From IMG/VR virus record IMGVR_UViG_3300028840_006004, positions 28,627-92,626 of that record: a DNA stretch of 64,000 bases. One strand, 5' to 3'. The stretch comes from a virus. Shown piece by piece: positions 1 to 64,000 of the stretch. The translations under genes were made by a program, and so were the position numbers. The notes under the pieces were generated by a model. It saw only the letters and a program-made list of their open reading frames with translations, did not search any database and was not told where the DNA came from. Each line of letters begins with the position of its first letter. The first letter of the stretch is position 1.

Positions 1-3000
1 TTCTAATGTAAAGAAAGGATCCCCTGACTTAGTTGTTTTAGTCATATCCACATTACCGAATATGGTTTGAACCAGGTTATAAAAGATTGTTTTACCAGCA
101 GGATTTGTTGCCTGTTTGGATGCAGGCCTGGTAAGCTCTTGAATAATGTAAGCATCAATGAGCTTTTTATTTTCAGCATAGGAAGCCTGTTCAACATCTT
201 TATAAATAGATAAACTCTTATTCTTCAGCTCACGCATTGTTTTGCTAACAGCGATATATACAGAATTAGGGATCTCACCATAAACAACATAAGGCTTCTC
301 TTCTCCTTCGATTATTTCAGACCCATCGAAATAACGGAATACTTTTCCAGCTTCACGCCTTGACATATAATAGTCGTGATATTCCATTAAGGTCTGATAC
401 ACTTTCTGAACTGCACTTTGGAACGAATGTACTCCAGCAAACTTTTCTTTAGCAGATACGGATTTACCTATACCGTAGAAAGAGAAGATCATTGGAGCAA
501 TGTTTCGTTCTGCCCAGAAATCTATATTCTCATTACTACCGAACAGGAATGTTTTCTGTTTACGTACTATATCAGTGTTGAATTCATTTTCGATATCAGC
601 TACTTTTGGGAAAATGATGGCTTCCGGATTAGATGGTATTTTATATTCGTTGTTGGCAAAGTATCCATCATCAACCTGAGCCAAAATAGTCTGGATATCG
701 CTGGAGAATAATTTGAATTTCGAGTACAACCATTTCTTAATCTGAAGAAGTACTCTGCCGATGTAGGTAGTTGGTCGATAATTTTCGTATTCAAACTTTT
801 CGGCAAGATACTCATGCGCATCGCCATAAGTTGCACCTGCAGGTAATTCTTTCTTTGCAGCATTGATCAGAGAAATTCTTTGTTTGTCACCCATTAAGTA
901 TTCGATAACAAAGTGAAGTGATTCGTGATCAGGAGTAGTTCCTTCAATTCCTTTACTTATCTGAGCGATCTTCATCAGACCGTTCTTAACAATTCCCCAG
1001 TGAGCTGTTCCCTTATAAATAATCAGTCCATCTTCAAAACCAAGATACTTCTGAGCATTCTCACTACCGATCAATTGTGCTATTCTCTGCAGTGCAGCTT
1101 CTTTTGAAATATAGGTAGTTTGACCTGGCACCCATTTCTTGCCATACTTTTTAAATCCAGTCTGGAATGGATTATCGTTATCACTTGTTTGACCTATATC
1201 TTCTTGTCCAGTCTTTGCGTCTTTTGGTTTTGGGCCAATGTTTGCAGATTTGCTACGAGCAACAGATTGGTTCACGCCAATAGTATTGGTTGTCAAATAT
1301 TCGACATTAACCTTCTTGCTATCATCATCGCGAACAATAACTGGGTAATAAAAGCGTAAAGGCCGTGACCTTCCTGCAATCTTTGTTGTTGCGGTAAGAT
1401 TTCCATTCTGATCAGCATAACGATTCTCAATCGCCTTAATAATATGCGGAACAGCTGCCTTGAGATTCAGGAGCCTTTGTTTATAGGTACCTCCTTTAAC
1501 CTGAATATTTTTATAAGTTACCCCGCTTTTAGAGGTAACTTCTTTTGTTTTGAAAAAACGCTCAAGATTAGGATCGGAAGCTATCATGGACGTAGCCATT
1601 TCTGAATTTGCATCCATCCATCTCGAGATTAACGATTCTCTTACAATACCATCCTGAGCACGTTTTGTTAACGCTTTAAATTCAGGATTATCTTCGATAT
1701 CCTCATTCCACATTTCCTCTATTTCCTGGACCAAAGCATCATATTTTTTCAACTCTTGAGTAGCGCCGGTAAAGAAAGATTTAATCACATCGATATCGCT
1801 CTCATTCGATTTTGGTGCTCTTTTCATTGGAGCAGCATCAAATATTACATCCACAATATTACCATCTGGATCTTTGAAACTGATCAGGATATTAAACCTG
1901 CCTCCTCGTTTGTCCCTGCTATATTTCAACGGAGTAATAAATCCTTCATCATCGAGATCTTGAACTAAGCTAAAACCATCATTTTGCATCTGTTCTAACA
2001 GACCGATAAAAGACATACGTTGCGCTCTGGAAGGCATCAGAAGATTTTTTTCAATCGTAACTTTCGTACCAGTAGTTCCCGGTGTTTGATTATTGTGAGC
2101 TTTATGAACCTGAACAAACTTGGCCACATTCATATCGATAGTATTCTCCAGTAATTCCTGGTTTTTAATTGACTTAGCAAAACTATCTTCCAAATATGCA
2201 TAAACAGCTTGCTTTGCATCTTTAAATGGCATTCCTAACCATTTATTGAACTCAGGAACTTTAGACAGCCAGTTGTCAGAGAATTTTTTATCCTTATTAT
2301 TAGGAACACGAGCCTCAGCCGGTGTATCGATACCAACGAAATCAAGGCCGAGCTCTTTCATTTGTTTTTTACTGATACCAATTTCTTTTGCTACAAAATC
2401 TAATTGTTCTTCAGTAAAGCGTATTTCAAATACGTTATTATAGATCTCACCTTCATAGGACCTGGTGCTACGATTTGGTACAGTATAAACTGCGCTTACA
2501 CGATAAATCTTGTCCAGGACTGACATCTTAGCCGGAAGTTTAGTGATCGCATCCAGTGATTTTAATTTCAGATCGAACCATTTATTTTTCTTACGATTAA
2601 ACATATTGGCACCTGAACCCATTTTCTTTTTCCACTCAGCCTCATTAAAATCAGGACTGGATTGTGGAGCAAGCATGTGTGTAACATAGATCGTGCGATC
2701 TGTTTTATATTCAATTGCACTACGCTCACGAATAAGTTCCGGAGTTCCTTCGACAGGATTCCAGATATTATGTGTTAAATAACTTTGCGGAACTGTAATT
2801 ATTTCTCCCGTTACCTGGTTTTCAAGATTAGCAATTAATCCGTTTTTATCAAGCAGAAGATCTCTAACAAAATAAGCTTCGCCCGTTTCTTTTTCTACAA
2901 TAGGATCAGAGGTAAATATATCTACACCATCTCCAAGATGAGCAACATCGATTTTGCGTTTTAAGGCAAAGAGAACGGTAGGATCCGCAATACGAAATTC

Positions 3001-6000
3001 AGTTCTTTTTAATCCAATTGCTTTGGCAACATCTTCAATAGGAACATCAGTTGATTCAACTTGATCAACAAAATATTCTGCTGGTAAATCACTTTTCTCA
3101 ATTTCTATCCAGGATTTACTATCAGCGATATTAACGTTGTACACATTGTTAACAATCCATCCTTTTTCTTCAGCAATGAACCGGTAGGTGTGGGCCAATG
3201 CTTGACCGTACTTATTCAGTTCTCTCGGGTGGAGTGTATAAGTTCGTGTAAATATGTCTACGATAGGATTTCCATTTTCATCATAACCGACAGTTTTGAT
3301 CATATATGGACTTCCTTGAATATCCAGATCTTTTGGTTTAATATTTGGACGATGGACGCTGAATTCATTATAACCCATAGTTTCTGCTACTTCTTGGGCA
3401 ACAGCGATCATTCTACGCTTAAAACCATTAACCCTTCCGTTCCATCTTGCGGTTCCTTTACCCTGATTCTCTTTATCAGCATCTTTCTCTTCCTTGTTCA
3501 TTGGACGATACTTTCTGATTAAAGAATCGAGCAGGTTTTCAATTGATTCAACTTCATCTTCTTTCGCTATCACGCGCTGGAAAGCAACATCAAATATTGC
3601 TCGGCGTTCTTTAAGTTGTTTATTCTCGAGAATTTGGCTTTCAGTTTTTTCCTGCTTATCCTGTAACCATTGAGCAGCTATGTCAGAAGCGTGACGGAAA
3701 CCGGGATATGTTTTTGTTTCAGTTGTTTTCTTGAATGCAGCTTCAGCATCATCAATATTATAACCACCATCTCCAAAATACATCTGCGAATCAACCTTAT
3801 ACAGGTCATCAAGTTTCGCTTTCTTTTTACCCTTACGTTTCTTTTTCTTCTTCTTTTTATCAGTGCCTTCTTCTTCGTCAGTAACTTCTTTTTCCTCAGT
3901 TCCAACGATTTCAAAATATGCAGCACGTTCCATTCGCTGTGCTGTTAAGCGGGCGAGCACATCCTCATCAGTTTCTATTGTTGTGGAATATCCACTGATA
4001 GGAGTATTGTCAGTAACTTTTCCTGAAATCTCAGGATTACCAAACATTTCAACATATTGTGAAGCGCGGGATACAGCAGTAAGCATAATTGCTACAGCGT
4101 CACCTTCTCTGCCACCACTTTCAGGTAATGCAAAAAGACCGGCATCGCCTTCAAGCATTGAAGCCATATCAAATGGAATGAATACCTGGTCAGCTTTCAA
4201 TCCTGAAGCATTATACTTAAATCGTTTTGAATCCTGGCGGATCTTCTTAGCATCATATTCAAGAGTGAATATTTTATCTTTATGCATTCCAAGCCTGTCA
4301 CCATACTTATCAATTAGCTGTTCCATATTTGCATAAGTAGGAACCAAAAGCATTTGTGTTTTACCGGTTTCATTTGCTTCAGCAAATTCAACTTGATCTA
4401 AAAAGTTTTGTACAATCTGATCAAGTCCCTCTGTCCTTTTAATATATCGAACACCGACATTACCATCAGGAGATGTTTTCCATTTAGTTTCGGTAGTTCC
4501 GATAGCTTCATCAATTTGTTCAGTAGTTACTCCAAGAGCCCTGCGATATCCTTCCTGTAATGCACGGATATAAATAATTCCTGTACGGAAAATCTGATTC
4601 AACGCATTTGTTTTCTCACCAAAATTATCAACAGGATATAATGCATGTGAGTTGTTTAAACTCTTTACCTGGCCTTCATCACCGAGAATAACTACACGTT
4701 TTTTATGTTCACGTTGCCATGATCTGAGTAAATTTCCTTCTTCTTTAGCATTTTCTTCAACTGGATCCGGAGCAGGAATGGTTGACCCTTCTTCATAAAT
4801 AATGATATCAGCATCCTTATAAAGATCCTCATTATTTACCAGATCGTGTGCCGGGATAAAAACAGGATTAATTGTAGCTTCGGAACCTATTTCTGAAAGC
4901 CGTGTATTGATTTCTTCAACAGCATCACTATGAATTTTTTCTACTCCTTTTGTAGGAATAATGTAGAGTACATCAATAGCTTTGTTTTCCAGCGCTGCAT
5001 AATATAACAAAGCATTCTTCGCTACCATTGCGCTTTTACCACTACCTGCATAACCACGTACAAATAGGGTATGATCGATAAGCATTTCCCTGGTTCCTTC
5101 AGGATAGTTCCAGTCTTCTTTATCCTGGGACTGCATGAAAGCAACAACATCAACAATAGCATCCAGTTGCTCGAATGTTTCCAGGTCGTCATTATTAGCT
5201 TTTGTAAGATTATTCAAGTTGAGCTTCTCAGCCTGAGCAAGCATCTGTCTTCTGGTATTGGTCTTTCCATTACCAAGTGAATTTGCTACTGATAAGAATT
5301 GGAAATAGCTAAAAGTATAGAGCGAATATTCATATTCTTCCTGTCTGAATTTTTGTTCCTGAATATATTCAGAAGCGCTTTTCTTTCCGCCTTCTTTTTT
5401 ATAATCAGAGAAAGATTTCCATACAACTCTACCGTCATCATATTTTCTAACCGAAGCAAGTCCATCGTATGTCCCGGAAGACATATTGTATACAGGCTCA
5501 TCGGCAATCTCGGTGCTTATGTAAGGAAGTTCATTATTGGAAGTTTTTTTAACATGCTCAATAAAACCACCAAGTTTACCCGAGAAAATCTCTTCGATGT
5601 CCATTAGCTCTTTATCAATTAAAGCAATAGCGGCTTTTACACTATTTTTTTCAGGAGATTTTCCATCTGACGTATAAATGCTATTGTAATAGAGAGGGTA
5701 TAATTGTTCCGGATAAACATGATCATTGTCAGCATTTTCAACATCAGAAGTGGTTTTGTACTTACTGATTGTCTTTTTTATGATTTCACTGATCTTTCTG
5801 CTTTTGTTGGTGACAGTAGCAATATCGTCCTTTGTGAGTTTATGTTTAATGTCATCGTTACCCGCATCGATAGCAACAGATCTCATGTGATGAAGCATCC
5901 TGGACTGGTTTCCAAGTTTAACTTTCACGCTTTCACGTTCAGTACTTGCTGACTCCAGCCGTTTATCCATCTTCCACGAATCATTGATCACTTTCTTGAA

Positions 6001-9000
6001 CCGCTTAACGAATTCATCGATGAACTGACGTTCTTCTCCAAATGGATCCAATCGCCATTTTGAATTATCGTCTTGGTGATAAATCGAGTGCTCGTTGCCT
6101 TGACCTGAAGGTAATTTCTCAATATGATTCTGGGTAACATCTACCATTAATTCCATCATTGTGGTAATTGTATCCAGTAATTGATCAGCAATATCAAGTT
6201 TATTAATCCACTCTGCTCCATTGTCGATCGGGAGATTTGGATTTCCGAATACAATCTGAGCGTCATTGATGATATCAGCAATGGAGGTTTCAGCTCCATT
6301 TGATAATGTGAATTTATTATTCAGCATTCCCAGTAAAAGTCCCAGCTTATATGTACCGATCTTTGCATCACGGAAAGCCTGCGATCTGCCATCCTCATCA
6401 ATTTCAAATAGATCCTTGATAGTTTGAGGCGCATTACGAAGCATTTCTCTTAAATGTTCCTGCATAACAACTTCAGGCATCGCATCAATTGTACCCTCAT
6501 ATTTAGCCAGTATACCGGCATCACGCTTAGTATTGAATTGTTCGACATCAGCTACTCTCTGAGCAAGATCACCTTCATCTACAATATCATCACCTATTCC
6601 TGTTTCAACAGGTTTTCCTTCGATAACTTCAACTGCATTATCATAAATCAGATTCATTATTTCGACAGCTCTCTTACCCTGCTCAAGCGCACCGGTAAAT
6701 ACGCCAACAGCGGTTTCATCATAGAGCATCGCTTTTACATTGCCGAATACCTTAACAGCATTTTCGATATACTTATTGATTTCAGTATTCAAACGCTGTC
6801 CCTTCTTAATCATTTGTCTGCCATATTCCCCTCTGGCAATAACTTCATTGATAGCATCCACTATCCCAAGACCAGTTTTCTTTGGAAATAATACTGCTGG
6901 TTTTCCTTCGCCTTCTTCAATTGTTGTTGCAACTTCACGACCAGCTGTTTCGGAAACACCTGCCTCTTCCTGAATTCTAATTTCCTCTTCCCATTCTGCT
7001 ATCTGAGCATCGAGCCCTTCATCCTTGCTTCCACGTTTTTTCCTGGCTTTCATATCAGCCAGTTCTTTACGTAATACTGTCAATGGTTTTGCAACCTTAG
7101 CTGCAGCTTTTCCTTTTTTAGGAGGCTGTTCCAAGACTTCTTCAAAGTCAAATGTTTCACCCTCGATCCTTGCCATTTCAGCAAGCGGTGACTGTAGGTC
7201 AAGATTTTCCAGATTACTTTCCTGCGCCCTGGAATTGTGAGCATCAATTACTGACTGAAGACCATTCGGTCCCCATTCTTTAAGAGCTTTGGTCAGCATT
7301 TCCCATACAGGATATATTTTACGATCATTCAACGCCTCGAGTATTACCTGGCTGGTTGAATTTTTGATCTTTTTCATTTCCTTTTGGTAGGCATCTACTG
7401 GAACAACATCACCATAACGTTCCTCGATATTCTTCTTGGCTTTTTCAGAGATCAGTACATCAACTGCATACAGACCGTTCATTTTTTCAGTGAATACTTG
7501 AGAGGTAGTAACCTCAACACCATCAACTACATTGGTCTTTTTTTCTGTAAGCATTTTCTCATAAGCATCATTACGTTCAATCCAGGCTTGAATTTCCTTT
7601 TCGTCAGTAATACGCTTAACACCTATTTTATCCCATTCAGCATTAAGAGCCTGCTCTCTCGCTTCAGGTTCTAATTGCTCATTATCCATAATCGCCAAAA
7701 TCCCTTTAAGGGATTTGGTTGTTTCTTTTGTCTGTAAAAGGTCGAACAGAAAAGATTTATCACCTCCGAGTGTTTTTATTAACTCAGGATTATCCAGATT
7801 ATGTTCATTGATTGCGGCAACATAATATTCAAGATCTTGACGGAAACCTACTTTAACATCATCTCCGACATTTTTTTCGAGATGGCCCATCTTAACCCAG
7901 CTGTCCACCATACCATCAATTTTATCGAATACGGTAGGATCATCTTTGGCTCTCATAGCAAGATCCATCATCTGTTGTCCCTGGCGATTTTGACCTGCAG
8001 TAATATTATGAGCGATACCCATAGTAAAAGTAGATGATAGAAACGCAATAGCAGGCTCCTCCCAACTGAAACTCTCATCAAGCGTTCTGGATCCATCGAG
8101 GATACCTTTAGAAAATTCGATTTGACGCTCAATTTTCCTCTTCTCTTTCTCGTTCACACGATCAATTGTAATACCATTGGAATTCTTCATGGCATAATCA
8201 CCACCAGGTAGCGGATCGAATGTAGCACCTCCATTCTTACGGAGATTATTTTTAGCCATATTCCTTTCAATAGCATTAAAAAGCGAAGCGAAAGTCATGT
8301 GACCTACACCCTCAGCTGCCTCTTCAAAACCTTCTTCAACACCTGCGCCTACAGCTTTGCCTGCTCCTTTAAGCAATCCTTTTCCCGCAGCCATCTTATG
8401 AAAGTTCCTTCTCAAAGCTCCAGTATATTTATTGGCCCAGAATCCTTTTGCCGGCATTTCTAATGCTTCAGCTTCAGCTAATCCTTTTACCATTCCTCCG
8501 GACACATCCTCGATTACTTCGGCTGCAGAAACTCTACTGAGATTATTAAATATTCTCTGTCCTTGCTTCACACCAAATCTTTGTACAAGGTTAGCTGAGA
8601 TAATATTTTCTGAACCGTGAGTAATAAGTCCGAACATTAATCCCATTGCTTCAGCCTCCTGGGCTGAGTATCCTTTTCTGACAAGATCATTACGTGTAAG
8701 ATCATATACTGTAAGAGATCCTATACTGATTGACATTTGAGTAGCAAGTTTGGTTCCGACACCAGCTGCGCCCAGGGAGAAACCTGATGCGATCATCGGT
8801 AAGAATTGACCAACTCCGTCCCAAAATGAATACAATATTGAATTGGCATTATCAAACACACCTACAGCTTCGTCATAATTTTGACGTTGCATTGCTGAGG
8901 CTGCATTTGACCATTGGTTCGCAAGATCATTTAATTGACTTGCGTTGACCGCTTCTGTATAAGAACGATCTGTACCGACCATCAAAGCCGGTGCTGCAAC

Positions 9001-9735
9001 AGCATTAAGTACATGGAGTAATCCACCTCCAGCCTGAACAGTTTTTCCTACTGCGCCAGAAATAGTACCTCGAGATGCAGATCCTAACCAGGTAGAGTTT
9101 AGCTCCCGCGCTCCTCCTACCCATTCATAAGGTTTAATCTTAGCAGGATCCCCGAGCTCACCATCCTTGAGCTCCCGATAAACCCATGTATTTAGTTTTT
9201 CATCCCACTCATTCTGAAGTTTATTTGTGTTGGAACGTTTGTCGTATTCCTCTAATGGAAGAAGAATACCATTACGATCATAATAAAGCTCATTCTTTTC
9301 AGCGATCTGATCCTGATGTTCTATGATTACTGGTTGTTCAAGTCCAAGAAAATTGGCATAATTGGAAGGGCCTGTATTAATCCAGGATTCATCTTTATCG
9401 AACCATTTTAACTGGCCTTTCTCAGCCTCGGTTCCACCACCCGTATCATAAGTGCCTTCATAATCATAAAGATTCCACCTGCGGTTTTTATAAATATCAA
9501 ATTCCGCCTGCGCATGACCATAAGCAAATTTAAGATCTTCTTCAGGTATTTCCTTATCGGTTTTTGACTGCATTAAGGTAGAGAATTCCTCGTATGATTC
9601 GAGCTCTACCGGTAAATTGAAGTTTTTTTCTGCCTGGTAGATTGCTGTCAAGTCATGTTCCTGCATACGCGATTGGACATAATTGATCGCTGTTGGCTGC
9701 CTACCCTGGCCGTCACTTCCTGCTAATTTTGTCAT
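1..9735 (-). CDS. Giant ejected 'polyvalent' protein, SF1 helicase plus zincin (partial, runs off left edge)
   Basis: Open from the ATG at 9735 to the window edge, at least 3,245 residues and incomplete at its C-terminus. The start overlaps the upstream stop as ATGA. Residues about 195-490 are rich in Gly, Ala and hydrophobic residues and could be membrane-active. A complete SF1 (Pif1/RecD/Dda-like) helicase follows: GYAGSGKS (from 1561), IIIYEEGS (1647-1649 is YEE), GDEGQ (1685) and LTAVSRASQYVEMFG (1885). A Lys-rich linker lies near 1957-1971. A HESLH zinc-peptidase motif is at 2937-2941, with AHEYLAEKFEYE about 30 residues on as a possible third ligand region. It is last in a run of internal virion proteins, so I infer ejection into the cell with the DNA. 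Multi-domain proteins of this kind are known as large polyvalent proteins. No RNA polymerase motif was seen in the visible part. Confidence 0.85.
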   Translation of the reverse strand, partial: MTKLAGSDGQGRQPTAINYVQSRMQEHDLTAIYQAEKNFNLPVELESYEEFSTLMQSKTDKEIPEEDLKFAYGHAQAEFDIYKNRRWNLYDYEGTYDTGGGTEAEKGQLKWFDKDESWINTGPSNYANFLGLEQPVIIEHQDQIAEKNELYYDRNGILLPLEEYDKRSNTNKLQNEWDEKLNTWVYRELKDGELGDPAKIKPYEWVGGARELNSTWLGSASRGTISGAVGKTVQAGGGLLHVLNAVAAPALMVGTDRSYTEAVNASQLNDLANQWSNAASAMQRQNYDEAVGVFDNANSILYSFWDGVGQFLPMIASGFSLGAAGVGTKLATQMSISIGSLTVYDLTRNDLVRKGYSAQEAEAMGLMFGLITHGSENIISANLVQRFGVKQGQRIFNNLSRVSAAEVIEDVSGGMVKGLAEAEALEMPAKGFWANKYTGALRRNFHKMAAGKGLLKGAGKAVGAGVEEGFEEAAEGVGHMTFASLFNAIERNMAKNNLRKNGGATFDPLPGGDYAMKNSNGITIDRVNEKEKRKIERQIEFSKGILDGSRTLDESFSWEEPAIAFLSSTFTMGIAHNITAGQNRQGQQMMDLAMRAKDDPTVFDKIDGMVDSWVKMGHLEKNVGDDVKVGFRQDLEYYVAAINEHNLDNPELIKTLGGDKSFLFDLLQTKETTKSLKGILAIMDNEQLEPEAREQALNAEWDKIGVKRITDEKEIQAWIERNDAYEKMLTEKKTNVVDGVEVTTSQVFTEKMNGLYAVDVLISEKAKKNIEERYGDVVPVDAYQKEMKKIKNSTSQVILEALNDRKIYPVWEMLTKALKEWGPNGLQSVIDAHNSRAQESNLENLDLQSPLAEMARIEGETFDFEEVLEQPPKKGKAAAKVAKPLTVLRKELADMKARKKRGSKDEGLDAQIAEWEEEIRIQEEAGVSETAGREVATTIEEGEGKPAVLFPKKTGLGIVDAINEVIARGEYGRQMIKKGQRLNTEINKYIENAVKVFGNVKAMLYDETAVGVFTGALEQGKRAVEIMNLIYDNAVEVIEGKPVETGIGDDIVDEGDLAQRVADVEQFNTKRDAGILAKYEGTIDAMPEVVMQEHLREMLRNAPQTIKDLFEIDEDGRSQAFRDAKIGTYKLGLLLGMLNNKFTLSNGAETSIADIINDAQIVFGNPNLPIDNGAEWINKLDIADQLLDTITTMMELMVDVTQNHIEKLPSGQGNEHSIYHQDDNSKWRLDPFGEERQFIDEFVKRFKKVINDSWKMDKRLESASTERESVKVKLGNQSRMLHHMRSVAIDAGNDDIKHKLTKDDIATVTNKSRKISEIIKKTISKYKTTSDVENADNDHVYPEQLYPLYYNSIYTSDGKSPEKNSVKAAIALIDKELMDIEEIFSGKLGGFIEHVKKTSNNELPYISTEIADEPVYNMSSGTYDGLASVRKYDDGRVVWKSFSDYKKEGGKKSASEYIQEQKFRQEEYEYSLYTFSYFQFLSVANSLGNGKTNTRRQMLAQAEKLNLNNLTKANNDDLETFEQLDAIVDVVAFMQSQDKEDWNYPEGTREMLIDHTLFVRGYAGSGKSAMVAKNALLYYAALENKAIDVLYIIPTKGVEKIHSDAVEEINTRLSEIGSEATINPVFIPAHDLVNNEDLYKDADIIIYEEGSTIPAPDPVEENAKEEGNLLRSWQREHKKRVVILGDEGQVKSLNNSHALYPVDNFGEKTNALNQIFRTGIIYIRALQEGYRRALGVTTEQIDEAIGTTETKWKTSPDGNVGVRYIKRTEGLDQIVQNFLDQVEFAEANETGKTQMLLVPTYANMEQLIDKYGDRLGMHKDKIFTLEYDAKKIRQDSKRFKYNASGLKADQVFIPFDMASMLEGDAGLFALPESGGREGDAVAIMLTAVSRASQYVEMFGNPEISGKVTDNTPISGYSTTIETDEDVLARLTAQRMERAAYFEIVGTEEKEVTDEEEGTDKKKKKKKRKGKKKAKLDDLYKVDSQMYFGDGGYNIDDAEAAFKKTTETKTYPGFRHASDIAAQWLQDKQEKTESQILENKQLKERRAIFDVAFQRVIAKEDEVESIENLLDSLIRKYRPMNKEEKDADKENQGKGTARWNGRVNGFKRRMIAVAQEVAETMGYNEFSVHRPNIKPKDLDIQGSPYMIKTVGYDENGNPIVDIFTRTYTLHPRELNKYGQALAHTYRFIAEEKGWIVNNVYNVNIADSKSWIEIEKSDLPAEYFVDQVESTDVPIEDVAKAIGLKRTEFRIADPTVLFALKRKIDVAHLGDGVDIFTSDPIVEKETGEAYFVRDLLLDKNGLIANLENQVTGEIITVPQSYLTHNIWNPVEGTPELIRERSAIEYKTDRTIYVTHMLAPQSSPDFNEAEWKKKMGSGANMFNRKKNKWFDLKLKSLDAITKLPAKMSVLDKIYRVSAVYTVPNRSTRSYEGEIYNNVFEIRFTEEQLDFVAKEIGISKKQMKELGLDFVGIDTPAEARVPNNKDKKFSDNWLSKVPEFNKWLGMPFKDAKQAVYAYLEDSFAKSIKNQELLENTIDMNVAKFVQVHKAHNNQTPGTTGTKVTIEKNLLMPSRAQRMSFIGLLEQMQNDGFSLVQDLDDEGFITPLKYSRDKRGGRFNILISFKDPDGNIVDVIFDAAPMKRAPKSNESDIDVIKSFFTGATQELKKYDALVQEIEEMWNEDIEDNPEFKALTKRAQDGIVRESLISRWMDANSEMATSMIASDPNLERFFKTKEVTSKSGVTYKNIQVKGGTYKQRLLNLKAAVPHIIKAIENRYADQNGNLTATTKIAGRSRPLRFYYPVIVRDDDSKKVNVEYLTTNTIGVNQSVARSKSANIGPKPKDAKTGQEDIGQTSDNDNPFQTGFKKYGKKWVPGQTTYISKEAALQRIAQLIGSENAQKYLGFEDGLIIYKGTAHWGIVKNGLMKIAQISKGIEGTTPDHESLHFVIEYLMGDKQRISLINAAKKELPAGATYGDAHEYLAEKFEYENYRPTTYIGRVLLQIKKWLYSKFKLFSSDIQTILAQVDDGYFANNEYKIPSNPEAIIFPKVADIENEFNTDIVRKQKTFLFGSNENIDFWAERNIAPMIFSFYGIGKSVSAKEKFAGVHSFQSAVQKVYQTLMEYHDYYMSRREAGKVFRYFDGSEIIEGEEKPYVVYGEIPNSVYIAVSKTMRELKNKSLSIYKDVEQASYAENKKLIDAYIIQELTRPASKQATNPAGKTIFYNLVQTIFGNVDMTKTTKSGDPFFTLE

Positions 9736-12281
9736 TCTTCTTTATACTTTAAACTAAATGCATTTGTTAATGATTTTGGAGTTTCGTCTATTTCAGCTCC
9801 TCTTACTTTTCTGTTTTCTGCCCATTGCTCTGTGGTGAAATTCTTGTCCCTTATTAACCAGAACGGAATCATGTACATACCCTCAAAGGCATCTTCTTCA
9901 GCCTTCAGACTTTCTGTAATACCGAACCGGCCTAAAGCCTTCAGATATTCGCGTATTTCAGGTCTTCCTGATTTGTACATACTGGCAACTGAATATTTAT
10001 CCACATCACCATAGATCTCATGGTATTTATGCTCTTTTCCTTCACGATCAGTCCAGCCGTACTTTTCAAGATCATCTTCACTAACGACAACCATAGTTTC
10101 TGTGTACAACTCATTTTTACCTCCGAATCCGAGCCCTATTGATTTTTCTCCTGCAACAAAGAAACCTGACTTCATAAGTTCCTTCTGTCTTGTTACAGGA
10201 TCATAATAATAAACATCACCTGCACCGGAATATTCGCCTATATATGGTGAATACTCATTCATGCTGGTAATATCTTGTCTGATGATATCTATTGTACCAC
10301 CTTTACTTGCTTCCATTATAATTTTATCGCCAATATCCTGCTCAGCTGACGGGCCAACTGCAGCTGCAATATAGTTGTCAACTGACCATAATTGCTTTTG
10401 TTCTTGAGTTGAAAGATTTTCTTTTGCCCATTTCTGAAAATCGGGATGACGCATCACTGAACCCCAGTCCATGTGTGCAATGTTATCCAATATAAAACCG
10501 TGTTTTCCGCTTACTTGGATACCAGCATCATATTTAGTCTGAACTTCTCCTACTTTACCAGCAACACCTGGTCCGGATCTTCTATCGATACCACGATCGA
10601 TACCGCCACTGATTGTTCCCTGATGGATTTCAACGAATGTTTCTCCTTGAAGAATTTTAGGATTTTTTGTTAACGCAGTAATAAATTTATCCAGGATATC
10701 ACCCTTGCTTTCTTTTATCAGATAAGGTGATATTCTTTCCTGATAACCATTATCACTCCAGAATTTCATTTCATCAAGTTTGTTACCCTGAGTAGCAACA
10801 TACTCCATTGCTCTGTCAACTTTTCGATCGCTACTCAATGTATATGCGGCAGCATTACCAGCTAAGTAGTCATCAGCTATTTTTACACCTGTACCATCAA
10901 CAACTTTGCGATAAGGTGAAGCGAGAACCGGAAACTCAAATTTACCTGTCTGAGCAAGCCTGATCAGTCTACCTGCAGCATACTTAAATTCTTTTCCTCT
11001 TGGGATTTTATAATATGATGATAGAGCTGTGATCTCATCTCTCATCTGCTCTTCCAAAAAGATTTGTCCTTTTGCATTTGAGGTGATTATTGATTCTTCA
11101 GCATTGGCAAATAGCAAAGAATTTTCTACAAGAAGTCTGTTGGAAAGCAATTTCTCGTACTGGGCTTTTTGTTGTTCAGTAAGAGTTTCATCTGCTTTGA
11201 CAAGATCAATTATTCTTCCAGTGTTTCCGAGCAGGAATTCATCAAATGATTCTATTCCAACCTGGTCCTTGATATCAGAAAGCATTGTAAAAGCATTATT
11301 GTAACCATCTCGTTCTATCTGTGTGGCTTTTCTCAGGTTATAGGCTCTCTCATCAGCTTTGTTATTCAGCATTACTGAACGATTCCTTTGTAAGGTAGGA
11401 TCATTTGGAACATAGTTTTCGTGGAATTGCTGTATCAGGTTTCCAATTTGCTCTGAATCCATTGTAACAACATATCTGTCACCATCTTCTCCGACTTTTG
11501 TTGTGCCATGCATTTTAGCAAGCTCTTCCATTGCTGCATAATATTCTCCAATATCCAGGGCCATCACGTCATCAAAACCATAACCAAGCGGAAGAAGATC
11601 TTGCATCGCTATACGGGCTTCCTTATTCAGATAGAATGGATTTTTATTCTCAGCGATATAATTTAACAACTGTTCACCCTTTAAGTTTTTCACCTCAGGA
11701 TCTTTGCCGTCAATTCCAAGATATGCAAGCGTTGTATTTCTTTCTCTATCAAGTGCAGTAACAAGAGCTTCGCCTTTAAGTACATCATCAGATCTCATAC
11801 GATTTCCAATTGCATCATACAATGGTGTACCTGGTGCCATCTGATAAAGATCACTCTCTTTAAACTCGCTCATTTCTTTTTGAGCCAGAGCGTGATATTG
11901 CTGAACCCTGTTTCTTTCCTGGATAACTTTTGCAGTTGCATTATGGACAGTTCCCTGTTCGTTTTTCCAGAATTCCTGGAAGTTTCCTCCATATTGATCA
12001 AATGTTGCTTGTAATGCAATATTAACATCAGCTTCAGCCAGCTCAATATTTGTCTTCATATTAAAATAATCAGAAACTCGGCTGTCAAAAGCATCAATTT
12101 CTGCAGTAAGATCATTACCCGGTGTTTCGATAAAATCTGAAATATCGAAAGCCTGTTTTTGAACTGCTTGCGATCCTGATTTTTTACTACTTGATTGCCT
12201 CAAGGCTCCTGCTCCTGAAGGAATACTAAGAGCGTATGATCCATGGACCAGACCTGAAGGGCTATTTTGCTGTTGTGCCAT
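9732..12281 (-). CDS. Internal virion (ejection) protein, 849 aa
   Basis: I recognise no catalytic domain. The N-terminal 50 residues are Ser/Gly/Gln-rich and look disordered; the rest is mixed, largely helical and charged. The gene sits between a 323-aa helical protein and the giant protein, with an ATGA overlap to the latter (stop 9732-9734, start 9733-9735). This matches the place of inner-core proteins in short-tailed phages, such as the gp14-gp15-gp16 group of T7. The role as an ejected or channel protein is inferred from position and composition only. Confidence 0.75.
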   Translation of the reverse strand: MAQQQNSPSGLVHGSYALSIPSGAGALRQSSSKKSGSQAVQKQAFDISDFIETPGNDLTAEIDAFDSRVSDYFNMKTNIELAEADVNIALQATFDQYGGNFQEFWKNEQGTVHNATAKVIQERNRVQQYHALAQKEMSEFKESDLYQMAPGTPLYDAIGNRMRSDDVLKGEALVTALDRERNTTLAYLGIDGKDPEVKNLKGEQLLNYIAENKNPFYLNKEARIAMQDLLPLGYGFDDVMALDIGEYYAAMEELAKMHGTTKVGEDGDRYVVTMDSEQIGNLIQQFHENYVPNDPTLQRNRSVMLNNKADERAYNLRKATQIERDGYNNAFTMLSDIKDQVGIESFDEFLLGNTGRIIDLVKADETLTEQQKAQYEKLLSNRLLVENSLLFANAEESIITSNAKGQIFLEEQMRDEITALSSYYKIPRGKEFKYAAGRLIRLAQTGKFEFPVLASPYRKVVDGTGVKIADDYLAGNAAAYTLSSDRKVDRAMEYVATQGNKLDEMKFWSDNGYQERISPYLIKESKGDILDKFITALTKNPKILQGETFVEIHQGTISGGIDRGIDRRSGPGVAGKVGEVQTKYDAGIQVSGKHGFILDNIAHMDWGSVMRHPDFQKWAKENLSTQEQKQLWSVDNYIAAAVGPSAEQDIGDKIIMEASKGGTIDIIRQDITSMNEYSPYIGEYSGAGDVYYYDPVTRQKELMKSGFFVAGEKSIGLGFGGKNELYTETMVVVSEDDLEKYGWTDREGKEHKYHEIYGDVDKYSVASMYKSGRPEIREYLKALGRFGITESLKAEEDAFEGMYMIPFWLIRDKNFTTEQWAENRKVRGAEIDETPKSLTNAFSLKYKEE

Positions 12282-12283
12282 GG

Positions 12284-13255
12284 TTAATATATCGATGGTT
12301 TAACTGATTTTCCTCTTAACATATTTGTTACAATACGCTTCTCTCTATCTGTGAGCTGTTCATAAGGTATGTTAGGCCTAACACCGGGAATACCTTTCTT
12401 AATTTCTTTGTCTGCCTTAATAACTTCTTCGGTGCTGAATGGTATATCGTCAATTTCTTCTTCCTGATCAAGATTAAATTTAGTTGCGTCCTGAGTGTAA
12501 ACATAATCATTCTTGTCAAGTCCGATATTTTTCATTTCTCTGTTCATCACCTCAAAATTAAATAACCCGCTTTCATCCGCTGTTTGATTTTGAGGATGTG
12601 CCGACCTCCAAAGATTATAATCATCAACTTTTTTCATTTTATTAAAATCGTAATCTATAAGCTTTTGGCGTTCAGAAAGTCCTTTTATTCCAAGCTCCGC
12701 ACTCAAGCGATTAGCAGCGTCCCTTGAAATAATATTCGACACATTTGCAATCCTGCCGGTAAAGTCTGACAGAGCTTTGGATTTCATTCCAGCCCTGGCT
12801 CCTTTAGCGCGAAATTCCATTTCTGCATCTTTAGCAGCCATTTGAGTATTTACAAGGTCTGCTTTCATTCCAGCTTCAAAGTTAAGCTGAGCTTCAGTAT
12901 CCCTTCTTTGAACATCAAGCTTTGCCTGTTGCTCATCAATCGCTGCTACGCCTTTCTGGAACCCTGCGATCAGACTTGCTCCAACATCCTGACCTGTTTC
13001 TCTTGAAAACTTCAGGTTTGTCAAAAGAGCTTTGTTCAGATCTTTCATTGCTTCTCTTCTCACATCAATACCGGTAAGGCTGATTGTGCGGGGAGTCATT
13101 CTGGCTGGTGGCTCATATTTGACTTGATTGGCAAGATTTGTTTGGCCCAGATAATCACCTATGCCAAGAGCGGTCTGGAGTGTTGCTCCAGCTAATGTAG
13201 CATCCTTGCTATATTTCTCATAGTCTTTAAAAATATCTTCGTATTTACGTGCCAT
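12284..13255 (-). CDS. Internal virion protein, helical, 323 aa
   Basis: The product is Ala/Lys/Gln/Glu-rich and mostly helical, with a likely coiled coil around residues 90-190 where Ala repeats alternate with charged residues. The tail contains the acidic stretch QEEEIDDIPF. There is no signal peptide. It lies 11 bases after the 107-aa gene and 2 bases before the 849-aa gene, in the tail/core operon. Size and composition resemble the small core proteins of podoviruses; function is inferred. Confidence 0.7.
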   Translation of the reverse strand: MARKYEDIFKDYEKYSKDATLAGATLQTALGIGDYLGQTNLANQVKYEPPARMTPRTISLTGIDVRREAMKDLNKALLTNLKFSRETGQDVGASLIAGFQKGVAAIDEQQAKLDVQRRDTEAQLNFEAGMKADLVNTQMAAKDAEMEFRAKGARAGMKSKALSDFTGRIANVSNIISRDAANRLSAELGIKGLSERQKLIDYDFNKMKKVDDYNLWRSAHPQNQTADESGLFNFEVMNREMKNIGLDKNDYVYTQDATKFNLDQEEEIDDIPFSTEEVIKADKEIKKGIPGVRPNIPYEQLTDREKRIVTNMLRGKSVKPSIY

Positions 13256-13266
13256 AACGGTATTTT

Positions 13267-13590
13267 TTATGCTGTTTCTTCTTCTACAAGCTCTTCATCA
13301 GGTTCAGGTTCTTTAACCTGCTTGGTTCCCATATTCATTAATCCACCAAGAGCAACGGTGAATTGTCCAGTTCCCATTAAACCTCTTTTGAGCTTTTCGT
13401 TTTCATCAATTATGTTACTATGAACCTGTTCGTTTAATGAAGCAACCTGGTTGCCGAACAGACCTGCATTTCTCAACGATATCGGATCTGGAGAGAATGT
13501 TTTGTGCGTTTCGGTTACATTCTTAGTACCAATCGCTCCAGCAGCTATTTCTGCAGCTGTTCCTACTGCCTGTGTTATTAATCCTATCAT
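13267..13590 (-). CDS. Small internal virion protein, 107 aa
   Basis: The N-terminal 20 residues (MIGLITQAVGTAAEIAAGAI) form a Gly/Ala-rich hydrophobic helix of glycine-zipper type, and a second hydrophobic patch (FTVALGGLMNMG) lies near residue 78. The C-terminus is very acidic (EPEPDEELVEEE). The start overlaps the stop of the 1550-aa gene by 4 bases. A short amphipathic protein at the head of the core-protein run suggests a membrane-inserting ejection component, but nothing in the sequence proves it. Confidence 0.65.
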   Translation of the reverse strand: MIGLITQAVGTAAEIAAGAIGTKNVTETHKTFSPDPISLRNAGLFGNQVASLNEQVHSNIIDENEKLKRGLMGTGQFTVALGGLMNMGTKQVKEPEPDEELVEEETA

Positions 13591-16500
13591 ACAAAACTCT
13601 GTTTAAATTGTGTAAAGATATCGCTGATATAAAATTTAGAATTACCTCTGAAATATAAGCTTATTTTTATCCACTTTCCGCGGAAAACACTGTCATCTTC
13701 ATAATATTCATCATCACTATCTTCTATTTCTCTGATAATCGGTGTATACCAAGCGCCTTCTTGCCATTCGCTATCTTTCCAAAAATCGCTACTATCCTCG
13801 CTGAACGTGTAAGTGCCGGTTTGAAGTTCGGTTTCGTATTCAATACGATCAAGTACCTGATGAGGAGAATGAATCTCTATGCTTTCAAATATTTTCGTCA
13901 ATGCAGATGTGTTCTCTTTTTCTGTATTACCATTAACAATGAATGATAAAGTATTTAGCTTGCTTTGACCATAAAAAGTTGGCAATGCATTTTCAGCATC
14001 ATTTTTATAAACATCGTGGGAAGAAGCTCCATTTCCATTTAAGGTCATCAGCTGACCTTTTTTAAACTTAATGAAAGTCGAAGATATGTCGTCAGAGGTT
14101 CCGATAAAGAAACTCAGTCCTTCACTGAAAATCAAATTCTGAGATGACTCTCCATTAATGAAAGAAAAATACACCTCATCGTAATCCTCATTATAACCGA
14201 GCGAAATTCCGTTCATATCCATCGGAGTAGTTCTATTTTCATTCAGTGTAGCAATAATTTCTTTTAGCTCTTTTTCTATCATCAGGGTCTTTGACAACTG
14301 GTTTACTTTTGGTGTAGTAGCACCAGTAGTGGTTCTCTCAATCGATATCCTGGCAATCATCTCATATTTGGTATCAACGATATAAATCGCATCTTTTGTT
14401 TTCAGGAAACCATGCCAGTCTTGTAAACCATAATAAGCTAACGGGACAGCTTCATCTGAGAGATATATTAATGAATCATCGTATTGCAGATTTTCAGTTA
14501 TTTTCTTCTGACCAACCGAGTGACGCATGATTGCTTCATTTCTGATTGTGATAAGAAATCCATACAATTCCTCGATACGTACAATTTCTCCATAATTAGT
14601 TTCAAAATCCTCTTTGTTTTTGATGTCCATGGACCGGTACCCATCACGGAAAGAATCTACTATTCTACGTTCAGAAAAAGCGATTCTGGTTTTCTTATTC
14701 TGAGAATCAAATGGAAGATCAGTATCTACTCCAATAGCTTCAACATAAGCATCAGTCTTGTTATACCCATCATTAATATTAACAGATTCGACCAAGTCTT
14801 GCAGTTGGGATGAAGAGAATATCCATGAGAGCGGATCCAGTGAATCTGCTACTTGAGGAAAAAATGTGTAGATTACATCGCTTCCGTCTTCATTGGTGAT
14901 CTCAAGAACTGATCTTAACGAAACATTTCTTCTGTTCTGAGTAAACATACCATACATTATTCCATGACCATAAGCTGCATCAAGCAGGTATGCGCTTTTC
15001 AAATATTCTTTCTCTGAAAATACACCGGTATCCTGGAATACTTTCCTGTACCATGAACGAAAACCATTGGAAGCGTATCCGGAATCAGTATTATCATCAT
15101 AATCTACTTGATGGGACATTCTGAACCAGGACATTGATTTAAAGTTATCGCCTTTATACAGCGTTTTCTCAATATCAGTATCATCTATTTTGATCATATT
15201 AGAAATAGACCAATACCTCGAGTATTTTGGATTATATGCATTAAGCGAATTGTTGAAGAAATCAGCTCCACGAGGATCATCTTTATAAACTCTGACCATA
15301 TAGGATTTTCCATCTTCGTAAACAATACGTCCTTCATTGACAATCACACCCATATAAGCTGGAGTCTGATAAGATCTGTTATAGTGCACCAGTGCAAAGG
15401 ATCCTTCGACCGCACCAACTGGTGCAGCGCAAGTATGGATCAATCTTCCTTCAAGCGTATAATATCCTCGTTTTCCCTGGATATTGTATTCTTTACCATC
15501 TTCAGCGTATGAAGAGAATTTGCCTCTTCCTTTATGAACTCCTTTTTCGATATTATATATACGAACTGAATGATATTCCGGAATAAATGAAGGCGGAAGT
15601 GATTCAGGCGGAATTTCATAAGGGCCGTCACTGGCACAGACTGGTCTTACCCAGTTATCACCATCTCTGACTGACATAGGAAATTCGTAAACTCCTCTTT
15701 CCTGACTGTAAACTTCCATTGTAAGAACTTCAGCCCAATATGGTCCTGCTGATGGAGATCCACCTGGCTCAAAATCATCAATTGTTTCACGCTGAATTAT
15801 AACTTTAATACAAACCCAAATTTTACCGGCATGAGTAACAAAACTGTCCAGGTTCGCATTATATGGCAATGTATAAACTCCACTTCCGATTGGCTTTGCT
15901 ATTGCAGGAACATAATCACTACCTTCTGTCCATGCCAAAAGACCAATATAATCAGTCGGACAACCTGCAATCCACTCTAATGGATTTTTCTGGCTTACAC
16001 CTCCAGCTGTTAATGCCTCAATTTCTTTATAAATAAATGTATTGAATGTTGCAGGCTCCAGAGAAGTTCCACTGCCAATTTCAAATACGCGAGTTCTCGA
16101 AGGTTTTAAATGCACATGTTCATTTCCCTGGGGAGTTAATCCATAAGTTCCCTGAGAATAATCAGGATAGTCTATTCTCCGATAAATTTCCAACCAGTAA
16201 TCACTACCGCTTTGAGTGAGGTGATCTTCTTCAGTCATAAAGTCTGGTGAAAATATCGCAAAATGATCATCAGATATTTTTAATCGTGTATCAATTGCTT
16301 CCTGGACTGTAAGATTAACGCCTGCGTCACCTTCAGTACCAGTATCATTGCTATCCTGAATTGCTGCAGGAACATCAACAGCAAGTGAATATTCCCATTT
16401 TGGCCTTTCTTTACCAGTAAGCAGATCTTCTATAAAATCAGGAACAGCTGAAGTAAATTCAGAACGTTCATTACCGTTGTCATTATAAACAGCGTGAGGA

Positions 16501-18239
16501 AATATGTACTTAGTTTCACTCAATGGATATTGTTGATTCTCGATAACGTGATTTATCTTGAATACAGGAACATGGTAAGCACCATTTTCGTCTTCAGAAG
16601 CAAACCATAAGTCTTGCTGATTGTAATACCAGCATTGTTTACCATTATTTTTACCAGTAACTTCCTTCAAGGTTTTACGATTTTGACTAAGCCTTATACC
16701 GTTTGCTGTTTTTTCCAGCATACCATCATAGAGCATATTTACGATACGTTCACCACGCAGGATGTAAATACCCCTTATTTTAGTATACCTACTGTCCGAA
16801 TTGATGAGATCTACTGCTTCCTTGATCCTGGCTTTAACTCCAATAATATTGATCTCTTTGTTAGGAAGGTATGGCCGAAATAAACCTTTAATATTTGTCG
16901 TACCGTATTTTTCATCTTTTCCTTTTACAGGATATGCGTCTGTTATCGTTCCATCACTCAGTAAGAACTTGGCTGCAAATGGATATATTTCCTGATCGAA
17001 ATAACCCAGGTACTTATAAATATTTGCCGGATCCTGGTAAGTCATCAACTCAGTCCTCGAAAGATTGACAATATCATTATAACTCGCTCTGGATACTTCG
17101 TTTCCTTCGTGAGATGATAATGTAATTAATTGCGCAAGCTCTTCAAAAATGGTCTTATCGTAAACATTCGCCTTTAGGTTGGCTTTCCAGATCCGTGAAT
17201 TGTAAAAACAGTGATCACCACTGATTCTTTCCTTCAGGTATAAATTGTAAAGCGTACCTGCATCCAGGATAACGGTATCTTCATTACCGGTTATCTCGAT
17301 CTCGAGTGTATCGCCATCGATGAAATGATCCTGGGCCACCTCATATTCTTCATGGAAGAGATTTCCATCTCCATTCCCAAAGAACCGCATAATACCAACT
17401 GATACATATTTATAGTCTTCATCGATATTTGAAAGATTCAGAACAATCTTTTTATTGGTATAGTTAATGTTGTCATCGGAATCTTTATCAAGTTCACCGT
17501 ATGTATCTGTGATCGAATCGCCATAAGCTACGCTTATTGGAAAAGACTCGGTACCATATTCAGTACGATCGAATGAGGCTGTTTTGTAGGCAAAGAAAAT
17601 ATGGTATTGCCCGGGACGTAATGTTCCTCCTCTTGGAACGGAAACATCTTCTATCTTCGGAGGATCCAGAGAATATAGAACATGGTTGATTTTTCCATCA
17701 AAATCACTTGCCGTGTAAACAAAATCATTTATGGTGCCATCAATTCTGAAGCCAGAGTTGACTGCTTTATCCATATTTACCCCATCACAGAGGTAAAGAT
17801 TTACACTTTCATCAAAGGCATCATCGATAATAAGTTTTAATTTCGATTGAGCAGTGTATCCAAAAAGTTCGGTCCGGAAGTCAATTCTTGATATTGGTTT
17901 TGCCAGGGAATAATTCTTCAGTGCGCGATATTCATCCGAAAACCCATCGGTTCCATTTATCCACTGATTAGGGTATGGATAGCACCCGATTTCAGTATTA
18001 GTGCCATCAGAGCTAACCAAATAAACTATTCCACGATGTTCTTCGGCTGCTACTACAGTAAAACCTTCACCAATCTCAAAGAGCTTCTCGTTACCGAGTT
18101 TTGATGAAACGACAAATCCCTGACCTCTTTTATTGTATATACGAATATTGTGAGTAGGAAATACCCAGTTATCAGGCTTCACATGATTATAAGCAAGATC
18201 AGCAACGATACCTTTTATGAATGCGTTGTTCTGTTTCAT
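13587..18239 (-). CDS. Large tail nozzle/muzzle-like protein, 1550 aa
   Basis: A long protein rich in aromatic and acidic residues and short beta strands, with many repeats of YxxGY and DGxxY type. No enzyme motif was found. It follows the lysozyme and connector genes and precedes the internal core proteins, the position of the tail nozzle (T7 gp12 type) or the crAss-phage 'muzzle' protein, and its length fits the latter. Both ends are coupled to neighbours by 4-base overlaps. The nozzle assignment is inferred from position and length; a very large receptor-binding or tail-fibre protein is the alternative. Confidence 0.7.
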   Translation of the reverse strand: MKQNNAFIKGIVADLAYNHVKPDNWVFPTHNIRIYNKRGQGFVVSSKLGNEKLFEIGEGFTVVAAEEHRGIVYLVSSDGTNTEIGCYPYPNQWINGTDGFSDEYRALKNYSLAKPISRIDFRTELFGYTAQSKLKLIIDDAFDESVNLYLCDGVNMDKAVNSGFRIDGTINDFVYTASDFDGKINHVLYSLDPPKIEDVSVPRGGTLRPGQYHIFFAYKTASFDRTEYGTESFPISVAYGDSITDTYGELDKDSDDNINYTNKKIVLNLSNIDEDYKYVSVGIMRFFGNGDGNLFHEEYEVAQDHFIDGDTLEIEITGNEDTVILDAGTLYNLYLKERISGDHCFYNSRIWKANLKANVYDKTIFEELAQLITLSSHEGNEVSRASYNDIVNLSRTELMTYQDPANIYKYLGYFDQEIYPFAAKFLLSDGTITDAYPVKGKDEKYGTTNIKGLFRPYLPNKEINIIGVKARIKEAVDLINSDSRYTKIRGIYILRGERIVNMLYDGMLEKTANGIRLSQNRKTLKEVTGKNNGKQCWYYNQQDLWFASEDENGAYHVPVFKINHVIENQQYPLSETKYIFPHAVYNDNGNERSEFTSAVPDFIEDLLTGKERPKWEYSLAVDVPAAIQDSNDTGTEGDAGVNLTVQEAIDTRLKISDDHFAIFSPDFMTEEDHLTQSGSDYWLEIYRRIDYPDYSQGTYGLTPQGNEHVHLKPSRTRVFEIGSGTSLEPATFNTFIYKEIEALTAGGVSQKNPLEWIAGCPTDYIGLLAWTEGSDYVPAIAKPIGSGVYTLPYNANLDSFVTHAGKIWVCIKVIIQRETIDDFEPGGSPSAGPYWAEVLTMEVYSQERGVYEFPMSVRDGDNWVRPVCASDGPYEIPPESLPPSFIPEYHSVRIYNIEKGVHKGRGKFSSYAEDGKEYNIQGKRGYYTLEGRLIHTCAAPVGAVEGSFALVHYNRSYQTPAYMGVIVNEGRIVYEDGKSYMVRVYKDDPRGADFFNNSLNAYNPKYSRYWSISNMIKIDDTDIEKTLYKGDNFKSMSWFRMSHQVDYDDNTDSGYASNGFRSWYRKVFQDTGVFSEKEYLKSAYLLDAAYGHGIMYGMFTQNRRNVSLRSVLEITNEDGSDVIYTFFPQVADSLDPLSWIFSSSQLQDLVESVNINDGYNKTDAYVEAIGVDTDLPFDSQNKKTRIAFSERRIVDSFRDGYRSMDIKNKEDFETNYGEIVRIEELYGFLITIRNEAIMRHSVGQKKITENLQYDDSLIYLSDEAVPLAYYGLQDWHGFLKTKDAIYIVDTKYEMIARISIERTTTGATTPKVNQLSKTLMIEKELKEIIATLNENRTTPMDMNGISLGYNEDYDEVYFSFINGESSQNLIFSEGLSFFIGTSDDISSTFIKFKKGQLMTLNGNGASSHDVYKNDAENALPTFYGQSKLNTLSFIVNGNTEKENTSALTKIFESIEIHSPHQVLDRIEYETELQTGTYTFSEDSSDFWKDSEWQEGAWYTPIIREIEDSDDEYYEDDSVFRGKWIKISLYFRGNSKFYISDIFTQFKQSFV

Positions 18240-19201
18240 CCTGTAAGTAAATCTTTAATTTTTCGCATATAGCCACCTTCATCAAATTCGACCTCTTGTC
18301 CAGGTTCAGCCATGAATAATCGTTGTTCATTTTTCCTTCTTCTGACTAGTCCGCGTAATCTCTCACCAGAACCATAAACAAATCCTTTCTGAGGGTCAAA
18401 TGCTTCAACATTAAATTCTTCCATGTTTCCTTCAAGCAATGCTTTCCGTGCATTTGATTTATACCAGCTTTCAGGACTTACGTTATAAAGCATTGAAACC
18501 AATGCAGCACGTTGGTTGTAATTTAACTTACCTCCAAGGGCATCGTTGATCTTGTCAACCTCATTTATCCTCATTGACAAATCCCGGTTAAGCCTATCGA
18601 GAGCTTCTTCTTCAGTTATGGTAAAACCCTCTTTAATATCATCATAATTTAAGCTGGTAGATCCATAACCTATTGAAACAATCCCTCTCTCCTTTTCCTT
18701 TTCAGTAGCATAGTAAGCATTAGGACGGAACAACTCGTGTTTTTTGATGTAGTCAGTAGCAATTTTACGCATATACTCATCTTCCCTGGCTTTGATCAAT
18801 TGCTCTCTTTCAAGCGCCTCCTTAGTTGGTATTTTTGGTTTAGGCAATACCTCAATCGGAGGACTCGGCACAATTGGATTAGGATCATAATCTTCTTCAG
18901 CTGAAGGGTCGATTATTTCTTGCACTTGGTTTTCTGGCTCAGTTTTTTTAACCGGCTCTGGCTTTGGTGTTTTTTCAATGATTTCATTGTTTCTTTTTAA
19001 TTCATTAACTTTTTCGTTTGTAATTGCACCGATGGTATTATCAAGCTGTAACATTCTTTCCTCAGAAATGGTAGAGATGATATCTTCACCAACCCTGTTC
19101 CATAAACTATTGGTTATGGTTTCCCTGGCTACATCTTCGGTTACACCGGTTATATCTTTATCAACAGGAATTATTCCTGATTCTTCAAACAGAGGTGGCA
19201 T
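18236..19201 (-). CDS. Virion-associated GH24-type lysozyme, 321 aa
   Basis: Residues 1-140 form a non-catalytic region with a Pro/Glu-rich linker. Residues about 145-300 match the phage lysozyme (GH24) fold: catalytic Glu156 in KKHELF, GIVSIGYGS (173-181), NQRAALVSMLYNV (229-241) and GLVRRRKNE near the end. GH24 enzymes cleave peptidoglycan beta-1,4 bonds. Its place inside the tail operon, away from the holin-like genes, suggests a tail lysozyme used at entry rather than the release endolysin. The position usually held by catalytic Asp reads Ala165 (AYYATE), with a charged insertion after it, so activity is uncertain. Confidence 0.85.
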   Translation of the reverse strand: MPPLFEESGIIPVDKDITGVTEDVARETITNSLWNRVGEDIISTISEERMLQLDNTIGAITNEKVNELKRNNEIIEKTPKPEPVKKTEPENQVQEIIDPSAEEDYDPNPIVPSPPIEVLPKPKIPTKEALEREQLIKAREDEYMRKIATDYIKKHELFRPNAYYATEKEKERGIVSIGYGSTSLNYDDIKEGFTITEEEALDRLNRDLSMRINEVDKINDALGGKLNYNQRAALVSMLYNVSPESWYKSNARKALLEGNMEEFNVEAFDPQKGFVYGSGERLRGLVRRRKNEQRLFMAEPGQEVEFDEGGYMRKIKDLLTG

Positions 19202-19820
19202 TGTTTGTGTATTTATGTGCTAATGGTTGAAATCCGATTTTGGGTATCTCGTCACCCATTATAATGGTCATGTCAGCAAACTCTTGCGCTCCCCAATCTC
19301 TAACATCTGCTTTTGGAGCCTGGATCATACCATCAAAACGTTGTTCCCAAGTGTTGTAGGTTGATAGGTTGATTCCTGACTGAGTATAAAGACTCTCGGC
19401 CTTGAATCCATTCAACTGGCAGAGTGTAACACAAGCAATGAAGTGTGTTTCGTGGATATAAGGGATACAGGTTTTGGTATTCATTGGAGTGCCAATATAA
19501 TTTACCCAAATCACGTCACCCTCGAAATTATACAAATTTTTTACAACATTCCCTTGTCGATTGTATCTTACCCTCACATTATTATTATTCTTATCGAACA
19601 CATCCAATAATTTGTAAAGGTTATCAGGAAGATAAAACTTGCTATTATTAACCACATTGAGAGGAATTTCCATGTATTTCCACATCGCATCAGGATCAGC
19701 AATATAAAGAGTTTCTATTTGCTGACACCAACGGTAGACCATGGCTTCATCCCATTTTTTATCCGGGAACTGATCTTCCAGTTCTCGCAAAACTGCTTCA
19801 TGTGTTATATAACTCGGCAT
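19185..19820 (-). CDS. Head-tail connector/tail-tube candidate, 211 aa
   Basis: The N-terminal half is helical and Trp-rich (DKKWDEAMVYRWCQQIETLY); the C-terminal half is beta-rich with NYIGTPMNTKTCIPYIHETH. I cannot assign a family with certainty, but a helical start followed by a beta domain, just before the lysozyme and nozzle genes, is the usual place of a ring or stopper protein in short-tailed phages. It overlaps the lysozyme start by 17 bases and touches the upstream gene at 19820. Confidence 0.6.
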   Translation of the reverse strand: MPSYITHEAVLRELEDQFPDKKWDEAMVYRWCQQIETLYIADPDAMWKYMEIPLNVVNNSKFYLPDNLYKLLDVFDKNNNNVRVRYNRQGNVVKNLYNFEGDVIWVNYIGTPMNTKTCIPYIHETHFIACVTLCQLNGFKAESLYTQSGINLSTYNTWEQRFDGMIQAPKADVRDWGAQEFADMTIIMGDEIPKIGFQPLAHKYTNNATSV

Positions 19821-20437
19821 TATTTCTGTTTTTTAAGTATCGTATACCATTCTTTGCTAAAGATCATTCGCTCTTTTTCAATCTTATGAGAAATCATTCC
19901 TGACATCAGTGGTGTATAAAAAGCATCGATTCTCATTACCCGGTGATGAACCCTCTTTTTGATGGCCCTGGGAAATAAGATAATCGGTGAAATTGCTACC
20001 CTGATTACAGGATAAATCCCTCTAAGCTTTCTAAAATACTTATAAGGGACATTTCCCAATTTTCTATGTGTTGGAAGCTGTGTAATATGCATTGACATGA
20101 AGGAGTTATAAAAAAGGATCCTGTTACCCTTGAGTAACTGATCAAGCAGGATCCTGACTAACACTCTGGCATAAATACCAATTATTACTCTCCTTACCTG
20201 TCTGTACCTTACACTATCACGCTTCAATCGTTTATTGTTACGCGACAAAACCTTTTCCATGAATAAATGGAACCGGTTATTAAAATCTTCCGTTTCAAAG
20301 AACTCTTTATCAATAATATTTTTTTCGATCGCACCATCCTGTTCCGTCAACCTGAGCTTTTTTCGCTTATCCTTAATATATACTATTCCTTTAGGATGAT
20401 CCGCCGTATCTTTTATCAATTCGCCGTTTAGTTTCAT
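19820..20437 (-). CDS. Basic structural protein of unknown function, 205 aa
   Basis: Strongly basic (many Lys/Arg, for example RDSVRYRQVRRVIIGIYARV), with a hydrophobic central helix, VRVAISPIILFPRAIKKRVHH. The start at 20437 overlaps the upstream gene by 47 bases and no later Met keeps the protein intact, so the overlap seems real. It lies within the connector cluster, so a virion role is likely. Function is unknown. Confidence 0.6.
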   Translation of the reverse strand: MKLNGELIKDTADHPKGIVYIKDKRKKLRLTEQDGAIEKNIIDKEFFETEDFNNRFHLFMEKVLSRNNKRLKRDSVRYRQVRRVIIGIYARVLVRILLDQLLKGNRILFYNSFMSMHITQLPTHRKLGNVPYKYFRKLRGIYPVIRVAISPIILFPRAIKKRVHHRVMRIDAFYTPLMSGMISHKIEKERMIFSKEWYTILKKQK

Positions 20438-20816
20438 ACCATTCTCCTCGATAATCGGATTGATCTGCCCTCTTTTTAACTGGGTCAGCGATATTAAATG
20501 TTTCTTTCCAAGCTTTCACATAATTCCCATCTTCAACATACGCATCAGTGGTGATCTTTTGATTCCATGCTGGATGTGTATAATCATTGTTGTATATTTC
20601 TGCTTCAGCATCACTGAGCTCTGCAATATAAGTTCCAGGAATGGTATAAATCACACCATCTACCTGTAATCTGAATTTCCATTTTATCTTATCTGCACAA
20701 TCAGTACACGGATCCGTATCAACGAACTCGTATTTATCCAAGTATTCCCAAATAGAATTTCTCAGGAATGTTACCTGGCGGTCGATCGTGTAGTTTTCAT
20801 GGAATTTAATCTGCAT
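20391..20816 (-). CDS. Structural/connector protein of unknown function, 141 aa
   Basis: I chose the Met at 20816 (MQIKFHENYTIDRQ) rather than the one at 20864 because it leaves only an 11-base overlap with the upstream gene. It contains a CxxC pair (DPCTDCADKIKWKF) and a beta-rich middle (VDGVIYTIPGTYIAEL). The family is not recognised. Its position in the head-tail joining cluster suggests a virion component. Confidence 0.6.
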   Translation of the reverse strand: MQIKFHENYTIDRQVTFLRNSIWEYLDKYEFVDTDPCTDCADKIKWKFRLQVDGVIYTIPGTYIAELSDAEAEIYNNDYTHPAWNQKITTDAYVEDGNYVKAWKETFNIADPVKKRADQSDYRGEWYETKRRIDKRYGGSS

Positions 20817-21483
20817 CTCTTTCTTTTTGTTTTGGTGGTTGAGCCAAAACTCTTTGCGCATCACTGATCAGGTCAGGAGGAAATCCCAACGCTTGACCAA
20901 TATGTTGTACAGTTAATATTTCCAGGTTCCTTTCGGAAGGTGTAGGGAATTCATCATCAGCACTCCAGCTACTCACCTGCCGTGGATCTCTCCATAACCC
21001 ATTTACGTTAACATATTTTTGTCCTGCAATATCAGATTTTCTGAATAGCAGGTATTCTCTTGAAAAAGCAAAGGAAGGTTTCGGAAGATCTAAGTACCCG
21101 GTAGGGCCTCTCAGGAGGCTTTTAAGCGACTTTTCTACAAAGAGGACCGAGTAATCAACATTGGAAACGAAATCAATCGCTTTACCCTTTAATCCGCTGA
21201 TCAACGGCTTTAAGTCTGCATAACAGAACAGGGTGTGATTGTTGATTGAGATACCTTCGATCTCGAATGACTGATTGAATGATTTAATTTCGAGTTTCTC
21301 ATCCAGCATATACAAAGTCTGATCAAGCCGGCGTTCATCGTTTGCCTTCCTGATCAGTGTCATATTCTGAGTGATGAGTTGATCCTCTATCCAAAGATTT
21401 GTAATAGGAAAATCGTCTGTATGATTGAAACTTGATACTGCTTCAAGTACACTATAAGTTAACTCTTTCAATGATTTTGACAT
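20806..21483 (-). CDS. Structural protein of unknown function, 225 aa
   Basis: A mixed alpha/beta protein with no signal peptide or enzyme motif, ending in a charged tail (PPKQKERDAD). It is the first gene after the terminator at 21.5 kb, so it may be read at a lower level than the capsid genes or from its own start. Order suggests a ring or adaptor protein; the sequence alone does not show it. Confidence 0.6.
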   Translation of the reverse strand: MSKSLKELTYSVLEAVSSFNHTDDFPITNLWIEDQLITQNMTLIRKANDERRLDQTLYMLDEKLEIKSFNQSFEIEGISINNHTLFCYADLKPLISGLKGKAIDFVSNVDYSVLFVEKSLKSLLRGPTGYLDLPKPSFAFSREYLLFRKSDIAGQKYVNVNGLWRDPRQVSSWSADDEFPTPSERNLEILTVQHIGQALGFPPDLISDAQRVLAQPPKQKERDAD

Positions 21484-21496
21484 AGCTGCAGATTTG

Positions 21497-21530
21497 AAAA
21501 AAGGGTGGGCGAAATATTCCGTCCACCCTT
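21497..21530 (-). terminator. Rho-independent terminator after the 450-aa gene
   Basis: On the minus strand AAGGGTGG (21523-21530) pairs with CCACCCTT (21501-21508), with a further CG/CG pair inside, and is followed by a U-run (complement of the A-run 21497-21502). It lies between the 450-aa and 225-aa genes and would limit read-through from the capsid genes into the connector genes. Confidence 0.8.
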
Positions 21531-21553
21531 AAATTACGAAATTAAACTATCGT

Positions 21554-22906
21554 TTATACGGCTGCAGCCCAGGCATCAAATAATGTCTTCAGGTCAGCAA
21601 CACAACCGGCGACACCAGTGGTGGCACCGTTGTCAGCAACATATAGAACGAGCCCGTTAAGGTAATCGTTTCCATGTGAAGCTCCGTGCATATTCCCGAC
21701 TGATTGCGTGGTCTTCAGAATAAACTTAGACCAGTTGTACACATTAGCCGGTTTCTCCTTAGCCCAGTGATTACTCAGCGGAACATCGTGTCCCATGTGA
21801 GTGAATTCACGATACACATCTTTCCATGGCATTAATTCAAATGCTCCCTGGACTTCAATGGTGGCTACACCATCAACTTCCTGTAATTGGAAAGTGGTTT
21901 CATCCTGGTACTCATCCTTGGTTACTAAATGGATGCTATGCTCAACCAGAGTTTCAGCTCCGGGAACGTGAACGATAAATCCGTAACCAGGATTAGTAAT
22001 ACCGGCAGCGCGGTTGACTACTGTTTCTGGCTCTGCAGCAACAGTAACGGTAGCGCCAGCGGCATTTGTCCATGGCTGACTTACAGTAAGCACGGTATTC
22101 ACGGCTCCAACCTCAATTTTGGTAATAACCTGAGAAGCTGGAGTAGCTACACCAATGGTCAATTCCTGTCCAACATACAATGACGCGGCAAACGCATTGG
22201 TCATTGTTAAGGTATTATCACCAATAACTGTATTACCTACAGTAGCAACACCAGCTTTTACGAGCGGGCTGTCAATGTAAGCAGCGGCAGCGGCAAGGGT
22301 AACTCCATAAAGACCTGCAGCTGGAATATCAAATGTACCGGCAGCTACAGTACCGCTGAACTCCATTCTCACGGTAGGCTCAACGATCGCCTCAACATTT
22401 CCTTGCATGTGACCGTTGTAACGGCCAGCGTCATCAGTGATTTGCTGTGAGATGTCCTCGTAGGCTCTCATTACATCAAGATCGGAAATATATCCGCCTG
22501 ATAATGGATCAAGTGCTTTAAATTTATGAGAATAAGTACGGAGCTGACCATACAGATTATCATTCATAACACCAGGTTTGCGGTTAATTGCTTTCACAAT
22601 AAAACCAAGTTCGTGATCGCATTCGTCACATGGACCACGATCATCAAGAACAGCTTTTATCATTCTTGCGATTGAATCTTCGTGATCTACCTGAACTACG
22701 GTAGCTCCGCGAGCTGCTCCGCCAGGGATATAATCGCCCGAACCCTCAATAAAGAGAACGCTTGCGGCTACAACGCCTGGATTAATACCGGCATCAACAA
22801 CGAGCCTGAACTCCTGTGGTGCCACTCCTGGGTTTGCAATGATCCCAAAAGAATTCCTGAATTGTTTGTTTTCAGGATAAGTTAAATTTCCTCCGTATCC
22901 TTTCAT
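21554..22906 (-). CDS. Abundant structural protein candidate (decoration or tail), 450 aa
   Basis: The N-terminal half has GDYIPGGAARGATVVQVDHE and a Cys cluster, CDECDHELGF. Residues about 190-310 form an Ala/Thr/Val-rich beta region that looks like an inserted Ig-like domain; the C-terminal part is Trp- and His-rich. The gene has its own 86-base leader with an A-rich stretch before the ATG, and is followed by a strong terminator. Together these suggest high, separately tuned expression, as for a capsid decoration or other major virion protein. I do not recognise the family. Confidence 0.65.
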   Translation of the reverse strand: MKGYGGNLTYPENKQFRNSFGIIANPGVAPQEFRLVVDAGINPGVVAASVLFIEGSGDYIPGGAARGATVVQVDHEDSIARMIKAVLDDRGPCDECDHELGFIVKAINRKPGVMNDNLYGQLRTYSHKFKALDPLSGGYISDLDVMRAYEDISQQITDDAGRYNGHMQGNVEAIVEPTVRMEFSGTVAAGTFDIPAAGLYGVTLAAAAAYIDSPLVKAGVATVGNTVIGDNTLTMTNAFAASLYVGQELTIGVATPASQVITKIEVGAVNTVLTVSQPWTNAAGATVTVAAEPETVVNRAAGITNPGYGFIVHVPGAETLVEHSIHLVTKDEYQDETTFQLQEVDGVATIEVQGAFELMPWKDVYREFTHMGHDVPLSNHWAKEKPANVYNWSKFILKTTQSVGNMHGASHGNDYLNGLVLYVADNGATTGVAGCVADLKTLFDAWAAAV

Positions 22907-22992
22907 TTTTTCTTTTTTTAAGGATAAATAAATCTATTTAGTTACCGTTGCGTTTATAAAAACGTCTTCCATCTGGGCACTAACTGTCTGTA

Positions 22993-23721
22993 TTATTTAG
23001 GTATCGAACCCTTGACTGGTATTGCAGTCTGTAAACGAGGATTCTCGACCACTTCAAGATATTGCACTACTGCAAGATCAACTATTTCTTTATTTTGTGC
23101 GGGTTTAAAACTTCCTGCTTCATCTACTCCGTCACCGTATTTGATCTCATCGGGATAACTGTAATATTCGAGTATCAATCGGTTGAACTCCTTTTCCTTT
23201 GATATCCCATATATATAACCTCCACGATTCTCGAAATACATCCAGGTTTCATCATCTGGCTGACGATAAGGATTGTCCTTCCGGACAACCCTGTTATCAG
23301 CTCTAAGAATCTTTCCTGGTACCTGATAATTCAAAGAAATAACAACGCTATTAGGGACTCCCCTAATATCATCGTCACCATCATCAACAGCATCACTGTT
23401 AATGTTGCCAAACTCCGCTGATAAGCCATGCATATAAGCAGGATGATCTTCTGAACTGTAAGGTATTTGAAAAATATTCGAGATATTGTTGAAAGCTTTT
23501 ATATATGGATACTGGCGACCATCGGTGAGGACTTTGATAGCCTCCAGGTCGTCAATACGCTTCTGAGTAAATTCATTTTCTGGCAATTTTGTTTTTATCC
23601 AATCAATTACGACAGGATTAATAAAATCAGTCCACCTCTGAGGTGTAATGACTATCGTTCTCGTTTTCCTGATTTCTTGCAGGAAATACTTGAACATTTT
23701 TTCGCCAGTGTCCAGTATCAT
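22993..23721 (-). CDS. Structural/connector protein, 242 aa
   Basis: The N-terminus is helical (MFKYFLQEIRKTRTIVITPQ), followed by a beta-rich part with GVPNSVVISLNYQVPG and YGISKEKEFNRLILEYYSYP. It starts one base after the 282-aa gene ends. The pattern of a helical start and a beta body, one gene beyond the capsid gene, fits a head-completion or ring protein. No motif settles this. Confidence 0.6.
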   Translation of the reverse strand: MILDTGEKMFKYFLQEIRKTRTIVITPQRWTDFINPVVIDWIKTKLPENEFTQKRIDDLEAIKVLTDGRQYPYIKAFNNISNIFQIPYSSEDHPAYMHGLSAEFGNINSDAVDDGDDDIRGVPNSVVISLNYQVPGKILRADNRVVRKDNPYRQPDDETWMYFENRGGYIYGISKEKEFNRLILEYYSYPDEIKYGDGVDEAGSFKPAQNKEIVDLAVVQYLEVVENPRLQTAIPVKGSIPK

Positions 23722-23722
23722 T

Positions 23723-24571
23723 TTAAGCCTCTATTTTTGCTTTCATTTCTTCCAATAAACGTCCCCATTTTGACACACTCGAATCATTATCTCTCTTGGC
23801 AATGAAGCGAAGGAATTCAGTTGAATCAGAGCAAATGAATTTCTGACCATCATAATATCCGTCAGGACGGCGGGCAAGGATCTTTTTCTCTACCAATTGG
23901 GAGAAGAAAATAAGATCTTTACCTTGTTCTGAGAATATTCTTACGATCGAAGCAGGATCCCGCTCGGCTTGTTTGAGCAGAACCTCTTTGAGCCTGTTTG
24001 AATTCATTGGCCTCCAGTCAACATGGAAACCCTGTACTGAAAGGTTTAAAGCCATTACAAGTTCTGAGTACTCACTAACATTAGCCTCCTCGTGAATCTT
24101 CTTCTGAGCCGCGTAGACTTCATCGGCCTGTGAAACAAAGAGCTTGGCAGCCTCTTCTTTATCATCGAGATAAAACTTGTGCGTTGACTGTGCTTTAGCT
24201 TCAGTCGGCGCAACCAGGCTTGTCTGCTCAATAATAAATTGTGCCTCCCAATAATCTTTGGGATTCACCGGTATACCCTTGTCGTCTAACCGACAATCGT
24301 ATGGCTTGTTATGAATAATCAGAACAGTAGTATGCTGATCTATCCTGGGCGAGAATTTAGCCTTTCTTGCTTTAGGAGCGACTTCAATCTCTCCGATGAT
24401 CTCTTCTTGAGTCAGAAAACCTGTTCTATCCGGATCTGATGGATCAGCATGCTGTCCTGTAACGTAAATGTTCAACTTTGTGTCTAACGGTGCTACTGCA
24501 GGATAGGGTGTTGAACGATACTTCCTATCGTGTGCAATGAAGCGTACAATCTTTCCGTCTAATTTTCTCAT
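23723..24571 (-). CDS. Head-associated protein of unknown function, 282 aa
   Basis: The first half is beta-rich (VRFIAHDRKYRSTPYP, TTVLIIHNKPYDCR); the second half is helical and charged, ending in WGRLLEEMKAKIEA. It directly follows the major capsid gene after a 42-base A/T-rich leader. No known domain was seen. Location suggests a minor head or head-completion protein. Confidence 0.6.
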   Translation of the reverse strand: MRKLDGKIVRFIAHDRKYRSTPYPAVAPLDTKLNIYVTGQHADPSDPDRTGFLTQEEIIGEIEVAPKARKAKFSPRIDQHTTVLIIHNKPYDCRLDDKGIPVNPKDYWEAQFIIEQTSLVAPTEAKAQSTHKFYLDDKEEAAKLFVSQADEVYAAQKKIHEEANVSEYSELVMALNLSVQGFHVDWRPMNSNRLKEVLLKQAERDPASIVRIFSEQGKDLIFFSQLVEKKILARRPDGYYDGQKFICSDSTEFLRFIAKRDNDSSVSKWGRLLEEMKAKIEA

Positions 24572-24613
24572 TTTTTCTCTGTTAATCTAAGTTATAATTA
24601 AAATAATCAACTA

Positions 24614-26086
24614 CTATGAGTTGTAAGGTCTGAATATACGATAAATTTTGTGACGTGAAATAATACCTGACTGTACAAGTACATGTTTTGAGGTACCATC
24701 AACTGAAGAAGCCATTTCACCACCTTTGTCAATACCGCTCACGGTACCAGACTTAGCTGGACGAAGCTGGATCAATTCCAGTCCTTTGTCACCTGTTTCA
24801 GTCATTCCCATAGGAACAACGAAACCGTCCCATGAACCTTTGGTAGATCCATCAGACAAATATTTGTTTGGACGCTCAATTGAGTCGAACCAGCGAATGC
24901 GTTTTGGAATGATGCGAACATCACCATACTGATAGTATGCGTAGTCCATATTAACGCCTTTGTCAGAACCGTCACCAACAACATTGTTATTCTGTGTGAC
25001 AAAACCTTTGTCGGCCATATAATCAGCAAATCCCTGGATCAGCTCCCATCCACCTGCAAGCAGGACTTCTTTATGCCCGTCTTTACCGGCACGAATGTCG
25101 ATATCACGTAGCAATCCATGGAGGAATTTCTGTGTCCAGCCATTCATCGGTTTGTCATAAGCACCTTCACCTTGGTACAACAGTCCGTCACCACCCATGA
25201 TCTCACGACCACGTTTGTCTTTCAGGATTGTTTCACCGTCAACTGTTACAGTTGAACGACCAAAGATCATTTGGTACTCGTGATACGCTGCAATGCGTTT
25301 CCACATTGTTTTCTCAGCATAATCGATGTAACCGGTAACATTTTGACCTTTCGCATTCTGGAAAGCATACCAGGAAGCATCAGCACCCATAGCAGCTGCG
25401 GTACCTGAATAGCTCATCTTAACCCTTTGCAGAGTCATGTAAGCGTGTCCCCAACCATCATAAGTATACTTCTCGTGGCCTGTTTCTGAAAAGTCGTGCT
25501 CATACATGGTCATACCAACACCTGTTTCATTTCCTTCTTCGAAGAGAGCAGTATTAAATGAATCGGATTTTTCGTTGGTGACAAGCTTGATAGCATAGAT
25601 CCATGCACCATTGACCTCAATCGGTTCTTCATGGTCATAAATGAATCCTTTGGTTTCGTTATCATTGAACTCAAGAACTTCATTTGGGCGAGCCCAGTTC
25701 GAGTCAAGAGCAATATAAACAACGGATTGGTATTTACCTGGCTCAGTTGTATAAGCTGGGCAATAATATGTGGCTGATGCAGCTCCACCAACTACTGTCA
25801 TGTCGGCTGCGATCAGACGAGGTTTACGAACATCACTGTTCTTGATTGGATACATTACATGGTTACTCTTAACCACGCGATATGCGCTTGTGTTCATTCC
25901 GTCCACAAGACCTTTCGATGTCAGCCCTTTGGCTGCAAGCAGCGCTGATAAAGGAGCTTCTTCATCTGCAAAAACCTGCCACACACGAGGGAGTACATCA
26001 GGATTGTTAACCGCGGCACGAATCAGGGAATACGAACTTATACTCTCACCTGCAACGTCTAACGGTTGACCTGGTAATAATCTCAT
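24614..26086 (-). CDS. Major capsid protein (HK97-fold candidate), 490 aa
   Basis: Length and position (portal, scaffold, then this gene) are those of the major capsid protein. The product has a helical N-terminal region (YSLIRAAVNNPDVLPRVWQV) and a mixed body with Gly/Tyr/Trp-rich strands and a long central helix region (WKRIAAYHEYQMIFGR). About 490 residues is also typical of crAss-like capsid proteins. I infer the HK97 fold; there is no short diagnostic motif. The A-rich run before the ATG is typical of Bacteroidota start sites. Confidence 0.75.
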   Translation of the reverse strand: MRLLPGQPLDVAGESISSYSLIRAAVNNPDVLPRVWQVFADEEAPLSALLAAKGLTSKGLVDGMNTSAYRVVKSNHVMYPIKNSDVRKPRLIAADMTVVGGAASATYYCPAYTTEPGKYQSVVYIALDSNWARPNEVLEFNDNETKGFIYDHEEPIEVNGAWIYAIKLVTNEKSDSFNTALFEEGNETGVGMTMYEHDFSETGHEKYTYDGWGHAYMTLQRVKMSYSGTAAAMGADASWYAFQNAKGQNVTGYIDYAEKTMWKRIAAYHEYQMIFGRSTVTVDGETILKDKRGREIMGGDGLLYQGEGAYDKPMNGWTQKFLHGLLRDIDIRAGKDGHKEVLLAGGWELIQGFADYMADKGFVTQNNNVVGDGSDKGVNMDYAYYQYGDVRIIPKRIRWFDSIERPNKYLSDGSTKGSWDGFVVPMGMTETGDKGLELIQLRPAKSGTVSGIDKGGEMASSVDGTSKHVLVQSGIISRHKIYRIFRPYNS

Positions 26087-26109
26087 TTTTTTAAGATTTA
26101 AAAATTAAA

Positions 26110-27141
26110 TTAAGCAAAATCCTCCGGCTTCGGAACTGCAACTGTATGCAGCGAGCCATCTTGTTTTCTTGGAGCAAGTCTGGTTTTGTCTAATAATTCT
26201 TGCTTATACTCTTCTTTGAAGTTGCTGAGAAAATTCTTCAGCCCTCCCTCACTCTGTTTCAATTTATGATAAATGAAAAGAGTGTCATATAAGACTTCAT
26301 CATCACTGAATAATTCGCGTGTCCTGGAGTAACCTGTTTCAGGATTAATCTCAACAGCATCAGTGAAAATTTGTTTGAACGCTTCCTGTTCCTGTGGCGT
26401 GTGTGGAATTCCTCCGATATCCGTAGCGGAAGCTTTTTTTGCGAACAGCGCATCGACTGTCTGTTTCACCGTAGTAGCATTTGCTTTCTCAGCTTCAACC
26501 CGGATATTCTCCGATAACTTTGCCTGGTGCTTTTCGTTTTCCAGGTCAATGTTTTGATATAACTGATTTTTACGCTCATTGGCTTTCGTATCCCTGTCAA
26601 TGGGGTTCATATTGTCTACATAGGATTCAACATCTTCCCTGGTCCATCCATTAGGATTTTCCTCTGTTTTTCCATTTTCTTGAATCAAACTCTGAATGAG
26701 AAAATCTCTGCTCGGCATTGCTTTTACCGTTTCGGCAAGCATTTGCTGACGGATAAACTCTTCAGAATTTAAGCCTTGTTCTTTTGCCTTGTTATAAGAC
26801 TGAACAAATGGATCATCAGTTGAAGATGTTACCCCGCTGGTAACATTCTGTTTAAAAAAATCATACTGCTCCTGAGGTGACATTGTTGAAAAGTTTTCAG
26901 GGAGAGTAAACTCTTTCCCATTAATTTTCATGTCATTCAAAAACGCAGTATTAAAGTCTGCAGCCGGTGTTGGATCCGCTGGCGGGTCTTTTGGCGGGTC
27001 TGCGGGTGGAGTTGCCGGTGGATTAGCTGGTGGGCTTGCCGGCGATGTTGGATTAGGATCTGGTGTCGGCGGATTTGCCGGGCCTGGAGGCTGTGGTCCG
27101 TTAATGGACTCCTCAATAGAAATAAATTTACTTCCTTCCAT
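26110..27141 (-). CDS. Scaffolding-type protein with Pro-rich N-terminus, 343 aa
   Basis: Residues 15-60 are an unusual run of Pro, Ala and Asp (for example PPANPPATPPADPP), followed by a helical, Gln/Glu/Lys-rich body and a charged C-terminal helix (LKNFLSNFKEEYKQELLDK). A gene of this size and helical composition between portal and major capsid is normally the scaffold. No protease triad was seen, so head maturation proteolysis would have to come from elsewhere, possibly the zincin in the giant protein (speculative). Confidence 0.7.
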   Translation of the reverse strand: MEGSKFISIEESINGPQPPGPANPPTPDPNPTSPASPPANPPATPPADPPKDPPADPTPAADFNTAFLNDMKINGKEFTLPENFSTMSPQEQYDFFKQNVTSGVTSSTDDPFVQSYNKAKEQGLNSEEFIRQQMLAETVKAMPSRDFLIQSLIQENGKTEENPNGWTREDVESYVDNMNPIDRDTKANERKNQLYQNIDLENEKHQAKLSENIRVEAEKANATTVKQTVDALFAKKASATDIGGIPHTPQEQEAFKQIFTDAVEINPETGYSRTRELFSDDEVLYDTLFIYHKLKQSEGGLKNFLSNFKEEYKQELLDKTRLAPRKQDGSLHTVAVPKPEDFA

Positions 27142-27197
27142 GGTACAAAATTAATTTAAAATTTAAAAAATATCAATAAGTGTCATAATTTATAATT

Positions 27198-29750
27198 TTA
27201 ACCAACCTGAATGCCTCTCGACACTCCAGTTGTTTTTAACAATGCTTCTAATTGTAATTCGGAAGTTTTCAAGATCTCATCTGCCCTGTTTGCTCTTTCA
27301 ACTTCTGACTGCTTACGATCTTCAGCCATTATATCGCTCGCGTCTTTATTTGCTTTTAGTGCAGTATCGCTCGCATCCTTCTGGATTTTTGCATCTGTTT
27401 CTCTCTCCTTGATATCGAGTTCGCGGTTCTTCAGATATTCATCGATTTTTATCTTGGCTTCCTGCAGTTTGGTTTCCATTGCTTTCATCTGAGCCTCGAA
27501 CTGTTGTTCCATTGCAGTTTGCTTTTCTTTTGCTTTCGCCTCAGCCTCGATTGTGCCAAGCGCATTCAATCTTGCGATTTCCTGCTGTTTCTCTGTCTGC
27601 AACTCAACCAGGTGCTCCATTTCTTTAATAGAATCAATGGAAAATATATTGAATAGAAATTCAAATGGAAGATTTCCGTTTGCAGTCATTTGAGCTGACA
27701 TGCGTTTAAGTTCATCAAGGTCCATATCCTGTTTTGATGAATTCAAAAGCTTCATTCGGAATTTTCTGTCAGGCATATCCCAGGGAATCCTGATTAGTTC
27801 AGTTTCTTCATCGGATACATCAACAACCTGGTTTGGCTTATATCCATACTGCATGGCCAGATTAAGTAACGCTTCTTGTGCCTTGATCTCAATCTGGTCA
27901 TGTTCAGCATAGAGGATCTCTGTAACCAACGCAGCCTGACGGTTGCTTTGATCAAAAGTTCCAACTTGGTCTGTTGCTTGCACTTCTCCTTGCCGTTGAC
28001 GTGGCACACCCATTATAGTACCAATTTGGTATTCGATGCCCTGCAAGATTGCCTCGAAATACTGAATTGAATTGGTTAGCGTCTGATCTACACGGCTGAA
28101 TTGATTATATGAAAGATTTTTCCTTGCTCCTGTTTTTGTTAAAGTCTGAATTAGGTAACGGCCAAGCTTCATGTGATAAAACCATTCTTCTTTAGTCATA
28201 CCATCAGGTTTCTGGCTGAGGTCAAAGACAACACCAGAAGCACCTGCGAGAGCGAATGTCAGTTCCCTATGGTATGTTACTATCCAGTACTGTTTTTGCA
28301 GTTCTGTCGTGGCCCATATAATTGAATAAGGAAACTCACCGATACCATTATATGTTCTGCCGACTATCGGCAATGGAGTGTAGTGGTAATTGTCGTGAGG
28401 ATGTGGCTGAACCATATCCTCTCCTTCTAAAAGAAGAACATTTCCAATATTTACTCCCCAGTATCGTTTATCAAAATACCTGGTTTCCTTAGTTTGTCCT
28501 TTGGATGAGTTATAGGTTTTTACTTCATCTTTTTTTCTTTCGATGCCTGTCTTTTTATCCCGGTAAATATTTTCTTTCTGATCAAATTCGTTTTCCTGGG
28601 TATCGATCAGATCCCTGTCGGTAACGAACATTGTAAGCTTTTGATCTTTGTTGTATTTATTTGGTGATTGAATTGCCTCGAGCTTTTGATCACATCTCCA
28701 CCATACCTGACGTACACGGATACCTTCTCCGGTAATATTGTATTTGCGGGACTGGTCATCTCTTTTGTTATCAAGAACAACAACCTGTCCAGGACCAGTA
28801 ACGAATGCTCCCTGCTGGGAACTTTCGATAAAGGATATTCCATCGAGCGTTTTCAATTGAGTTGCATCAAGATTCCAGTTGTTGCGGATCTGCTCTTTGG
28901 TCATGTGGGACTCAACCATAATCCAGGGAAGATCCTGTGTCCATTTGATTGATTCGATATTTGGATAATAAACACGATATGGGTTAACCGCAGCATATTC
29001 GAGCTCATCTAACCTGGCATTGTAATTCACATAATAATACTCCCTTCCAACAACAACCTTATTTCTCATATTCTCAAGGCTGACATCTTTGGCATCCATT
29101 TCCTCGCGTATTTTCACCAATAATTTATGAGCATATACCTCATATAAATCCTGATAATCGTCTTTTATCTTGTTTTGAAATTTATCATGCTCTTCTTTAG
29201 TCAACTCCATTGCCGTTGTCATATTATCAGTAACAAGTTGTATGTTGAACTTAATCTGAGGAAGAGCTTCGCGAATCATGGATTGCTGCTGTTGAATTTC
29301 TGCATTTTCAGCTGGCTCTTGAAGAACCTGCTCCATTTGAGCTACTTGTTGATTTAATTGCGTGATTTGAAATTCTATTGTGCGATATTTTTGGTTTAGA
29401 AGAGATGTGTACATCATCATCATTGCCTTGTAAAGCCGGCTGATCTTTTCGTTGATCCCATGCTTATCGATGATTCTTATACCGTATCGTGGATTTCGTA
29501 AGGATTGTTGTGATAGCAGGATATTTGCCTTAGATCGTTGTATTGGAATTCTGCGGATCTTTGCCGGTAATGAGAATTCACCGACCTGGGTAAGAAAAGT
29601 AAATTCCTGTTCATCACCCGTATTATTAAACATTTGCCAGCATTCATCATCCCGGGCCCTTAAATAACTATTGTCTACTCTTTCAGTAAGCTGTTTGACG
29701 ACTTTTTTCCTGCCGTCAGAGGTTTTGGATAATTTTTCAATATTGTCCAT
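27198..29750 (-). CDS. Portal protein, 850 aa
   Basis: A large protein immediately downstream of the terminase, with helical N-terminal and coiled-coil regions (residues about 105-200, Gln/Glu-rich), a central beta/alpha body with VRQVWWRCDQ and a long charged C-terminal coiled coil (residues about 720-840, Lys/Glu/Ala heptads). Portals form the dodecameric DNA channel at one capsid vertex and dock the terminase. Size matches the long portals of short-tailed and crAss-like phages. The call rests mainly on order and architecture. Confidence 0.8.
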   Translation of the reverse strand: MDNIEKLSKTSDGRKKVVKQLTERVDNSYLRARDDECWQMFNNTGDEQEFTFLTQVGEFSLPAKIRRIPIQRSKANILLSQQSLRNPRYGIRIIDKHGINEKISRLYKAMMMMYTSLLNQKYRTIEFQITQLNQQVAQMEQVLQEPAENAEIQQQQSMIREALPQIKFNIQLVTDNMTTAMELTKEEHDKFQNKIKDDYQDLYEVYAHKLLVKIREEMDAKDVSLENMRNKVVVGREYYYVNYNARLDELEYAAVNPYRVYYPNIESIKWTQDLPWIMVESHMTKEQIRNNWNLDATQLKTLDGISFIESSQQGAFVTGPGQVVVLDNKRDDQSRKYNITGEGIRVRQVWWRCDQKLEAIQSPNKYNKDQKLTMFVTDRDLIDTQENEFDQKENIYRDKKTGIERKKDEVKTYNSSKGQTKETRYFDKRYWGVNIGNVLLLEGEDMVQPHPHDNYHYTPLPIVGRTYNGIGEFPYSIIWATTELQKQYWIVTYHRELTFALAGASGVVFDLSQKPDGMTKEEWFYHMKLGRYLIQTLTKTGARKNLSYNQFSRVDQTLTNSIQYFEAILQGIEYQIGTIMGVPRQRQGEVQATDQVGTFDQSNRQAALVTEILYAEHDQIEIKAQEALLNLAMQYGYKPNQVVDVSDEETELIRIPWDMPDRKFRMKLLNSSKQDMDLDELKRMSAQMTANGNLPFEFLFNIFSIDSIKEMEHLVELQTEKQQEIARLNALGTIEAEAKAKEKQTAMEQQFEAQMKAMETKLQEAKIKIDEYLKNRELDIKERETDAKIQKDASDTALKANKDASDIMAEDRKQSEVERANRADEILKTSELQLEALLKTTGVSRGIQVG

Positions 29751-29765
29751 AACTCATTTCGAGAT

Positions 29766-31859
29766 TTACCATGTTTGAACTATTTTTCCTCCTTGCATTT
29801 TGAAGACAGGCATGCCTTCATCAGCTTCAATCTCGGATTCTGAAATAACTTCCATTTCTCTAATATCTTCTGCATAGGTTTCACAAAGTGATGTAGAAAT
29901 GGTAATATCACAATTGTACCTGATCCTACCCGGTGCATATTTAAACTTAGCCCAGGCTTTCAATAACTCAGGAAACATGCATTTTTCAATATTTTCTCTC
30001 ACGTTCAGGTATTCTGCCATCATCGTAAGCCAATGTATCTTAGTCGAAGGATCAATTCCATAAAAATTGGCACCCTTTGATTTCTCGATCATCTTTGCAA
30101 GAACGAATTCAGGACGCTCTTTAAGCAGTCCTTCAAGCCCGTTTCTGATGTACCATTCTGTAATCAGAATTTTACTCCACTCAACGAGATTTTTACAAAA
30201 GTAATACATTGTTAATAGAGCTGTATGCTCGTAGAATAAATTTTTACCTCCCTCAGCTGTCTTAGGCCTTTCAACAACACCTGCTACATAAGTATTATAG
30301 GTCGATTCAGAGTTCAAGAATCTTTTTTTCACCCAACAACTTCCCTGAGATGTTGTTGTGTAGCTTTCATCCTGATCATAACTGTCAGTAGCGGCTACAT
30401 ATAAATTATGGTATGGATTTCCATCTCTATCACGAATAGGATGTTCAGCGATCATAAACGGACCTTCCGGATCAGCTTCAAAATAAACACCTTTCCATGG
30501 ATCCTTACGATCTTTCCACCTTAACCAGCCACGCTCGACAATCTGTTCTTCGCGGTGAGTCTGAATGTGAGCAAGACGCTCGTTGCACCAGTTTGCGACT
30601 TCTTCGCCGAAGAAACCACCTGTTTTGATGAGAAAAGCGTCTGATGCATAGAGCGCCTGCTGTGTGATATGAGTATAACGATCTTTTGGCTTTTTAGTCT
30701 TTCGATCTGCCAGGACTTTTTCTCTTCCAAGCTGTTTGAATGAATTACCATCGTCATCGATAATCGTAAACAGATCTGCTGGAGTAAAGTGGCCTGTCCT
30801 TGCAGTAACATTTTCATCACGGTCCCATTCGTTTTCAAAACTCAGCGCATTGATAGCATCAGGATCGTAGTGGAAATCCTGAAGATCCTGGGCACCTTCT
30901 TCCATATCACCACCGGTTCCGATATAGAGGGCGTAACCGGTCTTTACACCCTCTGCATTCAGTGAGGCTTCAACAAATTCCCTTGCTTCTTTGATCAGAC
31001 CGGCCTTCCATTTTCCTACCTCTTCGTATACAACGAAAGATGGAGAGAAACGTGAAAGGGCTTGCGCGTTATCCTTACAGGATATCGAGCGGATCTCAGA
31101 GCGGAAGTTCTTGGCCCTCCAGTAATCAGATTTATTTTTATCTCTTTCTTTATAGAATTGAGTATTGACTAATTGACGTAAGCCACGTTGGGTTCTTTCC
31201 ATGGTATAGTCAGCATCATCTGACATACCACCAGCAACAATATTGAGAGAGGATCTATGAAACGTATAGTTATATCCCAGTTTGCAGGAGAGCTTCTCTG
31301 ACATCCCCTGCTGGCGGGACTTTGCCTCTATACCGTCTTTTTCCTGTTCGACCATCATATCCAGCCTTCGCCAGAAAAAAAAATCAGTGTCCAGAAACTT
31401 TGGCGGAAGCACGTCTTTCCGCTTGGCATCATCCATCTTACGATAGATCTTCCAGAAATTTAGGTAAAAATAATGTTCGCCCGTGATGTGAACTTCTCGA
31501 TTGCGAATAAGTAAATCGTATTGCGGAATGTAGCAAGAATTTGGAGGGATTGTGTAATCGTATTTTTTAAGGTATCGTGTTTCGGTTGTGCTATCATTCC
31601 AAAAACAGTGTTTTTCGTCAACGTATGCGTCACCTCCCTTTTCAATAGCCGCTGGCACAGTATAACCCTCAACACATCTTCGATATTGTTCATTCCACCA
31701 CTCTGTATCAGTTACTATATTATGAGTTTCGATATAATCCTGATATCCTTTGGAAGTTTCAGGCACAGATTCAGGTTCATGGTGAAACAAATCGTATTCC
31801 CATGGCTTATCATCTCCAAAGATGACGGGTGAAAATCTCTTAGTGTCAACAAATCTCAT
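29766..31859 (-). CDS. terL: Terminase large subunit, 697 aa
   Basis: The ATPase domain has a Walker-A-like AKSRQQGMSEK (residues 179-189) and Walker B FVVYEE (275-280). The nuclease domain begins near VAATDSYDQDE (488-498), whose first Asp is the usual metal ligand of the RNase-H-like fold. It powers DNA packaging through the portal and cuts the concatemer. It sits 15 bases upstream of the portal gene and starts right beside the small basic protein gene at 31860. Confidence 0.93.
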   Translation of the reverse strand: MRFVDTKRFSPVIFGDDKPWEYDLFHHEPESVPETSKGYQDYIETHNIVTDTEWWNEQYRRCVEGYTVPAAIEKGGDAYVDEKHCFWNDSTTETRYLKKYDYTIPPNSCYIPQYDLLIRNREVHITGEHYFYLNFWKIYRKMDDAKRKDVLPPKFLDTDFFFWRRLDMMVEQEKDGIEAKSRQQGMSEKLSCKLGYNYTFHRSSLNIVAGGMSDDADYTMERTQRGLRQLVNTQFYKERDKNKSDYWRAKNFRSEIRSISCKDNAQALSRFSPSFVVYEEVGKWKAGLIKEAREFVEASLNAEGVKTGYALYIGTGGDMEEGAQDLQDFHYDPDAINALSFENEWDRDENVTARTGHFTPADLFTIIDDDGNSFKQLGREKVLADRKTKKPKDRYTHITQQALYASDAFLIKTGGFFGEEVANWCNERLAHIQTHREEQIVERGWLRWKDRKDPWKGVYFEADPEGPFMIAEHPIRDRDGNPYHNLYVAATDSYDQDESYTTTSQGSCWVKKRFLNSESTYNTYVAGVVERPKTAEGGKNLFYEHTALLTMYYFCKNLVEWSKILITEWYIRNGLEGLLKERPEFVLAKMIEKSKGANFYGIDPSTKIHWLTMMAEYLNVRENIEKCMFPELLKAWAKFKYAPGRIRYNCDITISTSLCETYAEDIREMEVISESEIEADEGMPVFKMQGGKIVQTW

Positions 31860-32060
31860 TTATTTCTTTTTCCACTTTCTTGCATTAGCGGCAAATGTGG
31901 CTTTTTTTCTTATTGCCGATGAGGATGACCTTTTTCCTGCAGCAATACAGTCTGAAGTTACTCCCCCATATCCTTTCTTTTTACACCAGTTGGTGAATGT
32001 TCCGCGTTTACTCGGTTTTATATAGATTGTTGACTTAGCTTTATTATTATGTAAGGCCAT
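31860..32060 (-). CDS. Small basic protein, 66 aa
   Basis: Very basic (Lys/Arg/Ser-rich). It contains the pattern IYIKPSKRGTFTNWCKKKG, and the C-terminus reads SAIRKKATFAANARKWKKK. I recognise this pattern from small uncharacterised proteins in Bacteroidota phages and some giant viruses, often near packaging genes. A nucleic-acid-binding or DNA-condensing role is plausible from charge, not shown. It ends one base before the terminase ATG. Confidence 0.7.
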   Translation of the reverse strand: MALHNNKAKSTIYIKPSKRGTFTNWCKKKGYGGVTSDCIAAGKRSSSSAIRKKATFAANARKWKKK

Positions 32061-32070
32061 GTCACTTATT

Positions 32071-32688
32071 TTAGTTGTCGAATTGTCGTGTTAAGGAAGT
32101 CTTTTTCAAATCATTTTCAATCTGCTCTTTTTTCAGAGCTTCTTTTAGAACAGCTTCACGCTTGAGCAGCTTATCAATAACGTCCATCGCTTTAATTTTT
32201 TCTTCCGAATTATCGATTGTCACACGAACCGATAATGGAATAGTTTCCGTTTCCTCTTTCTCAGTTTTTTTCGAGTACCAGGTGACTTCCTTTTCTCCGA
32301 TAACTCGAGCTGTTTTTGTCAGTTCAATCTTGGAAAGTTTATCCATCATTACTTCGATATCATTCAAGAGGCGGATATAAATCTTCTCCTTAAAAGAATA
32401 ACACATATCGATGTAAACATCGATGAGATCTTTCATTCCGGATATTCCTTTGAAATAACTCACGGTTTTATCCGGAAAGACCATCGTGACCACTTTTTTC
32501 TCTCTTTCCTTTGGCATGTAGTTTCGATATATCGAATCCCTGTGCCATACGTGATACACGAACCGCATCCATTTCTCAAAGGATACTTTATGATTACTTT
32601 TATCGGCTTTATAGACTTTTTTAACGATAGCGAGTTCCATGCCCTGCTCGTTTACTACTGCTTTTCCTTCTACCAGGCTTATAAACAT
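32071..32688 (-). CDS. Possible small terminase subunit, 205 aa
   Basis: A basic N-terminal region (SFEKWMRFVYHVWHRDSIYRN) is followed by a central helical part and a long charged C-terminal helix (LLKREAVLKEALKKEQIEN) suited to oligomerisation. Its place just upstream of the large terminase and 66-aa genes makes the small terminase subunit a reasonable guess, but no helix-turn-helix is obvious. The start touches the stop of the 207-aa gene. Confidence 0.6.
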   Translation of the reverse strand: MFISLVEGKAVVNEQGMELAIVKKVYKADKSNHKVSFEKWMRFVYHVWHRDSIYRNYMPKEREKKVVTMVFPDKTVSYFKGISGMKDLIDVYIDMCYSFKEKIYIRLLNDIEVMMDKLSKIELTKTARVIGEKEVTWYSKKTEKEETETIPLSVRVTIDNSEEKIKAMDVIDKLLKREAVLKEALKKEQIENDLKKTSLTRQFDN

Positions 32689-33311
32689 TATTTCTTCTTC
32701 CTCCCCTTATTAAAGCACCAATACATAGTAACATACAGATCCCTGTTGAGTATATCATAATGAGCTGAATAAGCATTTCTTTTCTTTGAAATGAACATAA
32801 AGGACGGTGCCAGTCCAAACTCGGTCGGCGATCGTCCAAGTCCGATTCCTCCGTAGAATTCAGCTTTATAAATTCTCTCAGTTCTTTCTACATAATGTGT
32901 ATGAATGACAGGTTCATATAAAAAAGAACGGTGAACGATCCTATTCTCGCTCACCGAATCTTTGACTATTACTCTTCCATTGGTATCGTCTACCAATACA
33001 TCTTCATAATAATTTATTGCATAATACTCAACGAATAATTGTTCGCATTGTTTAATGAATTCCAGTGTATCAATATTCTGCTCTTTCCATTGTATCAGAA
33101 TCTTCGTAGATCCTGTATCCCTATACTTGATTTCCGGCACCTTCTCTATAACTGGATACGGAATGAGAGAATCTCTCCACTCGATAACATATTCAACATT
33201 ATCATCACACGGCTCTGGTGAACTACATTCTCGTAAGAACATAATATAAACAAAGGCTGCTACAAGTAGCAACCCCATCACCATATTCATTGATTTACTT
33301 AGACTGATCAT
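32688..33311 (-). CDS. Membrane-anchored lysis-type (spanin-like) protein, 207 aa
   Basis: An N-terminal membrane helix (MGLLLVAAFVYIMFL) ends in REC, which could be an anchor or a lipidation-like site. A periplasmic beta-rich body follows, with YYAINYYEDVLVDDTNGR, and a C-terminal part with GGIGLGRSPTEFGLAPSFMF. This pattern recurs in uncharacterised proteins of Bacteroidota phages lying near holins. The neighbouring holin-like gene overlaps by 17 bases, supporting a lysis role. Confidence 0.6.
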   Translation of the reverse strand: MISLSKSMNMVMGLLLVAAFVYIMFLRECSSPEPCDDNVEYVIEWRDSLIPYPVIEKVPEIKYRDTGSTKILIQWKEQNIDTLEFIKQCEQLFVEYYAINYYEDVLVDDTNGRVIVKDSVSENRIVHRSFLYEPVIHTHYVERTERIYKAEFYGGIGLGRSPTEFGLAPSFMFISKKRNAYSAHYDILNRDLYVTMYWCFNKGRKKK

Positions 33312-33534
33312 TACGCATAGCTTTTTCGAGAATCTTAGTCTTGTCAGAACTTCCTTTTGAGCTACCGTAATGATAATTGATTATTGTAGTGAATGCTGCG
33401 ATTACTGCGCCTATCAAAAGATTGACTGCAGATTCATACTTTCCGGTGCTGATCAGATAGAACATGACTGAAAAAAACCCGAGGGTGACTACAATGGATA
33501 AACTGATCTTTATCCAGGATGTTACTTTCTCCAT
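33295..33534 (-). CDS. Holin-like protein, 79 aa
   Basis: Two membrane helices, residues about 8-27 (IKISLSIVVTLGFFSVMFYL) and 36-55 (AVNLLIGAVIAAFTTIINYH), are separated by a short loop and followed by a short basic/polar tail (GSSKGSSDKTKILEKAM). Length, topology and the GSSKGSSDKT tail are typical of small holins of Bacteroidota phages. It would permeabilise the inner membrane at lysis. The nearest recognised lysozyme is not adjacent. Confidence 0.75.
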   Translation of the reverse strand: MEKVTSWIKISLSIVVTLGFFSVMFYLISTGKYESAVNLLIGAVIAAFTTIINYHYGSSKGSSDKTKILEKAMRNDQSK

Positions 33535-33539
33535 AAGAT

Positions 33540-34016
33540 TTAATTTATTGGTAAACTATTATAATTCCACCAGATCAGTCCGATTCCGACCAACAGGAAA
33601 AATACTTTGATCGCAATCTGTAATCCAGTGCTTTTTGTTACTTGATCAGTCTTGGCAACTGTACCCGTATAAAAGGGAAGCATGCCTCTAAACCAATTTA
33701 AATTCAGATCAAACCAGAACCATCTTATCGCAAAGGCGAGTTCTGCAAATATTAAAATCCACCAACTCAACCCAACAAATGCAAAAATAAGCCAAGCGAC
33801 AACCCATCCTTTGACAATAGAGTCAATTAGGTGCCATCGCTTGTTAGCCTTTAAAGATTTTTCTTGAAAATCTTTTTTAATATCAGGCGTTTTGAATTTT
33901 GCAGCCTTTACCGCAAACTGTTTGTCTTTTAAGACTTCTGAATCATGCCATGCATCCAATGTAAAATAACCCAGCAGGAAGACCACCAGGTAAATAATGA
34001 TAAGTAAAATTGTCAT
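33540..34016 (-). CDS. Integral membrane protein, 158 aa
   Basis: I chose the start at 34016 (MTILLIIIYLVVFLLGY), whose ATG overlaps the stop of the cupin gene as ATGA. Hydrophobic segments lie near residues 2-20, 72-105 and 133-150. The middle is Trp-rich. No family is recognised. Its place between the holin-like gene and the cupin gene suggests a lysis or host-membrane function. Confidence 0.65.
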   Translation of the reverse strand: MTILLIIIYLVVFLLGYFTLDAWHDSEVLKDKQFAVKAAKFKTPDIKKDFQEKSLKANKRWHLIDSIVKGWVVAWLIFAFVGLSWWILIFAELAFAIRWFWFDLNLNWFRGMLPFYTGTVAKTDQVTKSTGLQIAIKVFFLLVGIGLIWWNYNSLPIN

Positions 34017-34465
34017 TTGCCATTCTTTTTGTACACTACGATAATGTAAGTTTCTTCTTGCGAAGATAATACGAAATGCCATTCACCGGGTTCCACAATT
34101 TCAATTTCACCAATTTCTGTCAATGAAGCTTCCCTTACAATCTTTAACATATCAGCGTCTTCATAGACTTTTACTGTAAATTTTCCTTTGATTAAAATAA
34201 ATTTTTCCACCATGTTATGATGGTGGTGAAAGATTGATTTTGAATTTGGATAAAGTTTTGTAATTGAGTAACTCCAATTTGAGCTGTCTTCGCCTAAACC
34301 CATTATCTTCATGTAACCGCATTCAATAGCCTCCCTCGGCACCGGCATCCACATATCCTGACGAATTTCAGCAATAGGTCTTCCTTTGGCCTCAAGTGTT
34401 ATTTTTTCCATGACATTATCAAGGGCTTTTACAGCTTCTCTTGATGCTATTTCAGGATCGTTACA
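34013..34465 (-). CDS. Cupin-fold protein, 150 aa
   Basis: It contains the two cupin motifs: FHHHHNMVEKFILIKGKF (His cluster, Glu and Gly of motif 1) and VEPGEWHFVLS (motif 2, with the second His). These residues normally bind one metal ion in a small beta-barrel. The Met at 34465 (MCNDPEIAS) is preferred because the longer start would overlap the upstream gene. What it binds or catalyses is unknown; cupins of this type occur near tail and lysis genes of many phages. Confidence 0.8.
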   Translation of the reverse strand, partial: CNDPEIASREAVKALDNVMEKITLEAKGRPIAEIRQDMWMPVPREAIECGYMKIMGLGEDSSNWSYSITKLYPNSKSIFHHHHNMVEKFILIKGKFTVKVYEDADMLKIVREASLTEIGEIEIVEPGEWHFVLSSQEETYIIVVYKKNGK

Positions 34466-34472
34466 CATAGGT

Positions 34473-34859
34473 TTAATTTTTAGTATTGTTTTGAACATTG
34501 ATCAGTATTTCGTGATCTCTGTCCTGGTTATTCAAAATCTTTTCATGCTCTCTTGATATCATATCGCTTTTAACATCGTAAAGTGAAGCGACTGAAAGAG
34601 CTTTGTCAGCAAGATCATTTATTCTGTCATCCCTTTTTTTTAATTCCTCTTTATGAGCATCACAGGTTTCCAGACAGGCTTTCTCATGCTTATCAATAAT
34701 GTCTTTGATCATTTGTTTATGCTCTTTTTTTAATTGCTTGGTATCCTTATACTGATACCACGCAATGAGCCCAAGCAAGACAATTATTGGAGGCTGCATA
34801 AACAGCCAACCCCACTGGTCCGACACAGGAACCTGCAATATGACGAACAATTCATCCAT
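34473..34859 (-). CDS. Membrane-anchored coiled-coil (i-spanin-like) protein, 128 aa
   Basis: One membrane helix near residues 20-36 (QPPIIVLLGLIAWYQYKD) is followed by about 85 residues of charged coiled coil. This single-anchor plus coiled-coil layout is that of an inner-membrane spanin or an accessory lysis protein. It is grouped with the holin-like and spanin-like genes. The assignment is by topology only. Confidence 0.6.
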   Translation of the reverse strand: MDELFVILQVPVSDQWGWLFMQPPIIVLLGLIAWYQYKDTKQLKKEHKQMIKDIIDKHEKACLETCDAHKEELKKRDDRINDLADKALSVASLYDVKSDMISREHEKILNNQDRDHEILINVQNNTKN

Positions 34860-34876
34860 AACAAAATTAACCCAAT

Positions 34877-35437
34877 TTACTTTATGTATTCATTCCTGCT
34901 TCCCCAGGAATCTATTTGATAGTGAATATCAAATTCAAGAAGTTTTGCATCTGCTCCATAACCATCTCCACCATCACCACCAATCCTGGCAATTTCAACT
35001 TTCATCATGGCACTTACAGAATCGATACCAGTCATGTCAATATCTCCAAGCTCTGTTAATAAATGCTCTCCTGCAGTATCATTATCAGTAATGATAGAGG
35101 TGGTTTTAATACCAAGATCAGTCCATGTTCCAGGATAAACATCTCCAAGTTTAGCAATCTGATATCTCATCCTCCATGCAACATTTCCTGTTGCTGAGGT
35201 TGTTTTATGCCAGTGAACATGTGGACTTACTATTGATTCTAATTTCCATTTATGTGGAAACTGCACCTGAAAAAATAGAAGCTCAGTAGAGCCAGGATCA
35301 AACAACCAGCATCCGTCAGTTGGATCAATATCAGGATCCGAAGCAGCTCCCGGTGGATTTACTGCTGAAGCGGGAAAACGTAAATCATCCCACATTACTC
35401 CTGATTCACTTATTCCATCTCTGTTTTTATACGACAT
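34877..35437 (-). CDS. Tail/receptor-binding accessory protein, 186 aa
   Basis: A beta-sandwich type protein with the pattern SIVSPHVHWHKTTSATGNV followed by AWRMRYQIAKLGDVYPG. I recognise this 'PHVHW' pattern from small proteins encoded beside phage tail-fibre genes. It lacks a signal peptide or catalytic motif. It starts 5 bases after the 150-aa gene, in the fibre cluster. Confidence 0.65.
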   Translation of the reverse strand: MSYKNRDGISESGVMWDDLRFPASAVNPPGAASDPDIDPTDGCWLFDPGSTELLFFQVQFPHKWKLESIVSPHVHWHKTTSATGNVAWRMRYQIAKLGDVYPGTWTDLGIKTTSIITDNDTAGEHLLTELGDIDMTGIDSVSAMMKVEIARIGGDGGDGYGADAKLLEFDIHYQIDSWGSRNEYIK

Positions 35438-35442
35438 AATTT

Positions 35443-35895
35443 TTATATTCTAAAAAATGGTCTTATTGTTGTTGTTATATTATCAAATGTAACCACATCC
35501 CCATCACCATCAGCAGTCACTACAAGCTGTATCTTATCTCCATTCTCAAGATAAACAACTGCAGTTCCACTCATAGACTGAGGCTCATTGGCTGTTTTTA
35601 AATAAGCAGGTGTGTTCATTGGCGTAAAAAGTGTACCGTTCTTCTTAATTGAAGCTGTAATCGTCATTCCGTTAGAATCTCCTTTTACGTTGGCATGAGC
35701 ATCAATCTCAAAATAATGGCCATGATCACCATCATACTGTATAGCGGGATCCGCAACAAGAGAAAATGACTCGATAGGATCATTACCGAAAGTTCCGTTG
35801 ATAGGGTAATAAGTTCCTGCGGTAACTACTGTAGTAGAAGCTGGTGCCTGTAAATAAGCAAAGATTCCTTCTCTCACATATTTTCGATAAGCCAT
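35443..35895 (-). CDS. Jelly-roll-like fibre tip candidate, 150 aa
   Basis: The product is short and beta-rich, with alternating Thr/Val strands (GNDPIESFSLVADPAIQYD, AVVYLENGDKIQLVVTADGD) and an aromatic end (IRPFFRI). The ENGDKIQLVV stretch resembles the C1q/TNF-like jelly roll used as trimeric tips on phage fibres. It lies directly after the 504-aa repeat fibre. Binding partner unknown. Confidence 0.55.
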   Translation of the reverse strand: MAYRKYVREGIFAYLQAPASTTVVTAGTYYPINGTFGNDPIESFSLVADPAIQYDGDHGHYFEIDAHANVKGDSNGMTITASIKKNGTLFTPMNTPAYLKTANEPQSMSGTAVVYLENGDKIQLVVTADGDGDVVTFDNITTTIRPFFRI

Positions 35896-35906
35896 AGTCT
35901 TTCATT

Positions 35907-37421
35907 TTAGATTACAAACCAGTTTGAGCCATCACAATATAAAGTAATAGCTTCATAGTTACTTTGCAATAAGAATGAAGCTGCTCCGTCAATAGTCTGT
36001 GCTCCTTCAGTTGTGATAGTGATATTATAAGTTAAAGCTCCTCCTGCAGCATCTTTAATGACTACTTTTCTTCCAGCATAAGTTTCTGCAGTAGCAAGAT
36101 CGATAGCACAAGTTCCTGTCGCGGTCCTGGTAACATGAAGAATTTCTTCTCCAGCTCCTAAAGTATGTGTTGCAGTAGATACTGTTGTTGGTAATGGATT
36201 TGGATCAAGCGTACTCCAGTTAGTTCCATCATAAACAAATAATCCTTTTTTGTCAGAATCATAAACAACGGTTCCGGCTTCAAGAAGAGTAAGGGCAATT
36301 CTTTCAGCTGAAGTATATGACCAGTATTTGTGGCCCATGATATAGACCATGTTTGGCTGTACTGCATTTTGTGAGTCACCTCCAAGGATAACAGATTTAG
36401 TTGCTGATGATTGATTTTCGTGATTAATTCCACCGAAAATACCTGAGTCATTAGCCTTTTGAAATCTATCGCTGGGAACTGCAGTTGTTACTCTAAACAA
36501 GGAATAGGCATAAGAACCATCACATTCAAAACCTTTTGTAGAGGTATGATATCCATAATGAAAAGAACCGATACCATCTATTTTACTGTATGCTCCAGCA
36601 GCAAATGAAAAAGTTCCGTTAACATCATTACTTCTGCCGAAAGCTACAGATCCGTCACCATCAGCAGTAGTTTGCTGACCGCAGACAAAAGCATAACTTC
36701 CGCTTGCCTGACATGTATTCCCAAAAGCAACCGAATATGTTCCAAGGCTTCTTGTGCTATATCCTAAAGAAGCTGAATAATCACCTGTTGCTCCTCTACT
36801 ACTACTACTGGGAGTAGATGCGTCAAAAGCACCACTTCCAATATTTCCATACGATCCACCACCTGATATAGGAGCATTTTGAACTCTCCATCCAAGATTA
36901 CCTGCTTGCACGATTGTCTTTACTCCTATGTCTTCATCATAACCAACTATTTTAGGTATTCCCAGGGTAATATTGTAAATATCCTTTGATCCAATAACAA
37001 GACCATTTTTAAGAACAAATTGTGTTAAGGATATCATCGGCTCGAAAGCTATTGCTGGAGTAAAAACAACATCAGTGTCTTTGATATAAGTGGAAGTTGT
37101 TACAGTAACAATAGCTGTGTTTCCAACACCATCACTAAGCATCATGTCCTGACCAACAACATAAATAGCACTATAATCCCCTGGCATTTGAAAAACAGTA
37201 GGGCCAAAGGAATTTTTTATACTCATATCTGTTTCTGTGCCATCGTTGAATGATTTGATTGCAGGAATCTCGATTACCTCATCGAAAAATCCGCCTCCTT
37301 CCCTTCTGGTAAAAAAACGACCATCATAAGTGTTGACCGCAATTTCTCTTGCTAAAACTTCAGAATACAGAGGAGTGTCGTCTGGCGTAGAGCTGTATTT
37401 ATGTAATATTGTATAACTCAT
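35907..37421 (-). CDS. Tail fibre with YadA-like head repeats, 504 aa
   Basis: Residues about 200-300 contain repeats of the trimeric autotransporter head type (YSVAFGNTCQASGSYAFVCG, GSVAFGRSNDVNGTFSFAAG), which form left-handed beta-rolls as trimers. They are followed by the module SVILGGDSQ..QPNMVYIMG..YDSDKKGLFVYDGTNW, also present in the 512-aa fibre, and by a C-terminal beta domain (LGAGEEILHVTRTATG). It is likely a receptor-binding fibre or head fibre. Confidence 0.8.
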   Translation of the reverse strand: MSYTILHKYSSTPDDTPLYSEVLAREIAVNTYDGRFFTRREGGGFFDEVIEIPAIKSFNDGTETDMSIKNSFGPTVFQMPGDYSAIYVVGQDMMLSDGVGNTAIVTVTTSTYIKDTDVVFTPAIAFEPMISLTQFVLKNGLVIGSKDIYNITLGIPKIVGYDEDIGVKTIVQAGNLGWRVQNAPISGGGSYGNIGSGAFDASTPSSSSRGATGDYSASLGYSTRSLGTYSVAFGNTCQASGSYAFVCGQQTTADGDGSVAFGRSNDVNGTFSFAAGAYSKIDGIGSFHYGYHTSTKGFECDGSYAYSLFRVTTAVPSDRFQKANDSGIFGGINHENQSSATKSVILGGDSQNAVQPNMVYIMGHKYWSYTSAERIALTLLEAGTVVYDSDKKGLFVYDGTNWSTLDPNPLPTTVSTATHTLGAGEEILHVTRTATGTCAIDLATAETYAGRKVVIKDAAGGALTYNITITTEGAQTIDGAASFLLQSNYEAITLYCDGSNWFVI

Positions 37422-37424
37422 GGC

Positions 37425-37988
37425 TTACTGTTTTGATCGTTTATAAATTGAATCGCCTTCCAGTTTTACATTTTCATTACCCCTGGAATATACCGTGCTT
37501 TGTCCTTTTGCAAAAATAGTTGCTACACCATTTCTTTTGATGAACACACTTTCTTCGGCATATATTGTTTCAAGACCGTTTGATATAATTCTTGATTTTC
37601 CGCTGGCACGGATAATACAATTTTCATCACCATAAACATAGGCTTTTGCATTTTCACTGAGCAAAACCTCTCCGCTTGTAACGACTACTTCAGCATCTCC
37701 GAAAACAGCAACGGTTCCTGCAGTAACAAGACCATGGCCCTCGTTAAAATCAGCATTGAAATAAATACCGTTTTTATGCAAGGTTTGTGGATCAAGCTTA
37801 TTTAAAATAGCTTCTGTAAACCATCCTGCTTCATAACTCCACACCAACCATTTTTTTGCGTGATTGATAATGTCCGTATATTTTGTCGCTGCCTCTAAAG
37901 CGTCTTTTGATTCCTGGCAATAGCCATGTTCAGCTGCAAGCTTAATGGTTTCTGCCTTGAATTCTTCAAAATTCATATATTGTGTCAT
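37425..37988 (-). CDS. Beta-solenoid protein of the fibre cluster, 187 aa
   Basis: The N-terminal 75 residues are helical (FEEFKAETIKLAAEHGYC). From about residue 85 on there is a ladder of short strands (TAGTVAVFGDAEVVVTSGEV, SENAKAYVYGDENCIIRASG), the pattern of a right-handed beta-solenoid. Similar proteins occur beside fibre genes in phages of Bacteroidota. A structural or host-surface role is inferred. Confidence 0.7.
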   Translation of the reverse strand: MTQYMNFEEFKAETIKLAAEHGYCQESKDALEAATKYTDIINHAKKWLVWSYEAGWFTEAILNKLDPQTLHKNGIYFNADFNEGHGLVTAGTVAVFGDAEVVVTSGEVLLSENAKAYVYGDENCIIRASGKSRIISNGLETIYAEESVFIKRNGVATIFAKGQSTVYSRGNENVKLEGDSIYKRSKQ

Positions 37989-37999
37989 TATTGCAAATT

Positions 38000-38212
38000 T
38001 TAATAGGTTCCACCATCGATTACACCACCAATAGAGCCAACAAGCTCAACAAGATTTCCACTCGGATCCCGATAATACCATTTTCCGGTTGATGGATCAT
38101 AAATTAACTGACCTTCCTTAACTGCGTTTGGAGGCAATGTATTCAGCGAATGAACCGTTCTTGAGGCTAATGCGCGAACCTTTCCGTCTGTTCTTCGTTT
38201 TTTGTTTTTCAT
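38000..38212 (-). CDS. Stand-alone copy of the fibre N-terminal module, 70 aa
   Basis: This small protein is nearly all one module, which is also the first 60 residues of the 512-aa fibre encoded next to it. Shared pattern: R-T-x(3)-R-x-L, then H-x(2)-N-T, then VKEGQ(L/M), YD-x-STG-x-W-x-YRD. It ends in a short GSIGGVIDGGTY tail with no repeats. It may be an adaptor or a remnant of a duplicated fibre gene. It lies one base downstream of the 512-aa gene. Confidence 0.75.
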   Translation of the reverse strand: MKNKKRRTDGKVRALASRTVHSLNTLPPNAVKEGQLIYDPSTGKWYYRDPSGNLVELVGSIGGVIDGGTY

Positions 38213-38213
38213 T

Positions 38214-39752
38214 TTACACTGATGTTATTGTTTCCCATGCTGCACCTGTCCAAACTTTAAGTTTATTAACAGTGGTATCGTATGCTAATGTACCGGCTTC
38301 AGGCGAACCAGGAAGAGATCCTGTTGCCTGACCTTGAAGTTTAAGTGCTGGAACATAAACCATATTGGCTTGAACTCCGGATTGACCGGTTCCGCCAAGA
38401 ACAACGGTATTATCACCAGTATTAGGAATGTCATTGTCAGTTCCGCCAAGAACCGCACAATAATCACCCTGTATGGATTTTGCTGATGTTGTGTGTTGAA
38501 ATCCGAATGCTCCGATTCCATCAACGGTAAAAAGTGCTGCTGGCTGACCGTGACCTCCACCAAATGTGTAAGGTTTGTTTGTTATGACATAGTGACCACA
38601 AACAAAACTTCTGTCTGCAGCCGCATAAGCCTGGGTTCCCTCACCGAATACAGCTGAATAATCACCGTAAGCTTTTGAGTATTGACCAACTGCTATACTG
38701 TATTTTCCTGATACTTCTGACCTGTAACCTCCAGCAATGGATCCTTGCCCTGTTACAGAGTTCTGATAATTGAGGCAAACAGAGTATGTACCTTTTGCTC
38801 CATAAGTTGAGGTTGTTGTTCCGGAATAAGAAAGGTCAACTGCATGGTTTCCGATATCTCCATGATGTGCAGGATTTCTGTCAGAAATTCTATGGCCAGT
38901 ATTTGCACCTTCTTTTAATTCTTTTAATCCGGCAAGATTCAGCCAAACATTAGCTGCCGGAGTATCATCAAAAAGAACTTGATGCCTGTCAAGATCTGAA
39001 TCATAAACGATAGTTCCAAGCTGAGAGTCCGGAAGAGCGGAAATTTGAACCGTAGTGTAACTAAGATATTTAGTTCCCGGTAAGTAGACCATATCAGGCT
39101 GTGTCGCAGCTTGTGAGTCACCTCCTAAAACAACTGAACGTAATCCAGCAGACCCTATACTATTATTACTTCCACCAACTATCGCTCCGTGAGCAGCTGA
39201 CACATCAATAACGTTTCCTTCTCCGCCAAGCGCTGCAGTAAAATCACCAAAAGCATCATTGGTTTTACCAAAAGAAACTGAAGCTTCACCCCCAGCCCGT
39301 ACAGTACTTCCAACAGCTAATGCAGCTACACCCGTTGCTGAAGATGCCAATCCTCCTGCAGTTGAATAATCTTTTTCAGCGTAAGTACCATTTCCAAACG
39401 CAAAAGAATAATCACCTACTGCTCCAGCAAATATTGTGACCCCTACACTTTCGCTCAAGTCAGTCGCTTGCTCTCCAATATCACCATAAAATGTAGGCGA
39501 TTTGCCTACAAGTCTGTAACCATCATTTCCTCCTTCAGTAATCTTTTCAAGTCCAGAAGGAACAACTATTGATCCTGCAACAGGAACATACTGAATAGTA
39601 CCAGTATTGTCACGATAAGCCCATTGCCCGGTTGACTTGTCGTAAACCATCTGGCCCTCCTTGACCTTGTTTGCATTTATAGTGTTAACTTGATGAATCA
39701 CCCTTTGAGTAAGGGATCTACCACGCCCAGTGCGTGTATCTTTTTTCTTCAT
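38214..39752 (-). CDS. Tail fibre with two tandem YadA-like modules, 512 aa
   Basis: An N-terminal basic attachment module (residues 1-60) is followed by two copies of the same long unit. Each has an (EGGND/EGANT)G(Y/H)R lead-in, a GDIG..(A/V)DLS segment, YadA-type head repeats (DYSFAFGNGTYAEKDYSTAG; GKYSIAVGQYSKAYGDYSAV), and VVLGG..Q...Q.(D/N)MVY.P.. leading to YD. The unit boundaries are near residues 70 and 275. Such repeats trimerise. It is the best candidate for the receptor-binding fibre. Confidence 0.82.
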   Translation of the reverse strand: MKKKDTRTGRGRSLTQRVIHQVNTINANKVKEGQMVYDKSTGQWAYRDNTGTIQYVPVAGSIVVPSGLEKITEGGNDGYRLVGKSPTFYGDIGEQATDLSESVGVTIFAGAVGDYSFAFGNGTYAEKDYSTAGGLASSATGVAALAVGSTVRAGGEASVSFGKTNDAFGDFTAALGGEGNVIDVSAAHGAIVGGSNNSIGSAGLRSVVLGGDSQAATQPDMVYLPGTKYLSYTTVQISALPDSQLGTIVYDSDLDRHQVLFDDTPAANVWLNLAGLKELKEGANTGHRISDRNPAHHGDIGNHAVDLSYSGTTTSTYGAKGTYSVCLNYQNSVTGQGSIAGGYRSEVSGKYSIAVGQYSKAYGDYSAVFGEGTQAYAAADRSFVCGHYVITNKPYTFGGGHGQPAALFTVDGIGAFGFQHTTSAKSIQGDYCAVLGGTDNDIPNTGDNTVVLGGTGQSGVQANMVYVPALKLQGQATGSLPGSPEAGTLAYDTTVNKLKVWTGAAWETITSV

Positions 39753-39798
39753 AACACTTTGTGTTAAGGGTCGTCCCTGGCGGGATGCCCACGATTAT

Positions 39799-40179
39799 TT
39801 ATATAATCGGCTCGTGCCAGTGTACCTGGACACCTAAAATTCTTGACTTTTGTTTCTCGCCGTTAACTGGTTTTGGCTTTGCTCTTAATATTTTATCCAC
39901 ACCGAGAGGAGTCCATAGATCCCTGATATGATAGACTGTGTCCATTTCTTTGAAATGATGACCGGATCTGTGCGCTTCTGCCCATAAATCAAGGACTTCT
40001 TGCTGGCCTGCTTCGGTTGGCTGTTCCCTTGCTTCGATAGCAACTTTTTCAGGTACAAGCCATTCTGTGTGATAGCGATAATACTTTTGAGCTTTGCCTC
40101 TATTCTCCATATCAACAACAAAAGTAACTATAAAATCGAATTCTGTCAATAAGGATTCTTCAGAAAATTTTAACTGCAA
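39799..40179 (-). CDS. Unknown protein, 126 aa
   Basis: A soluble, charged protein with no recognised domain; it ends in SRILGVQVHWHEPII. It is the first gene after the terminator at 40.2 kb and precedes the fibre genes, with 46 bases before the 512-aa gene that contain only short hairpins. Its position suggests a virion or fibre-assembly role, without direct evidence. Confidence 0.55.
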   Translation of the reverse strand: MQLKFSEESLLTEFDFIVTFVVDMENRGKAQKYYRYHTEWLVPEKVAIEAREQPTEAGQQEVLDLWAEAHRSGHHFKEMDTVYHIRDLWTPLGVDKILRAKPKPVNGEKQKSRILGVQVHWHEPII

Positions 40180-40213
40180 AAAATATTTTGCGAAACCCGC
40201 GTGGCTCTAAGGC

Positions 40214-40242
40214 TAAAAAATTAGCATCACTTGATGCTAATT
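40214..40242 (-). terminator. Rho-independent terminator after HNH gene
   Basis: On the minus strand an 11-bp stem (AATTAGCATCA, complement of 40232-40242, with TGATGCTAATT, complement of 40219-40229) and a two-base loop are followed by a U-run (40215-40220). It separates the HNH group from the fibre cluster. Confidence 0.85.
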
Positions 40243-40243
40243 A

Positions 40244-40768
40244 TTAAAAATTGAACCTTTTCTCTGCTTCTTCTCGATGGATCCAGTGTTCTTTTCCGTC
40301 AATAATGAATGAAATGATCTTACCATTATAAGAAAAGATTTTTCCTCCTTTATTTATTATAGGAGCACACAACTCGAAGAAAAAAACAACCTGTCGCGGA
40401 GTTTCGACAACCTGGCCAAATCGTTTCGCAGTTCTGTAGTTCACTGAATACTTATTAACACGTTCCAGTTGATAACCTATTTCCCGGCGAAAACCTTCCA
40501 GATCAAAACTGTGCTTGAAATTATTACACCTTCTGCAGGATGGATTAAGATTATCAATGTGATTAACGTCCAATTCAGTGAGGTGTGACAGGAATTCTGG
40601 GACTAATTCCGGGACAGCAGACTTGACATCGGCCATGAATCGGTTTTTGGCAATTATGTGATCAATTTGCCATTGTCTTTGCTTGAGCTCTGTACCGCAA
40701 TACGCACAATATCCGCCGTACTTATCGTAAACCTGCTTCCTTAGCTTTTTCGAGATCGTTTTTTTCAT
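40244..40768 (-). CDS. HNH endonuclease, 174 aa
   Basis: The HNH fold is clear: a zinc pair C21-C24 (CAYCG), D36-H37 in WQIDHIIAKN, N69-H70, N75, then C78-C81 in PSCRRCNN. I chose the Met at 40768 because the longer reading adds 25 residues overlapping the upstream gene. HNH enzymes in phages are free-standing homing nucleases or help the terminase cut DNA; the distance from terL and the lone terminator favour a homing-type or independent role. Confidence 0.88.
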   Translation of the reverse strand: MKKTISKKLRKQVYDKYGGYCAYCGTELKQRQWQIDHIIAKNRFMADVKSAVPELVPEFLSHLTELDVNHIDNLNPSCRRCNNFKHSFDLEGFRREIGYQLERVNKYSVNYRTAKRFGQVVETPRQVVFFFELCAPIINKGGKIFSYNGKIISFIIDGKEHWIHREEAEKRFNF

Positions 40769-40919
40769 ATTCTTTAAATTTCTTTTGCCACTCTTCTGAG
40801 GCATAGGTAATATCAAGCTCCCAGTATGCGCCATAATCAGCAATTAAGTGCACACCTTCCCAGCTTATTGGATGTCCTTTATGAATTAATACTATTATAG
40901 TTTTGAATTGAAATATCAC
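40722..40919 (-). CDS. Unknown small protein, 65 aa
   Basis: Short, with a beta-strand start (MIFQFKTIIVLI) and an acidic/basic helical end (WQKKFKEYEKNDLEKAKEAG). Its start overlaps the stop of the 142-aa gene by 4 bases, and its end overlaps the HNH start by 47 bases. The coupling and composition support translation. Function unknown. Confidence 0.5.
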   Translation of the reverse strand: MIFQFKTIIVLIHKGHPISWEGVHLIADYGAYWELDITYASEEWQKKFKEYEKNDLEKAKEAGLR

Positions 40920-41344
40920 ATCCTAAAGTTCTTGATCACAAGTATCGCTTCTTTATCATTCTCCATTACTTTATGGAACCGTTCCATCGTGTCACCCGAA
41001 TTCGTGATATCAAGATATCTATCTTTATCGATGTCGGCTGTTGCCGATCCGAGAGCAATGCAGCCGTTGAGATCTCTCCAGAAATTAGCCGAGTGGAATT
41101 TGCATTCCGATCTGTTCGGCACATCCTTGATCTCCCAGAGGTCCTTGCTAAATCGAGCAGAAGCTTCCAATTTGACGGGATAGGCTCCCTGTGGTATGCA
41201 ACTGATGTTAGGCTGATTATTTCTCCACCCGCGTTCAAGTGAGAGCGCGGAAAATAGAGGTTGCTGGTGTTCGTCAAGGACAGTACAGTTGCCGAGTGTC
41301 TGGTTTTCATTTGTTGTGTATCGTGTGATCAAAATTGTTTTCAT
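40916..41344 (-). CDS. DUF5675-type phage protein, 142 aa
   Basis: The N-terminal strand (MKTILITRYTTNENQTLGNC), a SLERGWRNNQPNISCIPQG segment and the later H-x-AN-x(3)-DLNGCIALG pattern match the DUF5675 family as I know it, common in phages and of unknown function. The conserved Cys/His positions hint at a peptidoglycan-related fold, but this is not established here. The ATG overlaps the stop of the 47-aa gene (ATGA). Confidence 0.75.
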   Translation of the reverse strand: MKTILITRYTTNENQTLGNCTVLDEHQQPLFSALSLERGWRNNQPNISCIPQGAYPVKLEASARFSKDLWEIKDVPNRSECKFHSANFWRDLNGCIALGSATADIDKDRYLDITNSGDTMERFHKVMENDKEAILVIKNFRM

Positions 41345-41484
41345 CCGAATATTGTTATAAATATGATTTCAATTAGCAACATAGTAACAATGAACCATAA
41401 AAAGCCATTCCTGGCTCTTTTGATCGGATCGTGCTTAGAACGTTTTACAGCATCGGGACCGATCGGTGGATCAAACATTCTCAT
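41341..41484 (-). CDS. Small membrane protein, 47 aa
   Basis: The product is 47 residues: a polar, basic N-terminus (VKRSKHDPIKRARNG) and a C-terminal membrane helix (FLWFIVTMLLIEIIFITIF). Both ends are joined to neighbours by ATGA overlaps (start 41482-41484 with the stop of the Tat-signal gene, stop 41341-41343 with the DUF5675 start). That double coupling is the main evidence that it is translated. Confidence 0.7.
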   Translation of the reverse strand: MRMFDPPIGPDAVKRSKHDPIKRARNGFLWFIVTMLLIEIIFITIFG

Positions 41485-41963
41485 GCATTCAGGCTTTTAA
41501 TATGATTGAAGATCTCTGCAATCTGCTTTTGAGCATGCAAATCACTTCTCCCATTTGATCTTGCTTTCGCATAAGCAATATCCGTCCAATCCCGTGGCTG
41601 ACCAAGAGTATTAACAACAGCAAAATACTTTTCAGTTTCAAACTCCTTATAAGTCTTCATAAACTTACCAGAGTTAGTCATCCTTACCATCACTCTTTCT
41701 TTGCCAGTTATAAACCTTCGATCCTTCATTGTATAATACTCGTGACAAATATAAGCCCACCCGTCTTCACAAATGCAAACATCCTGATCTCTCGCCCATC
41801 CTTTATCGGGACCAAACTGAAATATTTTCGTGTTTAACTTTGTAAACTCTTCGCTAAGAGCGTTCTCAAATCTTGGTATTCTTTCCGGAACCAGTTTTTT
41901 TGGTGCTATCACTGCAACTCCCGCTGCAATTCCTATACTCTTTAGAAAATTTCTTCGCTTCAT
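41481..41963 (-). CDS. Exported protein with twin-arginine (Tat) signal, 160 aa
   Basis: The N-terminus KRRNFLKSIGIAAGVAVIA is a textbook Tat signal (RRxFLK followed by a mild hydrophobic stretch). The mature part has no recognised fold but carries Cys and aromatic residues (DVCICEDGWAYICHEYY). If the signal works, the host would export the folded protein across its inner membrane. It is ATGA-coupled to the 47-aa membrane protein downstream and to a 19-codon basic ORF upstream. Confidence 0.75.
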   Translation of the reverse strand: MKRRNFLKSIGIAAGVAVIAPKKLVPERIPRFENALSEEFTKLNTKIFQFGPDKGWARDQDVCICEDGWAYICHEYYTMKDRRFITGKERVMVRMTNSGKFMKTYKEFETEKYFAVVNTLGQPRDWTDIAYAKARSNGRSDLHAQKQIAEIFNHIKSLNA

Positions 41964-42019
41964 TTTTTCTTCGGTTTAGGTTTTTTGACCACTTTAGGTC
42001 TGCGTTTTTTACATGCCAT
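41960..42019 (-). CDS. Basic micropeptide, 19 aa
   Basis: The ORF MACKKRRPKVVKKPKPKKK has 14 Lys/Arg/Pro residues and one Cys, and ends in a stop that overlaps the next ATG (ATGA, 41960-41963). Its coupling fits the pattern of this operon. It may encode a nucleic-acid-binding peptide or only serve as a translational link. Being so short, it could also be chance. Confidence 0.45.
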   Translation of the reverse strand: MACKKRRPKVVKKPKPKKK

Positions 42020-42030
42020 GATTTTATAGT

Positions 42031-43095
42031 TTAATAAGGTACTGCCCTGAAATATTGTAACATGTCTTCCGTGACAATCTTAAACGGAATTACAGTGTCG
42101 CCAACCTGCTTTGCATGATATAAAAATCCATCAGGCTGAACAAAGAGCATATTGTTGTTTATATTATAAGGTATACCTGGTTTCAAAAGTATTCCACCAT
42201 CAACCCACCAAAATCCTTTCTCAAATGTCGAGGTGTACCACCTGTCAGGCTCACTCCAGTAAGTCGAAAACCACATCTTCCCATCACGCTGAGTATCTGA
42301 CATTCCAAATTCCAGATTTGCAACATAAGTAGTCGTATCATTTCCTTTTATAAATACCCTGATCTGAGCATTTAATCCTTTTACCGGTGAAGGTGTTTCA
42401 ATAATTACATCAATAGTTGGTGTCTTTTGATTAGAATACGGCGTTACCCTGTGAACAACCATAGCGGCGGAATCAGGAATACCAGTATCCAGATATATAT
42501 AAGGACTGAATGTTGAATCCGAACTCGGCGGAGGAACTCCACCACCACCACTCGCATAATAATTCGGAAATAAGGATTCCAGTTTAGTAGTGTCCCCTTC
42601 AAACCACTCAGGGTAAGGATATGTGTAACGGCAATTATTTGTCGTTATCGGATCTTCCGCTTCATGGATCTTGTATGGCCCTGCATTGAAATAACAATTT
42701 GAGTAAAGAATGTTATCCGTAATATGAAAATGCCCGCTCGGATAAAAAAACAAACTCAGATTGGATAACAACGCATAATCAATAGCAAAACTGTCCGACA
42801 CAACAAGATAATCAAACCTGTTCAAAGCCAGCATAACCCGAAGATTAGTTCCATTCCATGCAGAGCTTGAGTCCGGATGCATGATGTCCTGCAGGTAGAT
42901 CTCATTTGAATAGAATTTGTAAACCTCCTCATAAGGCGATTGGGATTTGTTTAACTGCTGTCGTGGATATGTTCGCTTCTGAATAACCTGGGCCTTCCCG
43001 GAAAGCCAGAATCCAAAAGAAATAAGTAATGAAATTATTATCACAACAAAAAATTTAAACCAATAGGTTTTCCAGGGTTCGTTAATTCTTCTCAT
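42031..43095 (-). CDS. Membrane-anchored or exported protein, 354 aa
   Basis: A basic N-terminus is followed by a membrane helix (FFVVIIISLLISFGFWL) ending near AQ, which could be an anchor or a cleavable signal. The remainder is beta-rich, with a Gly/Pro/Ser linker (ASGGGGVPPPSSDSTFS, residues about 185-200) and a C-terminal domain rich in Trp and Tyr. No family is recognised. The layout suggests a protein displayed in the periplasm or outer surface of the host. Confidence 0.65.
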   Translation of the reverse strand: MRRINEPWKTYWFKFFVVIIISLLISFGFWLSGKAQVIQKRTYPRQQLNKSQSPYEEVYKFYSNEIYLQDIMHPDSSSAWNGTNLRVMLALNRFDYLVVSDSFAIDYALLSNLSLFFYPSGHFHITDNILYSNCYFNAGPYKIHEAEDPITTNNCRYTYPYPEWFEGDTTKLESLFPNYYASGGGGVPPPSSDSTFSPYIYLDTGIPDSAAMVVHRVTPYSNQKTPTIDVIIETPSPVKGLNAQIRVFIKGNDTTTYVANLEFGMSDTQRDGKMWFSTYWSEPDRWYTSTFEKGFWWVDGGILLKPGIPYNINNNMLFVQPDGFLYHAKQVGDTVIPFKIVTEDMLQYFRAVPY

Positions 43096-43419
43096 TTATT
43101 TTATTTTTAAAAAATGTTTCGCACTCGTAATGGCAATCTCCAACGCCTGATCAGTAACTCCATTAATAAATATTGCATCATAAAAACGCTTGCCTTTTAA
43201 GTAAATCGTGTTTTCGATTTTAACAGCTTCGTCTTCCGATGGTAAGAGCTCATGCCTTTTAATAAGGATAGGCCCTGGCACTTTCATCTTCATTTCATTC
43301 AAGATCTTCAGGTACTCAAGAAAATCTTTTGTAAGCATATTTCGCGGACGATCACCGTCCATGAACTGATACATGTTTGTGTTGTAATCAGGCAACCGAT
43401 CATTGATCCAGAATCCCAT
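43096..43419 (-). CDS. Unknown protein, 107 aa
   Basis: A small soluble alpha/beta protein with a Lys-rich end (ITSAKHFLKIK) and no recognised domain. It is packed against its neighbours (1 base to the 75-aa gene, immediately upstream of the 354-aa gene). No function can be proposed. Confidence 0.55.
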   Translation of the reverse strand: MGFWINDRLPDYNTNMYQFMDGDRPRNMLTKDFLEYLKILNEMKMKVPGPILIKRHELLPSEDEAVKIENTIYLKGKRFYDAIFINGVTDQALEIAITSAKHFLKIK

Positions 43420-43420
43420 A

Positions 43421-43615
43421 TCAATTCATTTGAATAATCAATTTATTTAATCTGGCGGTATCATCTAAGGCATGCATGACAGATTCCGTTTGCACCGTAG
43501 TATAGTGCGTACCGGCGGTGGTTTCAATAATAGTGATCCCGTCTTTTCTTTTGACCTCGATCACATATAATGGATTCAGCCATGCGGTGTAGTTTGCCGC
43601 ATGAGGCCCTTCCAT
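43421..43615 (-). CDS. Unknown small protein, 64 aa
   Basis: The Met at 43615 (MEGPHAANYTAW) leaves a 10-base gap to the upstream gene, whereas the earlier Met at 43648 would overlap it by 23 bases; I prefer the shorter form. Beta-rich in the middle (VIEVKRKDGITIIETTAG). Not recognised. Confidence 0.5.
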   Translation of the reverse strand: MEGPHAANYTAWLNPLYVIEVKRKDGITIIETTAGTHYTTVQTESVMHALDDTARLNKLIIQMN

Positions 43616-43625
43616 TTTAAAGCAG

Positions 43626-43964
43626 TTAAACCTGCACAATTTGAACATTGCTTACCTTTTTTTTATAAATTGAAATAGTTTCTCCAGTATATGCTTCATT
43701 GCCGTTAAACTCGAAATATATACGCCTTCCATCTTCTGTAAGAGTGAATGAACCCAATTCATCAGATCCCGTTTCGCCGGTAAGTTCCCATCCATCCCGG
43801 ATTCGTCTATTACTTCCTGTTCCAATCCAGGCCGCATCATTATACCTTCTCCAGAGGCCCGTTTGCGGGCACTGATACCTTGACGCTCCGTCCTGGAATC
43901 CCGGAATCCTTTTTTGGTTGTACTTAACTTTTTTAACTTCTTGCGCGTTCTCATTAGTTCCCAT
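43626..43964 (-). CDS. Unknown protein, 112 aa
   Basis: A charged, Gly/Trp-rich protein (CPQTGLWRRYNDAAWIGTGS) with alternating strands and no known motif. A second long minus-strand frame covers most of the same bases (43652-43954) but is more Lys/Arg-biased and less protein-like; I take it as the shadow. Confidence 0.6.
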   Translation of the reverse strand: MGTNENAQEVKKVKYNQKRIPGFQDGASRYQCPQTGLWRRYNDAAWIGTGSNRRIRDGWELTGETGSDELGSFTLTEDGRRIYFEFNGNEAYTGETISIYKKKVSNVQIVQV

Positions 43965-43976
43965 AATATTTAATTT

Positions 43977-44201
43977 TTATGATTTCTTAATTCTGTTTTC
44001 GTATAACGCCTTTCCTCTTTTTGATTTTGCATAATCGGAAAGCGCCACGATAAAACCATTCTTCTCGTACCATCCCTGGTCCCGTTTAAGTGCTTTTCCA
44101 AGACCCCCCGGGCTCATTTTAATCACTCTCGCCGCTTCAGACCTATCGGTACATACATGGACTTTTTTATCTTCTTTTAGTATAATAACATGAACTTTCA
44201 T
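43977..44201 (-). CDS. Small DNA-binding-like protein, first gene of the left block, 74 aa
   Basis: Start taken at the ATG 44201 (MKVHVIILKEDKK). Residues 15-50 (TDRSEAARVIKMSPGGLGKA) look like a helix-turn-helix of the kind that ends in a short turn with Gly, followed by basic residues (KRGKALYENRIKKS). This suggests a regulator at the divergent junction, but it is unproven. A TATATTTG box on the minus strand (44206-44213) lies only 4 bases upstream. Confidence 0.6.
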   Translation of the reverse strand: MKVHVIILKEDKKVHVCTDRSEAARVIKMSPGGLGKALKRDQGWYEKNGFIVALSDYAKSKRGKALYENRIKKS

Positions 44202-44419
44202 ATAGCAAATATACAAAAAAGTATCATTCTATTCCGCGCCATTAAAAACTTTTTTAAAAATCTCGGTTAGGGTATAAGACCTTTTGACCCTTAATCCGGT
44301 TTTCCGTAATAAAAACACCCCCCGTAGATAGTTTACACGCTTGCGAGATAACCCCCATACCCCCCGCATAGCTTACAGTAATTAAAGTTAATTTAATAAC
44401 ATTAAAAAATTCGTGCTTT
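44202..44419. promoter_or_regulatory. Divergent switch region between left and right blocks
   Basis: No gene fits here. The region is AT-rich apart from C-runs on the plus strand at 44318-44323, 44352-44356 and 44360-44365 (G-runs on the minus strand). It also holds a short stem (44262-44294: TTAGGGT against ACCCTTAA) and a TATATTTG box on the minus strand at 44206-44213. Since the left block starts at 44201 and the right block at 44420, promoters for both directions must lie here. An origin or operator is possible. Confidence 0.55.
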
Positions 44420-44722
44420 ATGTATTTAACAAAAGAACAGTTTGACAATGCAGTAATCGGCAAAGGCTTGATAGATGCCGATACCAACTATGACCAAGTA
44501 ACCATTGTGGAAACAAAGGGAACAAAGGAATGGCGACCAACTATTATGCAGACAAGCAAAGAAAAGGTGAAACACGTTGTAGAGTTTGAAACCTTGATTG
44601 GCTTGGTGCGTGAAAGTGGGAAAGCTAAAGCAAAGAAGGAAGGTAACAAGATCGTTGGTTACGATTTTGACTGGAAAGATATTCCAATGAAAGTTAAAGA
44701 TGGTACATTAATGAATGCATAG
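44420..44722 (+). CDS. First gene of the right block, unknown, 100 aa
   Basis: A small soluble protein, charged in its second half (GKAKAKKEGNKIVGYDFDWK), followed by a strong terminator. No domain is recognised. Being the first gene of the divergent right block and having its own terminator, it may be an early, separately transcribed gene. Confidence 0.65.
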   Translation: MYLTKEQFDNAVIGKGLIDADTNYDQVTIVETKGTKEWRPTIMQTSKEKVKHVVEFETLIGLVRESGKAKAKKEGNKIVGYDFDWKDIPMKVKDGTLMNA

Positions 44723-44744
44723 TTAAACTCTAAAGAGTAGTGCC

Positions 44745-44784
44745 TAACACCCTGAACTGATATGTTTGGGGTGTTATTTTTTTT
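44745..44784 (+). terminator. Rho-independent terminator after the 100-aa gene
   Basis: TAACACCC (44745-44752) pairs with GGGTGTTA (44769-44776), followed by eight T. Sixteen unpaired bases form the loop. Confidence 0.9.
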
Positions 44785-44823
44785 GGTTTGCATTCTATAT
44801 AAGGATGTGAAGGATACATTACG

Positions 44824-44893
44824 TATAACAGGATGACTACATTCAAGCTCGAATGATATTTTTTTAATTATAGCACAATGACTACGTGTCAAG
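44824..44893 (+). repeat. Pair of 24-25 base direct repeats upstream of lipoprotein gene
   Basis: Copies at 44824-44847 and 44869-44893 share TATA(A/G)CA..ATGACTAC....CAAG, 45 bases apart. They lie between the terminator at 44.78 kb and the ATG at 44946. Possible use: repressor or activator sites, or two promoters. Confidence 0.6.
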
Positions 44894-44945
44894 TGCAACT
44901 GTGTACACCAGATTGGATATTAATCACCACTAAATAAGAAGAAAA

Positions 44946-45257
44946 ATGAAAACATTAATTTATTCATTGCTCGTGATAGCTATTATGAGCAGTTGTACAG
45001 GCACATCAACACGAATACAAGTGTTAGATGTAGACTCACAACAAATCGAAACAGTAAGGCTTGGCAAGTATGCTGGGCATATCCACATGAATGATACAAT
45101 TGTAATCGAAGAGTATTTCAGCTCAGTATCGATACGCAATGAAATCTATTCACTAAATGTTGATGAATTACCTAAAGTAAGTTTCATTTATTCCAATGAT
45201 TCGTCAGATGTATCAATGTTCAGTTATTACAGAGCAATTGTTTTATCAGATATTTAA
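44946..45257 (+). CDS. Putative lipoprotein, 103 aa
   Basis: A short N-terminal hydrophobic stretch (KTLIYSLLVIAIMSSC) ends in a lipobox-like MSSC, so the mature protein would begin at Cys17 and be lipid-anchored. The rest is beta-rich and unrecognised. Phage lipoproteins often act at the host surface, for example in superinfection exclusion; that is only a possibility here. An A-rich leader (aagaagaaaa) precedes the ATG. Confidence 0.7.
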   Translation: MKTLIYSLLVIAIMSSCTGTSTRIQVLDVDSQQIETVRLGKYAGHIHMNDTIVIEEYFSSVSIRNEIYSLNVDELPKVSFIYSNDSSDVSMFSYYRAIVLSDI

Positions 45258-45276
45258 CCACTAAAAGAAGAAGAAA

Positions 45277-45597
45277 ATGATCGTAGAATTATTAAAGAAC
45301 AACGGTGTCACAGGCATTAAAATTGAATTAAGTATATTTCAAATGCAGGCACTACAAACAAAAATGGTTGAAATCCATCGATTATCGATGCCAATAGAAC
45401 CAAAACAACCTGAACGCAAACCTCGTCATGTATTAAAAGAAAAATTACGTGATGAACAGCATTATGAAGAGCTTATAGCCAAGCTTCGTGATTTACAGCG
45501 CTTTATTGACAAAATAGCACCTGTTCCGTCCAAGCAAGAAGTAAATGATACATTGTTTAGTATAACACCTAAACCAGATGAAGATGGAATGCATTAG
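45277..45597 (+). CDS. Unknown protein, 106 aa
   Basis: A helical, charged protein with Lys/Arg/Glu-rich coiled-coil character (RHVLKEKLRDEQHYEELIAK). No domain is recognised. It is preceded by an A-rich leader and its end overlaps the next gene by 20 bases. Confidence 0.6.
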   Translation: MIVELLKNNGVTGIKIELSIFQMQALQTKMVEIHRLSMPIEPKQPERKPRHVLKEKLRDEQHYEELIAKLRDLQRFIDKIAPVPSKQEVNDTLFSITPKPDEDGMH

Positions 45598-45979
45598 AGT
45601 TTTTTCAGTATACCATAAAGAATTTGTTAATGTAGAAGAGCAGGCGTGGAAGTCACGCCACTCTTCACCTAACAATGGATACATTAAATGTGTATTTGCT
45701 TCAGGTGATAGCCAAGAGATCCCAATCATTTATCTCAAAGAAGAAAATGAAAGAATGCGAGTCGAAGTTAGTATCGAAGAATATTACAAAGCACGTAAGA
45801 CCACAATGCTTAGTATTGTCATCGAGAATGACGGCTCAATGAGATTAGTCAGACGAGGATCAAAAAACCGATTTAACATGGACGAGCTTGTCAATTTATT
45901 AATTGATGATAAGGCGCGGATCAGACTCTACAATGACCAGGATCAACGTATAGCAACAATCGAACCGATAAGGGAATAA
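45578..45979 (+). CDS. Unknown protein, 133 aa
   Basis: Starts inside the end of the 106-aa gene, at ATG 45578 (or 45584 two codons later). The central part is beta-rich and the end is charged (NLLIDDKARIRLYNDQDQRI). No known family. The next 180 bases hold a structured element. Confidence 0.55.
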   Translation: MKMECIRVFSVYHKEFVNVEEQAWKSRHSSPNNGYIKCVFASGDSQEIPIIYLKEENERMRVEVSIEEYYKARKTTMLSIVIENDGSMRLVRRGSKNRFNMDELVNLLIDDKARIRLYNDQDQRIATIEPIRE

Positions 45980-45984
45980 TAGTA

Positions 45985-46122
45985 CCGTCAAGAACCAGTG
46001 TTCGGACACAAGCTTATACATACAGGAATCGCAACCATTATATGATGCTGGTGTCACACGGTTAGCCTTGACGGGAGATATTGTATATCAAGTAGCCATT
46101 GGCACTAAAGGAATATCTCCTG
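45985..46122 (+). ncRNA. Structured RNA or leader candidate, ~138 nt
   Basis: The gap between the 133-aa gene and the next ATG contains two strong abutting helices. CCGTCAAG (45985-45992) pairs with CTTGACGG (46067-46074). CGGGAGATATT (46072-46082) pairs with AATATCTCCTG (46112-46122), 11 bp with one wobble. They share 46072-46074, so they either stack end to end or compete. Inside the first is ACCAGT/GCTGGT (45994-45999 with 46047-46052). A riboswitch-like leader or a small RNA fits; it is not a tRNA by my reading. Confidence 0.5.
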
Positions 46123-46160
46123 TTATAGGGCTTAAATTCAAAACAAAAAAAGAAGAAAAA

Positions 46161-46556
46161 ATGGAAGAATTATCATTAGAAGACATAATGAAAAGTAATG
46201 TTAAACCTACAAGCTTACGTAGTACCGGCAAATTCTTTTCAGTCTACCTGAAATCAGGTCAAATAAGATTAAGTAAACCAATGCAAAGAGATCTGGGTGA
46301 TCCAAGTAGAATAGCATTCTTTATCAAAGGAAGTTATGTATTTTTTATTCCAGATCCAGATGGCAATGAACTTACTACCTTTTGTGTTAACAAGAAGAGC
46401 GTTGACTGTACAATATCTTCAGTTGAATTAGCAAAACAATTAGGTACAGCTCTTAATGTAAAGATGGAAGATGATACCAAGAGTTTTCAAATTGTATATG
46501 ATACTCATAGTACAAACAAGTTTGGAATAATATTCAAAGCAAGTTTAAGAGAATAA
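46161..46556 (+). CDS. Unknown protein downstream of structured leader, 131 aa
   Basis: The Met at 46161, with its A-rich leader (aaaaaaagaagaaaaa), is preferred; an earlier TTG at 46068 would run through the structured element. The product begins MEELSLEDIMKSNV and contains a beta-rich SVYLKSGQIRLSKPMQRDLG with the look of a small strand-swapped DNA-binding domain of AbrB type (weak). No firm family. Confidence 0.6.
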   Translation: MEELSLEDIMKSNVKPTSLRSTGKFFSVYLKSGQIRLSKPMQRDLGDPSRIAFFIKGSYVFFIPDPDGNELTTFCVNKKSVDCTISSVELAKQLGTALNVKMEDDTKSFQIVYDTHSTNKFGIIFKASLRE

Positions 46557-46568
46557 AATAAAACTACT

Positions 46569-46946
46569 ATGAGAAAATATAGAATACAAAAGCGTAAATA
46601 TAGCACGAATGCCATAGAATTTAGCGATGATAATGGCAGACATTGGCAAGTATATATGATGATTGGCCAATCCTTTAAAAAAGCTGATGGCGATAAGATA
46701 ATCCAATCTCTGTTCGAGCAAATATGCTACGAATATCAATCCGAAGAGGAAGAGATGGTGGTTAATCTGGTGAATAGGGCAGCAGGACGTAAAATCCTGC
46801 TCCCTTTTATGTCTGAAATGATTATGCAAGCCAGATTAAGTAATTTAAGTAACCAACAGCTTTATACACCAGGCAATCTGGTATTTTTGCTCAAAAGAGC
46901 TTACGAAACGTTTAAGAACTATGGTGTCGTAACCTGGTCCAAGTAA
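46569..46946 (+). CDS. Unknown protein, 125 aa
   Basis: A basic N-terminal region (MRKYRIQKRKYSTNAIEFSD) and a helical C-terminal half. No recognised domain. It lies 12 bases after the 131-aa gene and probably shares its transcript. Confidence 0.6.
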   Translation: MRKYRIQKRKYSTNAIEFSDDNGRHWQVYMMIGQSFKKADGDKIIQSLFEQICYEYQSEEEEMVVNLVNRAAGRKILLPFMSEMIMQARLSNLSNQQLYTPGNLVFLLKRAYETFKNYGVVTWSK

Positions 46947-46987
46947 TAAATCAGGGAGAGTTTCGGCTCTCCCACAACAATTAAACT

Positions 46988-47416
46988 ATGTACCCAAAAA
47001 AAGAAATGATGTTTTTAATTGCAGAAGCAATTAGAGGTAGAGCTGATCTTACCAAACCAGAAAATGCTCCTCTAAAGAATTTTATTGATATAGTTGATAG
47101 AATGAAACGTATTGAAGAGATTTTGCATAACCCTGATAAAAATCTGCAAATGGATGAAATGACTATTGAGTTAGGATATTTGATGTGTCAAACAACAGGC
47201 AAAGATTATAATCAAATACTCAGTAGAATAAAAGAAAAATGGCCTGAAATTAAAATACCTAATTATGAAAAAGATACTTTTAATGGTTTCAATGTTACTG
47301 TTGTCGATTTTAGCGATGGCTCAAAATCGGTACAATTTGATAAGTCCGGAAGAAATGAAGATACAAAAGAATCAGATGGACCGCGTAAAAGACCAAACCG
47401 TAGCCACATTAATTAA
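46988..47416 (+). CDS. Unknown protein, 142 aa
   Basis: A helical, charged protein (MYPKKEMMFLIAEAIRGRAD) with a Lys/Arg/Ser/Asp-rich, probably disordered end. Its last 50 codons overlap, in a different frame, the start of the signal-peptide gene at 47265. Either frame might be the shadow; here the codons remain protein-like to the end. Confidence 0.5.
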   Translation: MYPKKEMMFLIAEAIRGRADLTKPENAPLKNFIDIVDRMKRIEEILHNPDKNLQMDEMTIELGYLMCQTTGKDYNQILSRIKEKWPEIKIPNYEKDTFNGFNVTVVDFSDGSKSVQFDKSGRNEDTKESDGPRKRPNRSHIN

Positions 47417-47666
47417 GCGTGACAGTGAGATGAGGATCGGACATGAATCAAACATCAACTCACTTGTTAAAACACGCAGAGGGATAAAAAAACCAAGCCC
47501 AGTGACCACTCAAAAACAAACAGAATACACATATTATGAGTATCGCGATGTAAATGTCAATATAAACAGAATTGAGCCGAGATGTTTGCCAAATTCGGGA
47601 GCTCGTGGTGTTGTATTACTGGGTACTTCAATTATTCCTACTTCTATCTATTCATTTAGATATTAG
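47265..47666 (+). CDS. Exported protein with Sec signal peptide, 133 aa
   Basis: The first 20 residues (MKKILLMVSMLLLSILAMAQ) form a clear Sec signal peptide with an Ala-x-Ala cut before Gln, a pattern frequent in Bacteroidota. The mature part is short and basic, with Tyr and Pro. It begins inside the 142-aa gene, out of frame. The leader-like TAATT before the ATG is not a Shine-Dalgarno site. Confidence 0.6.
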   Translation: MKKILLMVSMLLLSILAMAQNRYNLISPEEMKIQKNQMDRVKDQTVATLIKRDSEMRIGHESNINSLVKTRRGIKKPSPVTTQKQTEYTYYEYRDVNVNINRIEPRCLPNSGARGVVLLGTSIIPTSIYSFRY

Positions 47667-48006
47667 TGCCGAGATGGGCGGACCAAAGCTTTTTATCGTA
47701 TTTATTGCGATCAGCTTTGGCTCGTCCTCTCTTTTTATTCGCTTCTTTAAATCTCTCGTGTGATTTCTCAATAGAATATTTATCGATTATATCTTGAGGT
47801 TTGGTAAATAGGTAAAAGAATTTTCCAAAGAATAATACTGCAGGATTATTAGAATACAGGAAATCAAAGATCCGAAATGTTGCTGGTTTATGTATAAGCC
47901 ATATATCTTTTTCTGATACTTCTCCTACATATTTTTGAACCGTGGCTGACTTATTTATCTCCTCAGCAAATATCTTTGCAAATCGTCCAATCTTAACAGT
48001 TTCCAT
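47656..48006 (-). CDS. Lone leftward gene in the right block, unknown, 116 aa
   Basis: Start taken at ATG 48006 (METVKIGRFAKIFAEEIN), within the palindrome CCATGG that also contains the start of the divergent gene at 48005. The C-terminal part is Lys/Arg-rich (FKEANKKRGRAKADRNKYDK). A hydrophobic stretch (AVLFFGKFFYLF) is central. No recognised family. It is the only minus-strand gene right of 44.2 kb. Confidence 0.55.
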   Translation of the reverse strand: METVKIGRFAKIFAEEINKSATVQKYVGEVSEKDIWLIHKPATFRIFDFLYSNNPAVLFFGKFFYLFTKPQDIIDKYSIEKSHERFKEANKKRGRAKADRNKYDKKLWSAHLGTNI

Positions 48007-48439
48007 GGATACAAAAATACATATTAACAAAATATCAGATGCAATCAAGACTGCAGGCGTATCATGTCCTTCAGCTGAAGATGTATACAATAGATTAAAT
48101 AATCAAATTGCAGTTATTGATGATGAATTCATTGATAAATTACTTGAACGCTATAACCAGTATCAACTGGCTAATCGTATCAAAAATGTTGGTAAAGATC
48201 CTAAGTTCATTGGTAAATCTGATGCATTATTATCACTCGATGATTTTATATTCAGAAGAATGTATGAGCATACATTTCCATTACCTGAAGGCACATTTAC
48301 AGACGCAATGTTTGGTGAGAATAATTTTTATGATCTCCTTGAGGAGTTCAAGACAATAGATGCTAAGTTGAAGAAAAAGCAAAAAGAAAATGTTGAAAAG
48401 TACAAAGACATTCTTAATCCGCCATCATCAGACAGGTGA
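48005..48439 (+). CDS. Unknown protein, 144 aa
   Basis: The ATG at 48005 (MDTKIHINKISDAIKTAG) is chosen; an earlier Met at 47942 would overlap the divergent gene. It is helical, with a Lys/Glu-rich C-terminal coiled coil (FKTIDAKLKKKQKENVEKYK). Not recognised. The next gene starts 4 bases after its stop. Confidence 0.6.
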   Translation: MDTKIHINKISDAIKTAGVSCPSAEDVYNRLNNQIAVIDDEFIDKLLERYNQYQLANRIKNVGKDPKFIGKSDALLSLDDFIFRRMYEHTFPLPEGTFTDAMFGENNFYDLLEEFKTIDAKLKKKQKENVEKYKDILNPPSSDR

Positions 48440-48443
48440 GGCG

Positions 48444-48725
48444 ATGAGCTTTTCTACTCAGAAAGGCGAAGTAGTCATCGAAAAAGATGGCCCAATTACA
48501 GTTATACATACTGAACGAGATGATTTATTCTCTAAACAATTGAAAGTTATCATACGTAAACAAATCGAGATCGAACTTGACTTCAAGAATGTTGTTCTCC
48601 ATGAAAATTATGAAGGCTTTGTGTTCGATAATAAGGTATACTTTCGCGTTGGAGAACGATATTTAGGACTTGGTCCAAAGTATTTAAATGGTAAATTAAA
48701 CATTCACAAAGCAGGAATATGTTAG
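48444..48725 (+). CDS. Unknown protein, 93 aa
   Basis: Start at 48444 (MSFSTQKGEVVIEKDGPITV), 4 bases after the upstream stop. Beta-rich, ending NIHKAGIC. The stop at 48723-48725 overlaps the DnaB-like gene by 7 bases, suggesting coupled translation. Function unknown. Confidence 0.6.
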   Translation: MSFSTQKGEVVIEKDGPITVIHTERDDLFSKQLKVIIRKQIEIELDFKNVVLHENYEGFVFDNKVYFRVGERYLGLGPKYLNGKLNIHKAGIC

Positions 48726-49999
48726 GAATAGAGGAACGGGCCAAGCTTGAAAGAAAGATCCTGGGAGCATTCCTTGAATTACCTCAGCTTGGTAAAGTTG
48801 AATGCGTCAAACTCAAATCAAATTATTTCACTTCAGAAACACGACAAAATATATTTAATTTCATTTTGTCAGAATCGAAAAAGGGTAAAGTCGTCACCTT
48901 AAATGAAATTAATGAAACAGAGCTTGATATTCAGGAAATCACAGAGTGTGTGCTCGCTTCTAATCTTCCTAACTTAAAACCTAATATACGTGAGTTAATC
49001 ACGGAAACATTCTATGATGACCTGTGGAGATTAGGTCAGAGCATACAAGATATGGTAGTAAATGATGCAACACTCGAAACTATTATTCAAGAGATCTCTA
49101 AAGTAACATCTCAATTGGATCCAGATTTCGAAAATGAATATGATATGACCATGGACCAAGCTCTCGGTAAAATTGAAACAGGACAATTACGATACAAAGA
49201 ATATCCTATCGGCTGGAAAGCTATTGATGAACACATGCCATTCTCTTCTCAAAGTATTACCATTGTTGGAGGTAATGAAGGTACGTTCAAGACCAAGCTA
49301 ATGATTTACTGTGTGCGTTTGCTCTTAATGAAATATCCGAACATTTCTGTTCTATGGTATTCAATGGAAGATCCGGCAGATAAATTGATTCGTGGCTTTG
49401 TAGCTCAGGAAACTTTGTTAGATGATGCTACTCTTAAACGTGGCCGTTGGCAAGATATTATTCCAGATGATGTTAAAAAATACGATATTGAGTTCGTAAC
49501 TAAAAGCTCCACAATAAAAGAAGTGGGACAGAAATATGCAGAATTCAGATCTAAACGGGATGGTAAATTCAACCTTTTAATTATCGATAATATTATGAAG
49601 ATTATTCCGATAAATAAAGGCCGCGAAATGGATGTTGACTTAGAAATTATCCGGGAAATTGAATCCTGGAACATCAAAACCAGTCCTAAAGAGAATGCTG
49701 TTATTTTGCTACATCATTTCACGAAGGCTACTCTCGAAGAAAGCAATCTGAAAAATGCCTATGAGCCTGAAATGATCCACCTCAGAGGTGCTGGTAGATA
49801 CAAAGACTTTTGTACCAATGCCATGCTGATCAATTCTATGTATTATCATAGTTCAATTAAGAAATTATTTAAGAGAAATGTTGACTTTATCGAAAAATAT
49901 TACATCGTTAAAATCGATAAAAATAGGAACGGCAAGAAGAAGATTATACGGATGCTTGCCTATCCAGAATTTAATCATTTCTACCAAATCGGTAAGTGA
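48719..49999 (+). CDS. DnaB-like replicative helicase, 426 aa
   Basis: The N-terminal part (residues 5-60, ERKILGAFLELPQLGKVECV, then NYF.SETRQNIFNF) follows the DnaB N-domain pattern. The RecA-like domain has GGNEGTFKTK (184-193) as Walker A and LLIIDNIMK as Walker B near residue 294. The usual Gly before the catalytic Lys is Phe here, as in other phage RecA-fold helicases of the GSFKT type. It would unwind DNA at the fork. A terminator follows. A primase domain was not seen. Confidence 0.85.
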   Translation: MLGIEERAKLERKILGAFLELPQLGKVECVKLKSNYFTSETRQNIFNFILSESKKGKVVTLNEINETELDIQEITECVLASNLPNLKPNIRELITETFYDDLWRLGQSIQDMVVNDATLETIIQEISKVTSQLDPDFENEYDMTMDQALGKIETGQLRYKEYPIGWKAIDEHMPFSSQSITIVGGNEGTFKTKLMIYCVRLLLMKYPNISVLWYSMEDPADKLIRGFVAQETLLDDATLKRGRWQDIIPDDVKKYDIEFVTKSSTIKEVGQKYAEFRSKRDGKFNLLIIDNIMKIIPINKGREMDVDLEIIREIESWNIKTSPKENAVILLHHFTKATLEESNLKNAYEPEMIHLRGAGRYKDFCTNAMLINSMYYHSSIKKLFKRNVDFIEKYYIVKIDKNRNGKKKIIRMLAYPEFNHFYQIGK

Positions 50000-50011
50000 T
50001 CATTTTTCTTC

Positions 50012-50040
50012 ACCCTGCTCAGAGATGGGCAGGGTTTTTT
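50012..50040 (+). terminator. Rho-independent terminator after the DnaB-like gene
   Basis: ACCCTGCTC (50012-50020) pairs with GGGCAGGGT (50027-50035), 9 bp with one wobble, followed by a T-run. It ends the transcript of the helicase gene. Confidence 0.9.
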
Positions 50041-50073
50041 ATGACCTATTTATTAACAATTAAATACATTTAA

Positions 50074-50478
50074 ATGAACAAAATTGAAAACACTGTATTC
50101 TACAAAAATCTTGTGAATACGAATGAGAAAATCAAACAAGATCGCGGTATAATGCTTGCTGGTCAAGCTGAACGTGCCAAGCGTAAAATTGTTGAAGATC
50201 TCATCGACAAAATCGAAAACGAGAAATTCAAGCTTGAACGCATGTATGATCTCTCACCGAAGGAAACAACTGATCTTGCTTACCGTGAGGACTTCAATCC
50301 AAAAACCTGGGCTGAAGAAACACAGAAAATCGAGGATAACATTTTTGCTCTTACAGTAAAAATGACTACCGCGAAAAAAGCATACGAGAAACAATTTGGG
50401 ACGCTTAACATCTCTGTTGCTGGTGGAGCTCCTGATACAGATATTGTAACAGATCCAGACAAAAGTTCTGATGGTTAA
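50074..50478 (+). CDS. Coiled-coil protein, 134 aa
   Basis: Long Lys/Glu-rich helices from residue 15 to 105 (AKRKIVEDLIDKIENEKFKL) with an acidic, flexible end. The gene starts 34 bases after the terminator and overlaps the next by 8. No enzyme motif is seen; it could be an accessory protein of the following pair. Confidence 0.6.
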   Translation: MNKIENTVFYKNLVNTNEKIKQDRGIMLAGQAERAKRKIVEDLIDKIENEKFKLERMYDLSPKETTDLAYREDFNPKTWAEETQKIEDNIFALTVKMTTAKKAYEKQFGTLNISVAGGAPDTDIVTDPDKSSDG

Positions 50479-51250
50479 GATCTATGTTTCAAAAAGTAAT
50501 CTCTCTGTACCTGATGATTGGCACCAGGTACGGGAGAAACTTTACTCGAAAAGCGTTGAGCTTACAAAAGCGACCGGTTTCGGAGCGAACTATTCTGACC
50601 GTCCTATTCGTGAAGCCGATGCTGTCGTTATTATTTCTCACGATGAGGCCTTCAGCAAAGAAGAAATTAGACATTGTAACCTTGGAAAAGGTATCTCTAC
50701 TGAAGGAAGAGTGGGATTTGAAGTTGGTATACCGGTATACATATACCATGCGGATCATGGTTGTTTTTACAAATTAGCCGGCATCCAAGACAATATAACG
50801 ACTGATTGGGATCGCAGATACGCCAGAGGCAGAGTAAAAATAGCCGCCTGCGATTTGAATGCTATTATGCATGATATTGCAGTAAACAACGAACAGCGTG
50901 AAAGTTCAGAGTTTTATTACGAATGCGCTGAATGTTTTGAAAAAATAAATCGTGAAGAAAATCCTCCTTATGTTGTTACTGATCCTGATGGTGAATATCT
51001 GGTATGTGATGAATGCCATGACGGAATATCCAATTGCGATGAATGTCGCTATATAATGGATGTAAATGAAGTCAATTATTATGCTGAACATGATGAAGGA
51101 GAACCTAAAAAACTATGTGATGTTTGTGTAGATTTTCCTAAATACAAGGATTGGATGAAAGTAGAAAATGTTGTTGGTACAAAACCTACGATCAAAATTC
51201 CTAATGCCAAACAAGAAAATCCAATTGATGACATTTTAAAAATAACATAA
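50471..51250 (+). CDS. Rossmann-like N-domain plus zinc-ribbon protein, 259 aa
   Basis: Residues 1-110 are a compact alpha/beta domain (KIYVSKS, ADAVVIISHDEAF, GRVGFEVGIPVYIYH) with the general look of nucleoside 2-deoxyribosyltransferase or SLOG-type folds. The middle (residues 155-215) has four Cys pairs (YYECAECFE, YLVCDECHDG, NCDECRY, LCDVC), a zinc-ribbon/RING-like region. The last residues are NPIDDILKIT. The N-domain is shared with the next gene. Nucleotide binding is inferred from fold only. Confidence 0.65.
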   Translation: MVKIYVSKSNLSVPDDWHQVREKLYSKSVELTKATGFGANYSDRPIREADAVVIISHDEAFSKEEIRHCNLGKGISTEGRVGFEVGIPVYIYHADHGCFYKLAGIQDNITTDWDRRYARGRVKIAACDLNAIMHDIAVNNEQRESSEFYYECAECFEKINREENPPYVVTDPDGEYLVCDECHDGISNCDECRYIMDVNEVNYYAEHDEGEPKKLCDVCVDFPKYKDWMKVENVVGTKPTIKIPNAKQENPIDDILKIT

Positions 51251-51705
51251 TGGAAAAAAGAACTCACATACGTATTTACATTTCAAAACATGTTAACGCT
51301 CCAGATGAGCATCTTCAGACTGTAATTGCTGGTTGTAAGGTATTCGGGATTGATCCTCTGTACCATGTGAAAGGATCCACATACGACAAATATATGGTCA
51401 AGAATGCTCATATTGTAATCATTATACCGTGGTATGATGAAGATTTCTTTAAACTCGGAAAGGGAACTGTATTCGAATATGATCTTGCAAAAACCTATGA
51501 ATCGCAAGTTGTCTTTTATAATCGTGTCAGTAAAAAGCTTCAGGCTATACCTGGCATGACTCCAATGAAAGGTGAAGGCATTCATTTTATGGGACTTCTT
51601 AAACCAGGTGGTGAATCAGTTGATATGGGTGATTTGATTGAAAAGGCTAAACAGTCTGATCGACCATTTTACGAGCCAACAGATAACCCTTCGGGAGTAG
51701 TTTAG
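51250..51705 (+). CDS. Stand-alone Rossmann-like domain, paralogue of preceding N-domain, 151 aa
   Basis: The product matches the N-domain of the preceding gene: (R)IYISK, then AHIVIIIPWYDEDFFKLGKG, then FEYDLAKTYESQVVFYNRV. It lacks the zinc-binding half. The two genes share the stop/start base at 51250. They likely form a working pair, perhaps with nucleotide or NAD-like ligands; no catalytic residue is certain. Confidence 0.6.
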   Translation: MEKRTHIRIYISKHVNAPDEHLQTVIAGCKVFGIDPLYHVKGSTYDKYMVKNAHIVIIIPWYDEDFFKLGKGTVFEYDLAKTYESQVVFYNRVSKKLQAIPGMTPMKGEGIHFMGLLKPGGESVDMGDLIEKAKQSDRPFYEPTDNPSGVV

Positions 51706-51721
51706 TAGTTTAATTGTTAGT

Positions 51722-51777
51722 CAGGGCTGCACATCATCATACAATAGTTTTTGGTAAAACTTTCTCGTGTGGCCCTG
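51722..51777 (+). terminator. Nested hairpin, possible terminator
   Basis: CAGGGC (51722-51727) pairs with GCCCTG (51772-51777), CACA with TGTG inside it, and AGTTTT (51746-51751) with AAAACT (51756-51761) around a TGGT loop. A short T-rich run follows. Unusually long for a terminator, so it could also be a regulatory leader for the gene at 51788. Confidence 0.5.
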
Positions 51778-51787
51778 CTTTTATTTA

Positions 51788-52363
51788 ATGCTTATGTGTT
51801 TAGAAACTTATCATAAACCAAAATTACGTACAGCTAATCAAGATCTACATGTTTTTAAGATTGTTGTACAACATAGAAATCCAGATTCATTAGGACAATG
51901 GTTTACACCGTTTCAGCATGTGCCAATTGAAAAAAATGGTTCCTATACTGCAAATGTGCCTACTTATACAGAGAATTCATATAGATATCCTCCGGACACT
52001 TATAGATTTTTGATCAAGGCTGGTATTAATTCATTTGCTACTCTTGAAGGTGCACGTAAAGCTGTATTCGATTATAAAAAATCGATGGGATTAACATCAT
52101 TTACTAATCCTACAATTGTACCGTGCTTAATTCCTAAAGGATCTCAATATTATAAAGGTTTTTTTGGTATGAATAATTTATGTTACGCTTCTACAGCAAT
52201 AACATATCCGTCATCATTTAAAGGAATACCGCATATAAAAAAAGAAAAGAAAGATGAAAAACAAGATTCACATGTTCTTCCATTGCAAAAAATGCATAAA
52301 AGAAAAACCAGATGGAATATCTCCAAGAGATTACGCTTCATTAGAAGTTGGATGGACTCCTAA
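51788..52363 (+). CDS. Uncharacterised phage protein, 191 aa
   Basis: Start taken at ATG 51788 (MLMCLETYHKPK); a Met two codons later is equally possible. Conserved-looking parts are HKPKLRTANQDLHVFKIV and CLIPKGSQYYKGFFG..NLCYAS, which I recognise from a widespread family of unknown function in Bacteroidota phages. The Lys-rich end overlaps the next gene by 110 bases. Confidence 0.6.
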   Translation: MLMCLETYHKPKLRTANQDLHVFKIVVQHRNPDSLGQWFTPFQHVPIEKNGSYTANVPTYTENSYRYPPDTYRFLIKAGINSFATLEGARKAVFDYKKSMGLTSFTNPTIVPCLIPKGSQYYKGFFGMNNLCYASTAITYPSSFKGIPHIKKEKKDEKQDSHVLPLQKMHKRKTRWNISKRLRFIRSWMDS

Positions 52364-52493
52364 AGGATTCCAGGTATGGTGTAAGCGACATGAATGTAAT
52401 GTTGCTGCAATAGATTTTATGGGCCAAAAAGTAGCTTATGAGCAAAATGAAGATGAACGTTTGCGAACTCCGGAAAGATCGAATATAAACTAA
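52254..52493 (+). CDS. Small zinc-finger-like phage protein, 79 aa
   Basis: It has CKKC near residue 11 and CKRHEC near residue 43, a Cys/His layout able to hold zinc, with the recognisable ISPRDYASLEVGWTPKGFQV and VAAIDFMGQ segments of a family common in phages. It overlaps the upstream gene. Function unknown. Confidence 0.65.
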   Translation: MKNKIHMFFHCKKCIKEKPDGISPRDYASLEVGWTPKGFQVWCKRHECNVAAIDFMGQKVAYEQNEDERLRTPERSNIN

Positions 52494-52529
52494 TTGAAAA
52501 GATGAATAAAATTAAACTTTCATTTTAAA

Positions 52530-52745
52530 ATGACTGATATATTCAAACTTACTTATAAAGTAGGAAACAGAGAATTTCCTCTTTATTTTGACAGTCAAGA
52601 CAGAGCTGAACGCTTTAGAAATGTAATTCTTGAAATAGCAACTGATCGTAACCATCCGGCTGTACATCCTAAAGCTGAAATCATAAAATTAATTGATTCA
52701 GATGCAGATATTGTTGATGCAGCCAAAGCATCTGGAATAATATAG
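52530..52745 (+). CDS. Unknown protein, 71 aa
   Basis: A small alpha/beta protein (FKLTYKVGNREFPLYFDSQD), acidic at the end. It is the last gene before the 700-base non-coding gap. Not recognised. Confidence 0.6.
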   Translation: MTDIFKLTYKVGNREFPLYFDSQDRAERFRNVILEIATDRNHPAVHPKAEIIKLIDSDADIVDAAKASGII

Positions 52746-53430
52746 TAAAATAGGGTTAAGACTTCATAACTCCGCCCTGTTTTAATCTCCTGCCTGAAAG
52801 CAAATAGTAAGAAAACAGGAATGCGGATGAAGATTTGCTGAAAATCAATGTGAGTGCAAAATATCAAGCTGGCTCTGAATATATTACAGCCTGCAGTAGG
52901 CGTTGTTTGTGGAAGGGATAACAAATTAAATATTACCATCACTTGAAAAGGTGAAAAAGGTCGTTCTTCGGATATATCTGGGTGGTTAAGTCCAGCTGGC
53001 TCAGTCCCAGAAAATATTTAAATTATTCACTGACTGCACAGTGACAGGAGATTTTTAAAACATACTCAATAGAACCATTGAGATAACTTGCAGGTACAAG
53101 ATTGGAATGGAATAATGGTTGAAACCCCAACTGATCCTCTTTATCATAGCTGATGTAAGTTCAGGTAATATGGCGAACCTCCAACGCCTGCAGGTTTTTT
53201 TAAATAATGTGTATGCATCAAGGCTACCAGTAACAAGTAGAAATACTTTCGGTACTATGGCATAAATATTAGTGGTGGCGATGTTACTGGTTCAGTCCAC
53301 TAAGCACATTTAAAAGAAGCGAGGCCGAGTACTTAAACAGCTTGTTCACAGGTTCCGAAAGATATCAAGATGAGCAAGGGTACGATGATGGTGACTAAGC
53401 AGGATATGGCCTATCACCCGCTTCTTTTTA
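52746..53430 (+). ncRNA. Large structured non-coding RNA candidate, ~685 nt
   Basis: No coding frame fits the ~700 bases between the 71-aa and 81-aa genes, and complementary helices fill it. The 5' domain has an 18-bp bulged stem (52762-52783 with 52812-52832) and a loop 7-mer (52799-52805) that pairs with the bases just after it (52833-52839), a pseudoknot. The middle has a GAAA-capped hairpin (52939-52954) and stems at 53027-53044 and 53065-53082. A second pseudoknot joins 53227-53234/53283-53290 with 53269-53275/53297-53303. The 3' domain is closed by 53312-53321 with 53419-53428 (10 bp), then 53322-53326/53408-53412 and 53341-53348/53371-53378. A U-run follows, so the closing helix may also end the transcript. 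Size and ornament recall the phage GOLLD and ROOL RNAs; class not identified. Confidence 0.75.
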
Positions 53431-53445
53431 TAAAATTTACTTCAC

Positions 53446-53691
53446 ATGGGAATATTAATGGAAAGATTACAGGCACAGCTGAAAAGACCTGACTATAAAA
53501 AAGATGCTGAAGATTGTATAAAAATATACAATTGGATAAAAGAAACAGATCCGGAAGGTAGAGTATGGAATAGCAGATGGCGACCTTTAGTAGATGTTGC
53601 ATTCAAAGGATTTCCAAGTGATGAAAGAAATTATAAACCTTCTATTACTGGATATGCTGTATTAAAAGGAATTGAAAATGAAGAGAAATAA
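53446..53691 (+). CDS. Unknown protein, 81 aa
   Basis: A small charged helical protein (LKRPDYKKDAEDCIKIYNWI) with Trp residues (NSRWRPLVDVA). It begins 15 bases after the structured RNA region; a Met at 53458 is an alternative start. Not recognised. It overlaps the next gene by 14 bases. Confidence 0.55.
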   Translation: MGILMERLQAQLKRPDYKKDAEDCIKIYNWIKETDPEGRVWNSRWRPLVDVAFKGFPSDERNYKPSITGYAVLKGIENEEK

Positions 53692-53875
53692 TTTACCGAT
53701 GCAGAACAGATTGAATGCTGCAGGAATTACTACATTTCGTACAAATATATGGCCTCCTGGAGCTCATAGTGTCACTGAAAATGTGTATCTTAGATATAAA
53801 GACAAAACCACAAAACGCCCTCATGTAATGCGTTGTCCTGATATTGTAAAAACAAAATTTGGTATAGAAATATGA
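53678..53875 (+). CDS. Unknown small basic protein, 65 aa
   Basis: Start taken at ATG 53678 (MKRNNLPMQNRLNAAGITT). It is basic, with Trp-Pro-Pro-Gly in the middle and VMRCPDIVKTKFGIEI at the end. The stop overlaps the ATG of the SF2 helicase gene by 4 bases, so it is probably translated with it. Confidence 0.55.
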   Translation: MKRNNLPMQNRLNAAGITTFRTNIWPPGAHSVTENVYLRYKDKTTKRPHVMRCPDIVKTKFGIEI

Positions 53876-55368
53876 TTACACTACGAGATTATCAAGACAA
53901 AATTGTGAAGAAAACTCAAGAGAGTCTTCGTCATGGAAACAAAAGAATCATGGTGTGCGCACCAACTGGTGCCGGGAAGACTGTTATCTTCTCCTACATC
54001 GCAAAGAAAGTCCAGGAACAGGGTAAAAAAGTACTGATGGTCACTCACAGGAAAGAGATCCTGTTTCAGACTGGAGGTACATTTGATAACTTCGGCATAT
54101 TAGCCCATGAGCTGACCGCTAAGACACGCTTTGTTCCAGACGGAGATATAGTCGTTGCAATGGTAGAAACGCTATTCAGGCGCATGCAGAATCGTGGAGA
54201 GTATGAAAATTTTGTTTCTGACTTCGACCTAATAATTGTAGATGAAGGACACATCGGTAATTTCGATAAGATATTTGAATTCATACCACGTAATAACATA
54301 GTTCTTGGTTTCTCAGCTACGCCGTATAGAAAAGGACAGGCCAATAGCCTTGACTCGTATTATGATGATCTTATCCAGGTTGTCGATGTTCCGGACTTGG
54401 TTAGTGATGGATGGCTTTCAAAGCCTTCTACTTACGGAATGCGTATCAATTTAGACAATGTTAGACTGTCTAATGTGGATTACAATTCAGAAGATATGCA
54501 CCACGAATTCATTGATCAACGTGTGTATGAAGGAGTGATCAAAAATTACAACAAGCATACTCCAAATAAAAAAGCTATTCTGTTTGCAGCTTCAGTGGAA
54601 TCCTCAATGGATATTAACTGGCGATTTAATCAAATCGGTATTCCATCGGCCCATGTGGATGCCAATACACCTGATGAAGAGCGCAGAAGAATATTCCAAT
54701 TGTTCCGGGAAGGTGATATCAAGATTTTGTGTAATGTAGGCATTGCTACTATGGGTTTTGATGATCCAACCATCGAAGTTGTTATTCTCTATCGCGCTAC
54801 TAAATCTTTGCCATTGTTTTTGCAAATGTGCGGTAGAGGATCCAGGATAGCTGATGGTAAAAATGAATTTGTTATACTTGATTTCGGTAACAATTCATCT
54901 CAGCATGGATTTTGGGAACAACCACGTAATTGGTCATTGCAAAATGATACAGAAAGATTTCGTAGAGAAAGCAGTATGACTAAAGAATGTCCCAACTGCG
55001 AGAGAATGGTTCCAATTGGTACAGTAGAATGTGTATGTGGATATGTATGGCAACGTACCAGGATCGAGCAAATCGAAGAGCGTATTGAAGCAGATCTTGA
55101 ATTACTCGATGGTTTCCAGTTGCAAATCTATGCCCTGGGTAAAACATTTGAAGAACTCAGGATCATTCAACAAAAGAAAGGATATAAAGAGTCCTGGATA
55201 TTGCATCAGCTAACATCTGAAGAAGAGCTCAGAGCCTATGGTCAATGGCGTAATTACAAATCAGGATGGTTTTGGTATGCACGTCAAAAATTTGAACCAA
55301 AGACTATCGAACAACGTGAAGCTGAAATTGAAGAATTCAAAGAACAAAATCGTTTAAGAAATATGTGA
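53872..55368 (+). CDS. SF2 (DEAD/DEAH-type) helicase with C-terminal zinc finger, 498 aa
   Basis: All main motifs are present: CAPTGAGKT (29-37, Walker A), VDEGH (123-127), SAT (148-150), and QMCGRGSR (318-325, motif VI). A zinc finger follows (CPNCERM, then CVCGY, residues 373-390). It resembles phage and RecG/UvsW-like repair helicases that load on branched DNA. It sits beside ATPase, SSB-like and nuclease genes, in line with replication or recombination. Confidence 0.9.
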   Translation: MITLRDYQDKIVKKTQESLRHGNKRIMVCAPTGAGKTVIFSYIAKKVQEQGKKVLMVTHRKEILFQTGGTFDNFGILAHELTAKTRFVPDGDIVVAMVETLFRRMQNRGEYENFVSDFDLIIVDEGHIGNFDKIFEFIPRNNIVLGFSATPYRKGQANSLDSYYDDLIQVVDVPDLVSDGWLSKPSTYGMRINLDNVRLSNVDYNSEDMHHEFIDQRVYEGVIKNYNKHTPNKKAILFAASVESSMDINWRFNQIGIPSAHVDANTPDEERRRIFQLFREGDIKILCNVGIATMGFDDPTIEVVILYRATKSLPLFLQMCGRGSRIADGKNEFVILDFGNNSSQHGFWEQPRNWSLQNDTERFRRESSMTKECPNCERMVPIGTVECVCGYVWQRTRIEQIEERIEADLELLDGFQLQIYALGKTFEELRIIQQKKGYKESWILHQLTSEEELRAYGQWRNYKSGWFWYARQKFEPKTIEQREAEIEEFKEQNRLRNM

Positions 55369-55718
55369 TGGAAAAAGAACATTTTGAAATAATACAAATA
55401 GCACCTCTACGGCAAACAGCTGTTGTTGGAACGAACCACGTAATCGAACTTGTTGAGATTGGACGTGAAGAAAAATGTCACTGGAAAGTCAGAATTAACA
55501 ATCCTGAAAATAAACCATTCTGGGAAACTACATTTTATAATCTGGAGCACGCTAAAGAAAATTTTGCTGACAGATTACATACAAGAAGGCTTATTGAAGA
55601 AGTGGCTTATCATACAAGACGAAAGATCGAGGTTATATTACCTGCAGAACAACCAAAAGCACTCTGGAAATTAAATCATATAAATCCAATTGACGATATT
55701 TTAACTCCAAAGCTATGA
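55368..55718 (+). CDS. Unknown protein with C-terminal NPIDDIL tail, 116 aa
   Basis: Start at ATG 55368, which shares a base with the stop of the SF2 helicase gene (TGATG). The body is alpha/beta, with Trp/Lys strands (EEKCHWKVRINNPENKPFWE). It ends with NPIDDILTPKL, a tail also found in the zinc-ribbon protein at 50.5 kb and, inside, in the next gene. Function unknown. Confidence 0.6.
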   Translation: MEKEHFEIIQIAPLRQTAVVGTNHVIELVEIGREEKCHWKVRINNPENKPFWETTFYNLEHAKENFADRLHTRRLIEEVAYHTRRKIEVILPAEQPKALWKLNHINPIDDILTPKL

Positions 55719-56230
55719 TGAAATACGAAACACATTTCAATAGAACTTTCATCCATGATGTTGATTCGATCATCAAAATTATTAAGATATTTCATCCTGA
55801 TATACCTGATTTTATATTACAGGTTGAGGTTCAAGGCCGTTTCAATACCGGTGGAATATCCAGAAGTAATGCTATTAGAGTAAAACAAGGTAACTATGAC
55901 TGGGTTACTTTAGAAGGAAAGATTAAAGATTATGGTCAAGTAGCTATTGGGATTGATAATTGTCATAATTCAACATTGTTTGGTCCTAAAATTACTCGAG
56001 ATCACATGCGAAAAGCAATTGAAAAAGGAGATGTTACTTTCAAAGTATGGAGATTTGCTCACGATATAGGATCTAAAAATGATCCAATACTTGTTATGAA
56101 TCCTATTGACAGAATACTTACACCTTTTCCTGATTTAACTGAGGAAGAGAAAGCAATTGAAATAATTAAAAAGGCAGGTCATCGCCTTCAATCAGTAGAC
56201 GAATGGTATAAACTTTATTATCAAGATTAA
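55715..56230 (+). CDS. Unknown protein containing an internal NPIDRIL motif, 171 aa
   Basis: A soluble alpha/beta protein (HPDIPDFILQVEVQGRFNTG). The motif VMNPIDRILTPFPDL lies near residue 129 and is followed by a helical tail (EEEKAIEIIKKAGHRLQSVD). The ATG overlaps the upstream stop. It probably works with neighbours in the recombination block. Confidence 0.6.
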   Translation: MMKYETHFNRTFIHDVDSIIKIIKIFHPDIPDFILQVEVQGRFNTGGISRSNAIRVKQGNYDWVTLEGKIKDYGQVAIGIDNCHNSTLFGPKITRDHMRKAIEKGDVTFKVWRFAHDIGSKNDPILVMNPIDRILTPFPDLTEEEKAIEIIKKAGHRLQSVDEWYKLYYQD

Positions 56231-56232
56231 AT

Positions 56233-57555
56233 ATGAGCACAGTAAAAATGAACATGATCAACGTCAGGTTGATCGAGAAGCTTACTGCAGAATTAACAAG
56301 TGGTAGGTTATGGTTTGTTAGTGGATCAAACAGCAAAGGAAAAACCACATTTATCAAAGCATTAGTAGCCGCACTCAGTGGTAAAATACCGAAAGACATG
56401 CTTACCAATGGTGAGAAAAGTGGTCTTATCGATGCTATGATCGAACCTGTACCAGGTGAACAGTACAGGATAATGATTAACCTGAAGGAAGGAAAAACTC
56501 CATCGTTCAAAATTATCACGCCAGAACTAACCACATCCACACGTAAGACAGATCTTGAGCACATTTTCAAATGGCAAAATGTAACTACTGATGAATTTCT
56601 CGGATTAGGATTAACTGAAGCCGGTAGGCGCAAGCAAGCTGAATATTTTATTAAACTGATGCCTCCACCTGTTCGTCAAAGATTGATTGAAATAGATGGC
56701 CAGGTAAACGAAAAGGACGGTACATTATATCTTGACAGAAGAGATGCCAGTATTCAGCTCAAAGGTATCCCGGAAGCTCAGGATATGGATGATGAAACAA
56801 TTGAGATGGCTAATTCCTATAAAGAATGGAAAGAAGACTACGACAAAATGCTTAATCAATATCAAGAAGACAGGTCTGCAATGCAGGATTTTACTCTTGA
56901 AAAAGATAGGATTGATCGTGAACTTTCTAATATTGGAGGAGAAATCGAAGAGCTTGAAAATAAACTTGAGATTGCCAAAATCAAACAACAACAATTAAAA
57001 GAACTAAGAAAAGATTTAGTTGAGCCTGATGGTGATCTCGAGCAAAAAAAGATTGAATTGGATGCCAGCAAAGAGGCTGTAGATGCTGCATACGAAGCAT
57101 ACATTAAATTAAAAGCCTCAGCTGACAATATCAATAAACGTAAAGAATTAAAAGAGAAACATGAGAACGCAGATCAGAAAATCACGGAGCTTCGAGCGGA
57201 GAAGAAGATCATTATCGAAAACAACTTTAATATTGATGGTATACAGATCGAAGACGGGCAATTATATTATAAGGAAGGTGAAGACCTCGTCCCGTTCACG
57301 GAAGAATCGCTTTCCTATTCAAGAGCTATTATTACCGTAGCAGATCTCATGTTAAAACTGAATCCTAACATGCCATTGGTTTGCCTTGGTAAAGCCAGTG
57401 AGCTTGATCATAAAAGCATTGAATTACTCGCTAATAAAGCAGAGAAAAACGATGCCATTATTGTCCTTGACTATGTAAAAGGCGTAGAACAAGGACTTAC
57501 AATTGAAGTATTTGAACAATTAAACGAAGAAGCTAATGAAAGCGAAACTACTTAG
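56233..57555 (+). CDS. SMC/RecF-like ATPase with degenerate Walker B, 440 aa
   Basis: Walker A GSNSKGKTT (31-39) is followed by a beta/alpha head, then about 120 residues of Glu/Lys-rich coiled coil (about 190-320), then a C-terminal head part with EESLSYSRAI (signature-like, 357-366) and PLVCLGKASELD (381-392) where Walker B DE is expected. That DE pair is replaced, so hydrolysis may be weak. It resembles small phage ATPases of the SbcC/RecN type that act with nucleases on DNA ends. Confidence 0.8.
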   Translation: MSTVKMNMINVRLIEKLTAELTSGRLWFVSGSNSKGKTTFIKALVAALSGKIPKDMLTNGEKSGLIDAMIEPVPGEQYRIMINLKEGKTPSFKIITPELTTSTRKTDLEHIFKWQNVTTDEFLGLGLTEAGRRKQAEYFIKLMPPPVRQRLIEIDGQVNEKDGTLYLDRRDASIQLKGIPEAQDMDDETIEMANSYKEWKEDYDKMLNQYQEDRSAMQDFTLEKDRIDRELSNIGGEIEELENKLEIAKIKQQQLKELRKDLVEPDGDLEQKKIELDASKEAVDAAYEAYIKLKASADNINKRKELKEKHENADQKITELRAEKKIIIENNFNIDGIQIEDGQLYYKEGEDLVPFTEESLSYSRAIITVADLMLKLNPNMPLVCLGKASELDHKSIELLANKAEKNDAIIVLDYVKGVEQGLTIEVFEQLNEEANESETT

Positions 57556-58279
57556 TTTTAAACCGGCCATTGATCAAAATGGAAATCATAGATCCTGGAC
57601 CGGTCGAAACAATGCTACATTCTATGTATTTGATACAGTATGGAGCAATGGTGTTACCGGTCAACGGAATGCCAAATCACAAAGCCCGAGTTGGGAAGTT
57701 GGAAAAGAATATGAAATCCAGCATGAAGAAAAATCTGCAAACAATTATACCTGGACTCAAATTACCAAGATGGATGATCCTGATAGAAGTAAAGGTGGCG
57801 GTGGAGGACGTTACAAAAAAGAAATGTCCAAAGAAGAGCAAAAGGAAATAATGATGCAGGTTGCCATGATTGCCGCTAACTCCATTATGAATAAACTTGC
57901 TGAAGATTACAATACAATCATTGCCAGGTTTATGAATTGGTTAGTTCAGGAAGGTTTCAAGCCTAACAATAAAGCCATTGGTGTCCAAGGAGTCTTAAAA
58001 ATAGCGTGTGAATACTGGGCACAAGTTCCTACTCAACAAGTTACACTGGAAGCAATAATTGATCACGCAAACAAATGTTTAACCGCAGTAAATCAAGCAC
58101 GTACATGGAGAGAAAGCAGTCCCCAGCAGAGAAGCTCGCCAAGCTCAGAGCAAAGCATGGCAACAAATCAAGAGAATCAACCGAGCTTCCAACCAGAACA
58201 TCAGAACCAGCCGGATCCGAACCAGAGCGAAAACTCGATACAGGACGGGAAAGGACCAGAGAGCTTCCTGATCGTTTAA
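57536..58279 (+). CDS. Candidate single-strand DNA-binding protein, 247 aa
   Basis: Residues 1-80 look like an OB-fold (KPAIDQNGNHRSWTGRNNAT, YVFDTVWSNGVTG, TWTQITKMDDP), followed by a Gly-rich linker (SKGGGGGRYKKE), a helical middle (residues 95-195) and a Gln/Asn/Ser/Pro-rich tail. This order is typical of phage SSBs. It lies between the ATPase and nuclease genes. Its tail overlaps the nuclease start, in another frame, by about 175 bases. Confidence 0.65.
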   Translation: MKAKLLSFKPAIDQNGNHRSWTGRNNATFYVFDTVWSNGVTGQRNAKSQSPSWEVGKEYEIQHEEKSANNYTWTQITKMDDPDRSKGGGGGRYKKEMSKEEQKEIMMQVAMIAANSIMNKLAEDYNTIIARFMNWLVQEGFKPNNKAIGVQGVLKIACEYWAQVPTQQVTLEAIIDHANKCLTAVNQARTWRESSPQQRSSPSSEQSMATNQENQPSFQPEHQNQPDPNQSENSIQDGKGPESFLIV

Positions 58280-59238
58280 AGAAAATATTAGACGATGATT
58301 ATCCTCCGTGCATAGTATATGAAGGAAACGATATCAAAAAGATTTCCATCAGTTCTACATTGATGGGATCTTTATTCTGGAGAGGTGAAGCCAGACCATA
58401 TTGTCCACGTAAGATCAAGCATACGATATTACTTGGTGACAGGAAAGCTCCGCCTACAATGAGTATGATGTACGGCAGATATTTTGAAGAAGTATGTTTT
58501 AAAGGAAGATATATTGATGAATATGATAGAGCCATCAGATTATCTTCAGGTAAAAAGTCTATTCAGCAATTACGAATCGAAGAGCAAGCTGATATGTTTC
58601 CAATGATAGCCAATCGTTATGGTATCCAGGTACACAATAGTGATGAAAAACGAAATATCTGGAGAAGATTACATGGTAGATTGGAAGTAAAGGAACATCC
58701 AGAAATAGAATTCGAGCTCAAGGGTACGTGTGACATTGAAAGCCCGGTCGAGATGACAGGTTTTTCTTACACAAAAGCTATTATTGATTTGAAATTAACC
58801 ATGGACCGGGAGTCCAAGTTCGGTGAATATTGCTGGGGAACTCCAGAATATATGGATTTATTTCAAATTGTATTCTATTCTTACCTGGGACAGGTTCCTG
58901 GTGCTTATTTGGTGTTTGATTACAGACCTTCAGGCAGAGGGCATAAATTTATACCAGTAGCAACTGAAGCCATGTTTCATAATCCTGATGGCAGTCCTAA
59001 TCAAAAGATGATAACGGAAAATGCAGAATTTTATCAAGCTGCAAAAGATAGACAAGTAAAGTTACGAGTATTGATCAAAGATACAGTTGACGCTATCTTA
59101 AAAATGGACGCAGAAGGATATCCGAAAATGCCAAGTTATGATAATTGTTCTAATTGTCCATTAAATCCAGTAAATCAATTGGAAGAAAAGGACGAAAATT
59201 ACATCTGTAGAAAAGCAGGAGCGATACAACAAGTATGA
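58105..59238 (+). CDS. PD-(D/E)XK (RecB/Cas4-like) nuclease, 377 aa
   Basis: Motifs in order: GRYFEE, then FELKGTCDIE, IIDLKLT (the D-x-K pair) and YMDLFQIVFYSYL (Q-x-x-x-Y type), the usual layout of the RecB nuclease family. A Cys-rich C-terminus (NCSNCPLNPVNQ...YIC) recalls the iron-sulphur clusters of Cas4/AddB, though only three Cys are evident. I use ATG 58105 (MERKQSPAEKLAKLR); a start at 58075 would add ten residues. It likely processes DNA ends with the neighbouring ATPase. Confidence 0.82.
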   Translation: MERKQSPAEKLAKLRAKHGNKSRESTELPTRTSEPAGSEPERKLDTGRERTRELPDRLKKILDDDYPPCIVYEGNDIKKISISSTLMGSLFWRGEARPYCPRKIKHTILLGDRKAPPTMSMMYGRYFEEVCFKGRYIDEYDRAIRLSSGKKSIQQLRIEEQADMFPMIANRYGIQVHNSDEKRNIWRRLHGRLEVKEHPEIEFELKGTCDIESPVEMTGFSYTKAIIDLKLTMDRESKFGEYCWGTPEYMDLFQIVFYSYLGQVPGAYLVFDYRPSGRGHKFIPVATEAMFHNPDGSPNQKMITENAEFYQAAKDRQVKLRVLIKDTVDAILKMDAEGYPKMPSYDNCSNCPLNPVNQLEEKDENYICRKAGAIQQV

Positions 59239-59417
59239 CAAAAGAAGAAAAAAAAGAGTTGATGGAAACTTTAGAAATGATCACCATGAACATGAATAAT
59301 TTCCAACAACGACAGAAACAGATGATTGATGAAATGACAAAAATGCGCAAAGAAATCAATCAGCTTAAATCGAAAGATCGAAGGTTGAGAGGTAATAATA
59401 ATAAACTTTTAAATTAA
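59235..59417 (+). CDS. Coiled-coil small protein, 60 aa
   Basis: A short, highly charged helix with heptad repeats (KELMETLEMITMNMNNFQQR). It overlaps the nuclease stop by 4 bases, so it probably acts with or is co-translated with the nuclease. Function unknown. Confidence 0.65.
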   Translation: MTKEEKKELMETLEMITMNMNNFQQRQKQMIDEMTKMRKEINQLKSKDRRLRGNNNKLLN

Positions 59418-59425
59418 ATAAGATT

Positions 59426-60061
59426 ATGGGATTTGACTTATCAGGCGAGAATCCAATTGTAAATGGAACAGCGCCAAAAGAACCAAATTGGGAAACGGCT
59501 ACCAAGGAAGAAAAAGATTTATACTTCAAAAAGAGTCGTGAATTTCAGGAACAGAATCCTGGTATTTATTTTCGTAACAATGTATGGTGGTGGAGGCCAT
59601 TGTGGGGATATATATGTGATACCTGCGGTGATGTTCTTACCGAAGAAGACCAGGCTGCAGGCTGTTTTAATGATTGGCATCTGATCGAAGAGGATAAAGC
59701 CATTAAAATAGCTGAAAGATTACAAGCTATGGTTAACATGGGCCATACTTTTGAATTTATGAAAACTTACATGAAAGATCTGGAAGATAAGCCAGATGAA
59801 AAATGTGAATTTTGTAATGGAACAGGTATTCGGGTTTGGAGTGAGAAAGATATCGAAATACATGCCAGGACAGTTGATGCCATTAGCGATCTACTTAATA
59901 CTGATTTACCAGTAATTACTAAAGAGAAAACCACAAAATGTAATGCATGTGGTGGTAAGGGAAAAAGAAGACCATTTGAAACAAACTATCCATTTAATGT
60001 GCAGAATGTAGAGGATTTTATCAAATTCTCTTCTCAATCTGGTGGATTTAGAATAGGGTAA
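59426..60061 (+). CDS. Zinc-finger-rich protein (DnaJ-type CxxCxG pairs), 211 aa
   Basis: Cys pairs at ICDTCGDV, CEFCNGTG and CNACGGKG; the last two are DnaJ-like CxxCxGxG modules that hold one zinc between them. The N-terminus is acidic (DLSGENPIVNGTAPKEPNWE). A helical stretch separates the first and second modules. No enzyme domain is seen; protein or RNA binding is possible. Confidence 0.7.
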   Translation: MGFDLSGENPIVNGTAPKEPNWETATKEEKDLYFKKSREFQEQNPGIYFRNNVWWWRPLWGYICDTCGDVLTEEDQAAGCFNDWHLIEEDKAIKIAERLQAMVNMGHTFEFMKTYMKDLEDKPDEKCEFCNGTGIRVWSEKDIEIHARTVDAISDLLNTDLPVITKEKTTKCNACGGKGKRRPFETNYPFNVQNVEDFIKFSSQSGGFRIG

Positions 60062-60062
60062 T

Positions 60063-60641
60063 ATGGGATTAGATATGTATTTAAGTCGAAAGACTTACGT
60101 TAAGAACTGGGATCACATGACACCAGAAGAAAGAACTGAAATTAGTGTCAGTAGAGGCGGTAAGCCTCTACCTGGCATTGATGTCAAAAACATTTCTTAC
60201 ATCGAAGAAGAAGTGGGATACTGGAGAAAAGCCAATCAAATTCACCTATGGTTTACTGATAATTGTGCTGATGGTGTTGATGAATGTCAGACTGTTTGGA
60301 TTGACCCGGAAAAGCTCAAAGAACTTTATGAAATCTGCGTAAAGATCAAGAATGAAGTTATTATGGGAGAAGATGATATTGAAAATGGTTACACATTCAA
60401 GAAAAATGAAGAAGGAAAAGCTGTTAAAGTTCCTCTTATGGAAAAAGGACTTATAATGGTTAATCCTCAGATTGCTGAAGAACTTTTACCTACACAATCA
60501 GGTTTCTTTTTTGGTAGCACTAATTACGATCAATGGTATATGAGAGATATTGAACTTACAATTGAAATCCTAAAACCATTAGTCGAACAAGAGGCTCAAA
60601 AAGGTTTATCACAAGAATATTATTATAGAGCAAGTTGGTAG
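60063..60641 (+). CDS. Widespread phage protein of 'MGLDMYL' type, 192 aa
   Basis: Begins MGLDMYLSRKTYVKNW, with VGYWRKANQIHLWFTDNCAD in the middle, a pattern I recognise from many phage and bacterial proteins of unknown function. It contains acidic linkers and a helical end. It starts 1 base after the zinc-finger gene. Confidence 0.7.
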   Translation: MGLDMYLSRKTYVKNWDHMTPEERTEISVSRGGKPLPGIDVKNISYIEEEVGYWRKANQIHLWFTDNCADGVDECQTVWIDPEKLKELYEICVKIKNEVIMGEDDIENGYTFKKNEEGKAVKVPLMEKGLIMVNPQIAEELLPTQSGFFFGSTNYDQWYMRDIELTIEILKPLVEQEAQKGLSQEYYYRASW

Positions 60642-60643
60642 TT

Positions 60644-61024
60644 ATGGGATGGACATCATATAAATCAAGTAAACCATTTGAAATTGAATTTCAAGGTGAA
60701 TTCAGCAGAGATGGTTATCAAATCTTAGCTTTCAATGAAGTAGCTCAACCATCTCCTACACAAGGAAACGATGGTGTCGAGCGTTCTGAGATTTATGCTG
60801 CTATAAGGCACCCAAAAGGATATGTCTTTGGATTAGTTGTTCTTTTTGAACGTGATGCTGAAGGCATGTTGTACTATAAGGACATGGACGAAAGTGTCGG
60901 TCCTAATTATTACGAAGCTTCTGAAGAAGTAATGAATGCGTTATCAAAACCTGAAGAATTTCCAAATGGAGATATCAGTGATTATGCAAAAAATTGGAGA
61001 TCCGAATGTTTAAAACAATTGTAA
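60644..61024 (+). CDS. Unknown protein, 126 aa
   Basis: Start at ATG 60644 (MGWTSYKSSKPFEIEFQGEF), 2 bases after the upstream stop. It is an alpha/beta protein with a Pro-rich loop (AQPSPTQGNDGVERSEIY). Similar proteins occur next to the MGLDMYL and MGQYYKP families in other phages. Function unknown. Confidence 0.6.
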   Translation: MGWTSYKSSKPFEIEFQGEFSRDGYQILAFNEVAQPSPTQGNDGVERSEIYAAIRHPKGYVFGLVVLFERDAEGMLYYKDMDESVGPNYYEASEEVMNALSKPEEFPNGDISDYAKNWRSECLKQL

Positions 61025-61648
61025 ATGGGACAATACTACAAACCTGTATGCATTGACTCCAGAGAGTATATGTATACGCATGATTACGATAGCGGATTAA
61101 AGTTAATGGAACATTCCTGGATACTAAATGATTTTGTTTGGGCAGTTGAAGGATTGCTTACGCCTAAAGGACGTTGGTGTGGACAAAGAATTGTCTGGGC
61201 AGGTGACTATATGGATGAAAAATTATTTATTGATATGAATTCTTCAGAATCCCAAAGAATCATTGATCATATTTGGAAGGAGAATCTTGAACAAAAAGAA
61301 GAACATCGTAGATATAAGAGCAGGGAGGAGGTTGGTTTCACTCTGTATCATTTTGCATCCGAAGCCTATCGAAAAATAAAACCTGCATTTGTAAATATGC
61401 TTGAAGCAAGATTCTTTTTTATCAATAATATAAATAAGGAAGTGTTTGTTGACAAGCGTGAATGTCCAGAAGATGATGGCTGGATAATTCATCCATTACC
61501 ATTATTAACCTGTTCCGGTAACGGACGAGGCGGAGGTGATTACAGAGGAGATAATCCTCATGTAGGAACTTGGGCTGGTGACAGGATTATTATTACTAAA
61601 GAACCGATGAAAGAATACAAAGAATTTAAACCCGATTTTGTAGAATAA
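61025..61648 (+). CDS. Widespread phage protein of 'MGQYYKPVCID' type, 207 aa
   Basis: Begins MGQYYKPVCIDSREYMYTHD and contains LKLMEHSWILNDFVWAVEGL and GQRIVWAGDYMDE, hallmarks of an uncharacterised family spread through phages. The C-terminus holds a Gly-rich loop (CSGNGRGGGDYRG). The first stop/start is adjacent (61024/61025). Biochemical role unknown. Confidence 0.75.
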   Translation: MGQYYKPVCIDSREYMYTHDYDSGLKLMEHSWILNDFVWAVEGLLTPKGRWCGQRIVWAGDYMDEKLFIDMNSSESQRIIDHIWKENLEQKEEHRRYKSREEVGFTLYHFASEAYRKIKPAFVNMLEARFFFINNINKEVFVDKRECPEDDGWIIHPLPLLTCSGNGRGGGDYRGDNPHVGTWAGDRIIITKEPMKEYKEFKPDFVE

Positions 61649-61665
61649 ATAACATTTTTTAAAAC

Positions 61666-62544
61666 ATGAAAAACGAAATTAAATTTACCGATGACGTAAA
61701 GGTCATAGACTTGACTCTTGATGAATTGAGAGCAACAGCAGATTACCAGGGCGGATCCAAACACGAGGTCAGCCATCATCAATTATTTTCAGATGTAATT
61801 GAAGATCTTGAGAATCGTGGTTATGTAGCCAGAGTGGATAAACTCCATGTATCAAAAACAGGTATCAAACCTCCGACTCCACGAGAAGTTGAGCGTAAAG
61901 GATATAAATCAGTTTACGATATTACCGGCACTATTGTAAACAATTGTATTGGCAGGATTGCAGTTGATGGTGAGGATTTTTCTAACGATAAAACTCATAC
62001 TGAAATTGCTATCAGCTATAACAAACAGGGTATTGCATTAGCAATGGGCCAACATGTAAACATTTGTTCCAATATGAATATATTCGGTGGTCAAATGATT
62101 CAAAATTACGGCTCCCAGGGAATGCCATTTCTACGAATGTTAGAGATCCTCAGTTCATGGATACAAAATATGCGAAAATATCGCAAACGTGATATGGAAA
62201 TTCTTAAAGCTCTTCAGAGTACAGAGATTGATCCTATTGTTGAAGTTGATACAGTTGTTGGAAATCTTCACAGATTATGTGAAATGAATAAGAAGAATAC
62301 TAAGATCATTGCTCCATTATCACATTCCAGGATTCACGATATGCAACGTGGTATGATGAATTTTGAAGGTGAGCTGGCAACAGCATATCATCTTTATCAA
62401 GCCGCCACTGAAGTTTCTACTCATCAGCAGGTAATTGAGAACAGGTTGGAGAATACTGGTGCACTGGGATTGTATTTCCAGGAACGCTACAAAGTGATTA
62501 AAGAAATCGCTGAAGAAGCAAAAGAACCGGTTAAGCTTACCTAA
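61666..62544 (+). CDS. DUF932-like phage protein, 292 aa
   Basis: An alpha/beta N-terminal region is followed by MGQHVNICSNMNIFGGQMIQ, a pattern similar to that of DUF932-type proteins found near phage recombination genes. The second half is helical. The similarity is from memory and moderate. It shares one base with the next gene. Confidence 0.5.
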   Translation: MKNEIKFTDDVKVIDLTLDELRATADYQGGSKHEVSHHQLFSDVIEDLENRGYVARVDKLHVSKTGIKPPTPREVERKGYKSVYDITGTIVNNCIGRIAVDGEDFSNDKTHTEIAISYNKQGIALAMGQHVNICSNMNIFGGQMIQNYGSQGMPFLRMLEILSSWIQNMRKYRKRDMEILKALQSTEIDPIVEVDTVVGNLHRLCEMNKKNTKIIAPLSHSRIHDMQRGMMNFEGELATAYHLYQAATEVSTHQQVIENRLENTGALGLYFQERYKVIKEIAEEAKEPVKLT

Positions 62545-62783
62545 TGGGACGAATTAAGGAAATTATTACCGAGTTACGTAAAGGGATCCAGCCTGCGGAT
62601 CCCTATATGAAACTTATTGACGACTTAGAGCAAGAACTTGCTTTATTCGAAATTGATTTGATCAAAACAAATGAATCACTAAATGGCCGTATAAAGCTCT
62701 TAGAAGAATTTTTAGCCCGAGTGAACCATAGCATCAAATTTGATCTAAACGTTCCTATTCCGTCAAAAGGTAAACCATTTTAA
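62544..62783 (+). CDS. Unknown small protein, 79 aa
   Basis: A helical protein, starting MGRIKEIITELRKGI and ending VPIPSKGKPF. It overlaps the upstream gene by one base (TAATG). Function unknown; its coupling suggests an accessory role to the DUF932-like protein. Confidence 0.55.
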   Translation: MGRIKEIITELRKGIQPADPYMKLIDDLEQELALFEIDLIKTNESLNGRIKLLEEFLARVNHSIKFDLNVPIPSKGKPF

Positions 62784-62792
62784 AGCAAAATT

Positions 62793-63095
62793 ATGCAAGT
62801 ACAGAAATTTCAAATTACACCAGGTATCCCGATTCAAAAAGTATTCATGCCACAAGGTTCAATGTTGCTTACAGGGATCCACAAAATAGATGATAATTTT
62901 TATCTATATGCTATATGCGAATCAAAAAATCCTAATATACCACGAGAACTCAGAGTTTATCCTACATTTCAGGAAATAAATATTGACTCAGGTATAATGT
63001 ACGTTGGTACTTTCCATGATTATGTGCAAGGATACCACGTCTTTGAATTAGAGTCGCCGGAACATCCCGGTGATATTGAACAAACCTCTCAATAG
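62793..63095 (+). CDS. Unknown protein, 100 aa
   Basis: A beta-rich protein (VQKFQITPGIPIQKVFMPQG), with no recognised domain; it ends GDIEQTSQ. It precedes a strong terminator and closes the transcript that began upstream. Confidence 0.6.
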   Translation: MQVQKFQITPGIPIQKVFMPQGSMLLTGIHKIDDNFYLYAICESKNPNIPRELRVYPTFQEINIDSGIMYVGTFHDYVQGYHVFELESPEHPGDIEQTSQ

Positions 63096-63115
63096 AGAGT
63101 CTTATTTAATTTGTT

Positions 63116-63139
63116 AGAGTGCCTTCGGGCACTCTTTTT
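63116..63139 (+). terminator. Rho-independent terminator with UUCG loop
   Basis: AGAGTGCC (63116-63123), loop TTCG, GGCACTCT (63128-63135), then a T-run. The UUCG tetraloop makes it very stable. Confidence 0.93.
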
Positions 63140-63150
63140 AATTTATTATC

Positions 63151-63540
63151 ATGGACAGAGTAAATGTTTTAATTCTTATTCCGATAAATTCTAAAACCAA
63201 TAGAAAGATGATCAATGAAGTCACCATTCTTATGGAAGATGGTGGAATTGCTACATTACACTATACAGGTGAGTATATGCTGACTGATTATTATCAGTCA
63301 CGAATTAACTTATCAAAGAAAAATATTTACGAAGACATTTATGAAGGTAAAGCTTATGCTCGAGAATGGAATGGAGAAAAGTATGTTACCGACAGAATGA
63401 TTCACGATGCAATGCATTGGCTTATGCCAACTGCATTCGATTACAAAGTAGTGTATCAATATCACGAACCTGATCACGAACCAGAACCGGTTTTGATAAG
63501 AGAATTCTTGCAAAAATTTTCATATAATATAAAATATTAA
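63151..63540 (+). CDS. Unknown protein, 129 aa
   Basis: An alpha/beta protein without a known motif; acidic/aromatic in the second half (YHEPDHEPEPVLIREFLQKF). It lies between two terminators or leaders, so it is probably separately transcribed. Not recognised. Confidence 0.6.
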   Translation: MDRVNVLILIPINSKTNRKMINEVTILMEDGGIATLHYTGEYMLTDYYQSRINLSKKNIYEDIYEGKAYAREWNGEKYVTDRMIHDAMHWLMPTAFDYKVVYQYHEPDHEPEPVLIREFLQKFSYNIKY

Positions 63541-63589
63541 TTTTACAAACGGCAATATTGCCACATAATTTAAAGAAAGGAGTGAAGTG

Positions 63590-63946
63590 ATGAAAAGAGC
63601 CACATTCGCAATATTATTGCTCTTATTTATCACGGCCTATCCATTGTACATGGCCGCTGATATCTCACCTCCAGTAGAGGTGGAACTATGTATCGACCTC
63701 GACCAGGAATGTGAGGTAATGATCATTCAAACAGAAACAATTACCCTACCAGACAACTACATGTTAGTCGTCATGTATTGGGAGTACATGTGTCAGAATG
63801 ATCAATTCAACAAATACCAATTAAACAAAAGTGATAGTTGGTATAGTTCGCTGAACATTACAAAAACCGGAGAACATAGTCCCGGAAACCTCAAGAACTT
63901 TCTTGGTCCTGGCGATATACATTACTCTTCGGAGTATAAAATATAA
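63590..63946 (+). CDS. Exported or membrane-anchored small protein, 118 aa
   Basis: ATG 63590 is chosen over the GTG one codon earlier because the purine-rich AAAGAAAGGAG (63572-63582) sits at good distance. The first 25 residues (MKRATFAILLLLFITAYPLY) are a signal peptide or anchor. The mature part has a Cys-rich, acidic N-terminal region (VELCIDLDQECEV). It is one of the few genes here with a strong Shine-Dalgarno-like sequence. It ends at a terminator. Confidence 0.65.
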   Translation: MKRATFAILLLLFITAYPLYMAADISPPVEVELCIDLDQECEVMIIQTETITLPDNYMLVVMYWEYMCQNDQFNKYQLNKSDSWYSSLNITKTGEHSPGNLKNFLGPGDIHYSSEYKI

Positions 63947-63965
63947 TTGATTTATAAATGATTTT

Positions 63966-63994
63966 AAGCCTCCATCCTAAGTGGAGGCTTTTTT
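63966..63994 (+). terminator. Rho-independent terminator at window end
   Basis: AAGCCTCCA (63966-63974) pairs with TGGAGGCTT (63982-63990), 9 bp, followed by a T-run. Confidence 0.9.
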
Positions 63995-64000
63995 AATGTT

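Follow-up and report, generated by a model that had tools for sequence, protein, structure and literature searches.

A 700-nt non-coding gap in a divergent crAss-like phage: a possible new type of large structured RNA

Introduction

What is held in a 700-nt gap between two small genes, in a phage record 96.4% of which is coding? The large phage RNAs GOLLD and ROOL assemble into RNA-only cages whose purpose is not known, and very few such classes of RNA are known. The crAss-like phages dominate many gut and environmental viromes, and no large structured RNA has been described from them in the literature searched. Here we analyse such a gap in a 64,000-nucleotide stretch of DNA (the window, bases 28627–92626 of a 92,626-bp virus record) and present it as a candidate for a large phage RNA of a new class.

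The phage and its non-coding gap

The source phage is a divergent crAss-like phage that uses the standard code. Its assignment follows from the 490-aa capsid protein, which matches Pfam Crass_capsid (E 1.5e-15), from PHROG families matched by the portal and terminase, from the nearest terminases among annotated phages, which are those of crAss-like gut phages (∼25–29% identity), and from an unbroken minus-strand frame of 6810 aa (window 1–9735, record 17929–38361) that may represent, in a single protein, the giant virion RNA polymerase characteristic of crAss-like phages. The capsid, portal and terminase matches bear out an earlier note on this DNA, which had called it phage DNA. At window 44369–44420 a minus-strand structural block and a plus-strand replication block diverge and the GC skew switches; this is likely an early promoter or origin region.

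The gap and its neighbours are as follows.

52530..52745, plus strand: upstream neighbour, a 71-aa ORF, no relative found
52746..53432, plus strand: candidate large structured ncRNA, whole element, of six consecutive helix-closed domains, proposed from its size, non-coding nature, long-helix excess and lack of an Rfam family
53446..53691, plus strand: downstream neighbour, an 81-aa protein with no assigned function, conserved among crAss-like phages (40–64% identity)

The gap itself (52746–53445) is exceptionally large for this genome, being the biggest non-coding stretch of the record and more than 2-fold larger than the next, a stretch of 312 nt between converging gene blocks. No open frame crosses it: several stops, of all three kinds, occur in each of the six frames. 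Codon scores fall below those of the flanking genes, no coding periodicity is seen, and a PHROG search with five of the six frames as protein (all but minus frame 1) gave nothing below E = 0.07. A recoded or decayed gene is rejected on the stops in all six frames, the low codon score and the lack of a PHROG match in those five frames. The stops and codon scores agree with the earlier note, which had found no fitting frame here; a conserved protein frame across the gap, named there as an observation that would count against a structured RNA, was looked for and none was found.

Predicted helices and domains

Five of the six strongest helices in the gap are mutually compatible and tile it from the first base past the upstream stop codon to a U-run that precedes the next gene by 13 nt (52746–56/52774–84, 52784–92/53045–53, 53085–95/53186–96, 53226–35/53282–91 and 53312–21/53419–28). 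The sixth, 52896–905/53182–91, competes with 53085–95/53186–96. U/A-rich linkers separate the domains. In the list that follows, domain 1 and its pseudoknot are read from the sequence.

52746..52836, plus strand: domain 1, with an 11-bp stem 52746–52756/52774–52784
52762–52767/52827–52832, plus strand: domain 1 pseudoknot, loop bases forming 6 bp with the downstream strand
52784..53053, plus strand: domain 2, a long-range 9-bp Watson-Crick helix 52784–52792/53045–53053, then a U-run
52939–52954, plus strand: GAAA-capped hairpin enclosed, with module copy A, by domain 2
52974..53022, plus strand: pseudoknot-like module copy A, from self-alignment with copy B and a shuffle test; stem 52977–52982/53006–53011 around CTGGCTCAGTCC and an 8-bp partner helix 52867–52874/52994–53001
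53065..53082, plus strand: small hairpin CTCAAT/ATTGAG
53085..53203, plus strand: domain 4, an 11-bp closing helix 53085–53095/53186–53196, then U7
53176–53180/53192–53196, plus strand: competing short stem in domain 4
53226..53303, plus strand: domain 5, an H-type pseudoknot in which a 10-bp stem 53226–53235/53282–53291 interlocks with a 7-bp stem 53269–53275/53297–53303
53235–53248, plus strand: GAAA hairpin in domain 5
53266..53314, plus strand: second pseudoknot module (copy B), by self-alignment a paralogue of copy A, with CTGGTTCAGTCC
53246..53361, plus strand: possible loop-loop contact between domains 5 and 6, CTTTCGG (53246–53252) with CCGAAAG (53355–53361), from complementarity; 7-bp matches like this one often arise by chance
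53312..53433, plus strand: domain 6, a 10-bp closing helix 53312–53321/53419–53428, then a U-run
53341–53348/53371–53378 and 53390–53394/53414–53418, plus strand: inner helices of domain 6, 8 bp and 5 bp

Most of the helices listed in the earlier note are recovered, at the positions given there or close to them. The 10-bp closing helix at 53312–53428, with its inner 5-bp and 8-bp helices and U-run, is present in full, and the GAAA-capped hairpin is found at 52939–54, with another at 53235–48. The interlocked stems are there, one of them of 7 bp as described, but the other has 10 bp rather than 8; similarly the 5' pseudoknot exists with 6 bp (52762–67/52827–32) instead of 7. An 18-bp bulged stem at the 5' end is not found as an uninterrupted or simply bulged helix, the stem there having 11 bp. 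Of the 11-bp helix 53085–95/53186–96 the earlier note had only the inner, terminator-like stem at 53176–53196, and the 9-bp helix 52784–92/53045–53 had gone unnoticed. A search for a consensus intrinsic terminator at the 3' end of the gap was negative, and no promoter was recognised.

Paired pseudoknot modules

When the gap is aligned with itself, the best alignment pairs 52974–53022 with 53266–53314, matching ATATCTG-GGTGGTTAAGTCCAGCTGGCTCAGTCC-CAGAAAATATTTAAA in copy A with ATATTAGTGGTGGCGATGT-TA-CTGGTTCAGTCCACTAAGCACATTTAAA in copy B. Common to both copies is CTGGYTCAGTCC, which is flanked by a stem in each (TCTGGG/CCCAGA in A, TTAGTGG/CCACTAA in B) and the first half of which pairs with an upstream strand, over 8 bp in A and 10 bp in B; the stem and the upstream pairing together therefore describe an H-type pseudoknot in each copy. 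The two stems differ by a pair of double substitutions and by an additional base pair, the halves of which lie at matching gaps.

As a repeat in sequence alone the pair is not significant, being equalled in 36 of 100 shuffles. In 3 of 500 shuffles the top self-alignment contained an aligned 6-bp stem with at least two compensatory changes, a figure for a pattern that was noticed before its shuffle test and for an alignment that depends on the method; MAFFT sets the modules in a different register and places the insertion elsewhere. Because of the order of noticing and testing and the differing MAFFT register, we regard the covariation between the modules as suggestive and not as proof. The paired modules suggest a structure under selection, and the covariation-like signal comes from these two internal modules only.

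Structure compared with chance

The evidence for structure beyond chance is mixed, with long helices in excess and stability ordinary. Uninterrupted helices with a pairing score of at least 22 number six in the gap against a shuffle mean of 1.6, a count reached by 6 of 1000 shuffles and by none of 95 equally long segments elsewhere in the phage. The MFE of the whole gap is −173 kcal/mol, with z between −1.0 and −1.2 relative to dinucleotide shuffles, and its local windows fold no better than shuffles: 120-nt windows have a mean z of +0.24 in the gap versus −0.68 in the rest of the plus-strand region. The nesting had been described in the earlier note as far beyond chance, a view that the long-helix excess supports and the ordinary folding energy does not.

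On the plus strand the domains give z −2.7 (domain 1), −2.2 (domains 3–4) and −2.7 (domain 5), values that are biased because the domains were picked for their pairing. Domain 1 scores −3.3 on the minus strand, compared with −2.7 on the plus strand, whereas the minus-strand values are −0.5 for domains 3–4 and −0.2 for domain 5. Domains 3–6 also fold better on the plus strand (z −2.2 and −1.9, compared with −0.5 and −0.2 on the minus strand).

Comparison with known RNA families

A search of the whole window with the 4227 families of Rfam 15 gave no match at gathering thresholds, and for 52600–53500 (901 bases) the only matches at E ≤ 10 were four chance matches to eukaryotic snoRNAs and miRNAs. 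The earlier note had raised GOLLD and ROOL as possible relatives and proposed a check with the GOLLD, ROOL and OLE covariance models; none of the three matched. Membership of GOLLD (conserved 3' region), ROOL and OLE RNA is rejected accordingly, no model matching in the window at the gathering threshold or in 52600–53500 at E ≤ 10. Group I and group II introns are likewise rejected, with no Rfam intron match at E ≤ 10, a complete downstream gene and a start Met shared by relatives. So are tmRNA and permuted tmRNA, ARAGORN and Rfam both being negative in the gap although Rfam detects a permuted tmRNA in a relative (L001, below).

GOLLD assembles into an RNA-only cage, a 14-mer, and its function is not established; ROOL forms a homo-oligomeric cage whose intermolecular kissing loops are conserved. 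The likeness to GOLLD, a large phage or prophage ncRNA of 700–800+ nt with many helices and pseudoknots, bears only on how the gap might work; the gap belongs to a Crassvirales host lineage and its helix plan is not that described for GOLLD. ROOL resembles it in size, in being phage-borne and in having several pseudoknots and loop-loop contacts, the contacts in the gap being only possible ones; set against the kissing loops of ROOL, its 7-nt complementary loops 53246–53252/53355–53361 are at chance level. It is possible, by analogy, that the gap RNA works like GOLLD or ROOL. GOLLD often lies close to a tRNA island in phages and prophages, and ROOL has been described near such islands (PMC12286853), whereas by ARAGORN the whole 92.6-kb record is free of tRNAs. 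OLE RNA is similarly large and ornate but is described mainly from Gram-positive extremophiles and anaerobes (PMC12054373), unlike the gap, which lies in a crAss-like phage and does not match its model.

Relatives and the 81-aa gene neighbourhood

No credible homolog of the gap was found by blastn in phages and plasmids, nor any homolog in seven related phage records. A blastn search of 395 genomes, all from the phylum to which G012 belongs, gave 10 matches at E ≤ 0.01, of 21–43 nt, scattered along the query and close in number to what chance would give. Neither domain 5 nor domain 6, used as a single-sequence covariance model, detected a homolog in 12 viral records. The pattern CCGAAAGATATCAAG matched 87 times in IMG/VR, mostly in apparent coding sequence and never with the flanking helix, and the pattern GGTGGN{6,14}CTGGYTCAGTCC occurred in IMG/VR and GTDB contigs mostly in GC-rich contexts, the two copies in the window being the only credible ones. 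Protein-anchored searches gave no relatives with the 71-aa gene or with the helicase and, with the terminase, one 4.9-kb fragment at 65% identity, the others being at most 39% identical. The absence of homologs is weak evidence, since very near relatives may be missing from the collections searched and the closest sequenced phage is this 4.9-kb fragment.

The 81-aa gene is 55–64% identical in L001–L005, 47% in L006 and 40–44% in annotated gut phages, and all seven IMG/VR records, the source record included, pass the crAss capsid cut-off. None of its IMG/VR relatives (47–64% identical) has an alignable gap. Non-coding material lies directly upstream of the homologue in two of the six relatives. 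In one (L001, IMGVR_UViG_3300031537_000001) it comprises a permuted tmRNA (RF04321 at 52 bits, which ARAGORN did not detect) and a tRNA-Asn (L001:5226–5723). In the other (L002) it is ∼535 nt without a convincing gene that ends in a hairpin and U-run and shows no helix excess. L003–L006 have little or no gap there. In cr108_1, 680 nt of unannotated non-coding sequence lie past the next gene and are partly conserved in cr111_1. These islands share genomic neighbourhood and non-coding content with the gap but no sequence similarity beyond short chance-level stretches, and Rfam identifies the tmRNA and tRNA of L001 but nothing in the gap. Because the relatives hold differing non-coding content or no gap at this place, the neighbourhood of the 81-aa gene looks like a variable slot able to hold non-coding RNA.

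Several features of these phages were seen in passing. Beside the tRNA of L001, a 15-bp helix AATAAACTTCTATTC/GAATAGGAGTTTATT (L001:5728–5819) encloses ∼60 nt ahead of a U-rich tail, possibly a further small RNA; an intergenic Pistol ribozyme (RF02679, 55 bits) lies at L001:10105–10159. The unannotated stretch common to cr108_1 and cr111_1 (L298:1606–2286 and L300:2480–3076), which are of different genera, has two hairpins that have the loop AATGAYTTRGTAARAGA in common and terminate in U-runs, and one stem shows a compensatory change of T-A to C-G (CCTATTC/GAATAGG to CCTACTC/GAGTAGG). A likeness of the domain 2 helix AATCTCCTG/CAGGAGATT and its U-run to a cr108_1 hairpin was left as probable chance. 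A PAPS-reductase domain protein with an N-terminal HTH (L008:8924–9949) is adjoined, in the same phage, by a C5 cytosine methylase (L008:7513–8958).

Discussion

The gap is probably best read as a large non-coding RNA, probably structured, and probably one not previously described from phages, no relative having been found to prove it. In its specific form, to which we give an even chance, this reading is of an orphan, lineage-specific structured ncRNA of ∼690 nt from the plus-strand block, a chain of about six domains that acts in trans and ends near the U-run. It rests on the size of the gap in a record so densely coding, the lack of coding potential and the excess of long helices; on compatible helices that tile the gap and the better folding of domains 3–6 on the plus strand; and on the pairwise changes in the module stem and the non-coding material that precedes the 81-aa homologue in two of the six relatives. 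Against it are the ordinary MFE, the failure to find a homolog, a promoter or a consensus terminator, and the absence of shared sequence in the gaps of relatives. We infer that such an RNA would be transcribed with the plus-strand gene block and fold domain by domain, two of its six or so helix-closed domains carrying the related pseudoknot modules. Its 3' end would form at or near the U-run 53429–53433, and it would most likely act in trans during infection as a stable RNA or RNP scaffold, as proposed for GOLLD and ROOL.

The main null is that the gap is a non-functional remnant, a decayed gene or neutral insertion newly acquired, with helices that are partly chance. Ordinary folding energy, the lack of a homolog in any collection searched and the variability of the region among relatives fit such an origin, which we nevertheless think rather unlikely: phage genomes as dense as this one rarely keep 700 nt idle, neither coding periodicity nor a protein-family remnant is present, and the helix excess (at ∼0.5%) and the paired stem changes between the modules would have to be accidental. 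The main functional rival to an RNA acting in trans is cis-acting control, by a leader or attenuator in which the folding of domain 6 sets read-through into the 81-aa/helicase operon; it takes this place because the 3' U-run lies 13–17 nt before the 81-aa start codon. The terminator-like closing helix and U-run immediately precede the ATG and leave no space for a promoter in between, the genes downstream are tightly clustered, and the U-run 53197–53203 could serve as an earlier exit. A length of 700 nt, however, far exceeds that of known leaders, no known riboswitch or leader family matches, and the helix before the U-run closes ∼97 nt, not a compact hairpin, with no consensus terminator there, so that we hold this explanation unlikely.

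Long inverted repeats also act in DNA, and the gap sits between replication genes (DnaB-like helicase and SF2 helicase), as a replication origin or a packaging or recombination site might. The skew switch, however, is at ∼44.4 kb, away from the gap, and the gap is rejected as an origin at that switch; it also has no iteron-like repeats or A+T-rich unwinding stretch, and domains 3–6 fold better on the plus than on the minus strand, which leaves a DNA element very improbable. Least probable of all is that the gap belongs to GOLLD, ROOL or some other known family but is so divergent that the covariance models miss it. The ∼690-nt size, the phage location, the pseudoknots and the possible loop-loop contacts are alike, but none of the Rfam families passes its threshold, only eukaryotic chance matches appear at E ≤ 10, and the record is devoid of tRNA.

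Returning to the orphan RNA, a more far-reaching form of the proposal, which we consider doubtful, is that it represents a class of its own among large ornate phage RNAs, from an environmental crAss-like lineage and unrelated in sequence to GOLLD, ROOL and OLE. Built with repeated pseudoknot modules, it would self-assemble or scaffold a phage RNP, and would occupy a slot that serves for tmRNA and tRNA genes in other crAss-like phages. If confirmed, the gap RNA would add a new class to the large phage RNAs and would be a defined target for structure determination, and the crAss-like phages would be seen to keep an ncRNA slot beside the conserved 81-aa gene.
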